A stretch of 64,000 nucleotides of DNA from Fischerella sp. CENA71 (GTDB lineage: Bacteria > Cyanobacteriota > Cyanobacteriia > Cyanobacteriales > Nostocaceae), in the NCBI GenBank assembly GCA_024239075.1, contig JANBVI010000027.1, positions 467,968 through 531,967 of the forward strand, in the 5' to 3' direction. Position 1 is the first letter of the stretch; every line of letters starts with the position of its first letter. The notes beneath the pieces were generated by a model. It saw only the letters and a program-made list of their open reading frames with translations, made no database searches and was not told where the DNA came from. The position numbers and the translations under genes are program-made. This document shows positions 1-64,000 of the stretch, one piece after another.

Positions 1-1
1 T

Positions 2-487
2 CTAGTTGTGCGAGATTACATCACCTGTTTAGCGAAAGCAGGTTTTACCAAGTTCTACTTTATCAATGGACACGGCGGCAATATCGCTACCCTCAAAGCA
101 GCCTTCTCAGAAACTTATGCACATTTAGAAGATTTGCACATTCCCAATGCTCAAAATGTGCAATGTCAAGTCGCTAACTGGTTTATGTGCAGTTCGGTAT
201 TTAAGCTAGCCAAAGAATTATATGGAGATCAAGAAGGTTCCCATGCAACGCCAAGTGAAGTTGCTGTAACTCAATTTGTTTATCCAGAAGCGATTAAGCA
301 AGCACCTCTTTCTCCAGAAGTTGGGAAAGGACACAGAATTTATGGTGCAAAATATTTTCGTCAGCATTACCCAGATGGTAGGATGGGATCAAACCCAGCC
401 TTAGCAACACCAGAACACGGGCAGCAGTTTTATGAGTTAGCAGTAAAAGAACTGAGTCATGATTATTTGGAGTTTTTGAACACATAA
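2..487 (+). CDS. Creatininase-family amidohydrolase, C-terminal part (cut by window start)
   Basis: The reading frame is open at the left edge, so the N-terminus lies outside the window; about 160 residues are visible. The motif FINGHGGN is the metal- and substrate-binding signature of the creatininase family, and EGSHATPSEV further on is the usual second conserved block (GSHAG/AxxxET-like). Family members are metal-dependent amidohydrolases acting on creatinine or on cyclic or formyl amides, for example in flavin and mycofactocin pathways. The substrate here cannot be told. The gene ends 5 bp before the next methyltransferase gene on the same strand, so the two are probably co-transcribed. 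The family is sure; the reaction is not. Confidence 0.85.
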   Translation, partial: LVVRDYITCLAKAGFTKFYFINGHGGNIATLKAAFSETYAHLEDLHIPNAQNVQCQVANWFMCSSVFKLAKELYGDQEGSHATPSEVAVTQFVYPEAIKQAPLSPEVGKGHRIYGAKYFRQHYPDGRMGSNPALATPEHGQQFYELAVKELSHDYLEFLNT

Positions 488-492
488 TAATA

Positions 493-1518
493 ATGATAGA
501 GCCGGAGAGATTAACTCAGTTCACCTCAGATATCGTTGCTCGTGGTTTATTGTATGCGATCGCGAACTATAGAATTCATTCGCCAGTTCCTTTAGAAACC
601 ACAGAAAACTGGAATTTTTGGACTCAACCAAGATCATCTTTGATTGAGTGGTTGGCAAGAACTTATCCACCAGAATCAACAAGAAAAGCATATCTGGATT
701 TTATGCTTCAATCTGACCATTCAAGCGGGATTGAAGCTCACTACGATATATCAAATGACTTCTACGCTTTATTCCTTGATACTAAATACAGATTTTACAG
801 CTGCGCTGACTTTCTAAGCGATCGCCAAACTCTGGAAGAAGCACAAGCAAACAAAGCTGCGTATCTCATGAGACTGTTAAACTTGCATGGAAACGAGAGG
901 ATCTTGGATCTCGGATGCGGCTGGGGCGCCATGCTGAGATATCTTCAGGATACAGGACACTTTGGTGAGTTAACTGGCTTCACTTTATCCAGAGAGCAAT
1001 TAGCCTATGCTCAAACACAATTAGGTCTAAATGTCTCTTTAACTAACTTTATTAGTACTCCTTTTCACCAGGCATCTTATGATCGTATTCTCTCAATAGG
1101 GTCTCTAGAGCATGTTAGACCTCAAGAAATAGAGAAAGTTTACAAAAAAATATACGACGCTTTAGTTCCGGGAGGACTCGCAGTACATCAGTTCTTTTCC
1201 CTTGGACGTGAACCATATCCCGCTTCGATGGTAATGGTACAGCTGTTTTTCCCAGGTTCTCTTTTAGTCATGCACTCTGTTCACATTGAAGCTGCTAAGA
1301 AAGTCGGCTTTAAAATTACCCATGACTCAGTTCATGATTACAAACCAACTTTACGAGCATGGTATGAAAGGTTGACCGAAAACCAACACAGAGCATTAGA
1401 GTTAGTTGATCTGGAAACTTATAATCGCTACATGACTTTTTTTCCCATTTCTTGGTTATTCTTTCAACAACAAGAAGCAGCACTACATAGAGTAGTCATG
1501 GAAAAATCGATTAGTTAA
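493..1518 (+). CDS. SAM-dependent methyltransferase, cyclopropane-fatty-acid-synthase-like
   Basis: A 341-residue cytosolic class I methyltransferase. Residues 83-91 (HYDISNDFY) and the following YSCADF match the start of the CFA synthase catalytic domain, and residues 138-145 (LDLGCGWG) are the SAM-binding glycine loop. SLEHV later in the fold matches motif III of this group. CFA synthases transfer a methylene group from SAM to unsaturated acyl chains, but many relatives methylate other small molecules or lipids. The protein is a little shorter than bacterial CFA synthase (about 380 residues). The ATG lies 5 bp after the creatininase-family stop, which suggests translational coupling. The substrate is unknown. 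Confidence 0.85.
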   Translation: MIEPERLTQFTSDIVARGLLYAIANYRIHSPVPLETTENWNFWTQPRSSLIEWLARTYPPESTRKAYLDFMLQSDHSSGIEAHYDISNDFYALFLDTKYRFYSCADFLSDRQTLEEAQANKAAYLMRLLNLHGNERILDLGCGWGAMLRYLQDTGHFGELTGFTLSREQLAYAQTQLGLNVSLTNFISTPFHQASYDRILSIGSLEHVRPQEIEKVYKKIYDALVPGGLAVHQFFSLGREPYPASMVMVQLFFPGSLLVMHSVHIEAAKKVGFKITHDSVHDYKPTLRAWYERLTENQHRALELVDLETYNRYMTFFPISWLFFQQQEAALHRVVMEKSIS

Positions 1519-1545
1519 ATTATATCGATAACCATCGTGTTGTAT

Positions 1546-1598
1546 CTTGGTGTCTTAGTGCTTAATAAATTAACTTTTGAAACACTAAGACACGAAGG
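1546..1598. repeat. Interspersed inverted repeat, CTTGGTGTCTTAGTG family
   Basis: The arms CTTGGTGTCTTAGTG and CACTAAGACACGAAGG are nearly perfect reverse complements around a 22-bp AT-rich loop. Related copies lie at about 36822-36916 and 54303-54357. It fills the gap between the methyltransferase and the glycosyltransferase and could fold in RNA, but it has no U-tract of a classic terminator. Confidence 0.7.
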
Positions 1599-1627
1599 TG
1601 AAATAACCATTGAGATGTTCCTGATTC

Positions 1628-4222
1628 ATGAGTCATCCAAAATATCAGCGCAAACAGTTTAAATACTTACTAATACTCGGTATTATTTGGCTATTGGGTG
1701 CAGTGTGCGATCGCATCTGGTTTAGTTTAGACAATTCTGTTCCAGCTTGGGATCAGGCAAATTATTTGACTGACACTTTGATTTATTTACAAGCATTGCA
1801 ACATCCTCAATGGTGGGATAGTCAGTGGTGGCAAAATTTTTGGATGCTATCCTCTAAAATCCCACCTTTGACCTATATTGTTGCGGCTGTTGCTCAAAAT
1901 ATTTTTGGCGCTGGGCCAGATCAAGCTACATTAATTATGCTCTTGTTCAGTGCTATTTTGTTAGGCTCAGTCTATGGATTAGGTGCAATATTATTTAGCG
2001 AAGTTGTAGGTTTGTGGGCTGCTGCACTTTGTCAAGTCATACCTGCTCTTTATGTATTACGCTTAGATTTTCTCCTCGATTATCCCCTGGCGGCTGTCGT
2101 CACTCTCAGTTTTTTTTGTCTTACAGCTTGGAAATTCAGTAGTAGAGACGCGATTAATCGCGTCTGTAAAAAGTCAAGACTAGAGACGCGATTAATCGCG
2201 TCTGTACAAAGTCAAGAGTCAAAAATTGTTCTCCCCATCTCTCTTCTATTGGCAGCAATTTTTGGATTATCCTTGGGTTTGGCATTGATGGTGAAGCAGA
2301 CGGCGTTATTTTTTCTGCTCACACCAATAGTATGGATAGCATTTGGCGCTTTTCGTCAACGGCGTTGGCAACAATTGGCACAATTAATTGGAGCTTTATG
2401 TTTGTCAGTATTGGTGTTTAGTCCCTGGTATCGCACCAATTGGTTACTTATCATTACATCTAGCAAACGAGCAACGATAGATTCTGCTGTTGCTGAAGGC
2501 GATCCATCTCTCAACACACTGCAAGCTTGGACTTATTATTGGCAACAATTGCCAGAACAAGTTTCCTTACCGTTATTACTTATACCTATATTTGCGTTAC
2601 TGATTTATTGGGGACGCTCAGTGGAAGACAGGGAGAGCAAAAAATTATATGGCGACAAATCCCCTTTACCTTCACTGAAATGGCTAGCAATATTTTTCAT
2701 CAGTGCTTACTTTCTTTCATCTTTGAATCCAAATAAAGATCCGCGATACGTATTACCTTATTTACCTACTTTCTCAGTATTTTTAGCATACGGATTAACT
2801 CGTTTTCGCAGTCTCTGGGGACGACGGATTCGTTGGGGTACTTTTGGTTTGGCTGTGCTGTTAATGTTGTTTAATTTGTTCCCAATAGGTGGTTTTGCTG
2901 GTGATTGGCTGAAATTAACTTTGAGTCCTGATGTCCAGCATTACCCTAATATGAAACAAGAATTAGCTCATCGCCAGATCATAGCCGAGATCATCAACAC
3001 AGAACCATATTTGCGTTCCACCTTGGGAGTATTGCCATCCACTAAAAAAATTAACCAATATAATTTGAATTACTACGGGAGATTGGCAAATTCACAGGTT
3101 TATGGACGACAGGTAGGAATCAAAAAGAAATTTGTCAAACAGGATGCGCGATCGCTTGAGTGGTTTCTAACTAAAACTGGTAAACAAGGTTCAGTTCCCA
3201 AAGCCCAAGCTCTCATGGTTAAAACTATAGAGCAAGATGGCAACTTCCAACTTCAGAAATCTTGGGTTGCCGATGGCGGTACTATAAATCTTTATCATCA
3301 AAAAACGCCACCGATAGAAGTCAAAGCAATTTCTCAAAACCAACCGCAACCTGAAATTGCTTTGTTACAAGTCACAGTACCAGAAAAAGCACCACCAGGA
3401 ATGCCAGTACCTGTAAGTTATCAGTGGAATGGTGCTTGGGAAGAACTACAAAATGGCATAGTGTTACTTACTTGGAAAAACTCGACTTCCCAAACTTCTC
3501 CAGGAGCAGAAAGATTATGGACGCATGATCATGGTCTTGGTATGGGAAATTTATACGCAGGTGCAAACAAACCCCAAGGTACATTTCAAGTCACAGAAAG
3601 GACAGCAATGCTACCACCTGCTGAGATTGCACCGGGGGATTATACTTTAGAAGCTACTTACCTCAACCGAATTTCCGGAGAAACTTACACAATTCCTATG
3701 CCAAAAGTGACTCTGAAAATCGATCAACAAGCTGCTCCTTCAACCGCACCAGAACTCGATTTAATTACACAATTGCAGAGATTAGCAGCAACTTTACCTC
3801 AAGGTACAAAAGCATTAGAGCAATTATTTGCAGAAATTGGACGTATCAATCAATACGATCCCATCCAAGATTATTTGGAACAAGCGCGATTGAGTTTGCA
3901 ATACCGATTGCAGCACGTTTCGCAAAACCGTGATTGGGCTTATACTTTGGCTTTAGCAAATGTGTTGCAAAAAAGAGTCAATGGTGCAACAGCAGCTTTA
4001 GAAAAAGTCACTCAGCTAGACTCGGAAAATCCCTATGCTTGGGCATATTTAGCATTTGTCCAACTATATAATTGGCAGCCTAGTGCAGCTGAAAAATCTC
4101 TGCAACCGAGTTTGGCTAAAAACCCTGACATCAAAGAAATTCAAGCTTTGAATGGAGTAGCTGCGCTCATGCAAGGAAAGGCAATTTCAGCATGGCAGAT
4201 TTTTCAGAAGTTAACAAAATAG
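1628..4222 (+). CDS. Large membrane glycosyltransferase (GT39/ArnT-like) with TPR-like C-terminus
   Basis: 864 residues. The first 450 or so are strongly hydrophobic with about ten membrane segments. After the first segment comes a PAWDQANYL stretch, the acidic loop expected of GT39/ArnT/PMT enzymes that use polyprenyl-phosphate sugars, followed by a Lys-rich NPNKDPRYVLPYLP loop typical of this group. Residues about 560-700 look like a beta-rich soluble domain, and about 730-860 hold helical, TPR-like repeats (ENPYAWAYLAFVQLY). A likely role is transfer of a sugar to an envelope lipid or protein. A 38-bp palindromic repeat, present twice in tandem, is translated inside the protein around residues 172-198 between membrane segments. 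The substrate is unknown. Confidence 0.75.
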   Translation: MSHPKYQRKQFKYLLILGIIWLLGAVCDRIWFSLDNSVPAWDQANYLTDTLIYLQALQHPQWWDSQWWQNFWMLSSKIPPLTYIVAAVAQNIFGAGPDQATLIMLLFSAILLGSVYGLGAILFSEVVGLWAAALCQVIPALYVLRLDFLLDYPLAAVVTLSFFCLTAWKFSSRDAINRVCKKSRLETRLIASVQSQESKIVLPISLLLAAIFGLSLGLALMVKQTALFFLLTPIVWIAFGAFRQRRWQQLAQLIGALCLSVLVFSPWYRTNWLLIITSSKRATIDSAVAEGDPSLNTLQAWTYYWQQLPEQVSLPLLLIPIFALLIYWGRSVEDRESKKLYGDKSPLPSLKWLAIFFISAYFLSSLNPNKDPRYVLPYLPTFSVFLAYGLTRFRSLWGRRIRWGTFGLAVLLMLFNLFPIGGFAGDWLKLTLSPDVQHYPNMKQELAHRQIIAEIINTEPYLRSTLGVLPSTKKINQYNLNYYGRLANSQVYGRQVGIKKKFVKQDARSLEWFLTKTGKQGSVPKAQALMVKTIEQDGNFQLQKSWVADGGTINLYHQKTPPIEVKAISQNQPQPEIALLQVTVPEKAPPGMPVPVSYQWNGAWEELQNGIVLLTWKNSTSQTSPGAERLWTHDHGLGMGNLYAGANKPQGTFQVTERTAMLPPAEIAPGDYTLEATYLNRISGETYTIPMPKVTLKIDQQAAPSTAPELDLITQLQRLAATLPQGTKALEQLFAEIGRINQYDPIQDYLEQARLSLQYRLQHVSQNRDWAYTLALANVLQKRVNGATAALEKVTQLDSENPYAWAYLAFVQLYNWQPSAAEKSLQPSLAKNPDIKEIQALNGVAALMQGKAISAWQIFQKLTK
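2143..2218. repeat. Tandem palindromic repeat inside a coding sequence
   Basis: A 20-bp perfect palindrome, AGACGCGATTAATCGCGTCT, occurs at 2146-2165 and again at 2184-2203, each followed by a near-identical GTAAAAAGTCAAGA-like tail, giving two 38-bp units. Because 38 is not a multiple of three, the copies are read in different frames (DAINRV, then ETRLIAS), yet the gene stays open. Related copies lie at 8171-8190, 46204-46223 and, degenerate, about 62600-62620. Confidence 0.9.
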
Positions 4223-4586
4223 TGGGATTTGATGTATTTGGAGTTGCAGAATTATTTCACTAATGAGCGATCGCCCAGCCGAAAAGCCACTAGTAGCGCA
4301 AGACGGAAGTTAAAACTCACGCATTCAAAAGAATTGTATTCCCAGCTTTTGTGCTACTAGAGAACATCAAAGCGTTTGTTCAAAACGTTTTGATAAAAAA
4401 TATAAAATGTGCGATCGCGTCTTGGAATAGACTTAAAGTCACTAACCCAGCGCTAAAGCCACCGGGGTTGCAAAAGGAGAATTTACCGCTCTCCAAATCA
4501 AGTTAAACAAGTGTCAAGCTATACTACGAACTGCAAATTGTTTTATCAAAAGTACTATACTTTATCCCCAATCCCCAATCCCCAAT
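4223..4586. other. Intergenic region with repeats
   Basis: This gap has no convincing gene. An inverted repeat with arms CTAGTAGC and GCTACTAG spans 4290-4360. There are two HIP1 octamers. A short tandem run of TCCCCAA units ends directly at the next start codon, leaving no recognisable Shine-Dalgarno sequence there. Confidence 0.7.
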
Positions 4587-5786
4587 ATGTCTTCTAAGCG
4601 AATCTTATTTATCAGTAACGGCCATGGAGAGGACAACCACACCTCTCATGTGATTCAAACTCTGCGTCAATTGTCTCCTTCAATTGAGATGGCAGCAATG
4701 CCGATTGTGGGAGAAGGAAAAGCTTACCGCAATTTGGACATCCCGATTATTGGCCCGACGCAAAAAATGCCCTCTGGGGGATTCTTTTATATGAGGCGTT
4801 TGTATTTGCTCAAAGATTTTCAATCGGGATTAATTGGGTTAACGTGGCGACAGCTACAAGCAGTGTTACAGTATGCGCCCGACTGTGATTTGATCATGGC
4901 TACTGGGGATTTTATCTCCCAGACATTTGCTTATTTAACAAAGCGTCCCTTTGTCTCTTTTATTTCTTGTCTTTCGGCGCTTTACGAAGGGAAATTGCAT
5001 ATAAATCCGCTTTTGTGGCACGATCTTAATTCTTCTCGATGCTTGACAGTTTTCACTAGAGATGCGTATACAGCTGGTGATCTGCAACGGCAAGGTATAA
5101 CTAAAGCTCAATTTGGTGGTATCCCTGCTTTAGATTGGCTCGTTCCCACTGGTAAAAACTTGGATCTGAAACCAAATGTGCCGGTGATCGCTTTGTTGCC
5201 AGGATCTCGAATGCCTGAAGCTGCACGAAATTTCCGTTTGCAGTTGCAACTGGTGTTAGAAATTGCCAAACTGGCGTCTGGACAAGCAGTACAGTTTTAT
5301 GCAGCCCTAGTACCAGATTTGATGCAGGAACTAGATGACATTGCCAAAAGTCAAGGTTGGCAGCACGAGCAAGGCATACTTACTTATGCTTTTGCTGGAG
5401 GTTCTCCCGTGGAAGTTAGATGTTACTCAGATGCCTTCAGTGACATTGTATGTTACTCTACCCTCGTGATTGGTATGGCAGGATTGGCAGTGGATTTAGC
5501 AGTGGCGATCGGCAAACCTGTGATCCAAATTCCTGGAGAAGGGCCGCAGTTTACCTATCAATTTGCAGAAGCACAAACGCGACTCTTGGGTATCAATGCC
5601 CAAACTATCGGCACCAAGCCCGCAACCCCTGAGATTCTCCAGCAAGCAGCTCGCCGATCAGTCGAGACTTTGCAAGATGCAGACTACCTTGCCAAGTGCA
5701 AAGAAAATGGCCCTCAGCGATTTGGCCCCCCTGGTGCATCTGATAGAATTGCCCGCTTTCTGCTAACCTCTCTGGGGGAAAATTAG
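4587..5786 (+). CDS. Lipid-A-disaccharide-synthase-related protein
   Basis: 399 residues. The N-terminal ILFISNGHGEDNH and the C-terminal GMAGLAVDLAVAIGKPVIQIPGEGPQFTYQFAEAQ fit a GT-B fold resembling LpxB and belong to the cyanobacterial 'lipid-A-disaccharide synthase-related' family. True LpxB joins two acylated glucosamines. This family is a divergent relative whose acceptor is not established, so I give no symbol. The last third shows the expected nucleotide-sugar-binding region, with PGSRMPEAARNF in the middle. The start sits right after a TCCCCAA repeat. An ABC exporter gene follows on the same strand after about 110 bp, so a role in envelope lipid or glycolipid synthesis is plausible but is inference. 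Confidence 0.8.
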   Translation: MSSKRILFISNGHGEDNHTSHVIQTLRQLSPSIEMAAMPIVGEGKAYRNLDIPIIGPTQKMPSGGFFYMRRLYLLKDFQSGLIGLTWRQLQAVLQYAPDCDLIMATGDFISQTFAYLTKRPFVSFISCLSALYEGKLHINPLLWHDLNSSRCLTVFTRDAYTAGDLQRQGITKAQFGGIPALDWLVPTGKNLDLKPNVPVIALLPGSRMPEAARNFRLQLQLVLEIAKLASGQAVQFYAALVPDLMQELDDIAKSQGWQHEQGILTYAFAGGSPVEVRCYSDAFSDIVCYSTLVIGMAGLAVDLAVAIGKPVIQIPGEGPQFTYQFAEAQTRLLGINAQTIGTKPATPEILQQAARRSVETLQDADYLAKCKENGPQRFGPPGASDRIARFLLTSLGEN

Positions 5787-5897
5787 TAGAAATTGCTGCT
5801 AAAGCTGGCGATTCTCAATAAACATAAAGATTGGTAGCGACAAAACTGTTCCCCATTCTCTGTCTCCACAAATGAATTTAATTTTGTGCAACTACTT

Positions 5898-7634
5898 ATG
5901 AAAGTCCGCTCTAGTTACTCACAATTGTTACCTTATCTGTGGCCCGAATGGCCTTTGTTAGTTCGGGGATTAGTTTGTATTTTAGGATTTGTGTTATTTA
6001 CCTTAGCATTGCCCTACCTAGCAGGTCAGGTCGCTTTTTTTGTTGGTCAGGGAAAAGTTAACCAGATAGTATACTGGCTCGGACTAGCCACTTTAGTATT
6101 TTTGGTGCGGGGGCTTTGCCAATACGGGCAGAATATCTTTATGATTGCTGCTGCTCTCAACATGGTTTTAAACTTGCGTAAGCGAGTCTACGCTCATCTG
6201 CACAAACTGGGATTGGATTTTTTTGAAACTACACAGACAGGCGATCTTACTTATCGTTTGACTGAAGATATCGACCGAGTGGGCGAGATTGTTGACAAGC
6301 TATCTCATCAGTTTCTTTCCAATTTCTTGCAGTTAATTGCGATTCCCGCTTACATGCTCTACCTGAATTGGAGGCTGACTCTTGCGGGTTTGATTTTGGC
6401 TCCTTTGGTGGCTTGGTTAATCGGACTATTTGGTCAAAGGTTACTTGTTCTATCTCGTCAAAGTCAAAATCATGTTTCTAATCTGTCTGCACTTCTAACT
6501 GAAGTATTTAGCGGTATTCGCATTGTTCAGGCTTTTGCAGCCCAAGGGTATGAAATCAAGCGGTTTAACCAAGAAGCAGAATACAATCGTCAGGCTAGGT
6601 ATCGCGCTCAACAACTCAAATCGATTCAGTTTCCGGTAGTAGGTTTTTTGGAAGCAGTTAGTATTATGCTGCTGTTTTTGTTGGGAGGATGGCAAATTTC
6701 CCAAGGAAACCTTACTTCTCAAGGGTTTATCAGCTTCTTGACTGCTGTGGCTTTACTCATCCAGCCCATCGACTTGATGATTAGCAATTACAACGAGTAC
6801 AAACAGACTGAAGCTTCCGTCGAACGCATCTTTGAACTAATGGCGAGAAAGCCTAGTATCAGCGAAAAACCAGATGCAAAGGAACTGCCACGAGTTGTAG
6901 GTAAGGTAGAGTATCGTCATGTCAATTTTGCCTACGATCCTAGTCAGCCAGTTCTCAAGGATCTGTGTTTACGTGCTTCTCCTGGGGATGTGATCGCCTT
7001 GGTTGGTTCTTCTGGAGCCGGAAAATCGACGTTAATTAATCTGTTACTTCGCTTTTACGATCCTCAGTCAGGTCAAATTTTGATTGACGGTATTGATCTG
7101 TGTGATGTGAAATTGAATAGCCTCCGCCGTCAAATTGGCATTGTACCTCAAGAAATTACCTTATTTTCCGGAACGATCGCTCAAAATATTGGTTACGGTC
7201 AAGAGGAATTAGATTTAAAAGCGATTCAGGAAGCTGCAAAGATTGCCAATGCTCACTCTTTTATCACCCAATTTCCTCAAGGCTATCATACCTGGGTGGG
7301 CGAACGTGGTGTGAATTTATCGGGAGGACAACGCCAAAGATTAGCGATCGCCAGAGCAATAGTTCACAATCCGCGAATTCTCATTCTGGATGAGGCTACC
7401 TCCGCCCTAGATTCAGAATCAGAAGCACTAGTTCAAGAAGCACTGGAGCGAGTGATGCAAAATCGTACTGTATTTATTATTGCCCATCGCCTCAGCAGCG
7501 TTCGTCGTGCCGACTCAATTCTCGTTCTAGAAAAGGGACAAGTAGTTGAAGAAGGTACCCACGCCTCTCTATTGTCTAAAGAAGGCAGGTATGCTCGTTT
7601 TTACGCCCAACAATTTTACTCTACTCAGGAGTAA
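5898..7634 (+). CDS. ABC exporter, MsbA-type (fused membrane and ATPase domains)
   Basis: About 578 residues. The N-terminal half has six membrane segments (about residues 20-310) of the type I exporter fold. The C-terminal half is the ATPase: Walker A GSSGAGKST, Q-loop in GIVPQE, signature LSGGQRQR, Walker B ILILDEATSALD and H-loop IIAHRLS, all intact. Half-transporters of this kind work as homodimers exporting lipids, lipid-linked sugars, peptides or drugs across the inner membrane. A GTG four codons upstream (5886) is an alternative start; neither has a strong Shine-Dalgarno. It lies next to the LpxB-related gene on the same strand, which suggests a lipid or glycolipid cargo, but this is inference. 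Confidence 0.9.
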   Translation: MKVRSSYSQLLPYLWPEWPLLVRGLVCILGFVLFTLALPYLAGQVAFFVGQGKVNQIVYWLGLATLVFLVRGLCQYGQNIFMIAAALNMVLNLRKRVYAHLHKLGLDFFETTQTGDLTYRLTEDIDRVGEIVDKLSHQFLSNFLQLIAIPAYMLYLNWRLTLAGLILAPLVAWLIGLFGQRLLVLSRQSQNHVSNLSALLTEVFSGIRIVQAFAAQGYEIKRFNQEAEYNRQARYRAQQLKSIQFPVVGFLEAVSIMLLFLLGGWQISQGNLTSQGFISFLTAVALLIQPIDLMISNYNEYKQTEASVERIFELMARKPSISEKPDAKELPRVVGKVEYRHVNFAYDPSQPVLKDLCLRASPGDVIALVGSSGAGKSTLINLLLRFYDPQSGQILIDGIDLCDVKLNSLRRQIGIVPQEITLFSGTIAQNIGYGQEELDLKAIQEAAKIANAHSFITQFPQGYHTWVGERGVNLSGGQRQRLAIARAIVHNPRILILDEATSALDSESEALVQEALERVMQNRTVFIIAHRLSSVRRADSILVLEKGQVVEEGTHASLLSKEGRYARFYAQQFYSTQE

Positions 7635-7680
7635 AGAGGATCGGGGATTGGGGACAAGGGAGCAGGGAGAGAAAGGAGAA

Positions 7681-7718
7681 TAACCAATGACAAATGACAA
7701 ATGACAAATGACGAGTGA
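7681..7718. repeat. Heptameric tandem repeat (ACAAATG)n
   Basis: Tandem ACAAATG units between the ABC exporter and the convergent histidine kinase. The same heptamer family appears near 13665-13705, 19770-19815, 56187-56262 and 57578-57618, always outside genes. Confidence 0.85.
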
Positions 7719-7721
7719 CAC

Positions 7722-10103
7722 TTATCCAAAATATTGCATCAGTATTGATTCAATTTGAACAATACCAATTGGTTTAGACACACATGCATTAGCACCAGCT
7801 TGGAGGGCGCGATCGCGTAATGATTCTGGTGTAGTTTTGGTATAACAGCAATCTAAGCTTGGACCATCATTATTTGTGGCGATCGTATTTGATGTGATAG
7901 TCACCATAATTAAATCTTGCCAATTTGGGTTTTGTCGTACTGTACTCAACAAATCCCAGGCGCTGATTTCTCCTACTAATTCTAAATCCAAAAAAATTAA
8001 ATCAGGCTTTTGGTTTTGCACTCGCTCCCAAAAATCACTGCTATTGCAGATCCAGTCTACATAATAGCCAATTGCTTGCAGATAATCTCGCAGTAATATG
8101 GCAGTTTGTTCTTCATCTTGCACCAACAAAATCTTTTTTGTGACATAAGTAGCAGGGTAATGAGGAGTAGAGACGCGATTAATCGCATCTGTACAAGAGT
8201 TATCATCCTTGCACTCAGGTTGGTATGAGTTTCCATTGGAAGAAGAATAGTGAACGGCATTTGCTACTTCGTTGGTAGCGGAGGTATGTGTTTTTACTGT
8301 GCTTGGTTTTTCAACCAACTGATCATTGTCAACACCGAATATCTCCCCAGAAAACTGTTTTTCTTCTTCTTGTAAAGAGGCTTGATTTGGCAAGAACAAT
8401 GTAAATTGACTACCTTTTCCTAGCACAGATTCTACTGTCACCTCACCACCATGTAAACGTGCTAACTTGCGTGTTAAGGCCAAACCCAAACCCGTGCCTT
8501 CATACTGACGATTGAGGCGACTATCAAGTTGTTTAAAGGGTTCAAATAAGAATTTAAACTGACTGGAATCAATCCCAATTCCTGTGTCTGATACTATAAA
8601 TATTAGACCTTGGTGTACTTTTTTTACTTCTAGGCACACCTCACCTGCTGGCGTGAATTTAATTGCGTTAGTCAACAGATTGAGTAGCATTTGCTTGACT
8701 CGCCGCTCATCACCAATACAAAATTCTGCTTGTTGATCAATTTTGGTAATTAATTGTAAATTTTTTTCTTCGGCCTGATCGCGGACTGTAGATATTACAT
8801 AGTGACACAAATCTTGTATTAAAAATTGAGATAAAAATAGTTCCTCTTTACCTGCTTCTACTTTTGACAAATCGAGAATATCGTTAATTAGTGCCAGTAG
8901 ATGCTCACCACTGCTATAGATACAATCAATATACTCTTTTTGCTTATCGTTGAGAGTCCCCACCATTTCTTGTTGTAGCAACTGAGACAAGCCCATAATT
9001 GCATTTAGAGGCGTTCGTAATTCGTGACTCATGATTGCTAAAAATTCGCTTTTGGCGCGGCTTCCAGCTTCTGCTGCTTCTTTACTTTCGCAGAGTTCTA
9101 ATTCTGTGTGTTTGCGTTCGGTAATGTCCTCGATCATGGCGAGGAAATACTCTGGTTCACCATTTTGACTCAAAATTAGAGAAATACTTACCAAAGTCCA
9201 AACAAATTGACCATTCTTATGTAAAAAACGCCTTTCTAGTTCTAGGCGATCGCAATTTCCCGAAGTCAGTTGTTTATAGAGTTCTAAATCTCCCTCTGAC
9301 TTGAAAATATAATCTGTAAAACGCTTACCAAATAAATCTTCTCGATTGTAGCCCAGTATCTGACACAATGCCGGATTGACATCCACAATCCGCGCTTCCA
9401 TATCTACTAATCCAATTCCCACCGAAGATCGTTCAAAAATTGCCCTAAATTCTGCTTCACTCTGTTGTAGCGCTTCCTGTACAGCTTTACGTTCACTGGC
9501 TTCTATCGCCAAAGTGACAAAATCAGCGATCGAACCTGCAAAGTTTTCTTCTTCTAATGTCCACTGACGAATCCGGCCAATGTGTTCGTGACATACCACT
9601 CCCACCAAACGACCTCCTAACCAAATCGGTGCATTTAATAAAGACGCAATACCAAATGCAGACAAATATGTCTCTGATAATTCTTGCGTTCTATTATCAT
9701 TGCAAGCGTCATGCGCCGCTATGCTGCGTTGTTCTTCCAAAGCCTGAAAGTATGCAGGGAAATTTGCTTTTAAAAGCGACATTCCACTACTATGAAGTTG
9801 AGTTATTGTGTCATATAAATCGATGCATTCAACTTTGGAATGGTCAATATTATATAGCCAGACACTGACTCGCTCTACTTCTATTGTTTGGGCAGCAGCT
9901 TCTGTGATTTCCCTTAATGCTGCCTTGAGATTTCCTTGTTGTAAACTCTTACTTTTAGCTAGTTGGACTAATGTTTTACTTTGTTTTCGCAAACACTTTT
10001 CTCTTTTTTGGAGTGCTTCTTCCACCTGTCTATATTCTGTAATCTCTCCGATTGGCAGTAACCGCATTTTTTGTTCCTGATTAGGAATGAGATTGTCTTG
10101 CAT
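7722..10103 (-). CDS. Hybrid sensor histidine kinase, GAF-PAS-HisKA-HATPase-receiver
   Basis: 793 residues, apparently cytosolic. In order: a short helical N-terminus, GAF (about 60-200), PAS (about 212-330, ending in the usual EDITERKHTE), HisKA with the phosphate-accepting His360 in MSHELRTPLN, HATPase with N-box NLLTNAIKF, DTGIGI and EGTGLGLAL (about 455-575), and a C-terminal receiver (about 655-793) with Asp706 in IFLDLEL and the conserved Lys in VSKPI. The receiver has an unusual insertion around residues 740-765. The linker before it contains the peptide CTDAINRVST (637-646), encoded by an interspersed palindromic repeat. The signal sensed is unknown. No cognate regulator gene is adjacent. 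Confidence 0.93.
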   Translation of the reverse strand: MQDNLIPNQEQKMRLLPIGEITEYRQVEEALQKREKCLRKQSKTLVQLAKSKSLQQGNLKAALREITEAAAQTIEVERVSVWLYNIDHSKVECIDLYDTITQLHSSGMSLLKANFPAYFQALEEQRSIAAHDACNDNRTQELSETYLSAFGIASLLNAPIWLGGRLVGVVCHEHIGRIRQWTLEEENFAGSIADFVTLAIEASERKAVQEALQQSEAEFRAIFERSSVGIGLVDMEARIVDVNPALCQILGYNREDLFGKRFTDYIFKSEGDLELYKQLTSGNCDRLELERRFLHKNGQFVWTLVSISLILSQNGEPEYFLAMIEDITERKHTELELCESKEAAEAGSRAKSEFLAIMSHELRTPLNAIMGLSQLLQQEMVGTLNDKQKEYIDCIYSSGEHLLALINDILDLSKVEAGKEELFLSQFLIQDLCHYVISTVRDQAEEKNLQLITKIDQQAEFCIGDERRVKQMLLNLLTNAIKFTPAGEVCLEVKKVHQGLIFIVSDTGIGIDSSQFKFLFEPFKQLDSRLNRQYEGTGLGLALTRKLARLHGGEVTVESVLGKGSQFTLFLPNQASLQEEEKQFSGEIFGVDNDQLVEKPSTVKTHTSATNEVANAVHYSSSNGNSYQPECKDDNSCTDAINRVSTPHYPATYVTKKILLVQDEEQTAILLRDYLQAIGYYVDWICNSSDFWERVQNQKPDLIFLDLELVGEISAWDLLSTVRQNPNWQDLIMVTITSNTIATNNDGPSLDCCYTKTTPESLRDRALQAGANACVSKPIGIVQIESILMQYFG
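8169..8192. repeat. Palindromic repeat inside the hybrid kinase gene
   Basis: Positions 8171-8190 match the palindrome in the glycosyltransferase gene with one change (GCATCT for GCGTCT). It falls in the flexible linker between the ATPase and receiver domains, where an in-frame insertion is tolerated. Confidence 0.85.
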
Positions 10104-10593
10104 TTTGGCTGGAAAAGAAAAGCTTTTGTCTTTGAATACAATTAACTCAAATAATTTTTCTAATGGAAATAATAAAATTTATAATTAAATCTTGAAATGT
10201 TATTATTTTTATCTTTAATTTTTTTTATTGAATGTTTACCTGATACCTTTAACTAATTCCGCGAGGTTCTTTACTTGTATTGTGCTAGAGGTGGATAGCT
10301 GTTTCACTCCCTACTTTATTGATTCCATTTTACGTAAATGATTAGTCGAAAACAGATGATCTTCTGTTGTAACATATCTCAAACCCAATCCACCTAAGTA
10401 TAAATACTTGTTTGAGCTATTTTACTCGCTAATTCTGTCAGCTTACGTGATACAGCTGGCAGAGCAAGATTTATATGAGTGGTGAAAGCGGTAGGACTTC
10501 ACCACACTAATTTGGATAGGTTTGTAGTAAGCACTAAAGTGCTTGAATATTTGAGCAATTTTGAGGGTTAAAGTCTCACAAGGAACTTCGGAT
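10104..10593. other. Intergenic region, AT-rich leader
   Basis: The upstream side of the hybrid kinase gene is very AT-rich with no open frame of note. At 10518-10555 there is half of the GTTTGTAGTAAG hairpin family (a GCACT-AA-AGTGC stem). I see no further gene or RNA signature. Confidence 0.6.
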
Positions 10594-11448
10594 CTATTGC
10601 TTTTCTTCAGCACGACGCACGAAGGATAACAAATCTTCTAAGATAGTTTCGTGGTAATGCTCTTGTGGATAATGCCCAACGTTATTTAATTTGACTAATT
10701 CTCCATTGGGTACAGATTTAGCAAAGTTTTCTGCCATATCTACACTTAACCAAGGATCAATAACCCCCCATTGAATTAATATTGGTTGTTGCCAATCTTG
10801 AAAACCAGTTTCGATTTCAGACATGGCTTTTGCTAGTTGCAAATTGCGAATTGTTGAGAGAAGGGCGCGTCCTGCGGCTGATGTTTTCAAAAATGGTTTG
10901 CGGTAAACATCTAAATCTTTGTCTGCAATCACATAACGACTACCACCTTCTAAAGTTCTATCTACTAAAAGAGGGTCTTGGGTCATCATATCACCTGCAA
11001 AAGGGAGACCCATTTGTTGAATTTTCCAAGGTAATTTGGCAGTGCTAGAAATTGGTGTATTGAGTATAGCTATATTGGCTATTTGTTCTGGATGACGCAA
11101 AGCATATTGCAGCCCCACAGAACCTAAAAAACCTTGGACAACTAAAGAAAAGCGTTCTAATTCTAAAGCTTGAATAAATCCTGCTAACGCTGTAATAAAT
11201 GCATCAGGAGTATAAGCAAAATCTCTTTTTTCCGGTTTAGCAGAGAAGCCAAAACCAATCCAATCGGGTGCGATCGCTTTTGTTCCTTGTTGTGCTAATG
11301 CAGGTAAAATATTACGCCAGCTATAGCTTTGGGAAACTAAACCATGTAGCAATACAACAGGTAATAAATCAGTTCTACCAATTGGTTCTGCTAATCTGTA
11401 AAACCATTCTTGTGAATCTACGGTAATTTTATGTTCTGTTAAAGACAT
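10594..11448 (-). CDS. Alpha/beta-hydrolase-fold protein lacking the usual nucleophile
   Basis: 284 residues. The oxyanion-side LLHG (residues 33-36), the acid in GVIDPW and the late histidine in NVGHYP match the haloalkane-dehalogenase/epoxide-hydrolase branch of the alpha/beta-hydrolase fold. At the nucleophile elbow, where relatives have VVQDW or GHSMG, this protein reads VVQGFLG, placing Gly106 where Asp or Ser should be. It may therefore be non-catalytic, or use another residue. It may be co-transcribed with the FAD oxidoreductase gene, which lies upstream and is read toward it across a hairpin repeat. The fold is sure; the function is unknown. Confidence 0.85.
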   Translation of the reverse strand: MSLTEHKITVDSQEWFYRLAEPIGRTDLLPVVLLHGLVSQSYSWRNILPALAQQGTKAIAPDWIGFGFSAKPEKRDFAYTPDAFITALAGFIQALELERFSLVVQGFLGSVGLQYALRHPEQIANIAILNTPISSTAKLPWKIQQMGLPFAGDMMTQDPLLVDRTLEGGSRYVIADKDLDVYRKPFLKTSAAGRALLSTIRNLQLAKAMSEIETGFQDWQQPILIQWGVIDPWLSVDMAENFAKSVPNGELVKLNNVGHYPQEHYHETILEDLLSFVRRAEEKQ

Positions 11449-11480
11449 TTTTATTAAAAATGCAATTGCGTAAACAAAAA

Positions 11481-11544
11481 TAGGTTTGTAGTAAGGACTT
11501 TAGTCCTTGAATATTTAAGCGCTAAAGCGCTTACTACAAACCTA
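11481..11544. repeat. Compound hairpin repeat, GTTTGTAGTAAG family
   Basis: The outer 15-bp arms TAGGTTTGTAGTAAG and CTTACTACAAACCTA are perfect complements. Inside lie two tight hairpins, AAGGACT-TT-AGTCCTT and AAGCGCT-AA-AGCGCTT. The DNA or RNA could form a cruciform-like structure. Relatives lie at 10518-10555, 26210-26279, 47268-47331 and 59738-59792. Confidence 0.9.
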
Positions 11545-11552
11545 TGTTTTTT

Positions 11553-12668
11553 CTAATTAGCAATAATCATCTCACGAATCGCGTCAGCTGTTGCGGGTGC
11601 TAGTAAGATACCGTTGCGATAATGTCCGGTGGCAAGCAAGACGTTACTAAAGCCTGATAGTTTTTCGATGATTGGGGCGGGGCGTCCTTCAGGGCGAGGA
11701 CGTAAACCAGACCAAGTACGGATAGTAGTGGCTTTTGCTAAATCTGGACAGAAGGCGATCGCTTGTTGTTTGACAGACTCAAGCAATTTTGTGTCGGCTG
11801 ATATCTCATGACTACCGTTTGTGGGAAACTCAACTGTTGCGCCTACCCAGTAATCTCCATCACCAACAGGAACAATATGCACATCGTTACCAGTGATCAC
11901 TGGCTGAAAATCGGGATTACCCAAACTATGTCCTAATCTGAGTTGCAAAGCTTGACCTAATACCGGACGAATGTCAACCATCTGGTTTAATTGTGCTGAT
12001 AATGCTGATGAGCCAAGCCCAGCAGCAACTACAAACCAATCTGCTGTAAAATTCCCTTGTGTTGTCTCGACTTGCTGGCAAATATCCCCTTGCTGAGATG
12101 GTGGAGTTATACCCAAAACATTCACACCAAATTTAAAGGTAACACCATTCTTTTGAGCAGCTGCAACTAAAGCCAATGTTAGAGCTGTGGGGTCTAGTTG
12201 GCGATCTTGAGGAGAATAAACAGCACCAATAATATTTTTATGTTCTACCTGTGGACAGATATTTTGTAATTTAGCAGTATCCCAAATTTCTAGCTGATAA
12301 CCTTGGGTGTGCCGAATTTCGGTTAGTTTTTGCCATTGTGAGATTTCCTCATCTGCGCCAGAAGAATCTGCATTTCCCGTCAACAGCATGAGAATTCCTT
12401 GGCGGTTAAAAGAAATCTTGTGATTTGTCAGTTTCTCTAATTCTGGAATCAGGGTTTCGTAGCGCTGGATGCTAGTCTGACGCATCCGCCAAGCTTTTCC
12501 TTTGATTTTGTGACTGATGATGCCCATTAAAACACCCAAAGCTGCCCCTGTGGAAGCTTGGGCGGGTGGTTGTTTGTCTATGACTGTGATCTTTAACTGT
12601 GTGACTAGACTTAGTTCATAGGCGATCGCAGCTCCAACTGCACCACAACCAATAATAACTACATTCAT
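11553..12668 (-). CDS. FAD-dependent glycine/D-amino-acid oxidase-like protein
   Basis: 371 residues. The protein begins with a Rossmann FAD-binding motif, VVIIGCGAVGAAIAYELS, at its extreme N-terminus, and ends with the DAO-family signature TGHYRNGILLAP, in which the Arg-Asn-Gly contacts the flavin and substrate carboxylate in ThiO-type enzymes. WSGLRPRPEGRPAPIIE is also typical of the glycine oxidase/DadA group. Such enzymes oxidise glycine or D-amino acids to imino acids; ThiO makes iminoglycine for thiamin thiazole synthesis. No thi gene is nearby, so ThiO is only one possibility. The gene may be read together with the downstream alpha/beta-hydrolase. Confidence 0.88.
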   Translation of the reverse strand: MNVVIIGCGAVGAAIAYELSLVTQLKITVIDKQPPAQASTGAALGVLMGIISHKIKGKAWRMRQTSIQRYETLIPELEKLTNHKISFNRQGILMLLTGNADSSGADEEISQWQKLTEIRHTQGYQLEIWDTAKLQNICPQVEHKNIIGAVYSPQDRQLDPTALTLALVAAAQKNGVTFKFGVNVLGITPPSQQGDICQQVETTQGNFTADWFVVAAGLGSSALSAQLNQMVDIRPVLGQALQLRLGHSLGNPDFQPVITGNDVHIVPVGDGDYWVGATVEFPTNGSHEISADTKLLESVKQQAIAFCPDLAKATTIRTWSGLRPRPEGRPAPIIEKLSGFSNVLLATGHYRNGILLAPATADAIREMIIAN

Positions 12669-12682
12669 GCTTTTTTAAGAAG

Positions 12683-12790
12683 GGATCGGGAATCGGGAAT
12701 CGGGAATCGGGGATTGGGGACTAGGAATAGAGAATTAGGGATGAGGAACTAAGCGACATTCTTCCCAATCCCTGATTCCCGATCCCTGAT
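12683..12790. repeat. GGGAATC/GGGGATC short-unit repeats with inverted partner
   Basis: Tandem GGGAATC units are followed about 70 bp on by the reverse-complement run CCCTGATTCCCGATCCCTGA. Similar G-rich/C-rich runs occur near 4564, 24500, 29670, 32370 and 60510. They sit between genes; here, between psbQ and the FAD oxidoreductase, both on the minus strand. Confidence 0.8.
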
Positions 12791-12800
12791 CACCTATCCA

Positions 12801-13268
12801 TTAACCAGCTTCTGCTGACGTGCTTGCTTCTGGAAGCAAATCAAGGAATTTGTCAACATCTACAAATGCAGCCTTGGTGTTATTCAAAGCTTTAAAGGAA
12901 TTAGCAGATTCAGTAGCTTGATCGATTTGAACCAGATGATTAAACAAATCTCTCGCTACTTGGCGTGCTTTTGGTTGATCTTGAGGCAAAAGGTTAGGAA
13001 TGATATAAGTCATGTTTAACCTTGCTTCTGCCATTGGACCGTGGATAAAATTACCAACATTTACCCAATTGTTATCTTGGATCAGCCCTTTGAGTTCGTC
13101 AGAGCGATCGCGCACAGTTTCGATTTTAGGCAGGTATCCCTGAATTTTCTCAATCTGTGTGGGCGTATAAGTTGGAGGTGCTGTGGCTACAGTCGGGCCA
13201 CCACAGCTGATCAGAAATGTTGCTAAAAGAACTAGGACTAGTGACAAGAGTGAGCGTTGACGCGCCAT
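12801..13268 (-). CDS. psbQ: Photosystem II lipoprotein PsbQ (CyanoQ)
   Basis: 155 residues. A basic start and hydrophobic signal peptide end in the lipobox LISC (Cys22), so the mature protein is lipid-anchored on the lumenal side of the thylakoid. The mature part is a helical bundle (KIQGYLPKIETVRDRSDELKGLI; WVNVGNFIHGPMAEARLNM) matching cyanobacterial PsbQ, which binds the outer surface of photosystem II and stabilises the water-oxidising complex. Length and lipobox agree with the family. The gene stands alone on the minus strand; the next gene downstream in the same direction is the FAD oxidoreductase, separated by a repeat block. Confidence 0.92.
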   Translation of the reverse strand: MARQRSLLSLVLVLLATFLISCGGPTVATAPPTYTPTQIEKIQGYLPKIETVRDRSDELKGLIQDNNWVNVGNFIHGPMAEARLNMTYIIPNLLPQDQPKARQVARDLFNHLVQIDQATESANSFKALNNTKAAFVDVDKFLDLLPEASTSAEAG

Positions 13269-13444
13269 AAACTAAGCTTATGTATTACCGATTAACAGTG
13301 TCACTCTAGTAGTTTCAGTTTGACAATGTCAACTGCTTAAAAAGCAATTTTACTGCGTGTGCAGCTACTCTCATCCTTACTAATTTGATCGGACGGCCTG
13401 ATGCTTTTTCATCTAATATTGTTTTTGATAGTCCTTAGTAAATT

Positions 13445-13617
13445 ATGCCTGTGCGATCGCGCAAGTCAAACCCACGCGATCGCTCGTTGTGTTGATCCTA
13501 ATTATTGGATCGGTGGCTCTAGCACTACATGATGAGAAATTTCGACCGATTTTTGGTGATTTAGCTAAGGTGGCTATTGGTGAGTATTTAGGTCAATTAA
13601 TACCAGAGTCCAAGTGA
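13445..13617 (+). pseudogene. Possible frameshifted or very small membrane-protein gene
   Basis: From an ATG at 13445 a basic start, MPVRSRKSNPRDRSL, is read, then stops at once. One frame over (mod-1), a coherent sequence follows to TGA at 13615-13617: a hydrophobic stretch VVLILIIGSVALAL and then HDEKFRPIFGDLAKVAIGEY and a short polar tail. Joined by a one-base correction near 13480-13490 it makes a plausible 57-residue single-pass protein. Alternatively translation begins at GTG 13489 (42 residues), but no Shine-Dalgarno is visible. It may be a real small gene with a sequencing or natural indel near two HIP1 sites. The function is unknown. Confidence 0.35.
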
Positions 13618-13782
13618 GTGGGGATTCAGTTTAGGACTTTTTGTTAATTATTTGTTAACTTTTTAGTCATTGGTCATTTGTCATTGGTCAATATTCAATA
13701 GTCATTGTTTATTCTCCGCATCCCCACGTCTCCTTGTCTCCCTGTTCTCCTTCCTTGTTTATGATCTCTATTTTCACTAAGT
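13618..13782. other. Repeat-rich intergenic stretch
   Basis: It contains TCATTTGTCATTGG heptamer-family units (13665-13705) and a C/T-rich CCTTGTCTCCCTG run (about 13725-13757), both of which recur elsewhere in the window. No gene is seen. Confidence 0.6.
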
Positions 13783-13820
13783 AAAAACAGAAGGCGATTT
13801 TCCCAAAAAAACACCTTCTG
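13783..13820 (-). terminator. Rho-independent terminator of the TerB-like gene
   Basis: Read on the minus strand, the stem CAGAAGGTG/CGCCTTCTG (one G-U pair) is followed directly by TTTTT. It begins 36 bp after the stop of the acidic TerB-like gene. Confidence 0.75.
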
Positions 13821-13855
13821 AATGCGAATAGATGAGTGCGATCACGTTTCTTGAG

Positions 13856-14905
13856 CTAATTGAACTCAATAGTATCGACGAAACTAATAATACTCTGCTT
13901 CAGATTTTCGGCTTCTTGTTTAACACCAGTCGGAGTTTCACCATCACAAAAGCTGCGCTGGCTACTGACTATATACAAAAAGTCTCCATCAATAAATGCT
14001 AACAATCCTCGATAAGCATCACATTTGACAGCAGTACCGTTGTTCCCTGTTTTAGGAACTGTTGAGCCTTCGGGCATATTTACTAATGCAAAGTAAGCGC
14101 CTTCTAATACATCTGACAGATATTCTGTGTAATCCACGGTAGTATCTGGTAAATTAGATGCGATCGCACTAGGCACATATTTATTTAAAAGAATAGACCT
14201 TAAATATTCCTCCTGCCCTACAGATTCCATGTCATCCATTTGTTGAGGAGGCAGGGAACTATAATCGATTCTGAATAAAGAACCAACGTCATCAGAAAAA
14301 ATCACTATTCCTTCTTGACTATCAATCATCGCTCCCTGTTTGAGACTTGATGGAACAGGGACTGTAAAATTGCCAGCAGGTGACTCATATATTGGCTGGC
14401 TAGACATTGATTCTAGTAAATCTTCATCTTCTTCTAGGAAATCTTCATCATCTGCTTCTTCAAAAGCGGTAATCACTTCTTCTACTATTTCCTTCGCTTC
14501 GTCATCTTCTAGTTCCAAGGCTTGTTGTAGCTTCTTGAGTAGAGTTGCTTTTCCCCTGGGAATACGCAAATCTTCTTCATCTACTAGCATACTCACCCCG
14601 GCAGCAAAAGCATCTGGGATTAATTCATCATCCAATGATTCATAAGCAGTGTTGAAAAGTGTTCCGACTCCTTCATCTTCAGCTAGGGCTATAAGTTTAT
14701 CGATCATTTCTAATAATTCATCGTCGGAATATTCGTCAAAAATCTCAAATCCCCAGAGAATATCTGTCAATAGTTCCGCATCTACATCTTCTATAGAAGA
14801 ATCTGCAATTGCAGTCACAACCGCGACAGCTGCGATCGCTTCATTTGGATTGAGTGATTCTTCCAACACCTCTTCCGACTCAAAAAATTTGTCGTACTTA
14901 CCCAT
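13856..14905 (-). CDS. Acidic protein with TerB-like helical domain and unknown C-terminal domain
   Basis: 349 residues from ATG 14905, chosen because GGAGG lies just upstream; a longer frame to 14947 lacks such a site. Residues 20-160 are helical and very acidic, with the spacing of TerB/tellurite-resistance-like domains found in many cyanobacterial proteins (ELLEMIDKLIALAEDEGVG). An acidic linker DEDFLEEDEDLLES leads to a C-terminal domain (about 175-349) that looks beta-rich, starts with PAGNFTVPVPSSLKQG and has two cysteines. No membrane segment or signal is seen. It probably stands as a single transcript, with its own terminator. The TerB assignment is moderate; the C-terminal domain is not recognised. 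Confidence 0.75.
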   Translation of the reverse strand: MGKYDKFFESEEVLEESLNPNEAIAAVAVVTAIADSSIEDVDAELLTDILWGFEIFDEYSDDELLEMIDKLIALAEDEGVGTLFNTAYESLDDELIPDAFAAGVSMLVDEEDLRIPRGKATLLKKLQQALELEDDEAKEIVEEVITAFEEADDEDFLEEDEDLLESMSSQPIYESPAGNFTVPVPSSLKQGAMIDSQEGIVIFSDDVGSLFRIDYSSLPPQQMDDMESVGQEEYLRSILLNKYVPSAIASNLPDTTVDYTEYLSDVLEGAYFALVNMPEGSTVPKTGNNGTAVKCDAYRGLLAFIDGDFLYIVSSQRSFCDGETPTGVKQEAENLKQSIISFVDTIEFN

Positions 14906-15303
14906 GATTTTTCCTCCGTTGTCTAGTGTGATTGGGTAGTTTACCAATGGCTGAAGTCATTAGTTTGCAATTGTTAGGCTCAAATAACCAAGACTTACTA
15001 AGTAGTAATGATTGAATTTGTAATTTAATAACCTGTTCTTAATCTGCTTACGAACCAGCAAGCACTACATACTATATGGACATCCTATGTGTGGCAAAGC
15101 ATTTTCATAGGTTATACCATTTCAGATTTAAAATTTTGGATCGTTGCAAATTGATGTATTAAGTACCTTGATATTTCATCTTATAGTATTCATTTTCTGT
15201 ATTGATGGTTAGTTAGGATTTGAGCATATATTTTTGCATCAAATTGAAAAACCATTTTACATGTGTGGTCTCCGTTATGGGATATACTGAGCTACGAAGT
15301 CTA
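14906..15303. other. Intergenic region without recognised features
   Basis: AT-rich leader of the TerB-like gene. The GGAGGAAAA ribosome site lies at its left edge. No repeat of the families seen elsewhere, no open frame and no stable hairpin was noticed. Confidence 0.5.
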
Positions 15304-16530
15304 CTACTTATTTTTTTCTGAAAGAAAGCGTTGGGCAATATCCCTATAGAAATTGGGATCTGTCCAGTAACCTAAATGCGCCTTTTCCCCCCAAGTAGTT
15401 TCATATTCCATTCGTATATTATCTAAGCTGTCGTAATAATCTAAGTGACCACTAATTGGATCTTGTAGATGATAATAATTTACCCAGCGAATTTTTTCTA
15501 GTTGGCATTCTACTGGGTTTTTAGTCAAGTATGGAGTTAACCGAATATATAAAGGCTTTACACGAAAAGAATTTAAGTGTTCTAATATTCTCTGTCTAAT
15601 ATACTGATGCTGCTCTGCCATTTCTCTGAAGAAAAAAGCAATCTTATCTAATGGAGAGCCAAAAGTAATTAATCCTGTAATTTTATCAACAAGCAAACTT
15701 TTGCCCCGATCTTGAGATAGACTTGCTTCTATGCATAAAAGATTTAAGGTATCGTAAGCAATACAGCTACCGAGAGAATGTCCAGCTATGATTATTTGGT
15801 CATAATTTGCTGATTTATCCTTGAGAATGGCTTTGAGCAGTGTTAATGATTCCGCTAGTATTTGTTCACGAATTTTATGGTAAGGGGATTTTACCGTTGT
15901 AGTGGTATATATAGCAACATCACCCACTAGGTTTACTAGCAAAGGAGTTATCAGTTGTCTGCTTAATTTCCAAGCTGGTTGTAAAAACTTGCCTTGAAGG
16001 AATGGACTTAATAGTAGTAGAATTACGTAAATAATTAGTCGTAACCAAGGATATATTATTTTAAATAACCGTAAAAATATAGTTAGCCAACGTAAGCGAT
16101 ATTTAAAAAAACTATTCCAATTTTTTTCTTTCAAAATATCATCTAATTTAGATTCATTTTCCTTGCGACTATAAAATGCAATTGTCCCCTCTAATGTCTG
16201 ATCTGCCCATTGTAATACTTCTGATACACTAATTTTATTTTCCGTATCGGCTGCCCAATAATATTCGTGAATGTCTATAAAATCATCTGCTGTAAATTCA
16301 GTAGAACTAAGACGCACAAAACTTTCTATCCAACGATTACCATTCGGCAGTCTTCGTTTAGCAATTAAGTGTTCTAACAGGATTGGTAAACTCTGCCCTT
16401 CAAAGTGTTTAACTAAATTTTGGGCAAAATAATCTACTGTTTCATAAGGTATTTGTTCACCTACGCCGTGGATAATAATAAATGCCGTACGTCCTTGGGG
16501 AAATTTAATACTAATATCTTGAATATTCAT
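15304..16530 (-). CDS. Membrane-associated alpha/beta-hydrolase (lipase-like)
   Basis: 408 residues. Near the N-terminus AFIIIHGVGEQ is the HG loop of lipase-like alpha/beta-hydrolases, and IIIAGHSLGSCIAYD is an intact nucleophile elbow (GHSLG). Between them lies a hydrophobic stretch (LRLIIYVILLLLSPFL, about residues 165-180) that could anchor the protein to a membrane. GSPLDKIAFFF and PISGHLDYYDS later may supply the Asp and His of the triad. A lipase or esterase role is likely, but the substrate is unknown. AAAGGA upstream supports the ATG. The half-Clp-N gene ends 100 bp upstream on the same strand, so the two may be co-transcribed. Confidence 0.75.
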   Translation of the reverse strand: MNIQDISIKFPQGRTAFIIIHGVGEQIPYETVDYFAQNLVKHFEGQSLPILLEHLIAKRRLPNGNRWIESFVRLSSTEFTADDFIDIHEYYWAADTENKISVSEVLQWADQTLEGTIAFYSRKENESKLDDILKEKNWNSFFKYRLRWLTIFLRLFKIIYPWLRLIIYVILLLLSPFLQGKFLQPAWKLSRQLITPLLVNLVGDVAIYTTTTVKSPYHKIREQILAESLTLLKAILKDKSANYDQIIIAGHSLGSCIAYDTLNLLCIEASLSQDRGKSLLVDKITGLITFGSPLDKIAFFFREMAEQHQYIRQRILEHLNSFRVKPLYIRLTPYLTKNPVECQLEKIRWVNYYHLQDPISGHLDYYDSLDNIRMEYETTWGEKAHLGYWTDPNFYRDIAQRFLSEKNK

Positions 16531-16631
16531 AATTATTTAATCCTTTCTCAGTTGTAGTTAGTTATTAATTGGTAGTTGTTTGTGAGGGCAGACAACTACC
16601 AAGCAACAACTACTAACAGATTAAAGGATTA

Positions 16632-16928
16632 TCACAAATTAAAAAAATTAGCTATTTTTGGTAGCAACTGGTTACAATCTGTAACTAACTGACTGCTAGC
16701 AGGTAACTCAGCAATCGTTGCTTCTAAAATTTTATTTTCAACTTCAATACGAGCTTGTTGGAGATTAACTTCCATTGATTTTAAGACTTGAACTGCAATT
16801 CCTTCTCCTTCAGAAATTAAACCTAACAGTAACTGTTCTGTTTCGACGAAATTATGTCCTAACCGACGTGCTTCTTCCTGTGCAAGCATAACGACTTTGA
16901 TAGATTTTTCTGTGAAGCGATCAAACAT
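16632..16928 (-). CDS. Small protein with half a Clp N-terminal domain
   Basis: 98 residues. The first 70 closely follow the start of ClpC ([27 protein letters not shown], then [15 protein letters not shown]), i.e. the first of the two helical repeats in the Clp N-domain. The second repeat, both AAA modules and the ClpP loop are missing. The remaining 25 residues are unlike ClpC. It may be a truncated clpC copy, or a free-standing adaptor-like protein competing for substrates or adaptors, like other ClpN-only proteins. The frame is intact and codon use is ordinary, which argues for a retained gene. Confidence 0.8.
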
Positions 16929-17226
16929 ACTCTAGCCCTTGAGTGAAATCAAAAAAGGCATCCATATAGATTCAGGGTTAACAGATATAATTTCGGAAAT
17001 ATAAAATGCAGATTTATTGGCTCTAGTCATTTTCATAGCAACTCTAAAATTCAATAAAATTTTCTCTATAACTTTGGACATAGTGATCCCAAATAAAATA
17101 TCAAGTAGATTACTAATATATAGGCATATTAAAGTTAGTCAATCAAGAGACGAACTATTTCAGACTCATAAACTTAATTGCTCGTCTTTGCTGAACAAAA
17201 AAAGAGTTTACCAGGAGTAAATACCT

Positions 17227-19746
17227 GTGGCAACAGTTATAAAAGAGACTGCTCAACTAACTTCCAAAGAACGATCGCTCATTCTCTGGTTCAATGAAGT
17301 TGGTATTGGTGATATACCGCTAGTGGGTGGCAAAAATGCATCTTTGGGTGAGATGATTCAACAATTAACACCCAAAGGTGTAAATGTACCAATGGGCTTT
17401 GCTACCACAGCTTATGCTTATCGCTATTTCATTGAGTCTGCTGGATTAGAAGCACAACTGCGGGAATTGTTTACTGATTTGGATGTTGATAATGTCAACA
17501 ATTTACGCGAACGAGGTAAAAAAGCGCGATCGCTACTCATACATACGCCATTTCCACCAGAATTACGTGATGCGATCGCCCGTGCATATCAAACTTTGTG
17601 TGAACAGTATTATCTGGATACAGATGTAGCAGTTCGTTCTAGCGCCACCGCCGAAGATTTACCCGATGCAAGTTTTGCGGGACAGCAAGAAACCTACCTC
17701 AATGTAACAACAACTGCGGGAGTTTTAGCAGCTTGTCATAAATGTTTTGCTTCTTTATTCACTGATCGTGCTATTTCTTATCGTCATATTAAAGGCTTTG
17801 ATCACTTTAACATTGCCCTCGCCGTCGGTGTGCAGAAAATGGTGCGTTCTGACTTAGCATCTGCTGGGGTCATGTTCTCCATAGAAACTGAAACAGGTTT
17901 CAAAGATGCAGCACTGATTACAGCTGCCTATGGTTTAGGAGAAAATGTTGTTCAAGGTGCTGTTAATCCTGATGAATATTATGTTTTTAAACCAGCATTA
18001 AAATCCGGATTTCGCTCAATCATTGATAAAAAACTGGGCAGTAAAGAATTAAAAATGGTTTATGATGACGGCTCTAAATTGACTAAAAATATCCTAGTTT
18101 CAAACTCAGACAAAAATAAATTTGCTCTTACAGATGATGAAATTTTACTATTAGGAAATTGGGCTTGTTTGATTGAAGATCATTATTCCCAAGCTCACGG
18201 TGTCTACACCCCGATGGACATTGAGTGGGCAAAAGATGGTATTACTAATGAATTATTTATCGTCCAAGCGCGTCCAGAAACCGTCCAATCTCAGAAAAGT
18301 CAGAATGTGTTGCGGACTTATAGACTTTTGAATGAGGACACGGTTTCTAATGACTCTAATAACACGGAGAATAAGAGACGCGGTGACGCGGAGAAAAAAT
18401 TTTTTACCTCATCTGCGAAGCATCCCCTAGTGACAGGACGTGCTGTTGGTTCTGCAATTAGTCAAGGGAAAGCACGAGTAATTTCTGAAGTCAGCAAAAT
18501 TGACCAATTCCAACCAGGGGAAGTTTTGGTCACAGATAGAACTGATCCCGACTGGGAACCAATTATGAAGCGCGCTAGTGCGATTATTACTAATTCTGGG
18601 GGACGCACCTGTCACGCTGCAATTATTGCTAGAGAACTTGGTGTACCTGCTATTGTGGGATGTGGGAATGCGACGGAAGTATTAAAAAGTGGTCAGGAAG
18701 TAACAGTTTCTTGTGCTGAAGGAGAAGAAGGAAAAGTTTACCCAGGACTACTATCTTTTGATGTGCAAGAAGTTGCTTTAGAAGATTTACCTCGTACCCG
18801 TACCCAAATTTTCATGAATGTGGGTAATCCCCAGGAAGCTTTTAGTTTATCTGCAATTCCTAACGATGGGGTTGGTTTGGCGCGGACTGAATTTATTATC
18901 GCCAATCACATTCAAACCCATCCTATGGCATTAATTAAATATGACCAACTAGAAGATCAATTTGTTAAAGAAAAAATAGCAGAAATTACCGCTCTTTACG
19001 ATGACAAACCACAATATTTTGTTGATAAATTAGCGCAAGGCATTGGCAGAATTGCAGCGGCGTTTTATCCTAAACCAGTAATTGTGAGAATGTCAGATTT
19101 TAAGAGTAATGAGTATGCAAATTTACTGGGTGGTAGACAATTTGAACCTAAAGAAGAAAACCCCATGCTGGGTTGGCGGGGGGCTGCACGTTATTATGAT
19201 CAAGGCTATCGCGAAGGTTTTGCTTTAGAGTGTCAAGCTATGAAGCGAGTCCGCGAAGAAATGGGTTTAGTTAACATTATTCCCATGATTCCTTTTTGTC
19301 GGACTCCTGATGAAGGGCGATTAGTGTTGGCAGAAATGGCAAAAAATGGTCTAAATCAAGGTGAGAATGGTTTGCAAGTTTATGTGATGTGCGAATTGCC
19401 TAATAATGTCATAATGGCTGAGGAGTTCGCTGAGGTATTTGATGGATTTTCAATTGGTTCTAATGATTTAACTCAGCTAACACTAGGCATAGACAGAGAT
19501 TCAGCCTTAGTAGCAGGGTTGTTTGACGAACGCAGTCAAGGAGTCAAGCTAATGGTAAAAATGGCGATCGCTGCGGCGAAAAAGCATAATCGCAAAATTG
19601 GTATTTGTGGACAAGCACCCAGTGATTACCCAGAATTTGCTCAGTTTTTAGTGGAACAAGGAATTGATTCAATTAGTCTAAATCCTGATTCTGTATTAAA
19701 GACCATGCTAGAAGTCGCGAAAGTAGAGGGAAGGGATCGGGGATAA
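17227..19746 (+). CDS. ppsA: Phosphoenolpyruvate synthase
   Basis: 839 residues, close to the family norm of about 800. It makes PEP from pyruvate, ATP and water in the cytosol. The start is GTG 17227, preceded by CAGGAG. The N-terminal ATP-binding domain has VGGKNASLGEM and VAVRSSATAEDLPDASFAGQ (split here for length); the swivelling domain has TNSGGRTCHAA with phospho-accepting His463; the C-terminal PEP-binding barrel has FSIGSNDLTQL and GICGQAPSDYP. Residues about 365-400, between the ATP-binding and His domains, form an extra polar linker encoded by a repeat-like ACACGGAGAATAAGAGACGC sequence. The gene may be followed by the PMT gene in one transcript. Confidence 0.95.
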   Translation: MATVIKETAQLTSKERSLILWFNEVGIGDIPLVGGKNASLGEMIQQLTPKGVNVPMGFATTAYAYRYFIESAGLEAQLRELFTDLDVDNVNNLRERGKKARSLLIHTPFPPELRDAIARAYQTLCEQYYLDTDVAVRSSATAEDLPDASFAGQQETYLNVTTTAGVLAACHKCFASLFTDRAISYRHIKGFDHFNIALAVGVQKMVRSDLASAGVMFSIETETGFKDAALITAAYGLGENVVQGAVNPDEYYVFKPALKSGFRSIIDKKLGSKELKMVYDDGSKLTKNILVSNSDKNKFALTDDEILLLGNWACLIEDHYSQAHGVYTPMDIEWAKDGITNELFIVQARPETVQSQKSQNVLRTYRLLNEDTVSNDSNNTENKRRGDAEKKFFTSSAKHPLVTGRAVGSAISQGKARVISEVSKIDQFQPGEVLVTDRTDPDWEPIMKRASAIITNSGGRTCHAAIIARELGVPAIVGCGNATEVLKSGQEVTVSCAEGEEGKVYPGLLSFDVQEVALEDLPRTRTQIFMNVGNPQEAFSLSAIPNDGVGLARTEFIIANHIQTHPMALIKYDQLEDQFVKEKIAEITALYDDKPQYFVDKLAQGIGRIAAAFYPKPVIVRMSDFKSNEYANLLGGRQFEPKEENPMLGWRGAARYYDQGYREGFALECQAMKRVREEMGLVNIIPMIPFCRTPDEGRLVLAEMAKNGLNQGENGLQVYVMCELPNNVIMAEEFAEVFDGFSIGSNDLTQLTLGIDRDSALVAGLFDERSQGVKLMVKMAIAAAKKHNRKIGICGQAPSDYPEFAQFLVEQGIDSISLNPDSVLKTMLEVAKVEGRDRG

Positions 19747-19769
19747 GGGAAGGAGGACGCGGGGAATAA

Positions 19770-19814
19770 CCAATGACAAATGACAAATGATCAATAACAA
19801 ATGACTATTGACCA
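19770..19814. repeat. Heptameric repeat (ACAAATG-type) between ppsA and the PMT gene
   Basis: A run of AATGACAAATGACAAATGA-type units, continuing with ATAACAAATGACTATTGACC, fills the gap right up to the next start codon. Confidence 0.8.
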
Positions 19815-21284
19815 ATGACTAAAAAATGGTTTTGGATAGGCATTGCAGGTATATTTTTTCTATCACTTTTCCTACGATTTTGGGGATTAGCGAGATTTAA
19901 TACCTTAGTATTTGATGAGGTTTACTATGCTAAATTTGGCAATAACTATCTCACTCATACTCCATTTTTTGATGGTCATCCGCCGCTTGGTAAACTGATA
20001 ATTGCGTTGGGAATGTGGATTGGCGATCGCATTCCTTTTTGGCATGATCAGGTAAATGGTTTAACAGGGAAATTGCGCCCAGCTTGGAGTTATCGTTGGC
20101 TTAATGCTCTGTTTGGCTCATTTATTCCCTTAATTATTACAGGAATTGCCTATCAATTAAGTTCTCGTCGTGGTTTTGCTTTACTAGCAGGTTTATTCAC
20201 GGCTTGTGACGGTATATTTATCGTCGAGTCTCGCTATGCTTTGATCAATATATATATAGTTGTCTTTGGATTATTAGGACAATTATTGTTGTTATTAGCC
20301 TTAGCAAATCACAGACAACAGCGCAGACTTTACCTCATATTGGCTGGGGTTGCTTTTGGTGCTTCGGCTGCTACAAAATGGAACGGTTTGTGGTTTTTGT
20401 TGGGTGCTTATCTAATCTGGATTTTTGCCTGGGGATGGGAATTTCTAGGAAGAATCAGTCAGACAAATATTTCTAGAGAAAGTCATAATTTATGGGAGCA
20501 TGAAAAAGAAACATCCCCATTACAAAACTTGACGCAGCTAAATTTTGTGAGCTTTTTCTTTTATTTAGGAATTATTCCAGCATTCATCTACAGCCTGATT
20601 TGGATTCCTCATTTATTAATAAATAAAAAATATAATTTTATTGAAGTCCATAAACAAATTTTGCTGTTTCATGAGCGTTTAGGCGGTAATAGTCCCACCG
20701 TCCACCCTTATTGTGCTGGTTGGTATAAATGGCCTTTGCTGACTCGACCAATGGCGTATTTATATGAAACAACAACCAGTCTCAAAGAATCCCTTCCTGT
20801 ATTTGGACCACCTTTACCTAGCGGTACTGGCAAAGTAATTTATGATGTTCATGCAATGGGGAATCCGTTTTTGTGGTGGTTTGGTGTCATTGCTCTGTTA
20901 TTGTTAGTAGTAATGTTGGGATGGCAAGCGATAAGTTTTTTGATCAAGAAAAAGCGTTTTGCGATCGCACCAAGACTTTCTGTTGATAATTGGATTGCTT
21001 TATATTTGATTTTAAATTATGCTGCCAATCTGCTGCCTTGGGTAAGAGTAAATCGCTGTCTTTTTATCTATCACTACATGACAGCTGTTGTGTTTGCTTT
21101 TATGGCGATCGCTTGGTTAGTAGATCAATGTCTTCGTAGTTATTCTAAGGAACTCCGCGCTGTCGGTGTTACGATTACGTTTACAATTTTGACAGCTTTT
21201 GTTTTCTGGTTACCGCTTTATTTAGCTTTACCCCTCTCATCTCAAGCTTATAAATTGCGGATGTGGTTTCATTCTTGGATTTAG
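19815..21284 (+). CDS. PMT/GT39-family membrane glycosyltransferase
   Basis: 489 residues with about ten membrane segments. After the first segment, NTLVFDEVYYAKFG carries the acidic pair (Asp-Glu) that is catalytic in protein O-mannosyltransferases, and DGHPPLGKLI is the second conserved block. Long loops around residues 205-240 and 270-350 are periplasmic or lumenal. SAATKWNGLWFL and FLWWFGVIAL are also typical of PMT-like proteins. The enzyme probably moves a sugar from a polyprenyl-phosphate donor to an envelope protein or lipid; which one is not clear. It differs from the larger TPR-tailed enzyme at 1.6 kb. Confidence 0.85.
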   Translation: MTKKWFWIGIAGIFFLSLFLRFWGLARFNTLVFDEVYYAKFGNNYLTHTPFFDGHPPLGKLIIALGMWIGDRIPFWHDQVNGLTGKLRPAWSYRWLNALFGSFIPLIITGIAYQLSSRRGFALLAGLFTACDGIFIVESRYALINIYIVVFGLLGQLLLLLALANHRQQRRLYLILAGVAFGASAATKWNGLWFLLGAYLIWIFAWGWEFLGRISQTNISRESHNLWEHEKETSPLQNLTQLNFVSFFFYLGIIPAFIYSLIWIPHLLINKKYNFIEVHKQILLFHERLGGNSPTVHPYCAGWYKWPLLTRPMAYLYETTTSLKESLPVFGPPLPSGTGKVIYDVHAMGNPFLWWFGVIALLLLVVMLGWQAISFLIKKKRFAIAPRLSVDNWIALYLILNYAANLLPWVRVNRCLFIYHYMTAVVFAFMAIAWLVDQCLRSYSKELRAVGVTITFTILTAFVFWLPLYLALPLSSQAYKLRMWFHSWI

Positions 21285-21804
21285 GTTATTGAAAATCAAG
21301 CGATCGCACGTTTGATGGAATTTCCTTGCAAAATCTCAGGTTATGCAAATAACTAAAACAGATGGTTATTACACATATATTTGCATTAATGCTTTGACAA
21401 GTAACAAATAATCAATCATGCACATAAAATTTCCTAAATCTTAATCAAGATACACATTGTATAGAGGTAAGAATAAACTACTTTTAATATTTTTTAGCCT
21501 ATGACTTTTGTTTAGCTTGTTAGACTGAGAACGCAATGTTGATTGGGAAGTGTTTTAGAAAGTGACCAAGGGATTCAAAAGTATATCGTTAAAGCAAAAG
21601 CTTCTGTCTTGATCAATTTAGGAAGATTGTCATACTTTATGTCCGGCTCTCACCATACTGCGATTAAAAGATAAGTTACAAAAATTAATTTATTAAATCC
21701 CCTCGTAGAGTCAAGAGTCTAAAAGCTAGGGTTAGGAAATCAAATCAGTGAACTGATAACTGATAACTGTTCACTGATAACTGCAAGAAAACAGGAGAAT
21801 CGTG
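21285..21804. other. Leader region of the phytochrome gene
   Basis: Over 500 bp with no credible gene. At 21745-21782 there is a GAACTGATAACTGATAACTG-type tandem repeat. AGGAG at 21793-21797 serves the phytochrome ATG. A regulated promoter is likely here but no clear operator was recognised. Confidence 0.6.
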
Positions 21805-24108
21805 ATGGTAATGGAATTTGAATTGCAAAGTTTAAACTTGACAAGTTTAAAAGAACCATCAATTCATACAATTAGTCAAATTCAACCCCATGGAGTACTT
21901 TTAGTTCTAGAAGAACCAGAGTTAAATATTTTGCAAGTCAGCAGTAATACCTATGAGGTTTTTGGGATTACTCCTGAAAATATGCTGCAAAAAAAATTAG
22001 AAGATTTGCTTGATCCTTTCCAAATAGAAAAAATCAAAGCTGGACTTTTACAAGAAAGTCTAGATATGATCAATCCCACAAAAATTTGGGCAAGAGTAAA
22101 AGGTGATGAGTATGTAGTATTTGATGGTATTTTTCACCGCAATGCTGATGGATTTTTGATTTTGGAATTGGAAATAGCATTTTCTCAGGAAAATATTCCG
22201 TTTTTAAGTTTCTATCATTTAGCCAGAGCATCTATTAATAAATTAGAAGAAACGGGAAATCTCCATGACTTCTGTCAAATTCTGGTACAAGAAGTGCGAA
22301 AAGTCACAGGATTTGACCGAGTCATGTTATATAAATTTGATGATGATGGGCATGGCTCTGTAATTGCTGAACAAAAATTAGCAAGTATGGAATCTTATCT
22401 GGGCTTACATTATCCAGAGTCAGATATTCCTAGACCAGCAAGAAAATTATTTGCTTCTAACTGGATTAGGATCATTCCCGACACTCATGCTGAACCTGTA
22501 GAAATTTTTCCTGCTATTAATCCAATTAGCCAGCGTCGCCCAGATTTAACGAATTCGATTCTCAGAAGTCCCTATTCATGCCATATTGAATATTTACATA
22601 ATATGTGTGTTGGTGCTTCTTTGACTATTTCTTTGATTAAAGAAGGACAACTTTGGGGATTAATTGCTTGTCATCATCAGACGCCTAAATATGTCTCCTA
22701 TGAGATGCGGAAGGCTTGCGAATTCTTGGGAAGAGTAATTTTTTCCGAACTTTCAGATCGAGAAGAAACAGAAGATTATGACTATCGGATGCGGCTGACA
22801 TATATCCAATCAGCATTGGTTGAATATATGTCCCAAGAAGAAAACTTTATTGATGGGTTAGTTAAACATCAACCAAATATACTAGATTTAGCTAATGCCC
22901 AAGGCGCAGCGATCTGTTTTGGTGGTAATTACACTTTAATTGGTGAAACTCCCAAAGAAGAAGAATTGAATTTCTTAGTCCAATGGCTTAAGAATAATGT
23001 TGAAGAAGAAGTCTTCTATACTGATTCTTTGCCCAGTCTTTATCCAGATGCCCAAAACTTTAAAAATGTTGCTAGTGGATTATTAGCCATTCCCATTTCT
23101 AAACAGAATTATGTGTTATGGTTCCGCCCAGAAGTGATTCAAACAGTGAATTGGGGTGGCGATCCAAATCGAGCATTTGAGGTGAATACTTCAGACGGAA
23201 ATACGCGCTTGTGTCCGCGTAAATCTTTTGAATTGTGGAAAGAAACTGTTCGCTTAACTTCTCTACGCTGGCAATCTGTGGAAGTGAAAGCTGCATTAGA
23301 ATTGCGAAAAGCAATAGTCAATATTGTATTGCGCCAAGCAGATGAATTAGCACAGTTAGCCCATGATTTAGAACTTTCTAACGCAGAATTGAAAAAATTT
23401 GCCTATGTCGCCTCCCACGACTTGCAAGAACCGCTAAATCAGGTAGCAAACTATGTGCAACTACTAGAGATGCGCTATGAACAATTACTCGACGAAGATG
23501 CAAAAGAATTTATTACTTTTGCCGTTGAGGGAGTCAGCTTGATGCAGACGTTAATTGATGATGTGTTAGCATACTCGAAAGTAGATATGCAAGCGATCGA
23601 CTTTGAACTGACGGACGTCGAAACAGCTTTAGAACGCGCCCTAACTAATTTGCGGAAACGCATTAGCGAAACAGGTGCTGTTATTACCCATGATCAGTTA
23701 CCAACTGTCATGGCTGATGGTACTCAGTTGATGCAATTGTTCCTAAACTTAATTGGAAACGCGATCAAATTCCGCAGCGATAAAGCACCAGAAATTCATA
23801 TCGGTGCTTCTCGTTTGGACGAAGAATGGTTATTTTCAGTCCGAGATAATGGTATCGGTCTTGATCCACAGTTTAGCGATCGCATTTTCGTCATCTTCCA
23901 ACGCTTGCACACACGCGATGAGTACCCTGGTACTGGTATGGGTTTAGCCATCTGTAAAAAAATTATCGAGTGCCATCGGGGACGAATCTGGGTAGAATCA
24001 CAACTTGGTGAGGGTGCAACATTCTACTTTACTATTCCGGTGGGAGGACGCGATCGTGAGCGCAGAAACGGACGAAAAGCACAGAACCATATTTTTGGTC
24101 GAAGATAA
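21805..24108 (+). CDS. cphA: Cyanobacterial phytochrome histidine kinase (Cph1 type)
   Basis: 767 residues from ATG 21805, chosen for AGGAG 7 bp upstream; GTG 21802 is one codon earlier. Order: PAS (about 20-125), GAF (about 140-310), PHY (about 320-505), HisKA and HATPase (about 520-755). In the GAF domain [13 protein letters not shown] and [13 protein letters not shown] are phytochrome hallmarks; the Cys falls at residue 259, the phycocyanobilin-attachment position of Cph1. The kinase His is residue 538 in [11 protein letters not shown], also as in Cph1. N-, G1- and G2-boxes ([23 protein letters not shown]) are intact. It should be a red/far-red light-switched kinase. The next gene, its probable partner, overlaps its 3' end. 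Confidence 0.95.
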
Positions 24109-24502
24109 TAAAGCCGACATCCGTCTGATTCAAGAAGCTTTGAAACATAGCATGATGCCGCACCGGATAATTATTGTCAGGGATGGTATGGATGCTATGG
24201 CTTATTTGCGCCAAGAGGGCGAGTATGCAAATGCACCCCGCCCTGACTTGATCCTCCTAGATTTGAACCTACCCAAAAAAGACGGTAGAGAAGTTCTGGC
24301 GGAGATAAAAACTGATCCCAAGCTAAAACGCATTCCTGTAGTCGTGCTGACAACTTCCCACAACGAAGAAGATATTTTTCATAGCTATGACTTACATGTG
24401 AACTGCTACATCACCAAATCCCGCAACCTCAGTCAACTATTCCAAATTGTCAAAGGTATAGAAGACTTTTGGTTATCTACGGTCACTTTACCGTCGGAGT
24501 AG
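24056..24502 (+). CDS. rcpA: Rcp1-type response regulator of the phytochrome
   Basis: 148 residues of a single receiver domain with no output domain, as in Rcp1. The start is GTG 24056 with GGGAGGA just before it, overlapping the end of the phytochrome gene by 53 bp. The acidic pair is in [12 protein letters not shown], the phosphoryl-accepting Asp69 in [12 protein letters not shown], Thr in VVLTTS and the Lys in CYITKSRNL. Rcp1-family proteins take phosphate from the phytochrome kinase and dimerise. The overlap makes translational coupling and a matched pair very likely. The phosphate may pass on to the downstream kinase, but this is inference. Confidence 0.93.
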
Positions 24503-24765
24503 GGGATCGGGGATCAGGGATCGGGGATCGGGTATTAGGAAGAGACTTGTTAAATAATTTTCCCTTCCCATGTCCTCCATGTCCCTTCCCTTCCTCATTC
24601 CCCATTGCCCCTTATCCCCAGAGGGGACCCCGCCTTCCCCAATCCCCATTCCCCATTGCCCCTTATCCCCAGAGGGGACCCCGCCTTCCCCAATCCCCAT
24701 TGCCCCTTATCCCCAGAGGGGACCCTGCCTTCCCCAATCCCCATTCCCCAATCCCTATTCCTACT
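24503..24765. repeat. Tandem repeat block between rcpA and the receiver-kinase gene
   Basis: After a GGGGATCGGGGATC-type run (24503-24535) come three copies of a C-rich unit beginning CCCCATTGCCCCTTATCCCC at 24600, 24651 and 24695 (period 51, then 44). Each unit contains a CCCC-AGA-GGGG hairpin. The block reaches the next start codon and replaces a normal ribosome site. Confidence 0.92.
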
Positions 24766-25950
24766 ATGATTGCAAACTCAATCAAAATTTTATTGATTGA
24801 GGACAATTTGGCGGAAGCTAGATTGTTACAAGAGTTTCTGAAGCAAGCCCAATCTCATGAGTTTACTTTGCTGAATGTCAAGAGATTAGGTGATGCATTG
24901 TCCTTACTCAGTAATTGTAATGAGATTAACTGTGATTTTGATGTCATTCTGTTGGATTTGACTTTACCAGATAGTGAAGGCTTGACTTCTCTTGCACCTT
25001 TGATGCATCAAGCTCCCACTGTACCAATAGTAGTATTAACAAATACTAATGACGATAAACTTGCTTTAGAAGCGGTACGCCAGGGAGCGCAAGATTATCT
25101 GGTCAAGCGACAGGTGAATGTAGAAGTATTGATTCGTGCTTTAAAATATGCGATCGAGCGGAAGCAAACTTTAGAATCATTACGTGCAGTTAATCATGCC
25201 TTAGAAATTCGGGTAGAAGAAAGAACAGCAGAGTTAGTCAAAGCTCAAGAAATCAATCAGTTTAAATCTGAATTTGTTTCTATGCTGTCTCACGATATCC
25301 GTAATCCCTTAAATACTATCTTGCTGGCAGCAGGGTTGTTACAAAACAGTGGTGAGAAACTATCTCAAGAAAAAAAGCTAAATCATTACAAATTAATTCG
25401 TTCTGCTATTAAAAATATGTCACAGCTATTGGATGAAGTTTCCCTATTGGGTAAAGCTGATTCCGGTAGACTTGAGCGAGAATTTACTTTGCTCGATTTA
25501 CAAGATTTATGTTGGCAAATAGTTGAAGAAGCGCAATTAATTGCAGCCGATAAACAAATTACGATTGTATTTACGACTACTGGAAACCCAACTGAAGCAT
25601 TAAGTGATGAAAATTTATTACGGCATATTTTAGGAAATTTACTTAGTAATGCTATTAAATATTCCCATCCAGATAGTATTGTTTATTTTGAACTGAGATT
25701 TAAAAATCAAACTCTCATTTTCAAAATCAAAGATGAAGGAATTGGTATTCCTTTAGAAGATCAAAAACACCTTTTTCAGGCTTTCTATCGTGCTAACAAT
25801 GTTGGCTCTACTCCTGGTACTGGTTTGGGGTTAGCGATTGTGAAAAAGTGTTTAGAAGCTCATGGAGGTGATATTTCAGTTAATAGTGAAGTGGGAGTAG
25901 GTACAACGTTTACAGTGATGCTGCCCTTGATCAAAAATTCATTGCGCTAA
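24766..25950 (+). CDS. Receiver-first sensor histidine kinase (phytochrome cluster)
   Basis: 394 residues from ATG 24766; the longer open frame upstream is only translated repeat. An N-terminal receiver (about 5-130) has Asp64 in VILLDLTLPDSEG, the Thr in VVLTNTN and the Lys in DYLVKRQ. A coiled linker (HALEIRVEERTAEL) leads to HisKA with His176 in MLSHDIRNPLN and a HATPase with NLLSNAIKY, DEGIGIP and GTGLGLAIV. Kinases with a receiver in front are usually controlled by phosphorylation of that receiver, so it may read out a phytochrome or Rcp relay. The gene follows rcpA on the same strand after the tandem repeat block. Confidence 0.9.
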   Translation: MIANSIKILLIEDNLAEARLLQEFLKQAQSHEFTLLNVKRLGDALSLLSNCNEINCDFDVILLDLTLPDSEGLTSLAPLMHQAPTVPIVVLTNTNDDKLALEAVRQGAQDYLVKRQVNVEVLIRALKYAIERKQTLESLRAVNHALEIRVEERTAELVKAQEINQFKSEFVSMLSHDIRNPLNTILLAAGLLQNSGEKLSQEKKLNHYKLIRSAIKNMSQLLDEVSLLGKADSGRLEREFTLLDLQDLCWQIVEEAQLIAADKQITIVFTTTGNPTEALSDENLLRHILGNLLSNAIKYSHPDSIVYFELRFKNQTLIFKIKDEGIGIPLEDQKHLFQAFYRANNVGSTPGTGLGLAIVKKCLEAHGGDISVNSEVGVGTTFTVMLPLIKNSLR

Positions 25951-26303
25951 AATCTTGAATAAAATAAAAGCAAATTCTAGTTTCAAATTTTCAATAGACA
26001 AGTTTTTACGTAGCTTTATCTCAATCGAAAAATCTGTTCAGATTTCTACTCCCATTGGGTTAGTTCTGTTTTTGAGCTACTTGGAATTTCTCAACTACCG
26101 TAGCGATCGCAGTCCTTCTGTCCCAGTTATCTCACCAACAATATCACAGTAGTGTAGACGCACGAATAAATCAAACTATCTAAAGAAAAATAATACTTGG
26201 AAATTAGCTCGTAGTAAGTGCTACTCTCTCTGCCTTGAAGCCGCTCCGTGTCTATAGCGAAGACAGCACTTACTACAAACATTGAATTTTGACGCCGACT
26301 TAC
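25951..26303. other. Intergenic region with a compound hairpin repeat
   Basis: A weak 65-codon frame (25955-26152, TTG start) has one hydrophobic stretch but nothing else to support it. At 26210-26279 the arms CGTAGTAAGTGCT and AGCACTTACTACAAAC enclose a second repeat type (GAAGCCGCTCCGTGTCTATA), i.e. one repeat nested in another. Confidence 0.6.
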
Positions 26304-26582
26304 TTATAAACGTTGGTGGGGAAAGAAGATGGCGTAGTAAAGCGATGGATCGATGCGATCTGTGAAGGGACGGTATAAACATCGATCTTGGGTGAAATCT
26401 AGTCTATCTTCTTCGGATTGATTCTCTTCCTGTGCTTCTGCTGTACAGCTATGGACAGGTTGTGTTAATGTAGTCAATTTTGACCATGCAATAGAAAAGG
26501 GATTTTGTAGATATTTTTTAACTACCGATTTGGGTTGATTCTCTACAACATCTACAAATACATCCTCCATATTCTTCGACAT
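26304..26582 (-). CDS. Unknown small soluble protein
   Basis: 92 residues, not recognised. AAAGGAG stands 7 bp before the ATG, a strong ribosome site. The protein starts acidic (MSKNMEDVFVDVVENQ), has a basic-aromatic segment KKYLQNPFSIAWSKL, a polar acidic middle with a single cysteine on each side, and ends with RIDPSLYYAIFFPHQRL. No signal peptide, membrane segment or known motif is visible. It stands alone between the phytochrome cluster and a CYTH gene, divergent from the latter. A true gene is likely because of the ribosome site and ordinary codon use; the function cannot be given. Confidence 0.6.
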   Translation of the reverse strand: MSKNMEDVFVDVVENQPKSVVKKYLQNPFSIAWSKLTTLTQPVHSCTAEAQEENQSEEDRLDFTQDRCLYRPFTDRIDPSLYYAIFFPHQRL

Positions 26583-26929
26583 ACAATTTCTCCTTTACAA
26601 AGTAGGGTTTGGTAGCACAATTTTTTCTTGCCAATGTCAATGCTTGGGAACACTTCAACTTTTCTCAAAAATTACTCAAATTATGAGTGGATGCAGTTAC
26701 ATCAATTTATGCACTTTCTAACGTAATACCTAAGCAATTTTCAAAAAAACTTAAGCTTACATCATGTAATACTGGATAGCTAAATAGAATTCCAGAAACA
26801 ATATGTAAACAAATATGAAAGATATAGAGTATTGCTATTTGATTTTTGAAACAAACTCAGTACAGTTTTTCAAAATCAAATAGAATTCTATAGTGTTTAA
26901 CCCAGTATTAACTAAATTAAGGGGTGACA
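26583..26929. other. Divergent promoter region
   Basis: The shared upstream region of the unknown 92-aa gene (minus) and the CYTH gene (plus). It is strongly AT-rich and holds a loose direct repeat, AAATAGAATTC (about 26784-26794 and 26877-26888). I see no certain operator. Confidence 0.5.
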
Positions 26930-27400
26930 ATGGCGGAAGAAATAGAGCGTAAATTTTTAGTTAAAGGAGATAATTGGAGAAAGATAGCTAACGGTAGTGT
27001 ATATCGTCAGGGATACATAGCTACACGAAAAGAAGCTACTGTACGTGTTCGTATAGTAGGCAACCAAGCTTATTTAACGATAAAAGGCCCCAGTATTAAA
27101 TATTCTAGGTCTGAGTTTGAGTATCCAATTCCGATTGAAGATGCTCAGGAAATGCTGGATAAGTTATGCGATCGCCCCATCATTGAAAAAATTAGATACA
27201 AAATTGAGTATGGTGGTTTAATTTGGGAAATAGACGAGTTTGAAGGTGTTAACAAAGGGCTAATCTTAGCAGAAATAGAACTCAGCGAAGAAACGCAACA
27301 AATAGAATTACCGCCTTGGATTGGTGAAGAAGTTTCAGAAGACCCCAAATATTTCAACAGTAATTTAGTAAAAAACCCCTTTTCACAATGGGGTAATTAA
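26930..27400 (+). CDS. CYTH-domain phosphohydrolase (inorganic triphosphatase-like)
   Basis: 156 residues from ATG 26930; AAGGGG lies just upstream and a GTG two codons earlier is less likely. The N-terminal EIERKFLV is the metal-binding signature of the CYTH superfamily (CyaB adenylate cyclase/thiamine triphosphatase). Alternating charged residues on beta strands follow: TVRVRIV, AYLTIKGP, RSEFEYPIP, WEIDEFEG and LAEIELS, forming the triphosphate tunnel. Short stand-alone members usually hydrolyse inorganic triphosphate or other triphosphates, and none of the adenylate cyclase features is decisive. It lies alone on the plus strand between minus-strand genes. Confidence 0.88.
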   Translation: MAEEIERKFLVKGDNWRKIANGSVYRQGYIATRKEATVRVRIVGNQAYLTIKGPSIKYSRSEFEYPIPIEDAQEMLDKLCDRPIIEKIRYKIEYGGLIWEIDEFEGVNKGLILAEIELSEETQQIELPPWIGEEVSEDPKYFNSNLVKNPFSQWGN

Positions 27401-27401
27401 A

Positions 27402-27478
27402 AATCAGTTATCAGTTAACAGTAAACAGTAATTAATAGAATTTGATAACTGAGAACTGATAACTGGTAACTGCTAACT
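27402..27478. repeat. TAACTGATAACTG-type tandem and inverted repeat
   Basis: ATCAGTTATCAGTTAACAGT units are followed by the inverse AACTGATAACTGGTAACTG between two convergent genes. It could serve as a bidirectional hairpin. The same unit occurs at 21745-21782 and 43528-43557. Confidence 0.8.
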
Positions 27479-28759
27479 TCCTTCCTCAAGACGCTTTTGC
27501 CATTCTGCGTCAATTTGCTTGCTATGCTCAACTTCTTGTTCTAGCAAGTCGGTTTCGGTGGAGTACACTAAATCTTCCTTACCAATAAATTTTTCGGCTG
27601 CAAACTGTCCTGCATAGTCAATTTTTTGTTGCAATCGAGTGTCTGCACTTGCTAATACTCTGGCTCGTGCTTGTCTGGTGCGGTTGCGTTCGGCTATTTT
27701 ACGATTACGCCATTGAATCCAGAAATAACGCACCAAAGGTATTCCCAAGAAACCAATACCATAAGCTAATAGCAGCCAATAAATTCCTTGAGCAAATGCT
27801 ACTAGTCCACCTAAGACAGCTGCTGCTGTACCATCTCTTAACAAACTTCCGAGAATTAAAGCACCAACAATATTAACTACACCCAACCCAGCACTAAGAA
27901 GAATTTGTCCTGATGAAGCTGCACTAAAACGCCAGGGTAACTCTTCGAGATAGGGTGTAATGGAGCGATCGCGTTTTTTGGTTGCACTGACTTGTAAATC
28001 TGGGAAATAGTACACGATTTGTCCTTCTGGACTGACTTCTGGCCGACCATTAAAGCGAGTCAAAACTGGCAGCATATAATCTTCATACTCTTGTTGATAT
28101 GTCTCACCAATATCATCAAGGTAGGGAGCGATTTGTTCAGCTACCACTGCATTTTTATTTTTGCGAATTATCGCTGCAATCCCCTTCCAGCGACGTTTTT
28201 CTAAATTGGTGTTAGGGTTTCCATCACCAAACAGAAACGAAAATACTGCTTCTAAAAAGTTCAGATCGCTTTGTCTGCGTTCCCGTCGTCGTTCTTGGTT
28301 ATAAGTATTGTAGTTAGGACTGAAATACCAAAATAAGTCAGGAAAATAGAAAAAGCCTACACCAAAATCACCACCGCGATCGCCACTATCACGATCTGAG
28401 TTAGCAGACACAATAATCACAAGGATAGTGATATAAATTAAGGCGATAGAAGCTATCAGCAAAACGCCAAAAGAAATCCGAATTATATAAAACAGGACAC
28501 TCCAAACTTTCTTCCACCACTCCTGCAACTGTAGCCGCAAGTATTTGTTGCGTAAGATATCTCGAAAATTGCGCGGAAAAAGGTAAACAATGTCGCCTGA
28601 TTCCGCTACTTGCATATGTCCATTTGCTTCAGATGCAAGTGCTAATAGTCCAGCACTTGCAATTTCGACATTCAATCCTGCCTGGGTTGCCACATCGCCT
28701 ACCGTGACACGATAACCCAATCGTTCTACAGCCTGCATGATGGCGGGATTGGGAGCCAT
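27473..28759 (-). CDS. Conserved membrane protein, similar to a plastid At5g03900-like family
   Basis: 428 residues, with GGAGGGGAG before the start. Residues 1-65 look like a helical winged-helix-like domain (AVERLGYRVTVGDVATQAGL), repeated in part at about 200-265 (ENAVVAEQIAPYL-like). Membrane segments lie near 85-115 and 290-345. A Tyr/Phe-rich loop (FGVGFFYFPDLFWYF) and a basic arginine-rich linker (RRRERRQ) follow the first segment. I recall homologues in cyanobacteria and chloroplasts under an 'iron-sulfur cluster biosynthesis family' label, but this is memory and not proof of function. It is read alone on the minus strand. Confidence 0.65.
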   Translation of the reverse strand: MAPNPAIMQAVERLGYRVTVGDVATQAGLNVEIASAGLLALASEANGHMQVAESGDIVYLFPRNFRDILRNKYLRLQLQEWWKKVWSVLFYIIRISFGVLLIASIALIYITILVIIVSANSDRDSGDRGGDFGVGFFYFPDLFWYFSPNYNTYNQERRRERRQSDLNFLEAVFSFLFGDGNPNTNLEKRRWKGIAAIIRKNKNAVVAEQIAPYLDDIGETYQQEYEDYMLPVLTRFNGRPEVSPEGQIVYYFPDLQVSATKKRDRSITPYLEELPWRFSAASSGQILLSAGLGVVNIVGALILGSLLRDGTAAAVLGGLVAFAQGIYWLLLAYGIGFLGIPLVRYFWIQWRNRKIAERNRTRQARARVLASADTRLQQKIDYAGQFAAEKFIGKEDLVYSTETDLLEQEVEHSKQIDAEWQKRLEEGS

Positions 28760-29207
28760 TGCTCTCCCCTCCTAGTTGAAAACTACTTTTTCTTCTTCAA
28801 GTATAAAGTTTTATTTTTCGGGACTTGGCGTTGGGAGAGATGGGGGACTTATCAATGAAAAATTAAAAGTTGGTTAAGAGGGATAAGGAGGACACGGGAG
28901 ATAAGGGGGATAAAAATTTTCTCAACACCTATAAGGGGATGTATTGTCTCAATCTCTGTTCATCAAAATCCCTTTAGCTGTTAAACTTTCGCTTTTGACA
29001 TCGTTTCCTCACAATGTACCTTTGGATAGTTATGTCAATACCTAAAAATATTTATTAATATAGTTATACAGAAATTAATAGTAGGCAGGAACAATCAGCA
29101 CATGTAAATTACATGTTTATTCCACTAGTAGCTAAGTTCGCTACTGGTGAATTTTCGTAGATATGCAGATTTTTTGCCCATTTTTTAACTAACGGAGACA
29201 TTCAAGC
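28760..29207. other. Intergenic region
   Basis: It contains a G/A-rich GGATAAGGAGGACACGGGAG run (about 28880-28905) and CTAGTAGCTAAGTTCGCTACTGG (split hairpin, about 29125-29150). No gene. ACGGAGA just before 29208 is the ribosome site of the next small gene. Confidence 0.55.
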
Positions 29208-29426
29208 ATGAATAACCAGCAACCTTCTGAACCCAAGGAATTTGTTGGCAATCTGAAGAATGGAATTTGGCTGTTTGGCATTTCGTCTTGGTTGTTTGGG
29301 ATTACAGATAGAAGTATTGCTTCTTTTGCAGATGGCTATCTATCTGCATTGGATTTGACGCAATTATTTACAGCAGCTACATTTTTTGTAGCATGGCTAT
29401 TTTTAAAGCCTACAACTAATCCATAA
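29208..29426 (+). CDS. Small membrane protein of unknown function
   Basis: 72 residues, with GGAG 10 bp before the ATG. A polar N-terminus (MNNQQPSEPKEFVGNLKNG) leads to one or two hydrophobic segments (WLFGISSWLFGI and LFTAATFFVAWLFL). No motif identifies it. A perfect 10-bp stem terminator follows at 29512, so it has its own transcript. Its high hydrophobicity and short polar N-tail resemble other accessory thylakoid or inner-membrane small proteins, but that is only a likeness. Confidence 0.6.
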   Translation: MNNQQPSEPKEFVGNLKNGIWLFGISSWLFGITDRSIASFADGYLSALDLTQLFTAATFFVAWLFLKPTTNP

Positions 29427-29511
29427 AAGCAGCTAGGTTTAAGTAATAGATAAAGCAACGGGGGGTATGCCAAAATGTGTCAGTATTTTTATTTCATTGA
29501 CTATTAAAATC

Positions 29512-29552
29512 AGGGTAATTCTGTAAATATCTACGAATTACCCTAGTTTTAT
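29512..29552 (+). terminator. Hairpin terminator after the 72-aa membrane protein
   Basis: The perfect stem AGGGTAATTC/GAATTACCCT (10 bp, 13-nt loop) is followed by AGTTTTATT. Confidence 0.75.
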
Positions 29553-29795
29553 TGAAAAATTCAATGATTCTGAGTCAGAAAGTAACTTAATTTTATTCGC
29601 TATAAATTCATAAAAAGCTGTAATTGTTAATTGGTTATTAGTTATGGGTAATTGGTAATACCAACGATTTCCGATCCTGATCCCTGATCCCCAATTCCCA
29701 AGATTGTGTGTAGCTCTGAAAACCATCACAAGCTTTTACACTTCTGTGTTAATCAAAAGCCATGATGGAAAAACCTTCATGGGAGCTAAAGCGTT
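29553..29795. other. Intergenic region with G/C-unit repeats
   Basis: It contains TTAATTGGTTATTAGTTATGGG units and a TCCTGATCCCTGATCCCC run (about 29675-29700). No gene. GGGAGCT at 29780 probably serves the next start. Confidence 0.5.
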
Positions 29796-30569
29796 ATGTA
29801 TTTTAATTTTTTTCTCAGTTCCAGTCTTGGAATTGTAGTTTCCGTATTGCTAATTTTTAGTATATTCCAATGGTTTCATATACCTTCTGGCAACTTTTTG
29901 GATTGGGTGATTGGGGGTGCAAGTTTTTGGTGGTTATTAGTGATTGTGACAGTACCTTGGAATGTCTATTTTAAAGCGAAAGAAGTATTAGCAGAAGCAG
30001 AACAATCCACAGAAAAAGAAATCCCTGTTGATGAAAAACAAGTTAGTTATGTGAAGAGTCTGGCAAAGCGATCGCTCTTAATTGCCATTGCTTTACACTT
30101 AATTTCAGCTATTGGTCTTTATATTCTTGCTGTCAAAGGTATTAGTGCTGTTGGATATTTCGGTTCTAGTGCGGCTTTACTCTTAACAGGTTTACGTCCA
30201 GCTATCAGTGCTTATGAGTATTTATATACACGCTTAACTTCGATTGGTAATGAATGGAAGTATCCGCGCCAAGATATCGTCGAACTCCGCAACCGCTTTG
30301 ACGGGATGGAAGACAGGATGAAGCGTGTAGAAGAACAACTAGATCCCGAAAATTCTTATTCTATAGTAGCCAATCAGCAGCGTTACTCAGAAGAAACACG
30401 CAAAGATTTAGCTCGGATTTCTGCCAACTTAGAAGAATTGCGTGCCACAAATCAAACAGAACACGAACGTTTAGCAAGAGAAGCAAGAGCTGCGATCGCT
30501 CAACTCTCTACCGATGGACAATTTCTCGATCATGTTCGTGAAATTATTAGATTTTTTAAAACAGCCTAA
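29796..30569 (+). CDS. Membrane protein with C-terminal coiled coil
   Basis: 257 residues. Two membrane segments open the protein (about 5-25 and 35-55), two more are near 90-125, and a cytosolic tail follows. The tail (about 150-250) is a heptad-rich coiled coil: NRFDGMEDRMKRVEEQLD and DLARISANLEELRATNQ. No enzymatic motif is seen. The structure suggests a scaffold or membrane-tethering role, but the family was not recognised. It stands alone on the plus strand; a repeat-rich stretch and the convergent CNNM gene follow. Confidence 0.65.
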   Translation: MYFNFFLSSSLGIVVSVLLIFSIFQWFHIPSGNFLDWVIGGASFWWLLVIVTVPWNVYFKAKEVLAEAEQSTEKEIPVDEKQVSYVKSLAKRSLLIAIALHLISAIGLYILAVKGISAVGYFGSSAALLLTGLRPAISAYEYLYTRLTSIGNEWKYPRQDIVELRNRFDGMEDRMKRVEEQLDPENSYSIVANQQRYSEETRKDLARISANLEELRATNQTEHERLAREARAAIAQLSTDGQFLDHVREIIRFFKTA

Positions 30570-30736
30570 AAACAGGGAACAGGGAACAGGGAACGGCCAT
30601 TGGGCAAAAATCAAAAGTTCTTAATTTTGAATTTTGACTTACCCTGCGGGTAGACACGGAGTGGCTTCCGTAGGTAGCCGCTTATGCGTCTATGACTTTT
30701 GACTTGTTTTGTCTTCCTTGTCCCACTTCCAGAAGC
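30570..30736. repeat. Repeat-filled convergent gap
   Basis: It holds GGGAACAGGGAACAGGGAAC units (about 30572-30592) and a GACACGGAGTGGCTTCCGTA element, related to the ones inside 26210-26279 and 36822-36916. Confidence 0.7.
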
Positions 30737-32059
30737 CTAATCTTCTTGTCGATCAGCTGCTTGTGTTTGTTTTGGGATCACCAAGACTTTATCAACGCGG
30801 TTCCCGTCCATGTCCATGACTTCAAAACGCATTCCTTGCCATTCAAAGTGATCTGCGGCTGTGGGAATTCGGCCGAGATGGGTAATCACAAAACCACCCA
30901 ATGTTTGATAATTGCGTTGATGGATTCTGAGATATTCCTCAAGGTCGAACATTTCAAAAAATTCTTCTACAGATAACATTCCATCTAATAACCAAGAACC
31001 ATCTTCCCGTTGCACAGCTTGGGGATTTTCTAGTTCATCGGCTGTAGGAACATCACCAACGATTTCAATCATCACGTCGTTAAGAGTGACTAATCCTTGA
31101 ATGACACCATATTCATCTACTACCAACGCCATGTGAGTGGCAGTTTGTTTAAATAATTCTAAAACCTTCAAGCCACGGCTGCTTTCTGGAACAAATTCAG
31201 CCTTTCGCAATCCGACTGTTAAATCTAGTTGTTCTCCACACAGACTCCGAGCTAATAAATCAGTCACAGCAATTATACCGAGAACATTGTCTAATCCTCC
31301 CTGACAAACCGGATACCGAGAATAACCATTTTCAATCACCTTTTGACGATTTTCTGTGGCAGAATCATCTAAGTCTAACCAGATAATATCAGGACGGGGC
31401 GTCATAAAAGAACTGACAGGGCGATCGCCTAAACGAAATACTCGCTCCACCATATCTTGTTCGGCTTCCTCAAAGGTTCCCTCTTCTGTACCTTGTTCGA
31501 TTAAGACTCTAATTTCTTCTTCTGTGACTTGTGGTTCGGTTGACGGTCTAATGCCTAAAATTCGCAATACTGTATCTGTAGAAATACTGAGCAAATGAAC
31601 TATTGGTGAGCCAATTGTTGCCAGTAACTTCATAGGAATAGCAACTACGGAAGCAATTGGTTCTGGGTGATTTAAAGCAACTCGCTTGGGAACCAACTCA
31701 CCAATAATCAATGTCAGATAGGTGATAATTAAAACCGCTGTGACGGAAGCAGTGGCATCTTTATAAGGTGCTAAAAAAGGGATAGAACTAAAAATAGGAA
31801 CTAGTCTTTTGGATATGACTGATTCACCAAAAGCACCCGATAAAATTGCTAGCAGAGTTATCCCTACCTGGACAGTAGCCAGGAATTGATTGGGAGAGGA
31901 TGCGAGTTCCAAGGCAACACGAGCCTTGTGATCTCCCCGTTCGGCCATCTGTTGCAGGCGCACTTTTCGAGCTGAGACGATCGCCAACTCTGACATGACA
32001 AATAGGGCGTTGGCAAAGATTAGTAATAAAACAAGTAGAATTTCCGCAGTTGGTGACAT
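30737..32059 (-). CDS. HlyC/CorC (CNNM)-family transporter with CBS domains
   Basis: 440 residues. An N-terminal DUF21/CNNM membrane domain (about 1-190, three or four segments; ALFVMSELAIVSARKVRLQ is its signature) is followed by two CBS domains (about 210-340) that bind adenine nucleotides, and a C-terminal CorC_HlyC domain (about 355-435: GFVITHLGRIPTAADHF). This architecture is found in CorB/C and CNNM magnesium exporters and in proteins loosely called haemolysins. Magnesium or cobalt handling is the likely role; haemolysis is not. The gene is divergent from mfd. Confidence 0.92.
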   Translation of the reverse strand: MSPTAEILLVLLLIFANALFVMSELAIVSARKVRLQQMAERGDHKARVALELASSPNQFLATVQVGITLLAILSGAFGESVISKRLVPIFSSIPFLAPYKDATASVTAVLIITYLTLIIGELVPKRVALNHPEPIASVVAIPMKLLATIGSPIVHLLSISTDTVLRILGIRPSTEPQVTEEEIRVLIEQGTEEGTFEEAEQDMVERVFRLGDRPVSSFMTPRPDIIWLDLDDSATENRQKVIENGYSRYPVCQGGLDNVLGIIAVTDLLARSLCGEQLDLTVGLRKAEFVPESSRGLKVLELFKQTATHMALVVDEYGVIQGLVTLNDVMIEIVGDVPTADELENPQAVQREDGSWLLDGMLSVEEFFEMFDLEEYLRIHQRNYQTLGGFVITHLGRIPTAADHFEWQGMRFEVMDMDGNRVDKVLVIPKQTQAADRQED

Positions 32060-32522
32060 TATTTAAAATTGCCGATGCTATCGACAACCACACTTAAATT
32101 TAATTTAAATCAGTACCTGGCATTTAACACTTACTTAGCTTTACTTCGTTAAGTCAAGAGTCAATTGTCAATATTTAATAATAAAAAATTATTGTACAGA
32201 CGCCATGAATTACGTCTAACAAAGTTTTGACTATGTACTTCCCGAAGGGTTTGATAGACAAATGAGTCATTAGTTATTATTCATAAGTGATTGGTCACAA
32301 AAAAAGACTGTTTCCGTATATTAGCTATTGTCCAGTCGTAATTGTACTAGGGACTAACATATTTTTAATTCCCAATCCCCAATCCCTGCTCCCCTTTTCC
32401 CGATCCCCAATCCCTAATTTTCCCAGCAAGGCTCTATTCTCGTTGACATTTCTAAAATAGTTAAAGTAAACGCTATCATTGTCCATTGCTGGTCTCAACG
32501 ACTCCCACCTGTTTAAAAAGTT
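32060..32522. other. Divergent region before mfd
   Basis: Over 450 bp with no credible gene. At about 32195-32220 there is a degenerate copy of the GAGACGCGATTAATCGC palindrome, and at 32370-32420 runs of CCCCAATCCC units. Promoters for mfd and the CNNM gene should lie here, but none is clear. Confidence 0.55.
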
Positions 32523-35500
32523 ATGGCATTTTCTTCCATTGTGCGTGCTTTGGGGCGATCGCCGCTCACCACAGAATTTATCTCCAAGCTAAATCGGCAA
32601 AAAGATTTACATTTAAATGGCCTCCCTCGCTTACCAAAAGGCTTGGTAGCTTCGGCTTTAGCTCAAACTCAGGGACAGAATTTGTTTGTGGTTTGTGCCA
32701 CTCTGGAGGAAGCCGGACGCTGGACAGCACAACTAGAGGCGATGGGATGGCAAACTATACATTTTTACCCGACATCCGAAGCATCCCCCTACGAACCTTT
32801 TGACCCCGAAACCGAAATGACTTGGGGACAAATGCAAGTTTTGGCAGATTTGGTCAAGAGTCAAGGGAAAGGAAGAGACAAGGAAGAGGGGAGAGACGAG
32901 GGAGAGGGGGGAGACGAGGGAGACAAGAAAAAAAATTCCCCCTTGTCCTCCTTGTCCCCATCTCCCAACTTCGCCATCGTCGCCACCCACGCTGCTTTAC
33001 AACCACACCTACCACCACCAGAAGCATTTGCTCCTTTCTGTCTCACCCTCAAACAAGGGATGGAGTTGGATTTAAATAGCTTTAGTGAAAAACTAGCTAG
33101 TCTGGGATACGAACGGGTTGCTTTGGTAGAAACAGAGGGACAGTGGAGTCGGCGTGGTGATATTGTTGACGTGTTCCCTGTGTCTTCGGAATTGCCAGTC
33201 CGCTTAGAGTGGTTTGGTGATGAAATTGAGCAAATTCGAGAATTTGACCCCACAACTCAACGTTCGGCTTTAGATAAAATTGACCAATTAATTCTGACTC
33301 CAACTAGCTTTGCACCTGTGGTGATGGCTGCTTTGAGCGGGGAAAGGCTAGAAAATGTCAAAACTTATCTTTCCGCAGTCGAAAAAGAACAGTTTGAAGC
33401 TGGGACATCTTTTGAAGGTAGTCGTCGGTTTTTAGGTTTGGCTTTTACACAACCAGCTTCATTGTTAGATTATTTACCCGCAAATACTCTTGTTGCCATT
33501 GATGAGCCAGAACAATGTCACGCTCATAGCGATCGCTGGGTAGAAAATGCTGAGGAACAGTGGCTACTTTTAGGCAGCCAGGGAGCAGATGAGGACGAAG
33601 ACTCGCGCGCCTTAGAAGCAGCTTTAATTGCTTTACCGAAAATTCATTGTTGGTTTGATGATTGTTTGGCTGCTTCCCAAGCCTTCAAGAAAGTATATCT
33701 ATCAGAAATTGCCGAAGAAAATCAAGGCATAAATCTTGCTAGTCGTGGACTAGCAACGACGCCGCACGCTTATGCCAAAATTGCCGAAACACTCAGACAA
33801 GAACGCGATCGCAATTTCTCAGTGTGGTTAATTTCGGCACAACCCAGTCGTTCTGTCTCGCTGTTGCAAGAACACGATTGTCCGGCTCAGTTTATTCCTA
33901 ATCCCCGTGATTTCCAGGCAATTGACAAGTTACAAATTAATCATGTACCAGTTGCTCTCAAATATTCCGGTTTGGCAGAATTAGAAGGTTTTATTCTGCC
34001 GACTTTTCGGACTGTAGTTGTTACTGACCGCGAATTTTACGGACAGCATACTCTGGCAACTTTCGGTTATGTCCGCAAACGTCGGAAAGCTGCTTCTAAA
34101 CAAGTAGACCCCAACAAATTACGTCCTGGTGATTATGTGGTTCACAGAAACCACGGCGTCGGTAAATTCCTCAAGCTGGAAAGTCTCACAGTTAACAACG
34201 AAACCCGTGATTATTTAGTGGTGCAATATGCAGATGGTTTGCTGCGGGTAGCAGCCGATCAAGTTAATGCTTTGTCACGTCTTCGCACCACCAGCGAAAA
34301 GCCACCAGAACTCAATAAAATGACTGGTAAGGCTTGGGAAAATACTAAGAACAAAGTCCGCAAAGCCATCAAGAAATTGGCGGTGGATTTGCTGAAGTTA
34401 TATGCAGCGCGATCGCAACAAAAAGGTTTTGCCTATCCGGTAGATATGCCTTGGCAGCAGGAACTAGAAGATTCGTTCCCCTACCAACCCACAACTGATC
34501 AGCTCAAAGCTGTACAAGATGTGAAACGGGACATGGAAAGCGATCGCCCCATGGATCGCTTAGTATGTGGCGATGTTGGTTTCGGTAAAACTGAGGTGGC
34601 TATCCGCGCTATTTTTAAAGCAGTCACCGCCGGAAAACAAGTAGCACTCCTTGCGCCTACTACTATTCTAACGCAGCAACATTATCACACTCTCAAAGAA
34701 CGGTTTGCTCCTTACCCAATTAACATTGGTTTACTTAACCGCTTCCGTACTCCCCAAGAACGCCGCGATATACAAAAACGCCTAGCCAGCGGTGAATTAG
34801 ATGTAGTTGTAGGTACGCATCAATTATTAGGCAAAGATGTACATTTCAAAGACTTGGGAATGTTGGTGGTAGATGAAGAACAACGGTTTGGGGTGAATCA
34901 AAAAGAAAAAATTAAAAGCTTGAAAACTTTGGTTGATGTGCTGACTCTCTCAGCTACACCCATTCCCCGCACCTTGTATATGTCTTTATCGGGTATCCGG
35001 GAAATGAGTTTGATTGCAACACCGCCACCATCCCGCCGCCCAATTAAAACTCACCTCGCACCTATAAACCCCGAAACAGTCCGCAGTGCAATTCGTCAAG
35101 AACTCGACAGAGGCGGACAGGTGTTTTATGTCGTACCCCGGATTGAAGGTATCGAAGAAACAACAGATGGGTTGCGGGAAATGATTCCAGGGGCGAGAAT
35201 TGCGATCGCTCACGGACAAATGGAAGCTGGCGAATTAGAATCGATCATGCTTTCCTTCAGCAATGCGGAAGCAGATATTTTGGTTTGTACCACAATTATT
35301 GAATCTGGTTTAGATATTCCCCGTGTCAACACAATTTTAATTGAAGATGCCCATCGTTTTGGTTTGGCACAGTTGTATCAATTGCGGGGACGGGTAGGAC
35401 GCGCCGGAATTCAAGCTCACGCTTGGTTATTTTACCCCAAACAACGCACATTATCTGATGCTGCCCGCCAGCGATTACGAGCCATCCAAGAATTTACACA

Positions 35501-36134
35501 ATTAGGTTCTGGGTATCAATTAGCTATGCGCGATATGGAAATTCGCGGTGTTGGTAACTTATTGGGTGCAGAACAATCTGGACAAATGGAAGTGATTGGC
35601 TTCGATTTATACATGGAAATGTTAGAAGAAGCGATTCGAGAAATCCGGGGACAAGAAATACCCAAAGTTGAAGACACTCAAATCGATCTCAACCTCACAG
35701 CCTTTATTCCTGCTGATTATATTCCCGATATTGATCAAAAGATGAGTGCTTATCGTGCAGTGGCTGCTGCTAAATCCAAAGAAGAACTAACACAAATTGC
35801 TGCCGAGTGGAGCGATCGCTACGGTACAATTCCCAAACCTGCAAATCAACTATTGCGAGTAATGGAATTGAAACAATTAGCTAAGAAATTAGGCTTTAGC
35901 CGGATTAAACCAGAAGCAAAACAACACGTGGTTTTAGAAACACCAATGGAAGAACCTGCTTGGAACCTATTAGCAGAGAACTTAACCGAAAATCTCAAAT
36001 CTCGCTTTGTTTATTCACCAGGAAAAATCACAGTACGTGGTTTAGGAGTCTTCAAAGCAGATCAACAATTGCAAACCCTAGTTGATGCGTTTGAGAAAAT
36101 GCAGGGTGCGGTTGTAGAGGCTGCGGTTGTTTAA
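32523..36134 (+). CDS. mfd: Transcription-repair coupling factor Mfd
   Basis: 1203 residues. It removes RNA polymerase stalled at DNA damage and recruits UvrA. In order: UvrB-like N-terminal region, RNA-polymerase-interacting CarD-like domain ([17 protein letters not shown], about 535-600), RecG-like helicase with Walker [21 protein letters not shown] and [10 protein letters not shown], and the C-terminal TRCF domain that controls UvrA binding. Residues about 113-149 are an extra Glu/Asp/Gly/Arg-rich, then Ser/Pro-rich, loop encoded by a purine-rich repeat related to intergenic ones. It interrupts the UvrB-like part at a surface linker, and the frame is kept. uvrB is in the same window, about 24 kb away. 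Confidence 0.97.
32859..32969. repeat. Low-complexity repeat insertion within mfd
   Basis: The purine-rich half (GGAAGAGGGGAGAGACGAGG) is followed by its pyrimidine-rich counterpart (CCCCTTGTCCTCCTTGTCCC), the same CTTGTCTCC family seen near 13725. Together they could pair as a long imperfect hairpin. Confidence 0.75.
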
Positions 36135-36325
36135 CATGAAGGCTTTGCCTAGTGATTGTAATTTTTCCAGCTCCAGTTTTTCTAAGTATTCTCTTGATAA
36201 CATAGTGTTGTCTCATTAGTTTATTGGGACAGGTGGTTGTACTTCCGGCAAGTCGCTACAACCACCTATTAATATTTAATCAAATGAACTTGAGTGATTA
36301 AGTCTAAATTGAAAACTTTACAAAA

Positions 36326-36529
36326 ATGCCTAACCCTAAAGGAACTCCTGAAAATCTCAAGAAATTTGTTACTGACAGAGAAGAGCCATTAACTGAACAA
36401 TGGACATTACGTATTACAAAAACAATGAAACAGAGATTGAATCAAGTTGACGATGCACGAGAATTTTGTCGCCAAGCTATTCAAAAAGCATTAGATGAAC
36501 TTGAGCAAATAAACAAGCAAGATAGCTAA
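36326..36529 (+). CDS. Small basic/acidic protein of unknown function
   Basis: 67 residues: MPNPKGTPENLKKFVTDRE, then a short strand (TEQWTLRITKTMKQRL) and a helix (DAREFCRQAIQKALDELEQI). This strand-helix-helix order is compatible with a ribbon-helix-helix-like or phage-type small DNA-binding protein, but the match is weak. No toxin partner lies beside it. A hairpin terminator at 36573 supports a short transcript. The function is not known. Confidence 0.6.
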   Translation: MPNPKGTPENLKKFVTDREEPLTEQWTLRITKTMKQRLNQVDDAREFCRQAIQKALDELEQINKQDS

Positions 36530-36572
36530 GTTTTTTATTGAAAAATAAGCAAGATTTTTTTCATAAATAACA

Positions 36573-36605
36573 AGAACCCCGGCTTTTTTAACAAGGCGGG
36601 GTTCT
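36573..36605 (+). terminator. Hairpin, probable terminator
   Basis: The stem AGAACCCCG/CGGGGTTCT has a T-rich loop and a weak T-rich tail. It lies 44 bp after the small gene's stop. Confidence 0.6.
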
Positions 36606-37131
36606 GGCTTTCTTAATTTTTATAACTTATTTAAAATTGCAACATAAGTAATAGACAAATTTGCGATCGCTCTAAGCAATCCTATATGATTTGTGAGAAT
36701 CGCAGAGCTTAGATCCGCAACTTCTCAACAGAAATTGCGGATCTTGTTTCTTACAAATGGTTTAGGAATGCTCTAGCAGCATTGAAATTCTCTAGTAATG
36801 TGTACTTCAAAGCATAGTTTTCTTGGTGTCTTAGTGTCTTATTGGTTAAAAAATTGACTTGTGAACCACCAAGATACTTAGACGCAGAGCGGCTTCCGAA
36901 GGTAGACACGAAGGTGAAAAGCCCAAAATTCGAGAATTTTTTTGAGGATTTTTACCCATCTTGAAAGGGCTAGTCCTAGTTTATTTTAACCACCTTGAAA
37001 ATCTGGTATCTGACAAATTGCTTGGAAAACTTCTATATTATCCTTGAATTTTCCATCAATCTTCATGAAAATCAAAACACTTATGGTAAATCTCCATACA
37101 AAATAGTTTGCAGAACACCATTGAAGCGATT
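36606..37131. other. Leader of the acetyl-CoA synthetase gene with nested repeats
   Basis: More than 500 bp without a gene. It holds a perfect 10-bp hairpin, AGATCCGCAA/TTGCGGATCT (36711-36744), and the composite repeat at 36822-36916. The acs start itself has only a weak ribosome site. Confidence 0.6.
36822..36916. repeat. Nested repeat: CTTGGTGTCTTAGTG family carrying a second element
   Basis: The left arm CTTGGTGTCTTAGTG is intact. The right arm reads CTTAGA...CACGAAGG but is split by GCAGAGCGGCTTCCGAAGGT, the element also seen at 26235 and 30650. Compare the uninterrupted copy at 1546-1598. Confidence 0.75.
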
Positions 37132-39102
37132 ATGTCTCAACCAACGATAGAATCAATCCTCCAAGAAAAACGCTTATTCTTGCCTAACCCAGAATTCTCC
37201 CAAAACGCCCATATCAAAAGCCTAGAGGATTATCGACACCTGTACGAAAAAGCCAAAGCTAATCCCGAACAATTCTGGGCAGAACTGGCAGAACAAGAAT
37301 TACACTGGTTTGCTAAATGGGACAAGGTATTAGATTGGCAACCACCGTTTGCGAAGTGGTTCGTCAACGGTAAGATTAACATTTCTTACAACTGTCTTGA
37401 CAGACACTTAACTACTTGGCGCAAAAACAAAGCCGCGATTATTTGGGAAGGAGAACCAGGGGACTCACGCACTCTCACCTACGCCCAGCTACATCGGGAA
37501 GTTTGTCAATTTGCCAATGTCCTCAAACAATTGGGAGTGCAAAAAGGCGATCGCATTGGTATTTATATGCCGATGATACCCGAAGCGGCGATCGCCATGT
37601 TAGCTTGTGCGAGAATTGGCGCACCCCACAGTGTTGTGTTCGGTGGTTTTAGTGCGGAAGCTTTACGAGATCGATTAATTGACGCCCAAGCAAAATTAGT
37701 AATTACTGCTGATGGTGGTTGGCGTAAAGATGCGATCGTTCCTCTCAAGGAACAGGTAGATAAAGCTTTAGCTGATGGTACAGTCTCAACTGTGCAGAAC
37801 GTCTTAGTTGTTCAGCGTACCAATCAAAAAACTAACATGGAACCTGGACGCGACCATTGGTGGCATGATTTACAAAAGGGAGTTAGCGCAGATTGTCCCG
37901 GTGAAGAGATGGACAGCGAAGATATGCTGTTTATTCTCTACACTTCTGGTAGTACCGGCAAACCAAAAGGCGTTGTGCATACAACTGGTGGATACAATTT
38001 GTATACTCACATGACGACCAAATGGATTTTTGATTTGCAAGATACCGACGTGTATTGGTGTACAGCAGATGTCGGTTGGATTACGGGACATAGTTACATA
38101 GTATATGGGCCGCTTTCCAATGGCGCAACTACGGTAATGTATGAAGGTGCGCCCCGTGCTTCTAATCCTGGTTGTATGTGGGACATTATTGAAAAACTCG
38201 GTGTGACAATTTTTTATACCGCACCTACAGCAATTCGTGCTTTCATCAAAATGGGTGAACATTTACCCAAAGCCCGAAATTTATCTTCTCTGCGTTTGCT
38301 GGGAACTGTCGGCGAACCAATTAACCCGGAAGCTTGGATGTGGTATCACAGAGTGATTGGTGGCGATCGCTGTCCAATTGTTGATACATGGTGGCAAACT
38401 GAAACTGGTGGAATTATGATCACACCACTTCCAGGAGCAATTCCCACTAAACCAGGTTCAGCAACTCTTCCTTTCCCTGGGATTCTTGCCGATGTGGTTG
38501 ATTTAGAAGGTGATTCCGTTGGCGACAACGAAGGTGGTTATTTGGCAGTTCGCTATCCTTGGCCGGGGATGATGCGGACAGTATACGGCGATCCAGAGCG
38601 CTTCCGTCGGACTTATTGGGAACATATTGCGCCCAAAGACGGGAATTACATTTATTTTGCAGGTGATGGTGCAAGACGAGATGAAGATGGCTACTTTTGG
38701 GTGATGGGTCGAGTAGATGATGTGATTAATGTATCAGGGCATCGTTTGGGGACAATGGAAATCGAATCAGCCCTAGTTTCCCATCCCGCAGTAGCTGAGG
38801 CAGCGGTGGTCGGTAAACCAGATGAACTCAAAGGTGAAGAAATAGTAGCTTTTGTAACTTTGGAAGGTGGTAATAATCCTAGTGAAGAACTGAATAAAGA
38901 GTTGAAAAAACACGTTGTGAGTGAAATTGGTGCGATCGCTCGTCCTGGAGAAATTCGTTTTACCGATGCTTTACCTAAAACCCGATCTGGTAAGATTATG
39001 CGACGGTTATTACGGAATCTGGCAGCCGGACAAGAAGTATCAGGTGATACTTCTACATTAGAAGATAGGAGCGTGTTAGATAAGCTACGGGAAGGCGCGT
39101 AG
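37132..39102 (+). CDS. acs: Acetyl-CoA synthetase (AMP-forming)
   Basis: 656 residues from ATG 37132, matching the usual 650; a frame opening at TTG 37108 is less likely. It makes acetyl-CoA from acetate, ATP and CoA through acetyl-AMP. The AMP-binding motif is [24 protein letters not shown] is the acetate-pocket motif with its Trp-Trp pair, [16 protein letters not shown] is the hinge, and [11 protein letters not shown] holds the catalytic lysine that is acetylated for regulation in other bacteria. No acetylase or deacetylase gene is adjacent. It is a single gene with long flanks, giving a cytosolic acetate-scavenging role. Confidence 0.97.
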
Positions 39103-39425
39103 TACAGGTTTGCATTAATTCGTAGCGATTTAAAACGCAGAGGAACGCAAAGGTAAACACAGAGGAGCGCAGAGTTAGGGTGTCACAATTTCGCCATGAA
39201 TTTATGGAATTTTGTACTTAGTACAGGATTTCATTACTTGGTAGCAAATTGTATGCAGAAATACTCTGCGTTTCTTTGCGTTGACTTTGCGTCCCTCCGC
39301 GTTTGACACTACGATTTTAGGCAAAGTAGAGAAGACAGAGAAAAGTAGAAATTTTGGGATTTAAAAATTGTTAGGATACTTATTGATATAAAAATCAATC
39401 CCAGGTAATCAAAAATTACTGCGTG
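39103..39425. repeat. Long inverted repeat after acs
   Basis: The left block has AAACGCAGAGGAACGCAAAG (39133 on) and the right block CTCTGCGTTTCTTTGCGTTG (39264 on), ending CTCCGCGTTT at about 39303. It is a widespread cyanobacterial type of repeat. I see no gene inside. Confidence 0.75.
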
Positions 39426-40103
39426 ATGAAGCCAAAAAATCCTTTCCAATCGAGATTAGGTCAAACTGTTTGTTACTTGAGTTTGGGTATTTTGATCGTC
39501 ACAAATACATCACAGTTTGTTTCTGCACAAGTACGCCATTCTGGTAATACTAAACAACATACTCAAGAGCAAAGACTAGCACAATTTCCTGGCGGTGATA
39601 GTGGTGGACAGACAGAGCGATCGCAACTAATTCAAATAGCAAATACTTTATTGAACCAAGGTAATTTAGCTGGTGCAGAAGAGAATTTGCGGAAATTGAT
39701 TAAAAAGTATCCAAAAGATGCTTTTGGGTATTTTCAGTTAGGAAATGTTCTATTTCGTCAAGATAAAAAAGACGAAGCTATTAAACAATATCAAGAAGCA
39801 ATTCGTTTAGATTCTAAATACGCTCTTGCGTATAATGGTATGGGGCTTGTGTTTGCCAGTCAAGAACAATGGGATGAAGCGATCGCAGAATATAATAAAG
39901 CACTAGAAATTAATCCCAATTATGGTGATGCGCTGACTAATTTAGCTCAAGCACAGTGGGAATCAGGTAAAAAAGATGAAGCGATCGCATCTTTAGAAAA
40001 AGCTTTGAGTGTTTTTAAATCCCAAAACAGACCACAAAGGGTACAACGAATTCAAGAGATTCTACGGAAGCTTAAACCTGATGATGATCCAAGTGTATCG
40101 TGA
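39426..40103 (+). CDS. Secreted or lumenal TPR protein
   Basis: 225 residues from ATG 39426 (a GTG sits one codon before). A basic start and hydrophobic segment (VCYLSLGILIVTNTSQFVSAQ) form a signal peptide, cleaved near residue 36. A Gln/Gly-rich stretch leads to four tetratricopeptide repeats (about 75-210), e.g. AFGYFQLGNVLFRQDKKDEA and AYNGMGLVFASQEQWDEA. It resembles the TPR protein at 52128 in architecture (signal peptide, then TPR units with a short basic tail), suggesting paralogues. TPR proteins bind partner proteins; the partner is not known. Confidence 0.8.
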   Translation: MKPKNPFQSRLGQTVCYLSLGILIVTNTSQFVSAQVRHSGNTKQHTQEQRLAQFPGGDSGGQTERSQLIQIANTLLNQGNLAGAEENLRKLIKKYPKDAFGYFQLGNVLFRQDKKDEAIKQYQEAIRLDSKYALAYNGMGLVFASQEQWDEAIAEYNKALEINPNYGDALTNLAQAQWESGKKDEAIASLEKALSVFKSQNRPQRVQRIQEILRKLKPDDDPSVS

Positions 40104-40147
40104 TAATTTTTGACTCTCTCAAATTTTCAGCGCGAGTCAACATTTAT

Positions 40148-40314
40148 AAAATAGGGTTCTTACCTATTTAGAAACCCTAGCTCTCACCAACGGATATGTG
40201 TTAAGTATTTGCACAGCAGAAAAAGAGTACGAATTAGTAGAAGCAATTAGACTGATCTTAAAAAAATTTGGAGGTGTATGTATTATTTCGGATGACAAGT
40301 GTATTTCACATTAA
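40148..40314 (+). pseudogene. Gene remnant (possibly of a stress-protein 17M-like domain)
   Basis: After a stop at 40147 the frame reads VLTYLETLALTNGYVLSICT then AEKEYELVEAIRLILKKFGG and ends VCIISDDKCISH with TAA 40312-40314. This is protein-like, with an amphipathic helix and a strand as in general stress protein 17M-type domains, but no good start codon exists (only GTG 40198). I read it as the tail of a gene that lost its front. The family is a guess. Confidence 0.35.
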
Positions 40315-40476
40315 ATAAACTGAAAAATCAGATAAGACTGCTATATGCAAGTAGGTAAAAGAAGAAGTGGTAAAGGAAAAACATTATTTCAACTACTTTT
40401 TGCCTTTTGTGCGGAAAATCGGTTAAGAATTGTGAAGCTATAGACTAAATGTATTTTTGGTGAGAGGAATCTAACT

Positions 40477-41154
40477 GTGCCAATCAAGCGCATAATAGCA
40501 GGTCTCAATGAGTTTCATGACAACTATTTCGTTACCCATCGTGAGTTGTTTGAACACTTGTCTCAAGGACAAAATCCCGAAGTTCTATTTATTACTTGTT
40601 CTGACTCACGGATTGACCCTTGTTTAATTACTCAAAGCCAACCTGGAGAATTGTTTGTGATTCGTAATGTTGGTAATATTATTCCTGCCTATGGAACACC
40701 CAAAATCGGGGAAGCAGCAGGGATAGAATATGCTGTTGAAGCTTTGGGTGTCAAAGATATTGTTGTTTGTGGTCATTCCCATTGTGGAGCTATGAAAGGC
40801 TTATTACAAATAGGCAATTTAGCTCAACAAATGCCTTTAGTTTATGATTGGTTAAAGCAATATGCTGAACCGACTCGTCGTCTAGTTTTAGACAATTATC
40901 AAGATTGTCCCAGCGATAAACTATTAAAAATTACGATTGAACAAAATATTTTAACTCAGATAGAAAATTTAGAAACATATCCAGTAATTCGCTCAAAGCT
41001 GCATAGTGGTAAACTGACTCTTCACGCTTGGATTTATGAGATAGAAAGTGGAGAGGTTTTTGCTTATGATGCTAATATTGGTAAGTTTAAACTTTTGGAT
41101 AACCGACCTTTCCCAGTACCAAATCCTCTAATTGGTGCATATTCAGAATCGTAA
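40477..41154 (+). CDS. Beta-carbonic anhydrase
   Basis: 225 residues from GTG 40477, with GAGAGG upstream. The beta-class zinc site is complete: Cys41, Asp43 and Arg45 in ITCSDSRIDP, and His100 and Cys103 in CGHSHCGAMKG. VIRNVGNIIPAYG is the usual substrate-side block. It interconverts CO2 and bicarbonate; carboxysomal enzymes of this class (CcaA/IcfA) are longer at the C-terminus, so location inside carboxysomes is unproven. The next gene, a PxcA/CemA-family protein, is also tied to CO2 and pH handling, which supports a carbon-concentration role. Confidence 0.93.
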   Translation: MPIKRIIAGLNEFHDNYFVTHRELFEHLSQGQNPEVLFITCSDSRIDPCLITQSQPGELFVIRNVGNIIPAYGTPKIGEAAGIEYAVEALGVKDIVVCGHSHCGAMKGLLQIGNLAQQMPLVYDWLKQYAEPTRRLVLDNYQDCPSDKLLKITIEQNILTQIENLETYPVIRSKLHSGKLTLHAWIYEIESGEVFAYDANIGKFKLLDNRPFPVPNPLIGAYSES

Positions 41155-41200
41155 AGACAATTTTGGATAACACAGAGCATCACAAATGTTTCAACATATC

Positions 41201-41231
41201 TGTAGAGACTTAGCAATGCTAAGTCTCTACA
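41201..41231. repeat. Perfect 14-bp-arm palindrome between the carbonic anhydrase and pxcA-like genes
   Basis: TGTAGAGACTTAGC, then AAT, then GCTAAGTCTCTACA. The stem is perfect with a 3-nt loop, and no U-run follows. It could be a repeat or an attenuating hairpin between the two genes. Confidence 0.85.
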
Positions 41232-41294
41232 TTTGTATTAATATGTCAATATTAGATTATTATGGGAAATTAGTGGATTTATTTAAATCTAAAA

Positions 41295-42170
41295 ATGAAC
41301 AATAAGAAGAATGAACATCACAATCAAAAATCAGATTCATCTAATATAAATGAAATGAGAGTAACACCAGCCTCTCAAAAAACAGGTTTTTTACCAAGAT
41401 CAATTGGCAGAACATTTAATAGAATTAAATCTGATTTTTCTCCCCAAGCAGAAGAACAGTATATTAGAAATTTTCAAATTTCACGAAACAGGACAAGAAT
41501 AGCAATTCGATTCTTAATCATGCTGATTGTTGTCCCACTGCTAACTCAATATTTATCTAAGCAATTATTGATCAGTCCAATTGTTGAACGTGTGCGAGGT
41601 GAAAATACACCGCAAATTTTCCTCAATGAAGAGATGGAAGAAAAAGCACTACAAGAACTCAAATTTTATGAACAAGAACTCAGATTTGAAAGTTTATTGC
41701 GTAAATCTCCGGTACTTTCTCCAGAAGTTGTCGAAGAAAAAGTAAAAGATAAAGCCAAAGAAATTGCGGAAAATTTTCGTCAGGAAAGTCGGAACGCTAT
41801 TAGTAATGTGTTTGCAGATTTGGTTTCACTTATTGCTTTTGCTTTCGTAATAGCTACGAGTAAACGAGAAATTGTAATTGTGAAGTCATTTATAGATGAT
41901 ATTATTTATGGTCTTAGTGATAGTGCCAAGGCTTTTTTAATTATTTTATCTACAGATATATTCGTCGGGTTTCACTCCCCCCATGGCTGGGAGGTGATTC
42001 TAGAAGGAGTAGCAGCACATTTAGGATTACCAGCTAGCAGAGATCCAATATTTTTATTTATTGCTACATTTCCCGTAATTTTAGATACTATATTCAAATA
42101 TTGGATATTCCGTTATCTCAGTCGGTTGTCACCTTCAGCACTCGCTACATTAAAAGAAATGGACGAGTGA
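41295..42170 (+). CDS. PxcA/CemA-family proton-extrusion protein (short form)
   Basis: 291 residues. A polar N-terminus (about 1-65) is followed by a first membrane segment (IAIRFLIMLIVVPLLTQYL), a coiled acidic loop (about 105-170: EEMEEKALQELKFYEQELRF) and two or three further segments ending FLFIATFPVILDTIFKYWIFRYL. This is the CemA pattern. PxcA aids light-induced proton release and inorganic-carbon uptake. At 291 residues it is much shorter than typical full-length PxcA, so it is nearer the PxcL type. It sits after carbonic anhydrase and 3 bp before the alcohol dehydrogenase. Confidence 0.85.
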   Translation: MNNKKNEHHNQKSDSSNINEMRVTPASQKTGFLPRSIGRTFNRIKSDFSPQAEEQYIRNFQISRNRTRIAIRFLIMLIVVPLLTQYLSKQLLISPIVERVRGENTPQIFLNEEMEEKALQELKFYEQELRFESLLRKSPVLSPEVVEEKVKDKAKEIAENFRQESRNAISNVFADLVSLIAFAFVIATSKREIVIVKSFIDDIIYGLSDSAKAFLIILSTDIFVGFHSPHGWEVILEGVAAHLGLPASRDPIFLFIATFPVILDTIFKYWIFRYLSRLSPSALATLKEMDE

Positions 42171-42173
42171 TTT

Positions 42174-43169
42174 ATGCTTATGCGTGCAATGCTTTTAGAA
42201 GCGCCACGTCAACCTCTGCGATTAGTTGACTTACCTGTACCGAAACCGAATCCAGAACAAGTACTGATTCGTGTTCATGCTTGTGCTGTCTGTCGTACAG
42301 ATTTACATATTGTCGATGGGGAATTAACACACCCAAAACTACCTTTAATACCTGGGCATCAAATTGTCGGTATTGTAGAAGCAGTAGGAGAACGGGTAGA
42401 AAAATTTCAGCTAGGCGATCGCGTTGGTGTTCCCTGGTTAGGCTATACTTGCGGTCAGTGTCGCTACTGTGTTTCTGGACGGGAAAATCTTTGCGATTAT
42501 GCGAAGTTCACTGGTTATAACTTAGATGGCGGGTATGCTGAGTATACCGTCGCCGACCACCGCTTTTGTTTTTTTATTCCTGAAGGTTATCCCGATTTAC
42601 AAGCCGCACCTTTATTATGTGGTGGATTGATCGGCTATCGCGCCTACAGAATGGCTGGTGATAATGTCGAAAAACTCGGTTTTTATGGTTTTGGTTCTGC
42701 TGCCCATATTTTAAATCAACTGGCGCGTTATCACGGGCGGCAAGTTTTTGCCTTTACTCGTGCTGGTGATACTCAAGGACAAGAATTTGCTCGTCAATTG
42801 GGTGCTGTGTGGACAGGTAGTTCTGATGAATTACCCCCAGAACCGCTAGATGCAGCGATTATTTTTGCTCCTGTAGGTAAATTAGTCCCTGCTGCTTTGC
42901 GTGCGATCGCCAAAGGTGGTGTCGTAGTTTGCGCTGGAATTCATATGAGTGAGATTCCTGCTTTCTCGTATGAAATTCTTTGGGAAGAAAGAGTGTTGCG
43001 ATCGGTTGCGAATTTAACTCGCCAAGACGGAGAAGAATTTCTGGCCTTAGCACCTCAAGTTCCGATTCACACAAAGGTCAATCTGTTTGACTTGAGTGAA
43101 GCAAACGAGGCTTTAGATGCCCTCCGCAGTGGTAAAATAGAAGGCTCGGCTGTGTTGGTGGTTGATTAG
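42174..43169 (+). CDS. Zinc-dependent alcohol dehydrogenase
   Basis: 331 residues of the medium-chain MDR family. The catalytic zinc ligands are in AVCRTDLHIVDGEL and LIPGHQIVG, the structural-zinc cysteines in TCGQCRYCVSGRENLCDYA, and the Rossmann glycine motif in GFYGFGSAAH. It oxidises an alcohol or reduces an aldehyde with NAD(P); the substrate is not given by sequence. The start follows the PxcA-like stop by 3 bp (ATG 42180 is an alternative), so the pair is probably translated from one message. The last helix and tail (SAVLVVD) are typical. Confidence 0.92.
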   Translation: MLMRAMLLEAPRQPLRLVDLPVPKPNPEQVLIRVHACAVCRTDLHIVDGELTHPKLPLIPGHQIVGIVEAVGERVEKFQLGDRVGVPWLGYTCGQCRYCVSGRENLCDYAKFTGYNLDGGYAEYTVADHRFCFFIPEGYPDLQAAPLLCGGLIGYRAYRMAGDNVEKLGFYGFGSAAHILNQLARYHGRQVFAFTRAGDTQGQEFARQLGAVWTGSSDELPPEPLDAAIIFAPVGKLVPAALRAIAKGGVVVCAGIHMSEIPAFSYEILWEERVLRSVANLTRQDGEEFLALAPQVPIHTKVNLFDLSEANEALDALRSGKIEGSAVLVVD

Positions 43170-43178
43170 TGATTGAAA

Positions 43179-43481
43179 CTACTCAAAACGCCTAACTTCA
43201 AATCTCCGTAAACCTTCCGGTTCTTCATACTCCACAACCACATCTTTAACCATAGCCGCTGGTGGGCCTTGATGACACCAGCGAATCATATCTTCTACAA
43301 TATCCTGCACACCTTCAAAAACAGCTTCTACGCGACCATCGGGGAGATTTCGCACCCAACCACTTAATCCAAGCTGACTAGCTGTATCGACGGTAGCAAA
43401 ACGATAACCTACGCCTTGAACTCTACCAGAAATAAATAAATGGGCGCGGATTGACTGCGACATCTGTGTAGGATTTTGCAT
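43179..43481 (-). CDS. acyP: Acylphosphatase
   Basis: 100 residues, the usual size. [20 protein letters not shown] carries the phosphate-binding loop and catalytic Arg of the family, and [20 protein letters not shown] the catalytic Asn and the second strand. It hydrolyses acyl phosphates such as acetyl phosphate or carbamoyl phosphate in the cytosol. An inner Met (MSQSIRAHL) six codons in is an alternative start. It converges on the alcohol dehydrogenase with only 9 bp between them. Confidence 0.93.
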
Positions 43482-43527
43482 TGACCGGCATACTCTTTAC
43501 AATTTCCAGTCTACATGGTTTTAACAG

Positions 43528-43557
43528 TTATCAGTTATCAGTTATCAGTTATCAGTT
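43528..43557. repeat. (CAGTTAT)n tandem heptamer
   Basis: Four adjacent CAGTTAT-type units abut the left end of the MITE-like element at 43558. A CAGTT also appears on the element's right side (43679). Confidence 0.85.
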
Positions 43558-43678
43558 ACGCCTAATGTGAATTAAGTCTCCAAACCCTTTTAATTTTGTG
43601 GATGGTCACAAAACAAGAGTTTTGAACTGTTTTGAAACCCTTATCGGATAAGAAGCTTTTCTAATTCACATAAGGCGT
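43558..43678. mobile_element. MITE-like element, 121 bp
   Basis: The 17-bp terminal arms ACGCCTAATGTGAATTA and TAATTCACATAAGGCGT match with one mismatch. The 87-bp interior has no open frame. The flanking CAGTT tandem units continue across the element, as if it landed in a heptamer array. A parent transposase is not in the window. Confidence 0.6.
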
Positions 43679-43693
43679 CAGTTGGTTTTTTGA

Positions 43694-44962
43694 TCACTGT
43701 TCAGTAAACAATCCGGTGAAAAATTCAATTGTCTCTTTCAGCGCTTTGATGAATATATCGATTTCCTCACGGGTGTTGTAGAAAGATAAACTAGCGCGTG
43801 CAGTTGCTGGAATATTGAGATAGCGGTGTAATGGTTGGGTGCAATGGTGTCCAGAACGGATAGCAACACCTTCCGCATCTAATAATGTAGATAAGTCATT
43901 GGCGTGAACTTCGGTGACAGTGAATGCAGCTAAAGCAGCTCTACCTTCACCTTGAGCATTTGGTTTCGGCCCGTATATTTTAATTTGGGGAATTTTCTCT
44001 AATTGTTCAAATAGATAAGCAGTTAATTCTGCTTCATAGGCGTGGATCTTGTCCATGCCGATTTTACTGAGATAATCTACAGCTGCACCCAGAGCGATCG
44101 CTTCTCCAATCGCAGGTGTCCCAGCTTCAAATTTATGTGGTAAATCTGCGTAGGTTGAATGGTCTAAAAACACCTCCGCAATCATTTCACCACCACCAAA
44201 AAATGGGGGCATTGCTTGCAGCAATTCCAACTTGCCATACAAAAAGCCAATCCCAGTTGCAGCGCACATTTTATGACCAGAAGCCACCAACCAGTCGCAG
44301 CCAATTTGCTGCACATCAACTGGCATGTGCGGTACACTTTGACAAGCATCAATTAATACCTTGGCTCCATATTGATGTGCTAAAGTGCAAATTTCTGTCA
44401 CTGGGTTAATGCAACCCAAAGTGTTAGAAACATGTACCAGCGACACCAATTTTGTTTTTTCCGAAAGCAGTGTTTGGAAATGTTCTAAATCCAAAGTTTC
44501 TGCTGGTGTTAGTTCTACATACTTCAACACCGCACCAGTTTTCGCAGCAACAAATTGCCAAGGAACGATATTACTGTGGTGTTCCATCACCGACAGAATA
44601 ATCTCATCTCCTGGCTGCAAATTGTTCATTCCCCAACTGTAAGCAACTAAGTTAATCGCCTCAGTTGCGTTACGAGTGAAGATAATTTCTTGACGCGATT
44701 TAGCATTGACAAACGCAGCAACTTTATCTCGTGATCCTTCATAAGCATCAGTCGCTTTCGCACTCAGGGTATGGACACCACGATGGACATTAGCATTGTA
44801 CTGTTCGTAATAGTCCCGGAGGGCATTAAGTACAAACAGAGGCTTTTGAGAAGTCGCAGCGTTGTCAAAATAAACTAAAGGTTTGCCGTTGACTTCCTGG
44901 TGTAAAATTGGGAAGTCAAGACGGACTTGATCAGCAAGGGTTCTTTCTTGAGTAAAGGTCAT
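43694..44962 (-). CDS. sufS: Cysteine desulfurase SufS
   Basis: 422 residues, a PLP enzyme that takes sulfur from cysteine for Fe-S cluster assembly. The PLP lysine is in [12 protein letters not shown], and the persulfide-forming cysteine is in [34 protein letters not shown] and [11 protein letters not shown] are typical of the SufS (group II) branch. It is the last gene of the sufBCDS cluster, all on the minus strand and read toward lower numbers. Its N-terminus follows sufD after a TCTAAAATCCAAAA repeat run. No SufE gene is next to it. It should act with SufBCD in the cytosol. Confidence 0.96.
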
Positions 44963-44967
44963 AGAAT

Positions 44968-45116
44968 TTTGGATTTTGGATTTTGGATTAGGGATTTATG
45001 ATTTTGGATTAGGGATTGGGTAATAAGTAATGAATTAGTTGTTAGTTGATAGTTATTCCAAACAATATTCAACAAACAAAAACGCTACACAATCTAAAAT
45101 CCAAAATCTAAAATCT
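44968..45116. repeat. TTTGGATTTTGGATT repeat run between sufD and sufS
   Basis: Units of GGATTTTGGATTAGGGA are followed by inverse CTAAAATCCAAAATCTAAAA units that run into the stop of sufD. This is a common interspersed type also present near 50225. Confidence 0.85.
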
Positions 45117-46458
45117 AAAATTGGTTGACTGTTTGTGTGAGTTGTTCACGCAAAGAGGGAACTGGTATTTGGTTGATAATTTCCGCAGCAAAAGCATGAA
45201 CTAATAAATGGCGCGCGCTTTCTTCATCAATACCCCGACTTTGCAGATAGAAAATTTCATCATCTTCCAACTGACTGACAGTTGCACCGTGAGAGCATTT
45301 CACATTATCCGCGGTAATTTCTAGTTGAGGCTTAGTATCAACTCTGGCTTTAGATGATAACAATAAATTGCGATTCAATTGCGCCGCATCCGTCAACTGC
45401 GCGGGTTTAGGAACAAAAACCTTGCCATTAAACACCGCATGAGCGCGATCGCCTACGATAGTTTTGTGTAACTGCTGACTCTTACCATAAGGATAATTCA
45501 GAGCGATCGCACTGTGAGTATCCGCCAACTGATTTCCACCAATCACCGTCAACCCATTGAGAGTGGTTTCCGTTTGCTCACCAGTTTGCAAAACCTCTAA
45601 ATTGTGGCGTGATACCTTCCCACCCAGACTAATCGCATTACAAGTATACCGACTGTAACGTCCTTGAGTGACAGCAGTTTTACCGACGTGAAAAGCCTCC
45701 GTACTACCCCACTCAACCCGCGTGTGACTTACCTGAGCATTATCTTCCAACCAAATCTCAGTCACAGCATTAGTCAAGTAAACCTCCTTGGCGTTCTTGG
45801 CGTCATGGCGGTTTCTATACTCTTCCACCAAAGTCACCTGCGAACCACCTTCCGCCACCACCAAACAACGGGGCTGAGAAATACTCGGCTCTTCACCAGC
45901 ACTAACAAACACCAAATGAATCAGTGTTTCTACCACCACATTCTTCGGAACCCAAACCACCGCCAAATCTTGAATTCCAGCAGTATTGAGAGCAGTAAAA
46001 ACTTCCAACGCTCCTTCCGATTGTGCCAAATATTTCTCTAAACTCGGCTGATTTGACACATCCAAATTACCGACCACTACCCCATTTGGCAAACCAGCCA
46101 CCGATGATAAATTCGGTGCATAAACACCATTAACAAATACTAAACGAGAGTTAGCAGCCTCCGGCAAAATATTAATATCTTGTGGAGACGCAATATTTTG
46201 TAGAGACGCGATGAATCGCGTTTGTCGTAAAGCAGACAAATCAGTAAACCGCCATTCCTCATCACGGGTAGTAGGAAGAGTCGAGTGACGTACCCAATTT
46301 GTAGAGCGATCGCGCAGTACTTGCAACCAACCCTCTGATTTCGACGCCGTAATCTGATTTAATAACTCAGTTAAATAACCATCCCTATCCAACAGAGTCG
46401 CACTCAAACTAGCTGCATCCGAATTAGGAATTGGACTGGGAGAAACTTGGATAGTCAT
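45115..46458 (-). CDS. sufD: Fe-S assembly scaffold subunit SufD
   Basis: 447 residues of the SufB/SufD beta-helix family, part of the SufBC2D scaffold where new Fe-S clusters are built. DNVKCSHGATVSQLEDDEIFYLQSRG, near the C-terminus and read across here in two parts (DNVKCSHGATVSQL, EDDEIFYLQSRG), is the family signature, with the conserved histidine used in cluster binding. Its first base overlaps the last of sufC's stop codon. Around residues 78-86 (RQTRFIASL) the DNA is the palindromic GAGACGCGAT repeat, so the local peptide is repeat-derived. Length is normal for cyanobacteria. Confidence 0.95.
   Translation of the reverse strand: MTIQVSPSPIPNSDAASLSATLLDRDGYLTELLNQITASKSEGWLQVLRDRSTNWVRHSTLPTTRDEEWRFTDLSALRQTRFIASLQNIASPQDINILPEAANSRLVFVNGVYAPNLSSVAGLPNGVVVGNLDVSNQPSLEKYLAQSEGALEVFTALNTAGIQDLAVVWVPKNVVVETLIHLVFVSAGEEPSISQPRCLVVAEGGSQVTLVEEYRNRHDAKNAKEVYLTNAVTEIWLEDNAQVSHTRVEWGSTEAFHVGKTAVTQGRYSRYTCNAISLGGKVSRHNLEVLQTGEQTETTLNGLTVIGGNQLADTHSAIALNYPYGKSQQLHKTIVGDRAHAVFNGKVFVPKPAQLTDAAQLNRNLLLSSKARVDTKPQLEITADNVKCSHGATVSQLEDDEIFYLQSRGIDEESARHLLVHAFAAEIINQIPVPSLREQLTQTVNQF
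46200..46225. repeat. Palindromic repeat inside sufD
   Basis: Positions 46204-46223 read AGACGCGATGAATCGCGTTT, two changes from the intact palindrome in the glycosyltransferase gene. A second, partial GGAGACGCAATATTTTG lies just before it. Confidence 0.8.
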
Positions 46459-47246
46459 TACACACCCACCTCAGCCGCAAATTCATCTAACAACCAGTCA
46501 TAACCACGAGATTCTAACTCCAACGCCAACTCCTTATCACCAGAAGTGAGAATCCGTCCTCTAGCCATGACATGCACATAGTCCGGCACAATATAATTAA
46601 GTAATCGCTGATAGTGAGTAATCATAATCGTGGCATTTTCAGGACTAGTCAACTGATTGACTCCATTCGCCACAATTTTCAGCGCATCGATATCCAAACC
46701 TGAATCTGTTTCATCCAGAATCGCCAGCTTAGGTTCTAGTAGCGCCATTTGTAAAATCTCATTGCGCTTTTTCTCACCACCAGAGAAACCCTCATTCACA
46801 CTCCGGTTGAGAAAAGCCGAATCCATTTTCACAACTTCTAACTTTTCCTCTATCAAATCATCAAAATCAAAAGCATCAATTTCTTCCAATCCCTGAGCCT
46901 TCCGCTTAGAATTGTACGCCAAGCGTAAAAAATCTAAATTGCTCACACCCGGAATCTCAAAAGGATACTGGAACGCCAGAAACACACCACTCCTAGCCCG
47001 TTCCTCCGGTTCCATTTCCAATAGATTTTGTCCCTGGAAAATCACCTCACCGCCAGTTACCTCATACGCCGGATGTCCAGCCAAAACCTTAGAAAAGGTA
47101 CTCTTTCCAGAACCATTCGGCCCCATAATCGCATGAATTTCCCCAGAACGTACCTCCAGATTCACACCCTTAAGAATTGGTGTCCCATCAACTGTAGCCG
47201 TCAAGTCTCTTACCGACAGCACCACTTCACTATTTTCAATAATCAT
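46458..47246 (-). CDS. sufC: Fe-S assembly ATPase SufC
   Basis: 262 residues from ATG 47246 (MIIENSEVV); a longer frame upstream is only a translated hairpin repeat. It is an ABC-type ATPase with Walker [10 protein letters not shown], signature [11 protein letters not shown] (Suf type) and Walker [14 protein letters not shown]. It works in the SufBC2D complex, driving a conformational change in SufB and SufD. AGAGAG lies before the ATG. It is separated from sufB by a compound hairpin repeat that nearly fills the gap, and overlaps sufD by one base. Confidence 0.96.
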
Positions 47247-47267
47247 GTTCTCTCTCTTTAATTCTCT

Positions 47268-47331
47268 GTTTGTAGTAAGCGCTTTAGCGCTTTTAACGAA
47301 TAGAGGAAGCACTGAAGTGCTTACTACGAAC
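47268..47331. repeat. Compound hairpin repeat filling the sufB-sufC gap
   Basis: Arms GTTTGTAGTAAGCGCT and AGTGCTTACTACGAAC enclose two inner hairpins (AAGCGCTTTAGCGCTT and AAGCACTGAAGTGCTT). It ends at the base where the sufB stop begins. It belongs to the same family as 11481-11544. Confidence 0.88.
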
Positions 47332-48767
47332 TAACCAACACTACCTTCCAACTTCAGGCTCAACAGTTTATCAGCTTCCACCGCGAATTCCATCGGCAGA
47401 TTGTTAAACACATCCTTACAGAACCCGCTAATCATCATCTTCACAGCATCTTCAGCAGAAATTCCCCGTTGAGCAAAGTAAAATAACTGGTCTTCCCCTA
47501 TCTTAGAAGTAGAAGCTTCATGCTCTACCTTACCAGTATTATTTTGTACCTGAATATAAGGGAAAGTATTGGCATGGGCATTATCCCCAATCAGCATCGA
47601 GTCGCACTGGGAGTAGTTTCTAGCTCCTTGTGCTTTCGGGTTAATTTTCACCAAACCGCGGTAGCTGTTACTAGAATTACCAGCAGAGATACCCTTGGAA
47701 ATAATAGTACTGCGGGTATTTTTCCCAATGTGAATCATTTTGGTGCCAGTGTCGGCTTGCTGCATATTATTAGTTAGCGCCACCGAGTAAAACTCACCCA
47801 CAGAGTTATCACCCACCAGCACGCAGCTAGGATACTTCCAAGTAATTGCAGAACCAGTTTCTACCTGTGTCCAAGAAATTTTGGAATTTACACCTTGACA
47901 TAAACCGCGCTTGGTGACGAAGTTGTAAATACCGCCTTTGCCTTTTTCATCACCAGCATACCAGTTCTGCACGGTGGAGTATTTAATCTCGGCATTATCA
48001 AGCGCCACAAGTTCTACAACCGCAGCATGTAGCTGGTTGCTATCGTACATTGGTGCTGTACAGCCTTCGAGATAGGAAACATAGCTGTCATCTTCAGCAA
48101 CAATTAATGTCCGCTCAAACTGTCCGGTGTCGCCGTTGTTAATCCGGAAGTAGGTAGACAGTTCCATCGGACATTTCACGCCTTTGGGAATGTAGACGAA
48201 GGAACCATCGCTAAATACTGCTGAATTGAGAGCAGCAAAATAGTTATCAGCAATCGGAACAACACTACCCAGGTATTTTTTCACTAAATCTGGGTGTTCC
48301 TGCAATGCTTCGGAAATTGAGCAAAAGATCACCCCTTCTTTCGCCAGTTTTTCTTTAAAGGTGGTGGCGACAGAAACACTATCAAAAATTGCGTCTACGG
48401 CGACGTTTGCTAGGCGCTTTTGTTCTGACAGAGGGATACCTAATTTTTCAAAGGTTTCAAGAAGGGTTGGATCTACTTCTTCCAAGCTTTTCTTTTTCGC
48501 TTGTTGCTTGGGGGCTGAGTAGTAGATAATATTTTGATAGTCGATAGCTGGGTATTTAACGCTCGGCCAGGTTGGTTCTGTCATTTTTTGCCACTGGCGG
48601 TAAGCTCTGAGGCGAAACTCCAGCATAAATTCTGGCTCGTTTTTTTTGGCAGAAATCATGCGGATGATATCCTCGTTTAGTCCACGGGGAATCGTGTCTG
48701 CTTCAATATTGGTAACGAAGCCGTACTTGTAGGGCTGATTGACTAAGGTTTTAACAGTAGCACTCAT
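47331..48767 (-). CDS. sufB: Fe-S assembly scaffold subunit SufB
   Basis: 478 residues, matching other cyanobacterial SufB. SufB is the cluster-building subunit, and binds SufC and SufD. Conserved blocks include [35 protein letters not shown] and [20 protein letters not shown] (the last split). RDELF-like [11 protein letters not shown] near the C-terminus is the SufB signature. Gene order sufB-sufC-sufD-sufS is the standard cyanobacterial one. The operon start faces sufR across 224 bp holding two SufR-type operators, which predicts repression under iron-replete conditions. Confidence 0.97.
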
Positions 48768-48895
48768 CAGTAATTTTCTCTTGTGTTCACAACTCTATAC
48801 TCTTTAAGGATGGGAGCGGGATTTATTGATCGCCAATTCCCATTAGGTGTTACCGAATGGTCACACGACTGTTACAATAAGGATAACCACTAAAA

Positions 48896-48909
48896 CAACA
48901 GCTATGTTG
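48896..48909. promoter_or_regulatory. SufR operator site 1 (CAAC-N6-GTTG)
   Basis: The sequence CAAC-AGCTAT-GTTG matches the CAAC-N6-GTTG site bound by SufR in Synechocystis. It lies in the sufB/sufR divergent region, upstream of both genes. Confidence 0.85.
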
Positions 48910-48940
48910 TTTAACACATCTTCATTTTACGCTAGATTAA

Positions 48941-48954
48941 CAACAATATTGTTG
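48941..48954. promoter_or_regulatory. SufR operator site 2 (CAAC-N6-GTTG)
   Basis: The sequence CAAC-AATATT-GTTG is a second perfect match, 45 bp from site 1 (centre to centre) and 38 bp before sufR's start. Two sites at this spacing fit a dual-control design. Confidence 0.85.
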
Positions 48955-48991
48955 TCAAAGTGAAATTTAATCATGATTTTTTGGGACGACG

Positions 48992-49672
48992 ATGGTGACT
49001 ACCCAGCAGTCCTCAACCAAGCAAGATATTCTAGAATATCTGGTCAAACACGTGGAAGCTACGGCAGTTGATCTAGCCGCAGCCTTAGATATTAGCCCTC
49101 AAGCGATTCGTCGCCATCTCAAGGATTTAGAGGCGGAGGATTTGATTGTCTATTCGTCGGTGCAAGCGGGGATGGGGCGACCGCAGCACGTTTATAAGTT
49201 AAGCAACAAAGGACGCGATCGCCTACGAAGAGAAGCGGCTGATACCTATGGAGATTTTGCCGTTTCCTTACTAGATACTGTGGCAGAAACGGTTGGACAC
49301 GACCAATTCAGCAGTATTTTAAAGAAACAGTGGGAGCGTAAAGCGCAAGAATATCGCGATCGCTTAGGTGATGGCTCTTTACATCAAAGAGTTGAAAATC
49401 TGGTAGAACTGAGGAAATCTGAAGGTTACATGGCGGAGTATCATCCTATAGATGCAAGTGAATCAATAGGTGGTGATGGCGATCGTTTTATTTTAATGGA
49501 GCATAACTGTGCCATTTCTAACCTTGCAGAGTCTTTCCCCAGTATTTGCGGCCATGAGTTAGAAATGTTTGCTGCTGTTTTACCAGATTGTACAGTAGAA
49601 CGTACTCATTGGATTATCAATGGTGAGCATCGTTGTGGCTACTTAGTGCAAGCTAGAAAGGTCAAATCATAA
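48992..49672 (+). CDS. sufR: Fe-S cluster regulator SufR
   Basis: 226 residues. An N-terminal winged-helix domain (about 10-80: TAVDLAAALDISPQAIRRHL) is followed by a sensor domain with the conserved cysteines in HNCAISN, SICGHEL, PDCTVER and HRCGYLV, which ligate a 4Fe-4S cluster. SufR represses sufBCDS and its own gene when the cluster is intact and is released under oxidative or iron stress. It is divergent from sufB, and the two operators in between fit this model. The protein is of the usual length. Confidence 0.96.
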   Translation: MVTTQQSSTKQDILEYLVKHVEATAVDLAAALDISPQAIRRHLKDLEAEDLIVYSSVQAGMGRPQHVYKLSNKGRDRLRREAADTYGDFAVSLLDTVAETVGHDQFSSILKKQWERKAQEYRDRLGDGSLHQRVENLVELRKSEGYMAEYHPIDASESIGGDGDRFILMEHNCAISNLAESFPSICGHELEMFAAVLPDCTVERTHWIINGEHRCGYLVQARKVKS

Positions 49673-49808
49673 GAAAAAATCATAGCTTTTCATCATCAGT
49701 CTACGTCAAAAGATAATGGGCAATTGGTAATTCACTTTACGAATTAACAATAACCCATTGATTATGAGTAATTAGCAATTTTGCACTAACTAGTTTTATA
49801 TAATGCTT

Positions 49809-50066
49809 ATGGTATTACCTCAACAACCCTCAGAACAGTTTTTAACTTTAGAAGAGTCAGCAAGAGTAGATGGGGCTTTACTCTCTTCCTCAGAAAAGTT
49901 TTTATCACGATTGACTATTTCATCCTTAAAACTTTTGAAGCATATCGCCCAAGAGTACAATGTTGCTATTGAAGATTTGACAACAGAAGAAGTAATTACC
50001 TGGTTTGAAAAAGATGGTAAAGTGAGGCGAGAACAGGGCGTAGAAGCAGCTTATTTAAAATGGTAA
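49809..50066 (+). CDS. Small conserved protein of unknown function
   Basis: 85 residues from ATG 49809 (a start two codons earlier is also possible). It is fully soluble and helical: LSSSEKFLSRLTISSLKLLKHIAQ, then EYNVAIEDLTTEEVITWFEK and a basic end KVRREQGVEAAYLKW. No known motif was recognised. Such short helical proteins are common near sufR in cyanobacteria as I recall, but no link to Fe-S assembly is shown. The frame and codon use are normal. Confidence 0.6.
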   Translation: MVLPQQPSEQFLTLEESARVDGALLSSSEKFLSRLTISSLKLLKHIAQEYNVAIEDLTTEEVITWFEKDGKVRREQGVEAAYLKW

Positions 50067-50325
50067 ATAGTTAGTGGTTAATAGTTATTAGTTATTAGAT
50101 ACTATTTCTAAAGCAATTACTTAGTAAACTACTATCTACTAACTTTAACTTAACCACTAACCTCACACCAATTGGAAAAAAGAACGCGATGGATGGACTT
50201 GCAGAACTCTTATGCACAAAAAGTTTCCCAATCCAAAATCTAAATTCTAAAATCCAAAATCGTTCGACTGACTTGTACTGAGCCTTGTCGAAGTAGCGCT
50301 CACGACGAAGTCCAAAATCTAAATA
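50067..50325. repeat. Repeat-rich gap
   Basis: It has TAGTTATTAGTTATTAG units, an ATCCAAAATCTAAATTC run (50225-50260) and the element CGACTGACTTGTACTGAG (about 50265-50300). No gene. Confidence 0.7.
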
Positions 50326-50961
50326 TTACCTGTAACTTACTTGATTACGAGGATTGCGAGCGCCCACAACCGCTCCAATCATCGCAGCAATTAAACCCAG
50401 TAAAGAGCCAAAAACAAACCACCATAAACCAGAACGTATATTTGCTGCAACTTCACGAGCTTGTTGGGCGGTAAGCTTGGGTAAATTTTGTGGTACGGCT
50501 AAACCACCAGGTTGCTGAATTTGGTTAATAACTTCTCCTGCATTGTAAGCAGCAATACCAAAAGCCCCTGATACACCACTAGCCAGTAACCAAGAACTAA
50601 CTGCTAAAGTTGTAGCCCAGAGAATCGCACCGTTGAGCAAAGCTGTATTGCGATTCATAGGGCCACAGGCGCGGGCTGTCACCCAAGCACCAGTGAAAAG
50701 GGAAATTAGCAAAGCTATAGTTGACCAAATACCAACATTACCAGCAATGTTGGGCGCTATAGTTCTTGGTCTACCGGAAGCTTCAATACTACCGGCTCCA
50801 AGCGCAGCAATGATCGCGCTTAAAATTAATTGAGTGGCTATAGCAACTAGTAAGCCAGAAATAATTGGTCCCCAGCGAACGCGATCATGGTAATCAACTA
50901 CTGGAGTAACTCCAACAGGTTCATTAATAACTTCACCAGTACCACGATTTACGTAAGACAT
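50326..50961 (-). CDS. Membrane protein of unknown function
   Basis: 211 residues with four membrane segments (about 30-55, 75-95, 105-130 and 170-195), small-residue-rich (Gly/Ala/Ile/Leu). TAGGAG lies 12 bp before the ATG. The N-terminal cytosolic tail holds RVRWGPIISG. A loop of about 35 residues with Pro, Gln and Val lies between segments 3 and 4. The type resembles 'TIGR04086-like' or YqeB-like membrane families, but I do not claim a match. It may be linked to stress or envelope functions; nothing in the sequence shows it. Confidence 0.65.
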   Translation of the reverse strand: MSYVNRGTGEVINEPVGVTPVVDYHDRVRWGPIISGLLVAIATQLILSAIIAALGAGSIEASGRPRTIAPNIAGNVGIWSTIALLISLFTGAWVTARACGPMNRNTALLNGAILWATTLAVSSWLLASGVSGAFGIAAYNAGEVINQIQQPGGLAVPQNLPKLTAQQAREVAANIRSGLWWFVFGSLLGLIAAMIGAVVGARNPRNQVSYR

Positions 50962-51413
50962 AAAACTAATTTCTCCTAATTCAATTTTTATGGTTTATTC
51001 TGAATATTTTGCTAGTTATCTTCAAATTAAATTGTTATTTCTAATTTTTCATATCTATCAACAGAAAGAGTTAATAAATCTACCTAGAGTATTAGGTTTA
51101 TTTAACAGCTAAGATATGTGATGTTCTGTCGGGATTTATTGAAAAAAATACAAAAATGCAAGCACAATTTAAAACATAAAATAAATTAATTTTAATTAAA
51201 AAATGTAAATCAATATATACTCTATTGGCTCTGTAGCTGTTATCAAGTATGTATACTATCCTCCATAACAAATTACTTGGAAAGGAGAAATGGAGAATAC
51301 TATTCAAAAATTAAGATGTGGTTTTTAGCCTTCATTTACTCTACAACGTAGGGATAGCCCTGTTTATAGTAGCTTTCCAAAGGGATTCTATATCCATCTT
51401 TATTACTTTGTTT
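50962..51413. other. Intergenic region
   Basis: AT-rich, with no repeat family. A minus-strand 69-codon frame (51098-51307) has a low-complexity, membrane-like composition and no ribosome site, so I do not call it. No stable hairpin stands out. Confidence 0.5.
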
Positions 51414-51740
51414 CTAACGCATTTTCACAGCAGTACCTGTAGCTGTAATTAATAGTAATACTCCTGATTGATCAACATTGATTGTTCCTGTATCAATTTC
51501 AATACCAATAACTGCATCTGCGCCTAAGCGTAATGCCCGTTGTTCTAATTCTGCCAGTGCTTTGCGTTGACCTTCTTCAAATAAGCGCTCATAGCTACCA
51601 GTCCGTCCACCAATAATATCTCGCAAGCCTGCAAAGAAATCTCGTATAAAATTACTTCCGTAAACGACTTCAGCTGTCACAATACCTAAATATGATTGGA
51701 TAACAGCTCCTTGAATCACGTCAGTTGTGGTCAAAATCAT
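51414..51740 (-). CDS. YbjQ/UPF0145-family protein
   Basis: 108 residues. MILTTTDVIQGAVIQSYLGIVTAE (in parts) and GADAVIGIEIDTGT are the YbjQ/UPF0145 hallmarks; members form a pentamer-like ring with a conserved surface and were once called heavy-metal-binding. The biochemical role is not settled. Single gene with long flanks. The length equals the family's usual 105-110. Confidence 0.88.
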   Translation of the reverse strand: MILTTTDVIQGAVIQSYLGIVTAEVVYGSNFIRDFFAGLRDIIGGRTGSYERLFEEGQRKALAELEQRALRLGADAVIGIEIDTGTINVDQSGVLLLITATGTAVKMR

Positions 51741-52127
51741 AAGTCTGCCTCATAAGTAATAAAAATAGAAAGATGAAAATAAATTTTTTTCTTTCCCATT
51801 TTTAACATAATTCCATTGTCTGCTTGACCGATTTAGGGCGTCATGCCTCAATAGTTATACTTTTGAGTTAAAAATCGGACTCTTGTATTATTTATAACTA
51901 TAAATTTAATTATTGCGATGATTGTCTATTGATTGCTTCTACTTTTTAGAATTATCAAATTGTTCGCTAAAAATTAGCTATTGGCTAGAAGAGTAAAAAC
52001 GAGAAAGCTTATGAAAATTTGGTAAAAATTAAGCATACGGAGTTTGCAAAAGAGAATATTTTTGTTTTAATGGACAAGCAATCAGAGAAAATCTGTTCAA
52101 TTGACACAAACTTTCAGGTAGTTTGCT
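51741..52127. other. Intergenic region before the second TPR gene
   Basis: AT-rich with no repeat family or gene recognised. A Shine-Dalgarno for the GTG start at 52128 is not evident. Confidence 0.5.
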
Positions 52128-52811
52128 GTGTACAAAGGAACTTCATTATTATTTAGTGTTCTCTTAATAGGAAGCATTGCTACAACAATGCCTTCCATGA
52201 CTCAGGCTCAGGTATTAGTGGTACAGCGCCAAAGCACTCAAGAGGTAAAAGAACTATTAGAACAAGGACGCAGACTAGTAGAGACGGGTGATTATAGTGG
52301 TGCGATCGCTCTCTACCAACAAGCAGTAAACCTAGAGCCAAAAAATCCTTCGATCTATTCTGGTATTGGTTATTTGTATGCTTTACAGGGAAATTTTTCC
52401 GCAGCATTAACTGCTTATCGTCGAGCTGTTGCTCTTGATCCGAATAATAGTGATTATCAATATGCTTTGGGTTACATCAGTGGTAACTTAGGTGATAATA
52501 ACGGAGCCAAAAACGCTTATCGTAAAGCGATACAGATAAACCGTAGTAATGTCAATGCCTATATAGGTTTAGGCACTGTTCTAGTACGATTGAGGGATTA
52601 TAGTAGTGCTCAATGGGCTTATGAAGAAGCAGTGCAACTTGCTCCCAAAAATCCCCAGGTTTATGAGTTACGGGGAACAATGTTAAAAAAACAAGGTAAA
52701 GCCAAAGAAGCGATCGCTGTTTTTAGAAAAGCGCGTGATTTATACGAACAACAGGGTAAGTATGAAAGTGTTACTAGAATGGAAGCTACTCTACGCGAAT
52801 TAGGCGTGTAA
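52128..52811 (+). CDS. Secreted or lumenal TPR protein
   Basis: 227 residues, GTG start. The signal peptide (SLLFSVLLIGSIATTMPSMTQ) is cleaved near AQA-V at about residue 27. Four to five TPRs fill about 45-205, e.g. PSIYSGIGYLYALQGNFSAA and VNAYIGLGTVLVRLRDYSSA. A helical tail (ARDLYEQQGKYESVTRMEATLRELG) closes it, much like the TPR protein at 39426, its likely paralogue. It probably acts outside the cytosol as a protein-binding scaffold. It converges, with one base between them, on an ABC ATPase gene. Confidence 0.8.
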   Translation: MYKGTSLLFSVLLIGSIATTMPSMTQAQVLVVQRQSTQEVKELLEQGRRLVETGDYSGAIALYQQAVNLEPKNPSIYSGIGYLYALQGNFSAALTAYRRAVALDPNNSDYQYALGYISGNLGDNNGAKNAYRKAIQINRSNVNAYIGLGTVLVRLRDYSSAQWAYEEAVQLAPKNPQVYELRGTMLKKQGKAKEAIAVFRKARDLYEQQGKYESVTRMEATLRELGV

Positions 52812-52812
52812 A

Positions 52813-53664
52813 TTAATCTAACTGACGTCCAGTTAGTTCTACAAAAATATCTTCTAAGTTTGAGGGACGTACCATAATTCCTGTCTTATCTTGTAGTTTG
52901 TCTAAATAGTTGTTTGCTTCACCCAAGGTGGGAAAAAAGAGATATTCCCAACGATCTCCTACTTGTTTCATTACCAAGCCTTCACCGTAAGTGGAGCGTA
53001 ATTCTTGTAAAGTTCCTAACGAAATTAACTTACCATTGTCCATGATGCCGATGCGATCGCACAAATACTCCACTTCTTCCATATAATGGGTCGTTAGCAG
53101 CATCGTCATCCCCTGCTTATTTAAATCTTTAATAATTTCCCAAAGACGCCGCCTAGTTTGGGGATCTAATCCCACAGTTGGTTCATCTAAAAATAAAATC
53201 TGAGGCTGATGTAACAAAGCTCTAGCAATTTGCAATCGCCGCTTCATACCTCCAGACAAGGTTTTAACTAGATCATCACGTTTGGCGGTAAGTTCCACAT
53301 AATCCAGCCATTGCTTGATTAAACGTTGTCGCTGTGGATTTTGAATGTGATGGAGTTTACCATGCAGTTCCATGTTTTCCCAAACAGTTAAATCGCTATC
53401 TACACTGATTTGCTGTAAAACTACACCTATAGATTGCTTTGCCTGCGCGGGTTGGCGTCTCACATCATACCCACATACCTCAATATTTCCTTCCGTAGGT
53501 TTGGTAAGGGTGGTCAACATCCGAATTGTAGTAGATTTACCCGCACCGTTAGGGCCAAGTAAACCAAACATTTCTCCTGTAGCAATCTCAAAAGAAAGAT
53601 TATCGACTACAGGGACTTTGTTGTAAATTTTGTAGACGTTTTCGAGAGAAACAGCAACGGTCAT
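52813..53664 (-). CDS. ABC transporter ATP-binding protein (DrrA-type)
   Basis: 283 residues. Walker A GPNGAGKST, signature LSGGMKRRLQIARAL, Walker B ILFLDEPTVGLDPQ and switch HTHYMEE-like TTHYMEEVEYLC are all complete. The C-terminal extension (about 225-283) is typical of DrrA/NatA exporters of drugs, ions or lipids. The partner permease is not in the neighbourhood, so it is an orphan ATPase or its partner lies elsewhere. It converges with the TPR gene. Confidence 0.9.
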   Translation of the reverse strand: MTVAVSLENVYKIYNKVPVVDNLSFEIATGEMFGLLGPNGAGKSTTIRMLTTLTKPTEGNIEVCGYDVRRQPAQAKQSIGVVLQQISVDSDLTVWENMELHGKLHHIQNPQRQRLIKQWLDYVELTAKRDDLVKTLSGGMKRRLQIARALLHQPQILFLDEPTVGLDPQTRRRLWEIIKDLNKQGMTMLLTTHYMEEVEYLCDRIGIMDNGKLISLGTLQELRSTYGEGLVMKQVGDRWEYLFFPTLGEANNYLDKLQDKTGIMVRPSNLEDIFVELTGRQLD

Positions 53665-53719
53665 GATGGGATTTGGATCTGGCTGCGATCGCGTAAAGTT
53701 TTATTAACACTATCCATAA

Positions 53720-53748
53720 TTGTAGGGTGAGCAACACCCACCCTACAA
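53720..53748. repeat. Perfect 10-bp inverted repeat before the ABC gene
   Basis: TTGTAGGGTG and CACCCTACAA stand 9 bp apart, 56-84 bp upstream of the ABC ATPase start. It is a repeat or a regulatory hairpin. Confidence 0.7.
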
Positions 53749-53921
53749 AAGCAGGTGTTAAATTTTCCCTTACTGTGCAGTCGTCCTAATTACTTGGCAT
53801 ATTTTTACTATCAGAGTAAAAGTTATTTGTCATCATCCATGAGAGTGATTTGTATCACTGAAAATCAATGGCAAAAATGTCAATCTAACTCTGGATGTAA
53901 AAAACGTATTTGGTGGTAAAA

Positions 53922-54242
53922 ATGCTACACATACAATCCAGGCAAAAGTTACTGCATACTTTAGAGATTGGTAAATGCCAAGCAAAAATATACGAACTCG
54001 AAAACAGTCCTGGCTTTGATATTTTTCTCTATAAGGAAGGTAAAATATTCCTCAAATTTTGGCTACCAACAGAAGAACAGGCATTAGATGATGCTAAAAG
54101 CGAATTAGAATTTTGGGCGGGTGAAAAAACACCGCAATTCAGTGTTGCTAAACTAAGATTCTTATATCGACAATTTGCTAGCGATCGCTCCTTAGGTGGC
54201 GAGATTAGCGAGTTTATCAATTGGCTTGAATCAGAAATATAA
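53922..54242 (+). CDS. Small protein of unknown function
   Basis: 106 residues from ATG 53922 (GGTGG upstream); a TTG start is four codons earlier. It is soluble: MLHIQSRQKLLHTLEIGKC, then a strand-rich middle (PGFDIFLYKEGKIFLKFWLP) and helices (EQALDDAKSELEFWAG; EISEFINWLESEI). The middle resembles an antiparallel sheet packing on helices. No known motif was seen. It stands alone between the ABC gene and nadE. Confidence 0.55.
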   Translation: MLHIQSRQKLLHTLEIGKCQAKIYELENSPGFDIFLYKEGKIFLKFWLPTEEQALDDAKSELEFWAGEKTPQFSVAKLRFLYRQFASDRSLGGEISEFINWLESEI

Positions 54243-54302
54243 GCAGCACTCCAAACTACTGATTACTTGAGGTAATATTGTCTTGAAATACTTACTTACC
54301 AA

Positions 54303-54357
54303 CTTTGTGCCTTGGTGGTGAAAATTTTTTGAACCACTAAGACCCCAAGACACAAAG
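54303..54357. repeat. Partial copy of the CTTGGTGTCTTAGTG repeat family
   Basis: CTTTGTGCCTTGGTGGTGAA is followed by ACCACTAAGACCCCAAGACA. Compare 1546-1598. It lies between the small gene and nadE. Confidence 0.65.
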
Positions 54358-54450
54358 AATTTTTATTGCTGTTGGTTTACAAGAAACTTTTTAATTAACA
54401 CTTAATAAATGGATGCGAGCGGACAAACAGTCCATCCTAACTTTAATCTC

Positions 54451-56175
54451 TTAATCATTCCAAAGTGCCAAGGAAGGCGTGAGCATATTTCTTAACTGAT
54501 AAACATTTTTCACAGCCAACCAATTACTAGCAATAGGCATTCGCCAACCAGTACCAAAAGCACGATCTGTAATTTTTAATCCTGGGGGTGCTTGTCGCCG
54601 CTTGAATTCCGCTCTAGCTACCATTTTGATCACTTTATCAACAACGGCTGCATCGTGTCCAGCGCTGATAATTTGGGCGGGTGATTGGTGATCTTGAATT
54701 AGGCGTTGCAAGATATCGTCGAGAATATCGTATGGGGGTAGAGAATCTTGGTCAACCTGACCCGGCTTAAGTTCGGCGCTGGGTGCTTTGGTAAGGACGT
54801 TGTCAGGAATAATTTCGCCATTGCGGTTTAACCAGCGACATAGTGCATACACACGGGTTTTGGGAACATCGGCTATAACTGCTAAACCACCATTCATGTC
54901 ACCGTAAAGGGTGCAGTAACCAACAGCCATTTCTGATTTGTTACCTGTTGAGAGGAGAAGATGACCAAATTTATTAGAGATAGCCATCAATAAGTTACCC
55001 CGAATTCGGGATTGAATATTTTCTTCTGCTAGTCCAAACTCAGTATCAGCAAATAAATCTGCAAAGATTTTGTCATATACTTGCATTAAATCTCCGATGG
55101 GCAAGGTATGAGTTTTGATACCAAGATTTGCTGCCAATGCCAAAGCATCAGTGACGGAATGGTCGGAACTGTGGGGAGAAGGCATAAGAACACCGAGGAC
55201 ATTTTCTTTACCAAGTGCTGCTGTGGCGATCGCAGCCACAACAGAAGAATCAATCCCACCACTCAAACCCAGAACTACTTGATTAAAACCACATTTACGG
55301 ACATAATCTCGTACACCTAAAACTAAAGCTTGCCAGATTTCTTCTTCTTCACACTCACAATTAGGTGCAATCAAACCTAACTTGAAATCCCGTGCTTCTT
55401 GATCAAATTCAATAATTGATAAATCAGTGTCAAATCCACGCGATCGACAAATAATTTCACCCTGACGATTTAATGCAAAACTCCTACCATCAAAAATTAA
55501 ATCATCATTTCCACCCACTTGGTTAGTATAAATTATTGGTTGACGAAAACGTACTGCACTGTGACTGAGCATGGCTTCGCGAAACCTTTGTTTGCTGAGG
55601 GTGTAAGGCGAAGCGGATAAATTCACAATCAAATCCACACCCAAAATTGCTAAATCAGCAATTGGGTTGACAGTGTAACTACGTTTGCCCCAAAATTCTT
55701 CATCATTCCACAAATCTTCGCAAACTGTGACACCAATATTGATGTCATCAAGAGTGAAATAATTAGCTTGCAAACCTGGTTCAAAATAGCGGTGTTCGTC
55801 AAAGACATCATAAGTAGGTAAAAGCCGCTTGTAAAAAATTTGTTTGACTTTACCCGCTTCTAACCAAGCGATACTATTAAATAAAGTTTTGCCACCAGTT
55901 TTTTTGGCTTGTAAATTTTCTTCTACAGTTCCAACTAATACTGCTAAATTAGGTGGTAAATCTCTAGCTAATTGTTGCAAGGTAATACTCATTGCTTCAA
56001 CAAAACTAGGATTTAATAATAAATCTCGTGGAGGATAGCCACACAAAGATAGTTCTGGTGTTAACAATAAACGCGCACCTTTTGCTACTGCTTGTTGTGC
56101 AGCCTCAAGGATTTTTTGGGCATTTTTTGGTAAATCACCAATGGTAGGATTGAGTTGAGCGATCGCAATTTTCAT
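54451..56175 (-). CDS. nadE: Glutamine-dependent NAD+ synthetase
   Basis: 574 residues from ATG 56175; a TTG start is 9 bp upstream. The N-terminal nitrilase-like glutaminase domain has the catalytic triad Glu41 (TPELSLCGY), Lys116 (YKRLLPTYDVFDE) and Cys152 (VCEDLW). The C-terminal synthetase has the pyrophosphate loop SGGIDSSV (305-312). It adds ammonia from glutamine to nicotinate adenine dinucleotide (NaAD), the last step of NAD synthesis. It lies 3' of the NrtR-like gene and is the last gene of the pncB-nadD-nrtR-nadE operon. Confidence 0.96.
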   Translation of the reverse strand: MKIAIAQLNPTIGDLPKNAQKILEAAQQAVAKGARLLLTPELSLCGYPPRDLLLNPSFVEAMSITLQQLARDLPPNLAVLVGTVEENLQAKKTGGKTLFNSIAWLEAGKVKQIFYKRLLPTYDVFDEHRYFEPGLQANYFTLDDINIGVTVCEDLWNDEEFWGKRSYTVNPIADLAILGVDLIVNLSASPYTLSKQRFREAMLSHSAVRFRQPIIYTNQVGGNDDLIFDGRSFALNRQGEIICRSRGFDTDLSIIEFDQEARDFKLGLIAPNCECEEEEIWQALVLGVRDYVRKCGFNQVVLGLSGGIDSSVVAAIATAALGKENVLGVLMPSPHSSDHSVTDALALAANLGIKTHTLPIGDLMQVYDKIFADLFADTEFGLAEENIQSRIRGNLLMAISNKFGHLLLSTGNKSEMAVGYCTLYGDMNGGLAVIADVPKTRVYALCRWLNRNGEIIPDNVLTKAPSAELKPGQVDQDSLPPYDILDDILQRLIQDHQSPAQIISAGHDAAVVDKVIKMVARAEFKRRQAPPGLKITDRAFGTGWRMPIASNWLAVKNVYQLRNMLTPSLALWND

Positions 56176-56186
56176 AATAGTCAATA

Positions 56187-56262
56187 ATCAAGGGTCAATG
56201 GTCAATAGTCAATGGTCAATAGTCATTACTTTTGACTATGGACTCTTGACTATTGACACCGC
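56187..56262. repeat. TAGTCAATGGTCAA-type heptamer repeat in the nrtR-nadE gap
   Basis: Tandem GGTCAATAGTCAATGGTCAA units are followed by their inverse TTGACTATGGACTCTTGAC. The repeat may form a stem between nrtR and nadE. Confidence 0.8.
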
Positions 56263-56270
56263 GTAGCGGT

Positions 56271-57017
56271 TTAAATAAAAACCAATGGTTTATCCTTAAA
56301 AGGGGCAAATGCTTCTGCATCAAATCGATATAAACTAGCTGGACGCCCTGCACCTCGTGATACTTTAATACCCGTATCGCATAAAAAACCTAACTTGAGT
56401 AAACGCGCCCGAAAATTAGAATAATCAGAAAAATTTTCTCCTAAAACAGTAGTGTACAACTGATATAAATCATTTAAAGTAAATGTTTCTGGCAAAACTT
56501 CAAAAGCTACCGGACTATACTCTAATTTATTTTTTAAACGTCTGTGTCCATATGCCAAAATTTCATTATGGTCAAAAGCTAATTGTGGAACTCGTTTGAC
56601 TGGATACCAAGCGATACCAGCAACTTTGTCAGCAATTAATTCGGCTTCTTCATATCGCACCAAAGCAAAATAACTGACACTGAGATAACGTACTCCATAA
56701 CTATCGGTTGCTTCTCTTGGATCACGACTGGGTCCACCAAAACTATATAATTGCTCTAAATAAAGATTCTTGACTTTGATTTTTTCAGCCAGAATGCGAT
56801 AAGCGGCGTCTTCTAAAGATTCGCCTCGACGTACCAAAGTACCTGGAAGACCCCAATAATTTACATAGGGTTCCTGTTGGCGCATGATTAATAGTACTAG
56901 CAGTCGATTTTGAGCAGTATCTACTGAAAAAATTACATTGTCAACACCGACTTTGAAATCAGCCAAAGGTTGTTGATTTAGCGTATCTGCAAGCTTTTTC
57001 TGGATGCGTCCTGGCAT
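56271..57017 (-). CDS. nrtR: NrtR-type Nudix-winged-helix regulator of NAD metabolism
   Basis: 248 residues. The N-terminal Nudix domain (about 20-155) has GESLEDAAYRILAEKIKV in place of the catalytic box GxxxxxExxxxxxxREUxEE; the key Glu residues read Ile and Lys, so the fold most likely binds ADP-ribose without cleaving it. A C-terminal winged-helix DNA-binding domain follows (about 165-248: RARLLKLGFLCDTGIKVSRG). NrtR proteins of this make-up repress NAD genes and let go of DNA when they bind ADP-ribose. It overlaps nadD by 40 bp. A 21-bp palindrome lies before pncB, the operon start. Confidence 0.88.
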   Translation of the reverse strand: MPGRIQKKLADTLNQQPLADFKVGVDNVIFSVDTAQNRLLVLLIMRQQEPYVNYWGLPGTLVRRGESLEDAAYRILAEKIKVKNLYLEQLYSFGGPSRDPREATDSYGVRYLSVSYFALVRYEEAELIADKVAGIAWYPVKRVPQLAFDHNEILAYGHRRLKNKLEYSPVAFEVLPETFTLNDLYQLYTTVLGENFSDYSNFRARLLKLGFLCDTGIKVSRGAGRPASLYRFDAEAFAPFKDKPLVFI

Positions 57018-57577
57018 TTGTACAAATGCTGTTGATTAATATAGTCAATTACAGGGGGTGTGAGAGCTTCGGGATCTCCACTGTTACGATAAGCTGTAGA
57101 GGATACATCTGGAGCATGTAAGTCAGCGATCGCTATTTTTGCTCCGAGTTCTTCCACAGTCTGTAAACTGGATTGATCTATGATATATCCCGGTCGTGGT
57201 ACAACCAAAAGTTGAACTTGGTGTAACAAATCTTCAACTCGATACCAACGTGGTAGTTGAGAAACTAAATCTGAACCAATTACTAAAGTAAATTCTGTTT
57301 CTGTTCCCCAACGCTGTTTGGCTTTATCCAAAGTTTCTAAAGTTCTGAAACTGCTCAGTTCTTGTTCCAGACTAATATTATGCTGGGGTGAATGTATATC
57401 ATCTATGAGTAGATGCAACATTGCTACCCGATGCTGCAAAAGGGTTTGATGGGATTTAAAAGGATTATCAGCCGCCCAAATGACTACACGATCATAATGC
57501 TGTGATAACCATTTAATTATCGCTTGATGTCCAGCAGTTGGTGGATCAGCACTAGTTCCAAATAAGGCTATTTTCAT
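56978..57577 (-). CDS. nadD: Nicotinate-nucleotide adenylyltransferase
   Basis: 199 residues. LFGTSADPPTAGHQAII carries the nucleotidyltransferase HxGH-type motif, VIGSDLVSQLPRWYRV binds the substrate, and DVSSTAYR is the ISSTxxR-type motif. The enzyme joins nicotinate mononucleotide and ATP into deamido-NAD. It is flanked by pncB and nrtR on the same strand and overlaps nrtR, giving tight coupling. Length is normal for NadD. Confidence 0.93.
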   Translation of the reverse strand: MKIALFGTSADPPTAGHQAIIKWLSQHYDRVVIWAADNPFKSHQTLLQHRVAMLHLLIDDIHSPQHNISLEQELSSFRTLETLDKAKQRWGTETEFTLVIGSDLVSQLPRWYRVEDLLHQVQLLVVPRPGYIIDQSSLQTVEELGAKIAIADLHAPDVSSTAYRNSGDPEALTPPVIDYINQQHLYKCQDASRKSLQIR

Positions 57578-57618
57578 TTATTTGTTATTTGTTATTTGTT
57601 ATTTGTCATTTGTCATTG
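57578..57618. repeat. TTGTTATTTGTTATTTG heptamer repeat, pncB-nadD gap
   Basis: Tandem TTTGTTA units fill the 58 bp between pncB and nadD. It belongs to the same heptamer family as 7681-7718 (reverse complement). Confidence 0.8.
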
Positions 57619-57635
57619 GGAATGGTTAATAACTA

Positions 57636-59015
57636 CTAACCGCTAACCAATGCTGGTTTTTTCTTGGTTTCTTCTGTCAAGTTATGCAATTTTTCAGATA
57701 ATTCCATTTGTACTGGTATGGGATTTTCTAAATATCGAGTTTGTTCGGGTAAACTTGCTACGGAAGCGGCGGTACGCTGGCGAATTGTTGCTAAGTTTTC
57801 TGGTGGTTGTATCCGTTTTCCTGCTTCCATGAATAATTGCAATAAAGGTAATCCTCCCAAATTACTTTCATCTGCTAATCCCAAACAATCTGCTTTGACT
57901 TTACCTGCAACAGAAGAACGAAAAACTTGTTTGCGCCCCGGATAAGTCATCTTACCACTTGATTCTTTCATTACCGGAATGCCATTGATTTCTACTAATT
58001 TATAGACTCCGTTTACAGGTTTTCCGGTGACGAGTTTGGTTCCCACGCCATAGCTATCAATTTCAGCGCCTGCATTTTTCAAAGATAGAATTTCTTGTTC
58101 ATCTAAGTCGCCACTAGCAACTATTGATACACATGGTAGAAGCGATCGCACTTTTTTTGATAATCCTACTAAATCACCAGAGTCTAACCTCACCCCAGTC
58201 AATTTCATTTTTCCAGAGTTGACTTTAAGAGCTAATCGTTCCGCAGCAGCAATCGTATCGTAAGTATCAATTAACAAGGTTGCACCTGGAAAATATTGTT
58301 GAAATGCAGCAAAAGCTTGATCTTCGCTACCTTCGGTTGCTGTCAGTGCCATTACTAAAGCGTGTGCCATCGTACCACTTGGTTTCTCGCCCAGTTGTAG
58401 CGCTGCTAACACGTTAGATGTTGCATCAAAACCAGCTGCCAATGCTGCCCTTGCTGCCCACAAAGCCCCTTGGGGACTAAACGCCCGTCGAGTACCAAAT
58501 TCCAGCAAATTTGCTTGTTCACCCGCTACATCACGCATTCTAGCAGCCCTTGTGGCAATTAATGTCTGGTAGTTGAGGGTGTTAAGTAGATAAGTTTCCA
58601 CCAGTTGTGCTTGCCATAAAGGTGCTTCTACTCGTAACAGTGGTTGATTGGTAAACACTGCTGTACCTTCTGATACTGCCCAGACATCCCCGCTAAAACT
58701 TTCTGATTCTAGCAGTGACCAAAAGTTTTTTGGTGCATGAGCAAAAATTCCCGTTGCACGCAAAGCTTCTATATGAGTGGGAGTAAAGCGAAATTTTTCT
58801 AAATATTCCAACGCTTGGGCTAGCCCCATGGCAATTAAATAGCCAAAACCCTCTGGTAATTTTCTCACAAATAACTCAAAGCTTGCCCGTTGTTGTTCTA
58901 CACCTTCACCAGCATAACAAGCTGCCATTGTCAGCTGGTAAAGGTCTGTCAATAGGCTGTAATCTTCTGAACGCGGTATTAATTCCTGGTTCAATGTCCC
59001 TGGGTAACACGTCAT
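57636..59015 (-). CDS. pncB: Nicotinate phosphoribosyltransferase
   Basis: 459 residues. It opens the Preiss-Handler salvage route: nicotinate + PRPP + ATP to nicotinate mononucleotide. LLTDLYQLTMAACY is the N-terminal signature; EFGTRRAFSPQGAL, TMAHALVMAL and GVRLDSGDLVGLSKKVR (with the PRPP site) follow. GVGTKLVTG is the C-terminal active-site block. It is the first gene of the operon with nadD, nrtR and nadE; a 21-bp palindrome just upstream is a fit for NrtR control. Confidence 0.95.
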   Translation of the reverse strand: MTCYPGTLNQELIPRSEDYSLLTDLYQLTMAACYAGEGVEQQRASFELFVRKLPEGFGYLIAMGLAQALEYLEKFRFTPTHIEALRATGIFAHAPKNFWSLLESESFSGDVWAVSEGTAVFTNQPLLRVEAPLWQAQLVETYLLNTLNYQTLIATRAARMRDVAGEQANLLEFGTRRAFSPQGALWAARAALAAGFDATSNVLAALQLGEKPSGTMAHALVMALTATEGSEDQAFAAFQQYFPGATLLIDTYDTIAAAERLALKVNSGKMKLTGVRLDSGDLVGLSKKVRSLLPCVSIVASGDLDEQEILSLKNAGAEIDSYGVGTKLVTGKPVNGVYKLVEINGIPVMKESSGKMTYPGRKQVFRSSVAGKVKADCLGLADESNLGGLPLLQLFMEAGKRIQPPENLATIRQRTAASVASLPEQTRYLENPIPVQMELSEKLHNLTEETKKKPALVSG

Positions 59016-59048
59016 GCGATCGCCTCTTATTTAGGATGCTTATTTATT

Positions 59049-59069
59049 TTATGGTAATTTTCACCATAA
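59049..59069. promoter_or_regulatory. Candidate NrtR operator (21-bp palindrome)
   Basis: The perfect arms TTATGGT and ACCATAA stand 7 bp apart; one more base pairs outside. The site lies 34-54 bp upstream of pncB's start, i.e. at the likely promoter of the NAD operon. A 21-bp palindrome at such a place is the form known for NrtR sites. Confidence 0.65.
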
Positions 59070-59327
59070 ATAATGTCAATAACTAAACACAGATTCTTCA
59101 ATAAAGTCAGGAATTAAGGCTTTGAATAGACAAATAATATATTTTTGGTCAATAATTTAAATTTTTTAATAGTTGTAATTAATATATAAGCTCAAAATTA
59201 TATGAATTTTTCAATATGCAAAGCCGCCTTCCACTAGAGAAGACGGCTGACTCAGGATTTATGTGTTAATTTCTAAAACAGAAACTAATACATAAATCTA
59301 TTTACTTTTGCTGCTGTGAATTTCAGA
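59070..59327. other. Gap between pncB and csbD
   Basis: It holds an AT-rich stretch and, at 59222-59248, a stem AGCCGCCTTC/GAAGACGGCT (one mismatch). Read on the minus strand, this stem ends in TTTG, so it may terminate csbD. No gene is seen. Confidence 0.55.
59222..59248 (-). terminator. Possible terminator of csbD
   Basis: On the minus strand, AGCCGTCTTC and GAAGGCGGCT pair around a 7-nt loop, followed by TTTG. It lies about 80 bp after csbD. The U-run is short, so confidence is modest. Confidence 0.45.
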
Positions 59328-59510
59328 TTAGTCAAGATTTTTCTTGATATTGTCTTTAACGTCTTCTACAGAGTGACGTACTTCACTTTCTGCTTGCTTG
59401 GTTTTACCTTCTGCTTTATCTTCTGGATCTCCAGTCACATTTCCCCACGCTTCTTGAGCTTTACCTTCTACATTTTTAGCTGTAGCTTTTGCTCTATCTT
59501 CTAAACTCAT
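59328..59510 (-). CDS. CsbD-family stress protein
   Basis: 60 residues, highly charged and helical: MSLEDRAKATAKNVEGKAQE, AWGNVTGDPEDKAEGKTKQA and ESEVRHSVEDVKDNIKKNLD. The GKAQEAWGNVTGD core is the CsbD signature. CsbD proteins are made in general stress responses; the molecular role is unknown. AAGGAGAG lies 8 bp before the ATG. Single gene. Confidence 0.92.
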   Translation of the reverse strand: MSLEDRAKATAKNVEGKAQEAWGNVTGDPEDKAEGKTKQAESEVRHSVEDVKDNIKKNLD

Positions 59511-59737
59511 AATTCACTCTCCTTATATTATACAATTTCTTTTCAAAGTTATTGCAAAGTTATGAATAACTTTGATTGGTTTAGCTTTGATGTTTACAAA
59601 TTAGCGTAATTATTATGCTTGAGCCTTCTTTCTATAGGCATATTAGTTACTATATATAAAGAGAGAGGAGAAAGATATTATTTATATTATTTACTAGTCA
59701 TAATCAATAAAAAACTAATTTTATTAAATATTTTTTT

Positions 59738-59792
59738 GTTTGTAGTAAGGACTTTATTCCTTATTTTGAGGACTAAAGTCCTCACTACAAAC
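59738..59792. repeat. Compound hairpin repeat, GTTTGTAGTAAG family
   Basis: GTTTGTAGTAAGGACTTTAT is followed by GGACTAAAGTCCTCACTACA and AAC. Arms are complementary with three mismatches. Compare 11481-11544. Confidence 0.85.
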
Positions 59793-59842
59793 TTAATCGT
59801 GAAGACTCTCGATAAAGTTCATAAACTAAACTGAGTTCCCAT

Positions 59843-59872
59843 AAAAAACCCGGCTTTTTACTAGACCGGGTT
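59843..59872 (-). terminator. Rho-independent terminator of the GxRPIA repeat gene
   Basis: On the minus strand AACCCGG, a 12-nt loop and CCGGGTT are followed by TTTT. It begins 34 bp after the stop of the repeat-protein gene. Confidence 0.8.
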
Positions 59873-59905
59873 AAGAAATTAAATTATATATAATTCTTCT
59901 TTTCA

Positions 59906-60364
59906 CTAATCCAAATAACCCATCAAAAATTCGGAATCATCAATAGTATTTGATGCTACTGGACGATTACCCATTACAGAATAGGTTTCAGAAATTACCA
60001 GAGAACTAGAGGCGATAGGGCGAATTCCAGACAAATTCATTGTATCAACTACATGCATTGTGTTTGCGGCAATAGGACGCAAACCCATAATGTTCATTGT
60101 TTCTACAACTTGCAAGCTACTTGTACTAATGGGGCGTACTCCAGCAATCGAGACTGTCTCAGCTACTTGCAAATCGCTAGCAGCAATGGGACGTACGCCA
60201 GCAATAGCGAGTGTATCAGTTACTTCTAATTTATCGGACGAGTTTGCTTGCTCTGTATTTGAGTTTTCAACTTTGTTATTTTCGACTTCCACTGTAGTTT
60301 CCCCCTTCAATTTGGCACGCTTTTGGCTAGGACTTACTGCCTTACCATTGCTGCTGACAGCCAT
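59906..60364 (-). CDS. Protein of five 19-residue GxRPIA repeats, unknown function
   Basis: 152 residues. A polar, basic-then-acidic N-terminus (1-45) leads to five perfect-length 19-residue repeats at 46-64, 65-83, 84-102, 103-121 and 122-140. Their shared pattern is an aliphatic start, V-x-(D/E)-T-h-x-h, then G-(V/L/I/N)-R-P-(I/V)-(A/S), and a Ser/Asn/Thr end; examples are LQVAETVSIAGVRPI and MHVVDTMNLSGIRPI. The C-terminus is acidic (IDDSEFLMGYLD). No signal peptide, cysteine or membrane segment is present. I do not recognise the family. AGAGGT lies before the ATG and a terminator follows, so it forms a single transcript. A beta-solenoid or short-strand repeat fold is possible. Confidence 0.75.
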   Translation of the reverse strand: MAVSSNGKAVSPSQKRAKLKGETTVEVENNKVENSNTEQANSSDKLEVTDTLAIAGVRPIAASDLQVAETVSIAGVRPISTSSLQVVETMNIMGLRPIAANTMHVVDTMNLSGIRPIASSSLVISETYSVMGNRPVASNTIDDSEFLMGYLD

Positions 60365-60594
60365 AAACTAATACCTCTAGATTGTTAAGTATTTTTTACA
60401 AAAATTCAACCTAAGTGAAGTTTTTTCTATATATCTCAGTTTAACTTTAAAAAAGATTGTATATCTATAGGGTTGTTTAAAAACTACACATAAGTAAAAA
60501 TCAATTGGCTGGGGATCGGAGATCCCCTTTCCCCGACTCCAGTCTCTATTCGCTACTATGAGATAGGTATTTAGGGTATTTAGAGCAACACTGC

Positions 60595-62592
60595 ATGACA
60601 AAATTTTGTCTTCAAGCACCCTTCAGTCCAACCGGCGATCAGCCACAAGCGATCGCACAGCTAGTTCGTAGTATTCAAAGTCACAATGGTTATCAGACAT
60701 TACTAGGCGCAACTGGAACCGGGAAGACATTTACAGTCGCATCAGTGATTGAAAAAGTCGGTAAACCGACTTTAGTACTGGCGCACAATAAAACCCTCGC
60801 AGCACAGCTTTGTAATGAGTTGCGAGAATTCTTTCCTAACAATGCTGTTGAGTACTTCGTTAGTTACTATGACTATTATCAACCAGAAGCGTACATTCCT
60901 GTAACTGATACTTATATTGAAAAAACAGCATCTATCAACGATGAGATAGATATGTTGCGACACTCAGCAACGCGATCGCTATTTGAACGGCGTGATGTGA
61001 TTGTTGTGGCGTCGATTAGCTGTATCTATGGTTTGGGAATTCCCTCAGAATATCTCAAGGCTGCGATTCCTTTCCAAGTAGGAATGGAAGTTAACCAAAG
61101 GCAAATTTTGCGAGATTTAGCCTCAGTACAATACAGCCGTAATGATATGGAAATAGGACGGGGACGTTTTCGCGTCCGGGGTGATGTCCTGGAAATCGGC
61201 CCAGCATACGAAGATCGGATTATTCGGATTGAGTTCTTTGGTGATGAAATCGACGCTATTCGTTACGTCGATCCAGTGACAGGTGAAATTCTCCAAAGTT
61301 TACAAGCAGTCAATCTCTATCCAGCGCGTCACTTTGTGACACCAGAAGAAAGATTAGAAGAAGCATGTGATGCGATCGCTCAAGAATTAAAAGAACGTAA
61401 AGCAGAATTAGAATCAGTCGGAAAATTACTCGAAGCGCAAAGAATAGATCAGCGTACCCGCTATGACTTAGAAATGTTGCGCGAAGTTGGTTATTGCAAC
61501 GGTGTAGAAAACTATTCTCGCCACCTAGCAGGAAGACAAGCCGGTGAACCACCAGAATGTTTAATTGATTATTTTCCCAAAGATTGGTTGTTAGTCATTG
61601 ATGAATCTCACGTTACCGTACCCCAAATTAGAGGTATGTATAACGGTGATCAAGCTAGGAAAAAAGTCTTGATTGAGCATGGTTTCCGCTTACCTAGCGC
61701 TGCGGATAACCGACCTTTAAAAGCCGAAGAATTTTGGTCAAAAGTTAATCAATGTATTTTTGTTTCTGCAACCCCAGGAGATTGGGAATTAGAAATTTCC
61801 GACGGACATATAGCCGAGCAAATAATTCGACCAACTGGCGTTCTTGATCCAGAAATTATTGTCCGTCCCACCGAAGGACAAATTGATGATTTATTAGGTG
61901 AAATTAAAGATCGAGTAGACCGTCATGAACGAGTGTTAATCACCACATTAACTAAGCGGATGGCAGAAGATTTAACAGATTATCTGCAAGAAAATAGTAT
62001 TCGCGTTAGGTATTTGCACTCTGAAATTAACTCAATTGAAAGAATAGAAATTATCCAAAACTTGCGCGATGCTAGCTTTGATGTTTTGGTTGGTGTCAAC
62101 TTATTACGAGAAGGTTTGGATTTACCAGAAGTTTCTTTAGTTGCAATTTTAGATGCAGATAAAGAAGGTTTTTTACGTGCCGAACGTTCCTTAATTCAAA
62201 CTATTGGAAGAGCAGCGCGTCACGTCCGAGGACAAGCGATTATGTATGCAGATAATCTCACCGACAGCATGATTAAAGCCATTGATGAAACCGAACGGCG
62301 TCGCGGAATTCAAATGGCGTATAACAAGATGCACGGAATTACACCCCAACCGATTGTGAAAAAATCGAGTAATGCAATCTTGTCTTTCTTGGAAGTTTCT
62401 CGACGGTTAAATGCTCAAGAAATAGAAACAGTTGATCAACATATAGATGAACTACCGTTAGAAAATATTCCACAGTTGATTACACAATTAGAAGCACAAA
62501 TGAAAGAAGCGGCGAAGAAATTAGAGTTTGAGGAGGCGGCGAAGTTACGGGATAAGATTAAGCATTTGCGGGATAAATTAGTAGGGCGTTAA
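60595..62592 (+). CDS. uvrB: Excinuclease ABC subunit B
   Basis: 665 residues, usual length. UvrB takes over damaged DNA from UvrA and loads UvrC. Walker A is GATGTGKTF; the beta-hairpin that clamps DNA is in [22 protein letters not shown] is motif [18 protein letters not shown] is motif VI; the C-terminal UVR motif is [20 protein letters not shown], which binds UvrC. All are intact. Together with mfd elsewhere in the window it supports transcription-coupled repair. Single gene; a degenerate palindromic repeat follows its stop. Confidence 0.97.
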
Positions 62593-62599
62593 GAGTTGT

Positions 62600-62625
62600 A
62601 GAGACGCGATTAATTATCTGTATTC
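62600..62625. repeat. Degenerate GAGACGCGATTAATC element after uvrB
   Basis: AGAGACGCGATTAATTATCT keeps the left half of the palindrome found inside the glycosyltransferase gene, with a decayed right half. Confidence 0.6.
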
Positions 62626-62648
62626 GCTTGCTGATCAAACCCATTTCC

Positions 62649-64000
62649 CTAACGCCACAACCAAGAACGAACCCAACGCCACAACCGACTCAACCACCCC
62701 CAAAACCCGCGACGGGGTGTAACAACAGGTGCTAGCGGGTGTGAAAGATGATTAATTTCATTGTTGCAACGTTGAACCATTGCATCAAGTCCCATTGCTT
62801 GATAAAGTTCACAAGCATTACGATAAGCACCCATCGCATCTGATTGGCGATTGACTTTTTCTAACACCAAACCTAAATTAAACCAAGAATTAGCTTGTCC
62901 AGAGACATCGTCTATTTGTGTAGTGATATCTAAAGATTGCTGGTAGAAGTTTATCGCCCTTTGATATTCTCCCAGGGAACCGTAAGCAATACCTAAACCA
63001 ATTAAAGAACTAGCTTGTCCAGAGACATCGCCTATTTGTCTAGTGATATCTAAAGATTGCTGCAAGAAGTTTATCACCCTTTGATATTCTCCCAGGCAAT
63101 TGTAAGCATTACCCAAACCAATTAAAGAATCAGCTTGTCCCTTGCGATCGCCTATTTGTGCTGCAATATCTAAAGATTGCTGGTAGAAGTTTATCGCCGT
63201 TTGATATTCTCCCAGGGAATTGTAAGCATTACCCAAATTACCTAAAGAATTAGCTTGTCCAGAGCGATCGCCTATTTGTATTTTGATATCTAAAGATTGC
63301 TGGTAGAAGTTTATCGCCGTTTGATATTCTCCCAGGGAATAGTAAGTATTACCCAAATTATTTAAAGAATTAGCTTGTCCCTTGCGATCACCTATTTGTG
63401 TCGCTATTTCTAAAGATTGCTGGTAGAAGTTTATCGCCGTTTGATATTCTCCCAGGGAATTGTAAGCATTACCCAAATTACCTAAAGAATTAGCTTGTCC
63501 AGAGCGATCGCCTATTTGTGTCGCTATTTCTAAAGATTGCTGCAAGAAGTTTATCGCCGTTTGATATTCTCCCAGGGAATTGTAAGCATTACCCAGATTA
63601 TTTAAATAATTAGCTTGTCCAGAGCGATCACCTATTTGTGTCGCTATTTCTAAAGATTGCTTGTAGAACTGTATTGCCTGTTGATATTCTCCCAGAGATT
63701 TGTAAGCAACACCCAAATTGCCTAAAGAAGCCTCTTGTCCAGAACGATCTCCTATTTGTGTTGCTATTTCTAAAGATTGCTGGTGGAAGTATATCGCCGT
63801 TTGATATTCTCCCAGGGAATTGTAAGCATTACCCACATTATTTAAATAATTAGCTTGTCCAGAGCGATCACCTATTTGTGGCGCTATTTCTAAAGATTGC
63901 TTGTAGAACTGTATTGCCTGTTGATATTCTCCCAGAGATTTGTAAGCAACACCCAAATTGCCTAAAGAAGCCTCTTGTCCAGAACGATCACCTATTTGTG
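62649..64000 (-). CDS. TPR-repeat protein with near-identical 40-residue units (cut by window end)
   Basis: The frame is open to the right edge, so the N-terminus is outside; 450 residues are visible. About ten 40-residue tetratricopeptide units of the kinesin-light-chain type run from the edge to about 62880, e.g. LGNAYNSLGEYQTAINFYQQ and SLEIATQIGDRSGQAN. Neighbouring units are almost identical in DNA too (period 120 bp). The end is different: a last divergent TPR, an RNxxCELYQ helix and a Trp/Arg-rich tail (WGWLSRLWRWVRSWLWR) that may touch a membrane. Such tails and units occur in large TPR-CHAT or TPR-NB-ARC proteins; the domain in front is not visible. Confidence 0.85.
   Translation of the reverse strand, partial: QIGDRSGQEASLGNLGVAYKSLGEYQQAIQFYKQSLEIAPQIGDRSGQANYLNNVGNAYNSLGEYQTAIYFHQQSLEIATQIGDRSGQEASLGNLGVAYKSLGEYQQAIQFYKQSLEIATQIGDRSGQANYLNNLGNAYNSLGEYQTAINFLQQSLEIATQIGDRSGQANSLGNLGNAYNSLGEYQTAINFYQQSLEIATQIGDRKGQANSLNNLGNTYYSLGEYQTAINFYQQSLDIKIQIGDRSGQANSLGNLGNAYNSLGEYQTAINFYQQSLDIAAQIGDRKGQADSLIGLGNAYNCLGEYQRVINFLQQSLDITRQIGDVSGQASSLIGLGIAYGSLGEYQRAINFYQQSLDITTQIDDVSGQANSWFNLGLVLEKVNRQSDAMGAYRNACELYQAMGLDAMVQRCNNEINHLSHPLAPVVTPRRGFWGWLSRLWRWVRSWLWR
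62880..64000. repeat. 120-bp tandem repeat array encoding TPR units
   Basis: About nine copies of a 120-bp unit. Conserved segments are CTTTAGATATTG-like CTAAAGATTGCTGGTAGAAG and TTTGATATTCTCCCAGGGAA. Units differ at few bases, mostly at three spots, which suggests recent duplication or gene conversion. Confidence 0.92.

Follow-up and report, generated by a model that had tools for sequence, protein, structure and literature searches.

The window analysed here, a 64,000-nucleotide stretch of Fischerella sp. CENA71, encodes a small protein with five 19-residue units, which belongs to a family without a name in the libraries searched and without a description in the papers found; its novelty rests on those searches. 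The repeat gene co-distributes with non-alpha, RuBisCO-bearing cyanobacteria. Tentatively, and somewhat short of calling it probable, we regard its product as a soluble structural adaptor without enzymatic activity that serves the beta-type CO2-fixation system. Carboxysomes are well studied and, in our judgement, few new conserved parts are to be expected in them. A gene that accompanies form IB RuBisCO and beta-carboxysome genes, is missing with alpha-carboxysomes and has decayed where photosynthesis has been lost would be a ready candidate for helping to assemble, space or position the machinery of carbon fixation.

Architecture of the repeat protein

The open reading frame at 59906-60364 (minus strand) translates into a protein of 152 amino acids; as the earlier note had stated, it has no cysteine. 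Residues 44-138 (59951-60235) form five units, each exactly 19 residues long and each with a Gly-x-Arg-Pro-Ile/Val motif; the array that had previously been placed at 59945-60229 is the same one read in another phase. The gene and its surroundings comprise the following features:

59906..60364, minus strand: repeat protein, 152 aa, whole ORF including the stop codon (ORF translation; orthologues found)
60236..60364, minus strand: N-terminal low-complexity region, aa 1-43, pI 8.1 (sequence, alignment A7, AlphaFold2)
60179..60235, minus strand: repeat unit 1, aa 44-62 (unit comparison)
60122..60178, minus strand: repeat unit 2, aa 63-81 (unit comparison)
60065..60121, minus strand: repeat unit 3, aa 82-100 (unit comparison)
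60008..60064, minus strand: repeat unit 4, aa 101-119 (unit comparison)
59951..60007, minus strand: repeat unit 5, aa 120-138 (unit comparison)
59909..59950, minus strand: C-terminal tail, aa 139-152, with LMGYLD at the carboxy end; putative docking peptide (conservation)
60365..60594, no strand: intergenic region between the repeat gene and the divergent uvrB (ORF list; no RbcR-type motif)
60595..62592, plus strand: uvrB, divergent neighbour, kept in many loci (ORF list; linkage, not necessarily function)

The units had been described as exact repeats, which holds for their length but not for their sequence: any two units agree at 6-11 of 19 residues and at 44-68% of 57 bases. At a lag of 19 residues the protein matches itself at 40 of 133 positions, whereas 20,000 shuffles averaged 9.2 and never exceeded 22. 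The N-terminal region varies in length and sequence among relatives, and its pLDDT is mostly below 50.

Conservation and age of the array

Across the whole family, members carry one to nine units, mostly 19 residues apart, and repeat number varies between species; the earlier note had named variation between strains as support for its reading. Among 133 distinct proteins with at least two Arg-Pro (or Lys-Pro) pairs, a set that includes near relatives and one decayed copy, the number of pairs is 2-9 and mostly 4-6; spacing between pairs is exactly 19 in 433 of 528 cases, and 79 of the other 95 spacings are 16, 17, 18 or 20. In 591 main-type units, chosen as those in which I, V, M, L, T or F comes after RP, glycine stands at position -2 in 84%, isoleucine or valine follows the pair in 97%, and serine or asparagine occupies position +5 in 88% (the decayed loci L119 and L131 were left out of these unit counts and of the count of aromatic-aliphatic-Asp ends below). 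The Arg-Pro pair itself is near-invariant among relatives, and hydrophobic positions within the units partly alternate as they do in strands (-6/-4 and +7/+9).

Comparison of units in alignment A7 gave 77% identity for the same position in different sequences (1,051 comparisons), 41% for different positions (3,830 comparisons) and 42% within a single protein (169 comparisons). The array is therefore old, and every unit retains its own sequence. This agrees with the earlier view that the 57-bp copies have diverged and are no fresh duplication. Moreover, third-position codon changes exceed second-position changes in all six comparisons between the window gene and its relatives (13 v 2, 40 v 9, 61 v 14, 52 v 10, 60 v 13 and 54 v 19), an excess that fits purifying selection and, together with the identity of same-position units, sustains the proposal that the pattern is under selection.

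Two findings go beyond the earlier note, namely the link to RuBisCO and carboxysome gene content and a C-terminal tail as conserved as the repeat array. The carboxy-terminal end [LMI][MIL]G[FY][LIVM]D is found in 121 of the 133 distinct proteins, and an aromatic-aliphatic-Asp end in 128 of 133 sequences overall. The tail does not appear to be a general sorting tag: within the genome that the window comes from, the repeat gene alone has the DNA pattern for LMG[FY]-x-D-stop. In two genomes (G085 and G241) the family is represented by a mini-protein that keeps one RPV unit and the tail LMGYLD, while two others (G177 and G332) have units and lack the tail. The one-unit form suggests that the tail is the functional core of the family; the mini-protein is encoded at loci L157 and L158, and counts about 56 amino acids from the ATG in L158.

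Distribution among cyanobacteria

The sample consisted of 386 genomes of the phylum, of which 186 contain RuBisCO_small domains and 57, all from one family (f25), contain CsoS2. RuBisCO_small without CsoS2 is found in 129 genomes, and 121 of these match the family profile (A1). No A1 match was obtained in the 57 CsoS2 (alpha-carboxysome) genomes or in the other 200, and CsoS2 and the repeat family occur together in none of the 386. For the 121 positive genomes, 30 loci and 80 stretches were inspected (some genomes twice) and the rest were counted from the match table; they include two genomes with second-type matches only (G062 and G308), two with decayed copies (G147 and G268) and two that also have a stop in the matched stretch (G284 and G170). 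Five further genomes of the 129 (G183, G085, G241, G177 and G332) match a broader profile, A4, and hold a member or a remnant. When applied to 16 alpha genomes, A4 gave four matches with E values of 0.018-0.47, the best of which (G239), the one that was read, lies in an unrelated-looking enzyme frame; in seven genomes outside the class it gave none.

The negative result for G051 is uninformative, as a stretch of that assembly reads N. Two genomes of one family (f7), G159 and G374, match neither A1 nor A4. G374 has RbcL, RbcS and PSII matches and lacks matches to SSUL-type domains and the BMC shell; it possibly represents a cyanobacterium without carboxysomes, or an incomplete assembly (locus L162; the genome measures 2.2 Mb and has no second RuBisCO_small match). 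In G159, RbcL, RbcS, PSII, SSUL-type domains and the BMC shell are all present; since this genome keeps its carboxysome genes, loss of the repeat gene in f7 need not follow loss of the carboxysome.

Decay of the gene has been observed in one genus. The Epithemia turgida spheroid body has only pseudogenes of rbcL and rbcS (PMC5638926), and its repeat gene (G147) contains four stops. Two genomes of the same genus, presumably also diatom endosymbionts, show a comparable state: the repeat gene has five stops in G183, and in G268 the tail is missing and two of four Arg-Pro pairs have been altered. RuBisCO, PSII and shell genes are fragmented or interrupted by stops in all three. A free-living relative, Cyanothece PCC 8801 (G143), has an intact repeat gene and intact RuBisCO, PSII and shell genes. 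Decay of the repeat gene alongside the photosystem and RuBisCO genes thus shows dependence on photosynthesis or carbon fixation, without telling which.

Gene neighbourhood and expression

A uvrB gene is found no more than five ORFs away from the repeat gene in 81 of 139 loci, and in 74 it is the immediate divergent neighbour; among the 80 distant loci (L060-L139) it is nearby in 32. The next neighbour cluster in these 80 reaches 10, and a histidine-kinase-like cluster, recognised by eye and in mixed places, 16; all neighbour counts include paralogues and loci near contig ends. Because alpha-cyanobacteria lack the repeat gene and because a full-length uvrB frame still stands beside the decayed copies at L119 and L131, the linkage is read as conserved gene order, and the divergent uvrB is probably only a conserved neighbour. 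No CcmM, CcmN or CcmO gene was found within the examined loci. A gene of the phosphoribulokinase family immediately precedes the repeat gene, in the same orientation, in L088, L091 and L025; as L088 and L091 belong to one genus and L025 is Alkalinema, this linkage may reflect one event. Two further small genes of unknown function are often found downstream in relatives (L084, L076 and others; 40 of 139 and 35 of 139 loci), one of which starts like a lipoprotein and matches DUF6658 below the cut-off.

Close orthologues in three Synechocystis genomes are 94-100% identical. At the Synechocystis locus L109, the repeat gene lies between the divergent uvrB and a formyltransferase gene taken as purN; as slr0477 is presumably purN in PCC 6803, this gene order makes slr0476 the probable Synechocystis orthologue. 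The uvrB of PCC 6803 is sll0459 (PMC5101192). The RbcR regulon table of PMC12014562 includes slr0476 as an unknown protein together with rbcLXS, ccm genes, sbtA/B and ndh genes, and it also contains sll1735, slr0006 and slr0007. The slr0476 transcript drops under iron depletion (PMC3516471), and its protein increases in an slr1037 mutant and is among hexane-responsive proteins (PMC4057619 and PMC3479031).

The RbcR motif ATTAR-N5-YTAAT (as given in PMC13249358) was sought upstream of 114 main-type genes, over 600 bases each. When up to one mismatch is allowed, 29 of them have it, several being near relatives, and 20 mononucleotide shuffles gave 22.3 on average and 28 at most; exact sites number 1 against 1.15 expected. 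At up to one mismatch it is absent from the Synechocystis loci and from the intergenic region of the window (60365..60594). There is thus no convincing enrichment, which argues against direct, conserved control of the repeat gene by RbcR.

Predicted fold and resemblance to known systems

A scan of genome contigs yielded 25 relatives, all in cyanobacterial records. In agreement with the earlier note, which knew of no named family with this unit, no credible relative was found in Pfam, NCBIfam or PDB sequences, and no curated family could be confirmed above its cut-off. Lysostaphin_N, RelA_AH_RIS and TRM (1 of 46 members each), DUF881 (3 of 7 B-type members, best E 6.2e-5) and the AIDA-I repeats (NF033176; 4 of 46 members, best E 6.7e-5) were judged to be chance or repeat-driven matches. 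PDB sequence matches to archaeal RNA polymerase (E 0.06-0.09) were rejected because a profile search found no such match at E up to 1. Among the 46 and 25 members scanned, there was no match to an autotransporter barrel or transporter domain, to the RuBisCO small-subunit-like domain PF00101 (RuBisCO_small) or to the CsoS2 repeats PF12288. Bactofilin PF04519 matched 0 of 46 members at E up to 0.1, 0 of 25 at E up to 1 and 1 of 7 B-type members at E 0.039, in no case above the curated cut-off. No published description of the family was found in the searched literature, which was mostly open-access, and no mention of a hypothetical or uncharacterized protein of this kind was found in PMC11973430 or PMC13332109.

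In the AlphaFold2 model, whose confidence is low to moderate (pLDDT 66), each unit of a regular array contributes two strands. The earlier note had named a confident solenoid as support for its reading; the predicted array is regular, at lower confidence. Disorder throughout without conservation of Arg-Pro, or a known family with this repeat, had been named as outcomes against its reading; neither was found, and Arg-Pro is conserved in homologues. The highest-Z structural matches of the predicted array at low rmsd are two bactofilins, 6ria and 2n3d; the gamma-carbonic-anhydrase domain of CcmM ties in Z (10.4), though at 12.4 A. The plan is like that of known solenoid scaffolds, yet the protein did not pass the sequence tests for bactofilin, CcmM and CsoS2.

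Like the bactofilins (PF04519), the protein may form a beta-solenoid, which is predicted to be of comparable size and to have unstructured ends; unlike them, it has a fixed 19-residue unit with Gly-x-Arg-Pro, a unit number of 1-9 and a conserved carboxy-terminal peptide. The repeat unit of the AIDA-I autotransporter (NF033176) is also 19 residues long, but the protein described here has about 150 amino acids, no transporter domain and, judged by eye, no signal peptide; we know of no Arg-Pro pair per unit in AIDA-I. EPYC1 is a RuBisCO linker with tandem units, and such linkers, like those of CsoS2, resemble the repeat protein in their tandem arrangement and in the proposed link to RuBisCO. They differ from it in that it has no CsoS2 match and a rigid unit spacing, and genomes with CsoS2 lack the repeat family. 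CcmM, CcmN and CcmS belong to the pathway proposed here for the repeat protein. CcmN has a flexible region and a short conserved encapsulation peptide at its end, of which the flexible region and short conserved end of the repeat protein are reminiscent by analogy. Unlike CcmM, scanned members have no RuBisCO_small match. CcmS is described in PMC11635287 as an alpha/beta homodimer with five helices and four beta-sheets per monomer, which binds the C-terminal extension of CcmK1; for the repeat protein, a strand array is predicted.

Possible roles

In the adaptor reading, the system served would be form IB RuBisCO with the beta-carboxysome, or the Calvin-cycle enzymes feeding it. The array would fold as a short beta-solenoid with one unit per turn, as the predicted models suggest, and stack its Arg-Pro pairs along one edge. 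As the tail sits at the very end of nearly all members, it could be a docking peptide for one partner, and others might be contacted by the N-terminus and by the Arg-Pro ladder; the protein may thereby tether or space parts of the carbon-fixing machinery and might be made under the same control as the RuBisCO and carboxysome genes. A bolder version, which we consider unlikely, makes it a structural part or organiser, nearly universal among beta-cyanobacteria, of their RuBisCO/carboxysome system, with a beta-solenoid ladder and a docking peptide, overlooked because no domain model exists for it and its gene is not in the ccm or rbc operons.

It is doubtful, though worth serious consideration, that the protein is instead a general scaffold linked to photosynthesis or stress, in the cytosol or at the thylakoid surface, with a distribution that mirrors photosynthetic lifestyle and phylogeny. 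The genomes with decayed copies have lost photosystem genes besides RuBisCO (PMC5638926), slr0476 responds to iron depletion, slr1037 mutation and hexane (PMC3516471, PMC4057619 and PMC3479031), and G159 has carboxysome genes and no member. However, the 57 alpha-carboxysome cyanobacteria, taken as photosynthetic, all lack the repeat gene, and both its place in the RbcR regulon table and its linkage to phosphoribulokinase genes speak for carbon fixation. A partner of UvrB or a nucleic-acid-binding DNA-repair protein, as the conserved divergent pairing (81 of 139 loci, 74 of them immediate; 32 of 80 distant loci) might indicate, is very unlikely: all cyanobacteria tested in PMC5101192 have uvrABCD, yet the 57 alpha genomes lack the repeat gene, 48 of the 80 distant loci, a set that also contains paralogues and contig ends, have no uvrB nearby, and L119 and L131 keep uvrB beside a decayed copy. 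Nothing was found that points to nucleic acid, which the earlier note had listed among conceivable partners.

Other alternatives concern the state of the array. In a flexible multivalent linker like EPYC1 or the N-terminus of CsoS2, each unit would be a short motif for one large partner, unfolded when alone. The low-complexity N-terminus, the modest pLDDT, the variable repeat number and the recurrence of a near-invariant Arg-Pro would suit such a linker, but the rigid spacing (433 of 528 exactly 19, and 79 of the other 95 at 16, 17, 18 or 20), the unit-specific sequences and the strand-like hydrophobic alternation all favour a folded array and make the linker improbable. A further alternative is a bactofilin-like polymer, a filament formed by end-to-end stacking of solenoids whose flexible tails would serve for attachment. 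It is quite improbable: Pfam bactofilin matches amount to 0 of 46, 0 of 25 and 1 of 7 B-type members (E 0.039), the CcmM domain ties in Z, the confidence of the model is moderate, and units number 1 to 9, of which the one-unit form could hardly polymerise in this way.

Second repeat type and other observations

A second type of repeat has IDGxRPI-like units and an aromatic-aliphatic-Asp end in 7 of 10 distinct sequences. Its loci (L028-L030, L098, L120, L121, L125 and L136-L138) have a DY[IMV]D-like end and up to nine units (L098), and lie in part on Nostocales plasmids. Nine plasmid records match the family; of the four opened, three carry the second type (ends DYID, SYMD and DYVD) and the fourth a broken-looking copy closer to the main type. 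No relative was found in the viral contigs or phages searched for a viral origin.

In the window, a CsbD-like gene (59328-59510; Pfam match) adjoins the repeat gene. On the other side of uvrB, a TPR-like protein on the minus strand (62649-63998) has many near-identical units, as judged by eye, and is open at the window end. A gene run at 54451-59015 resembles NAD metabolism, with NAD synthetase-like, Nudix-type and adenylyltransferase-like genes recognised by eye and a nicotinate phosphoribosyltransferase recognised by Pfam.
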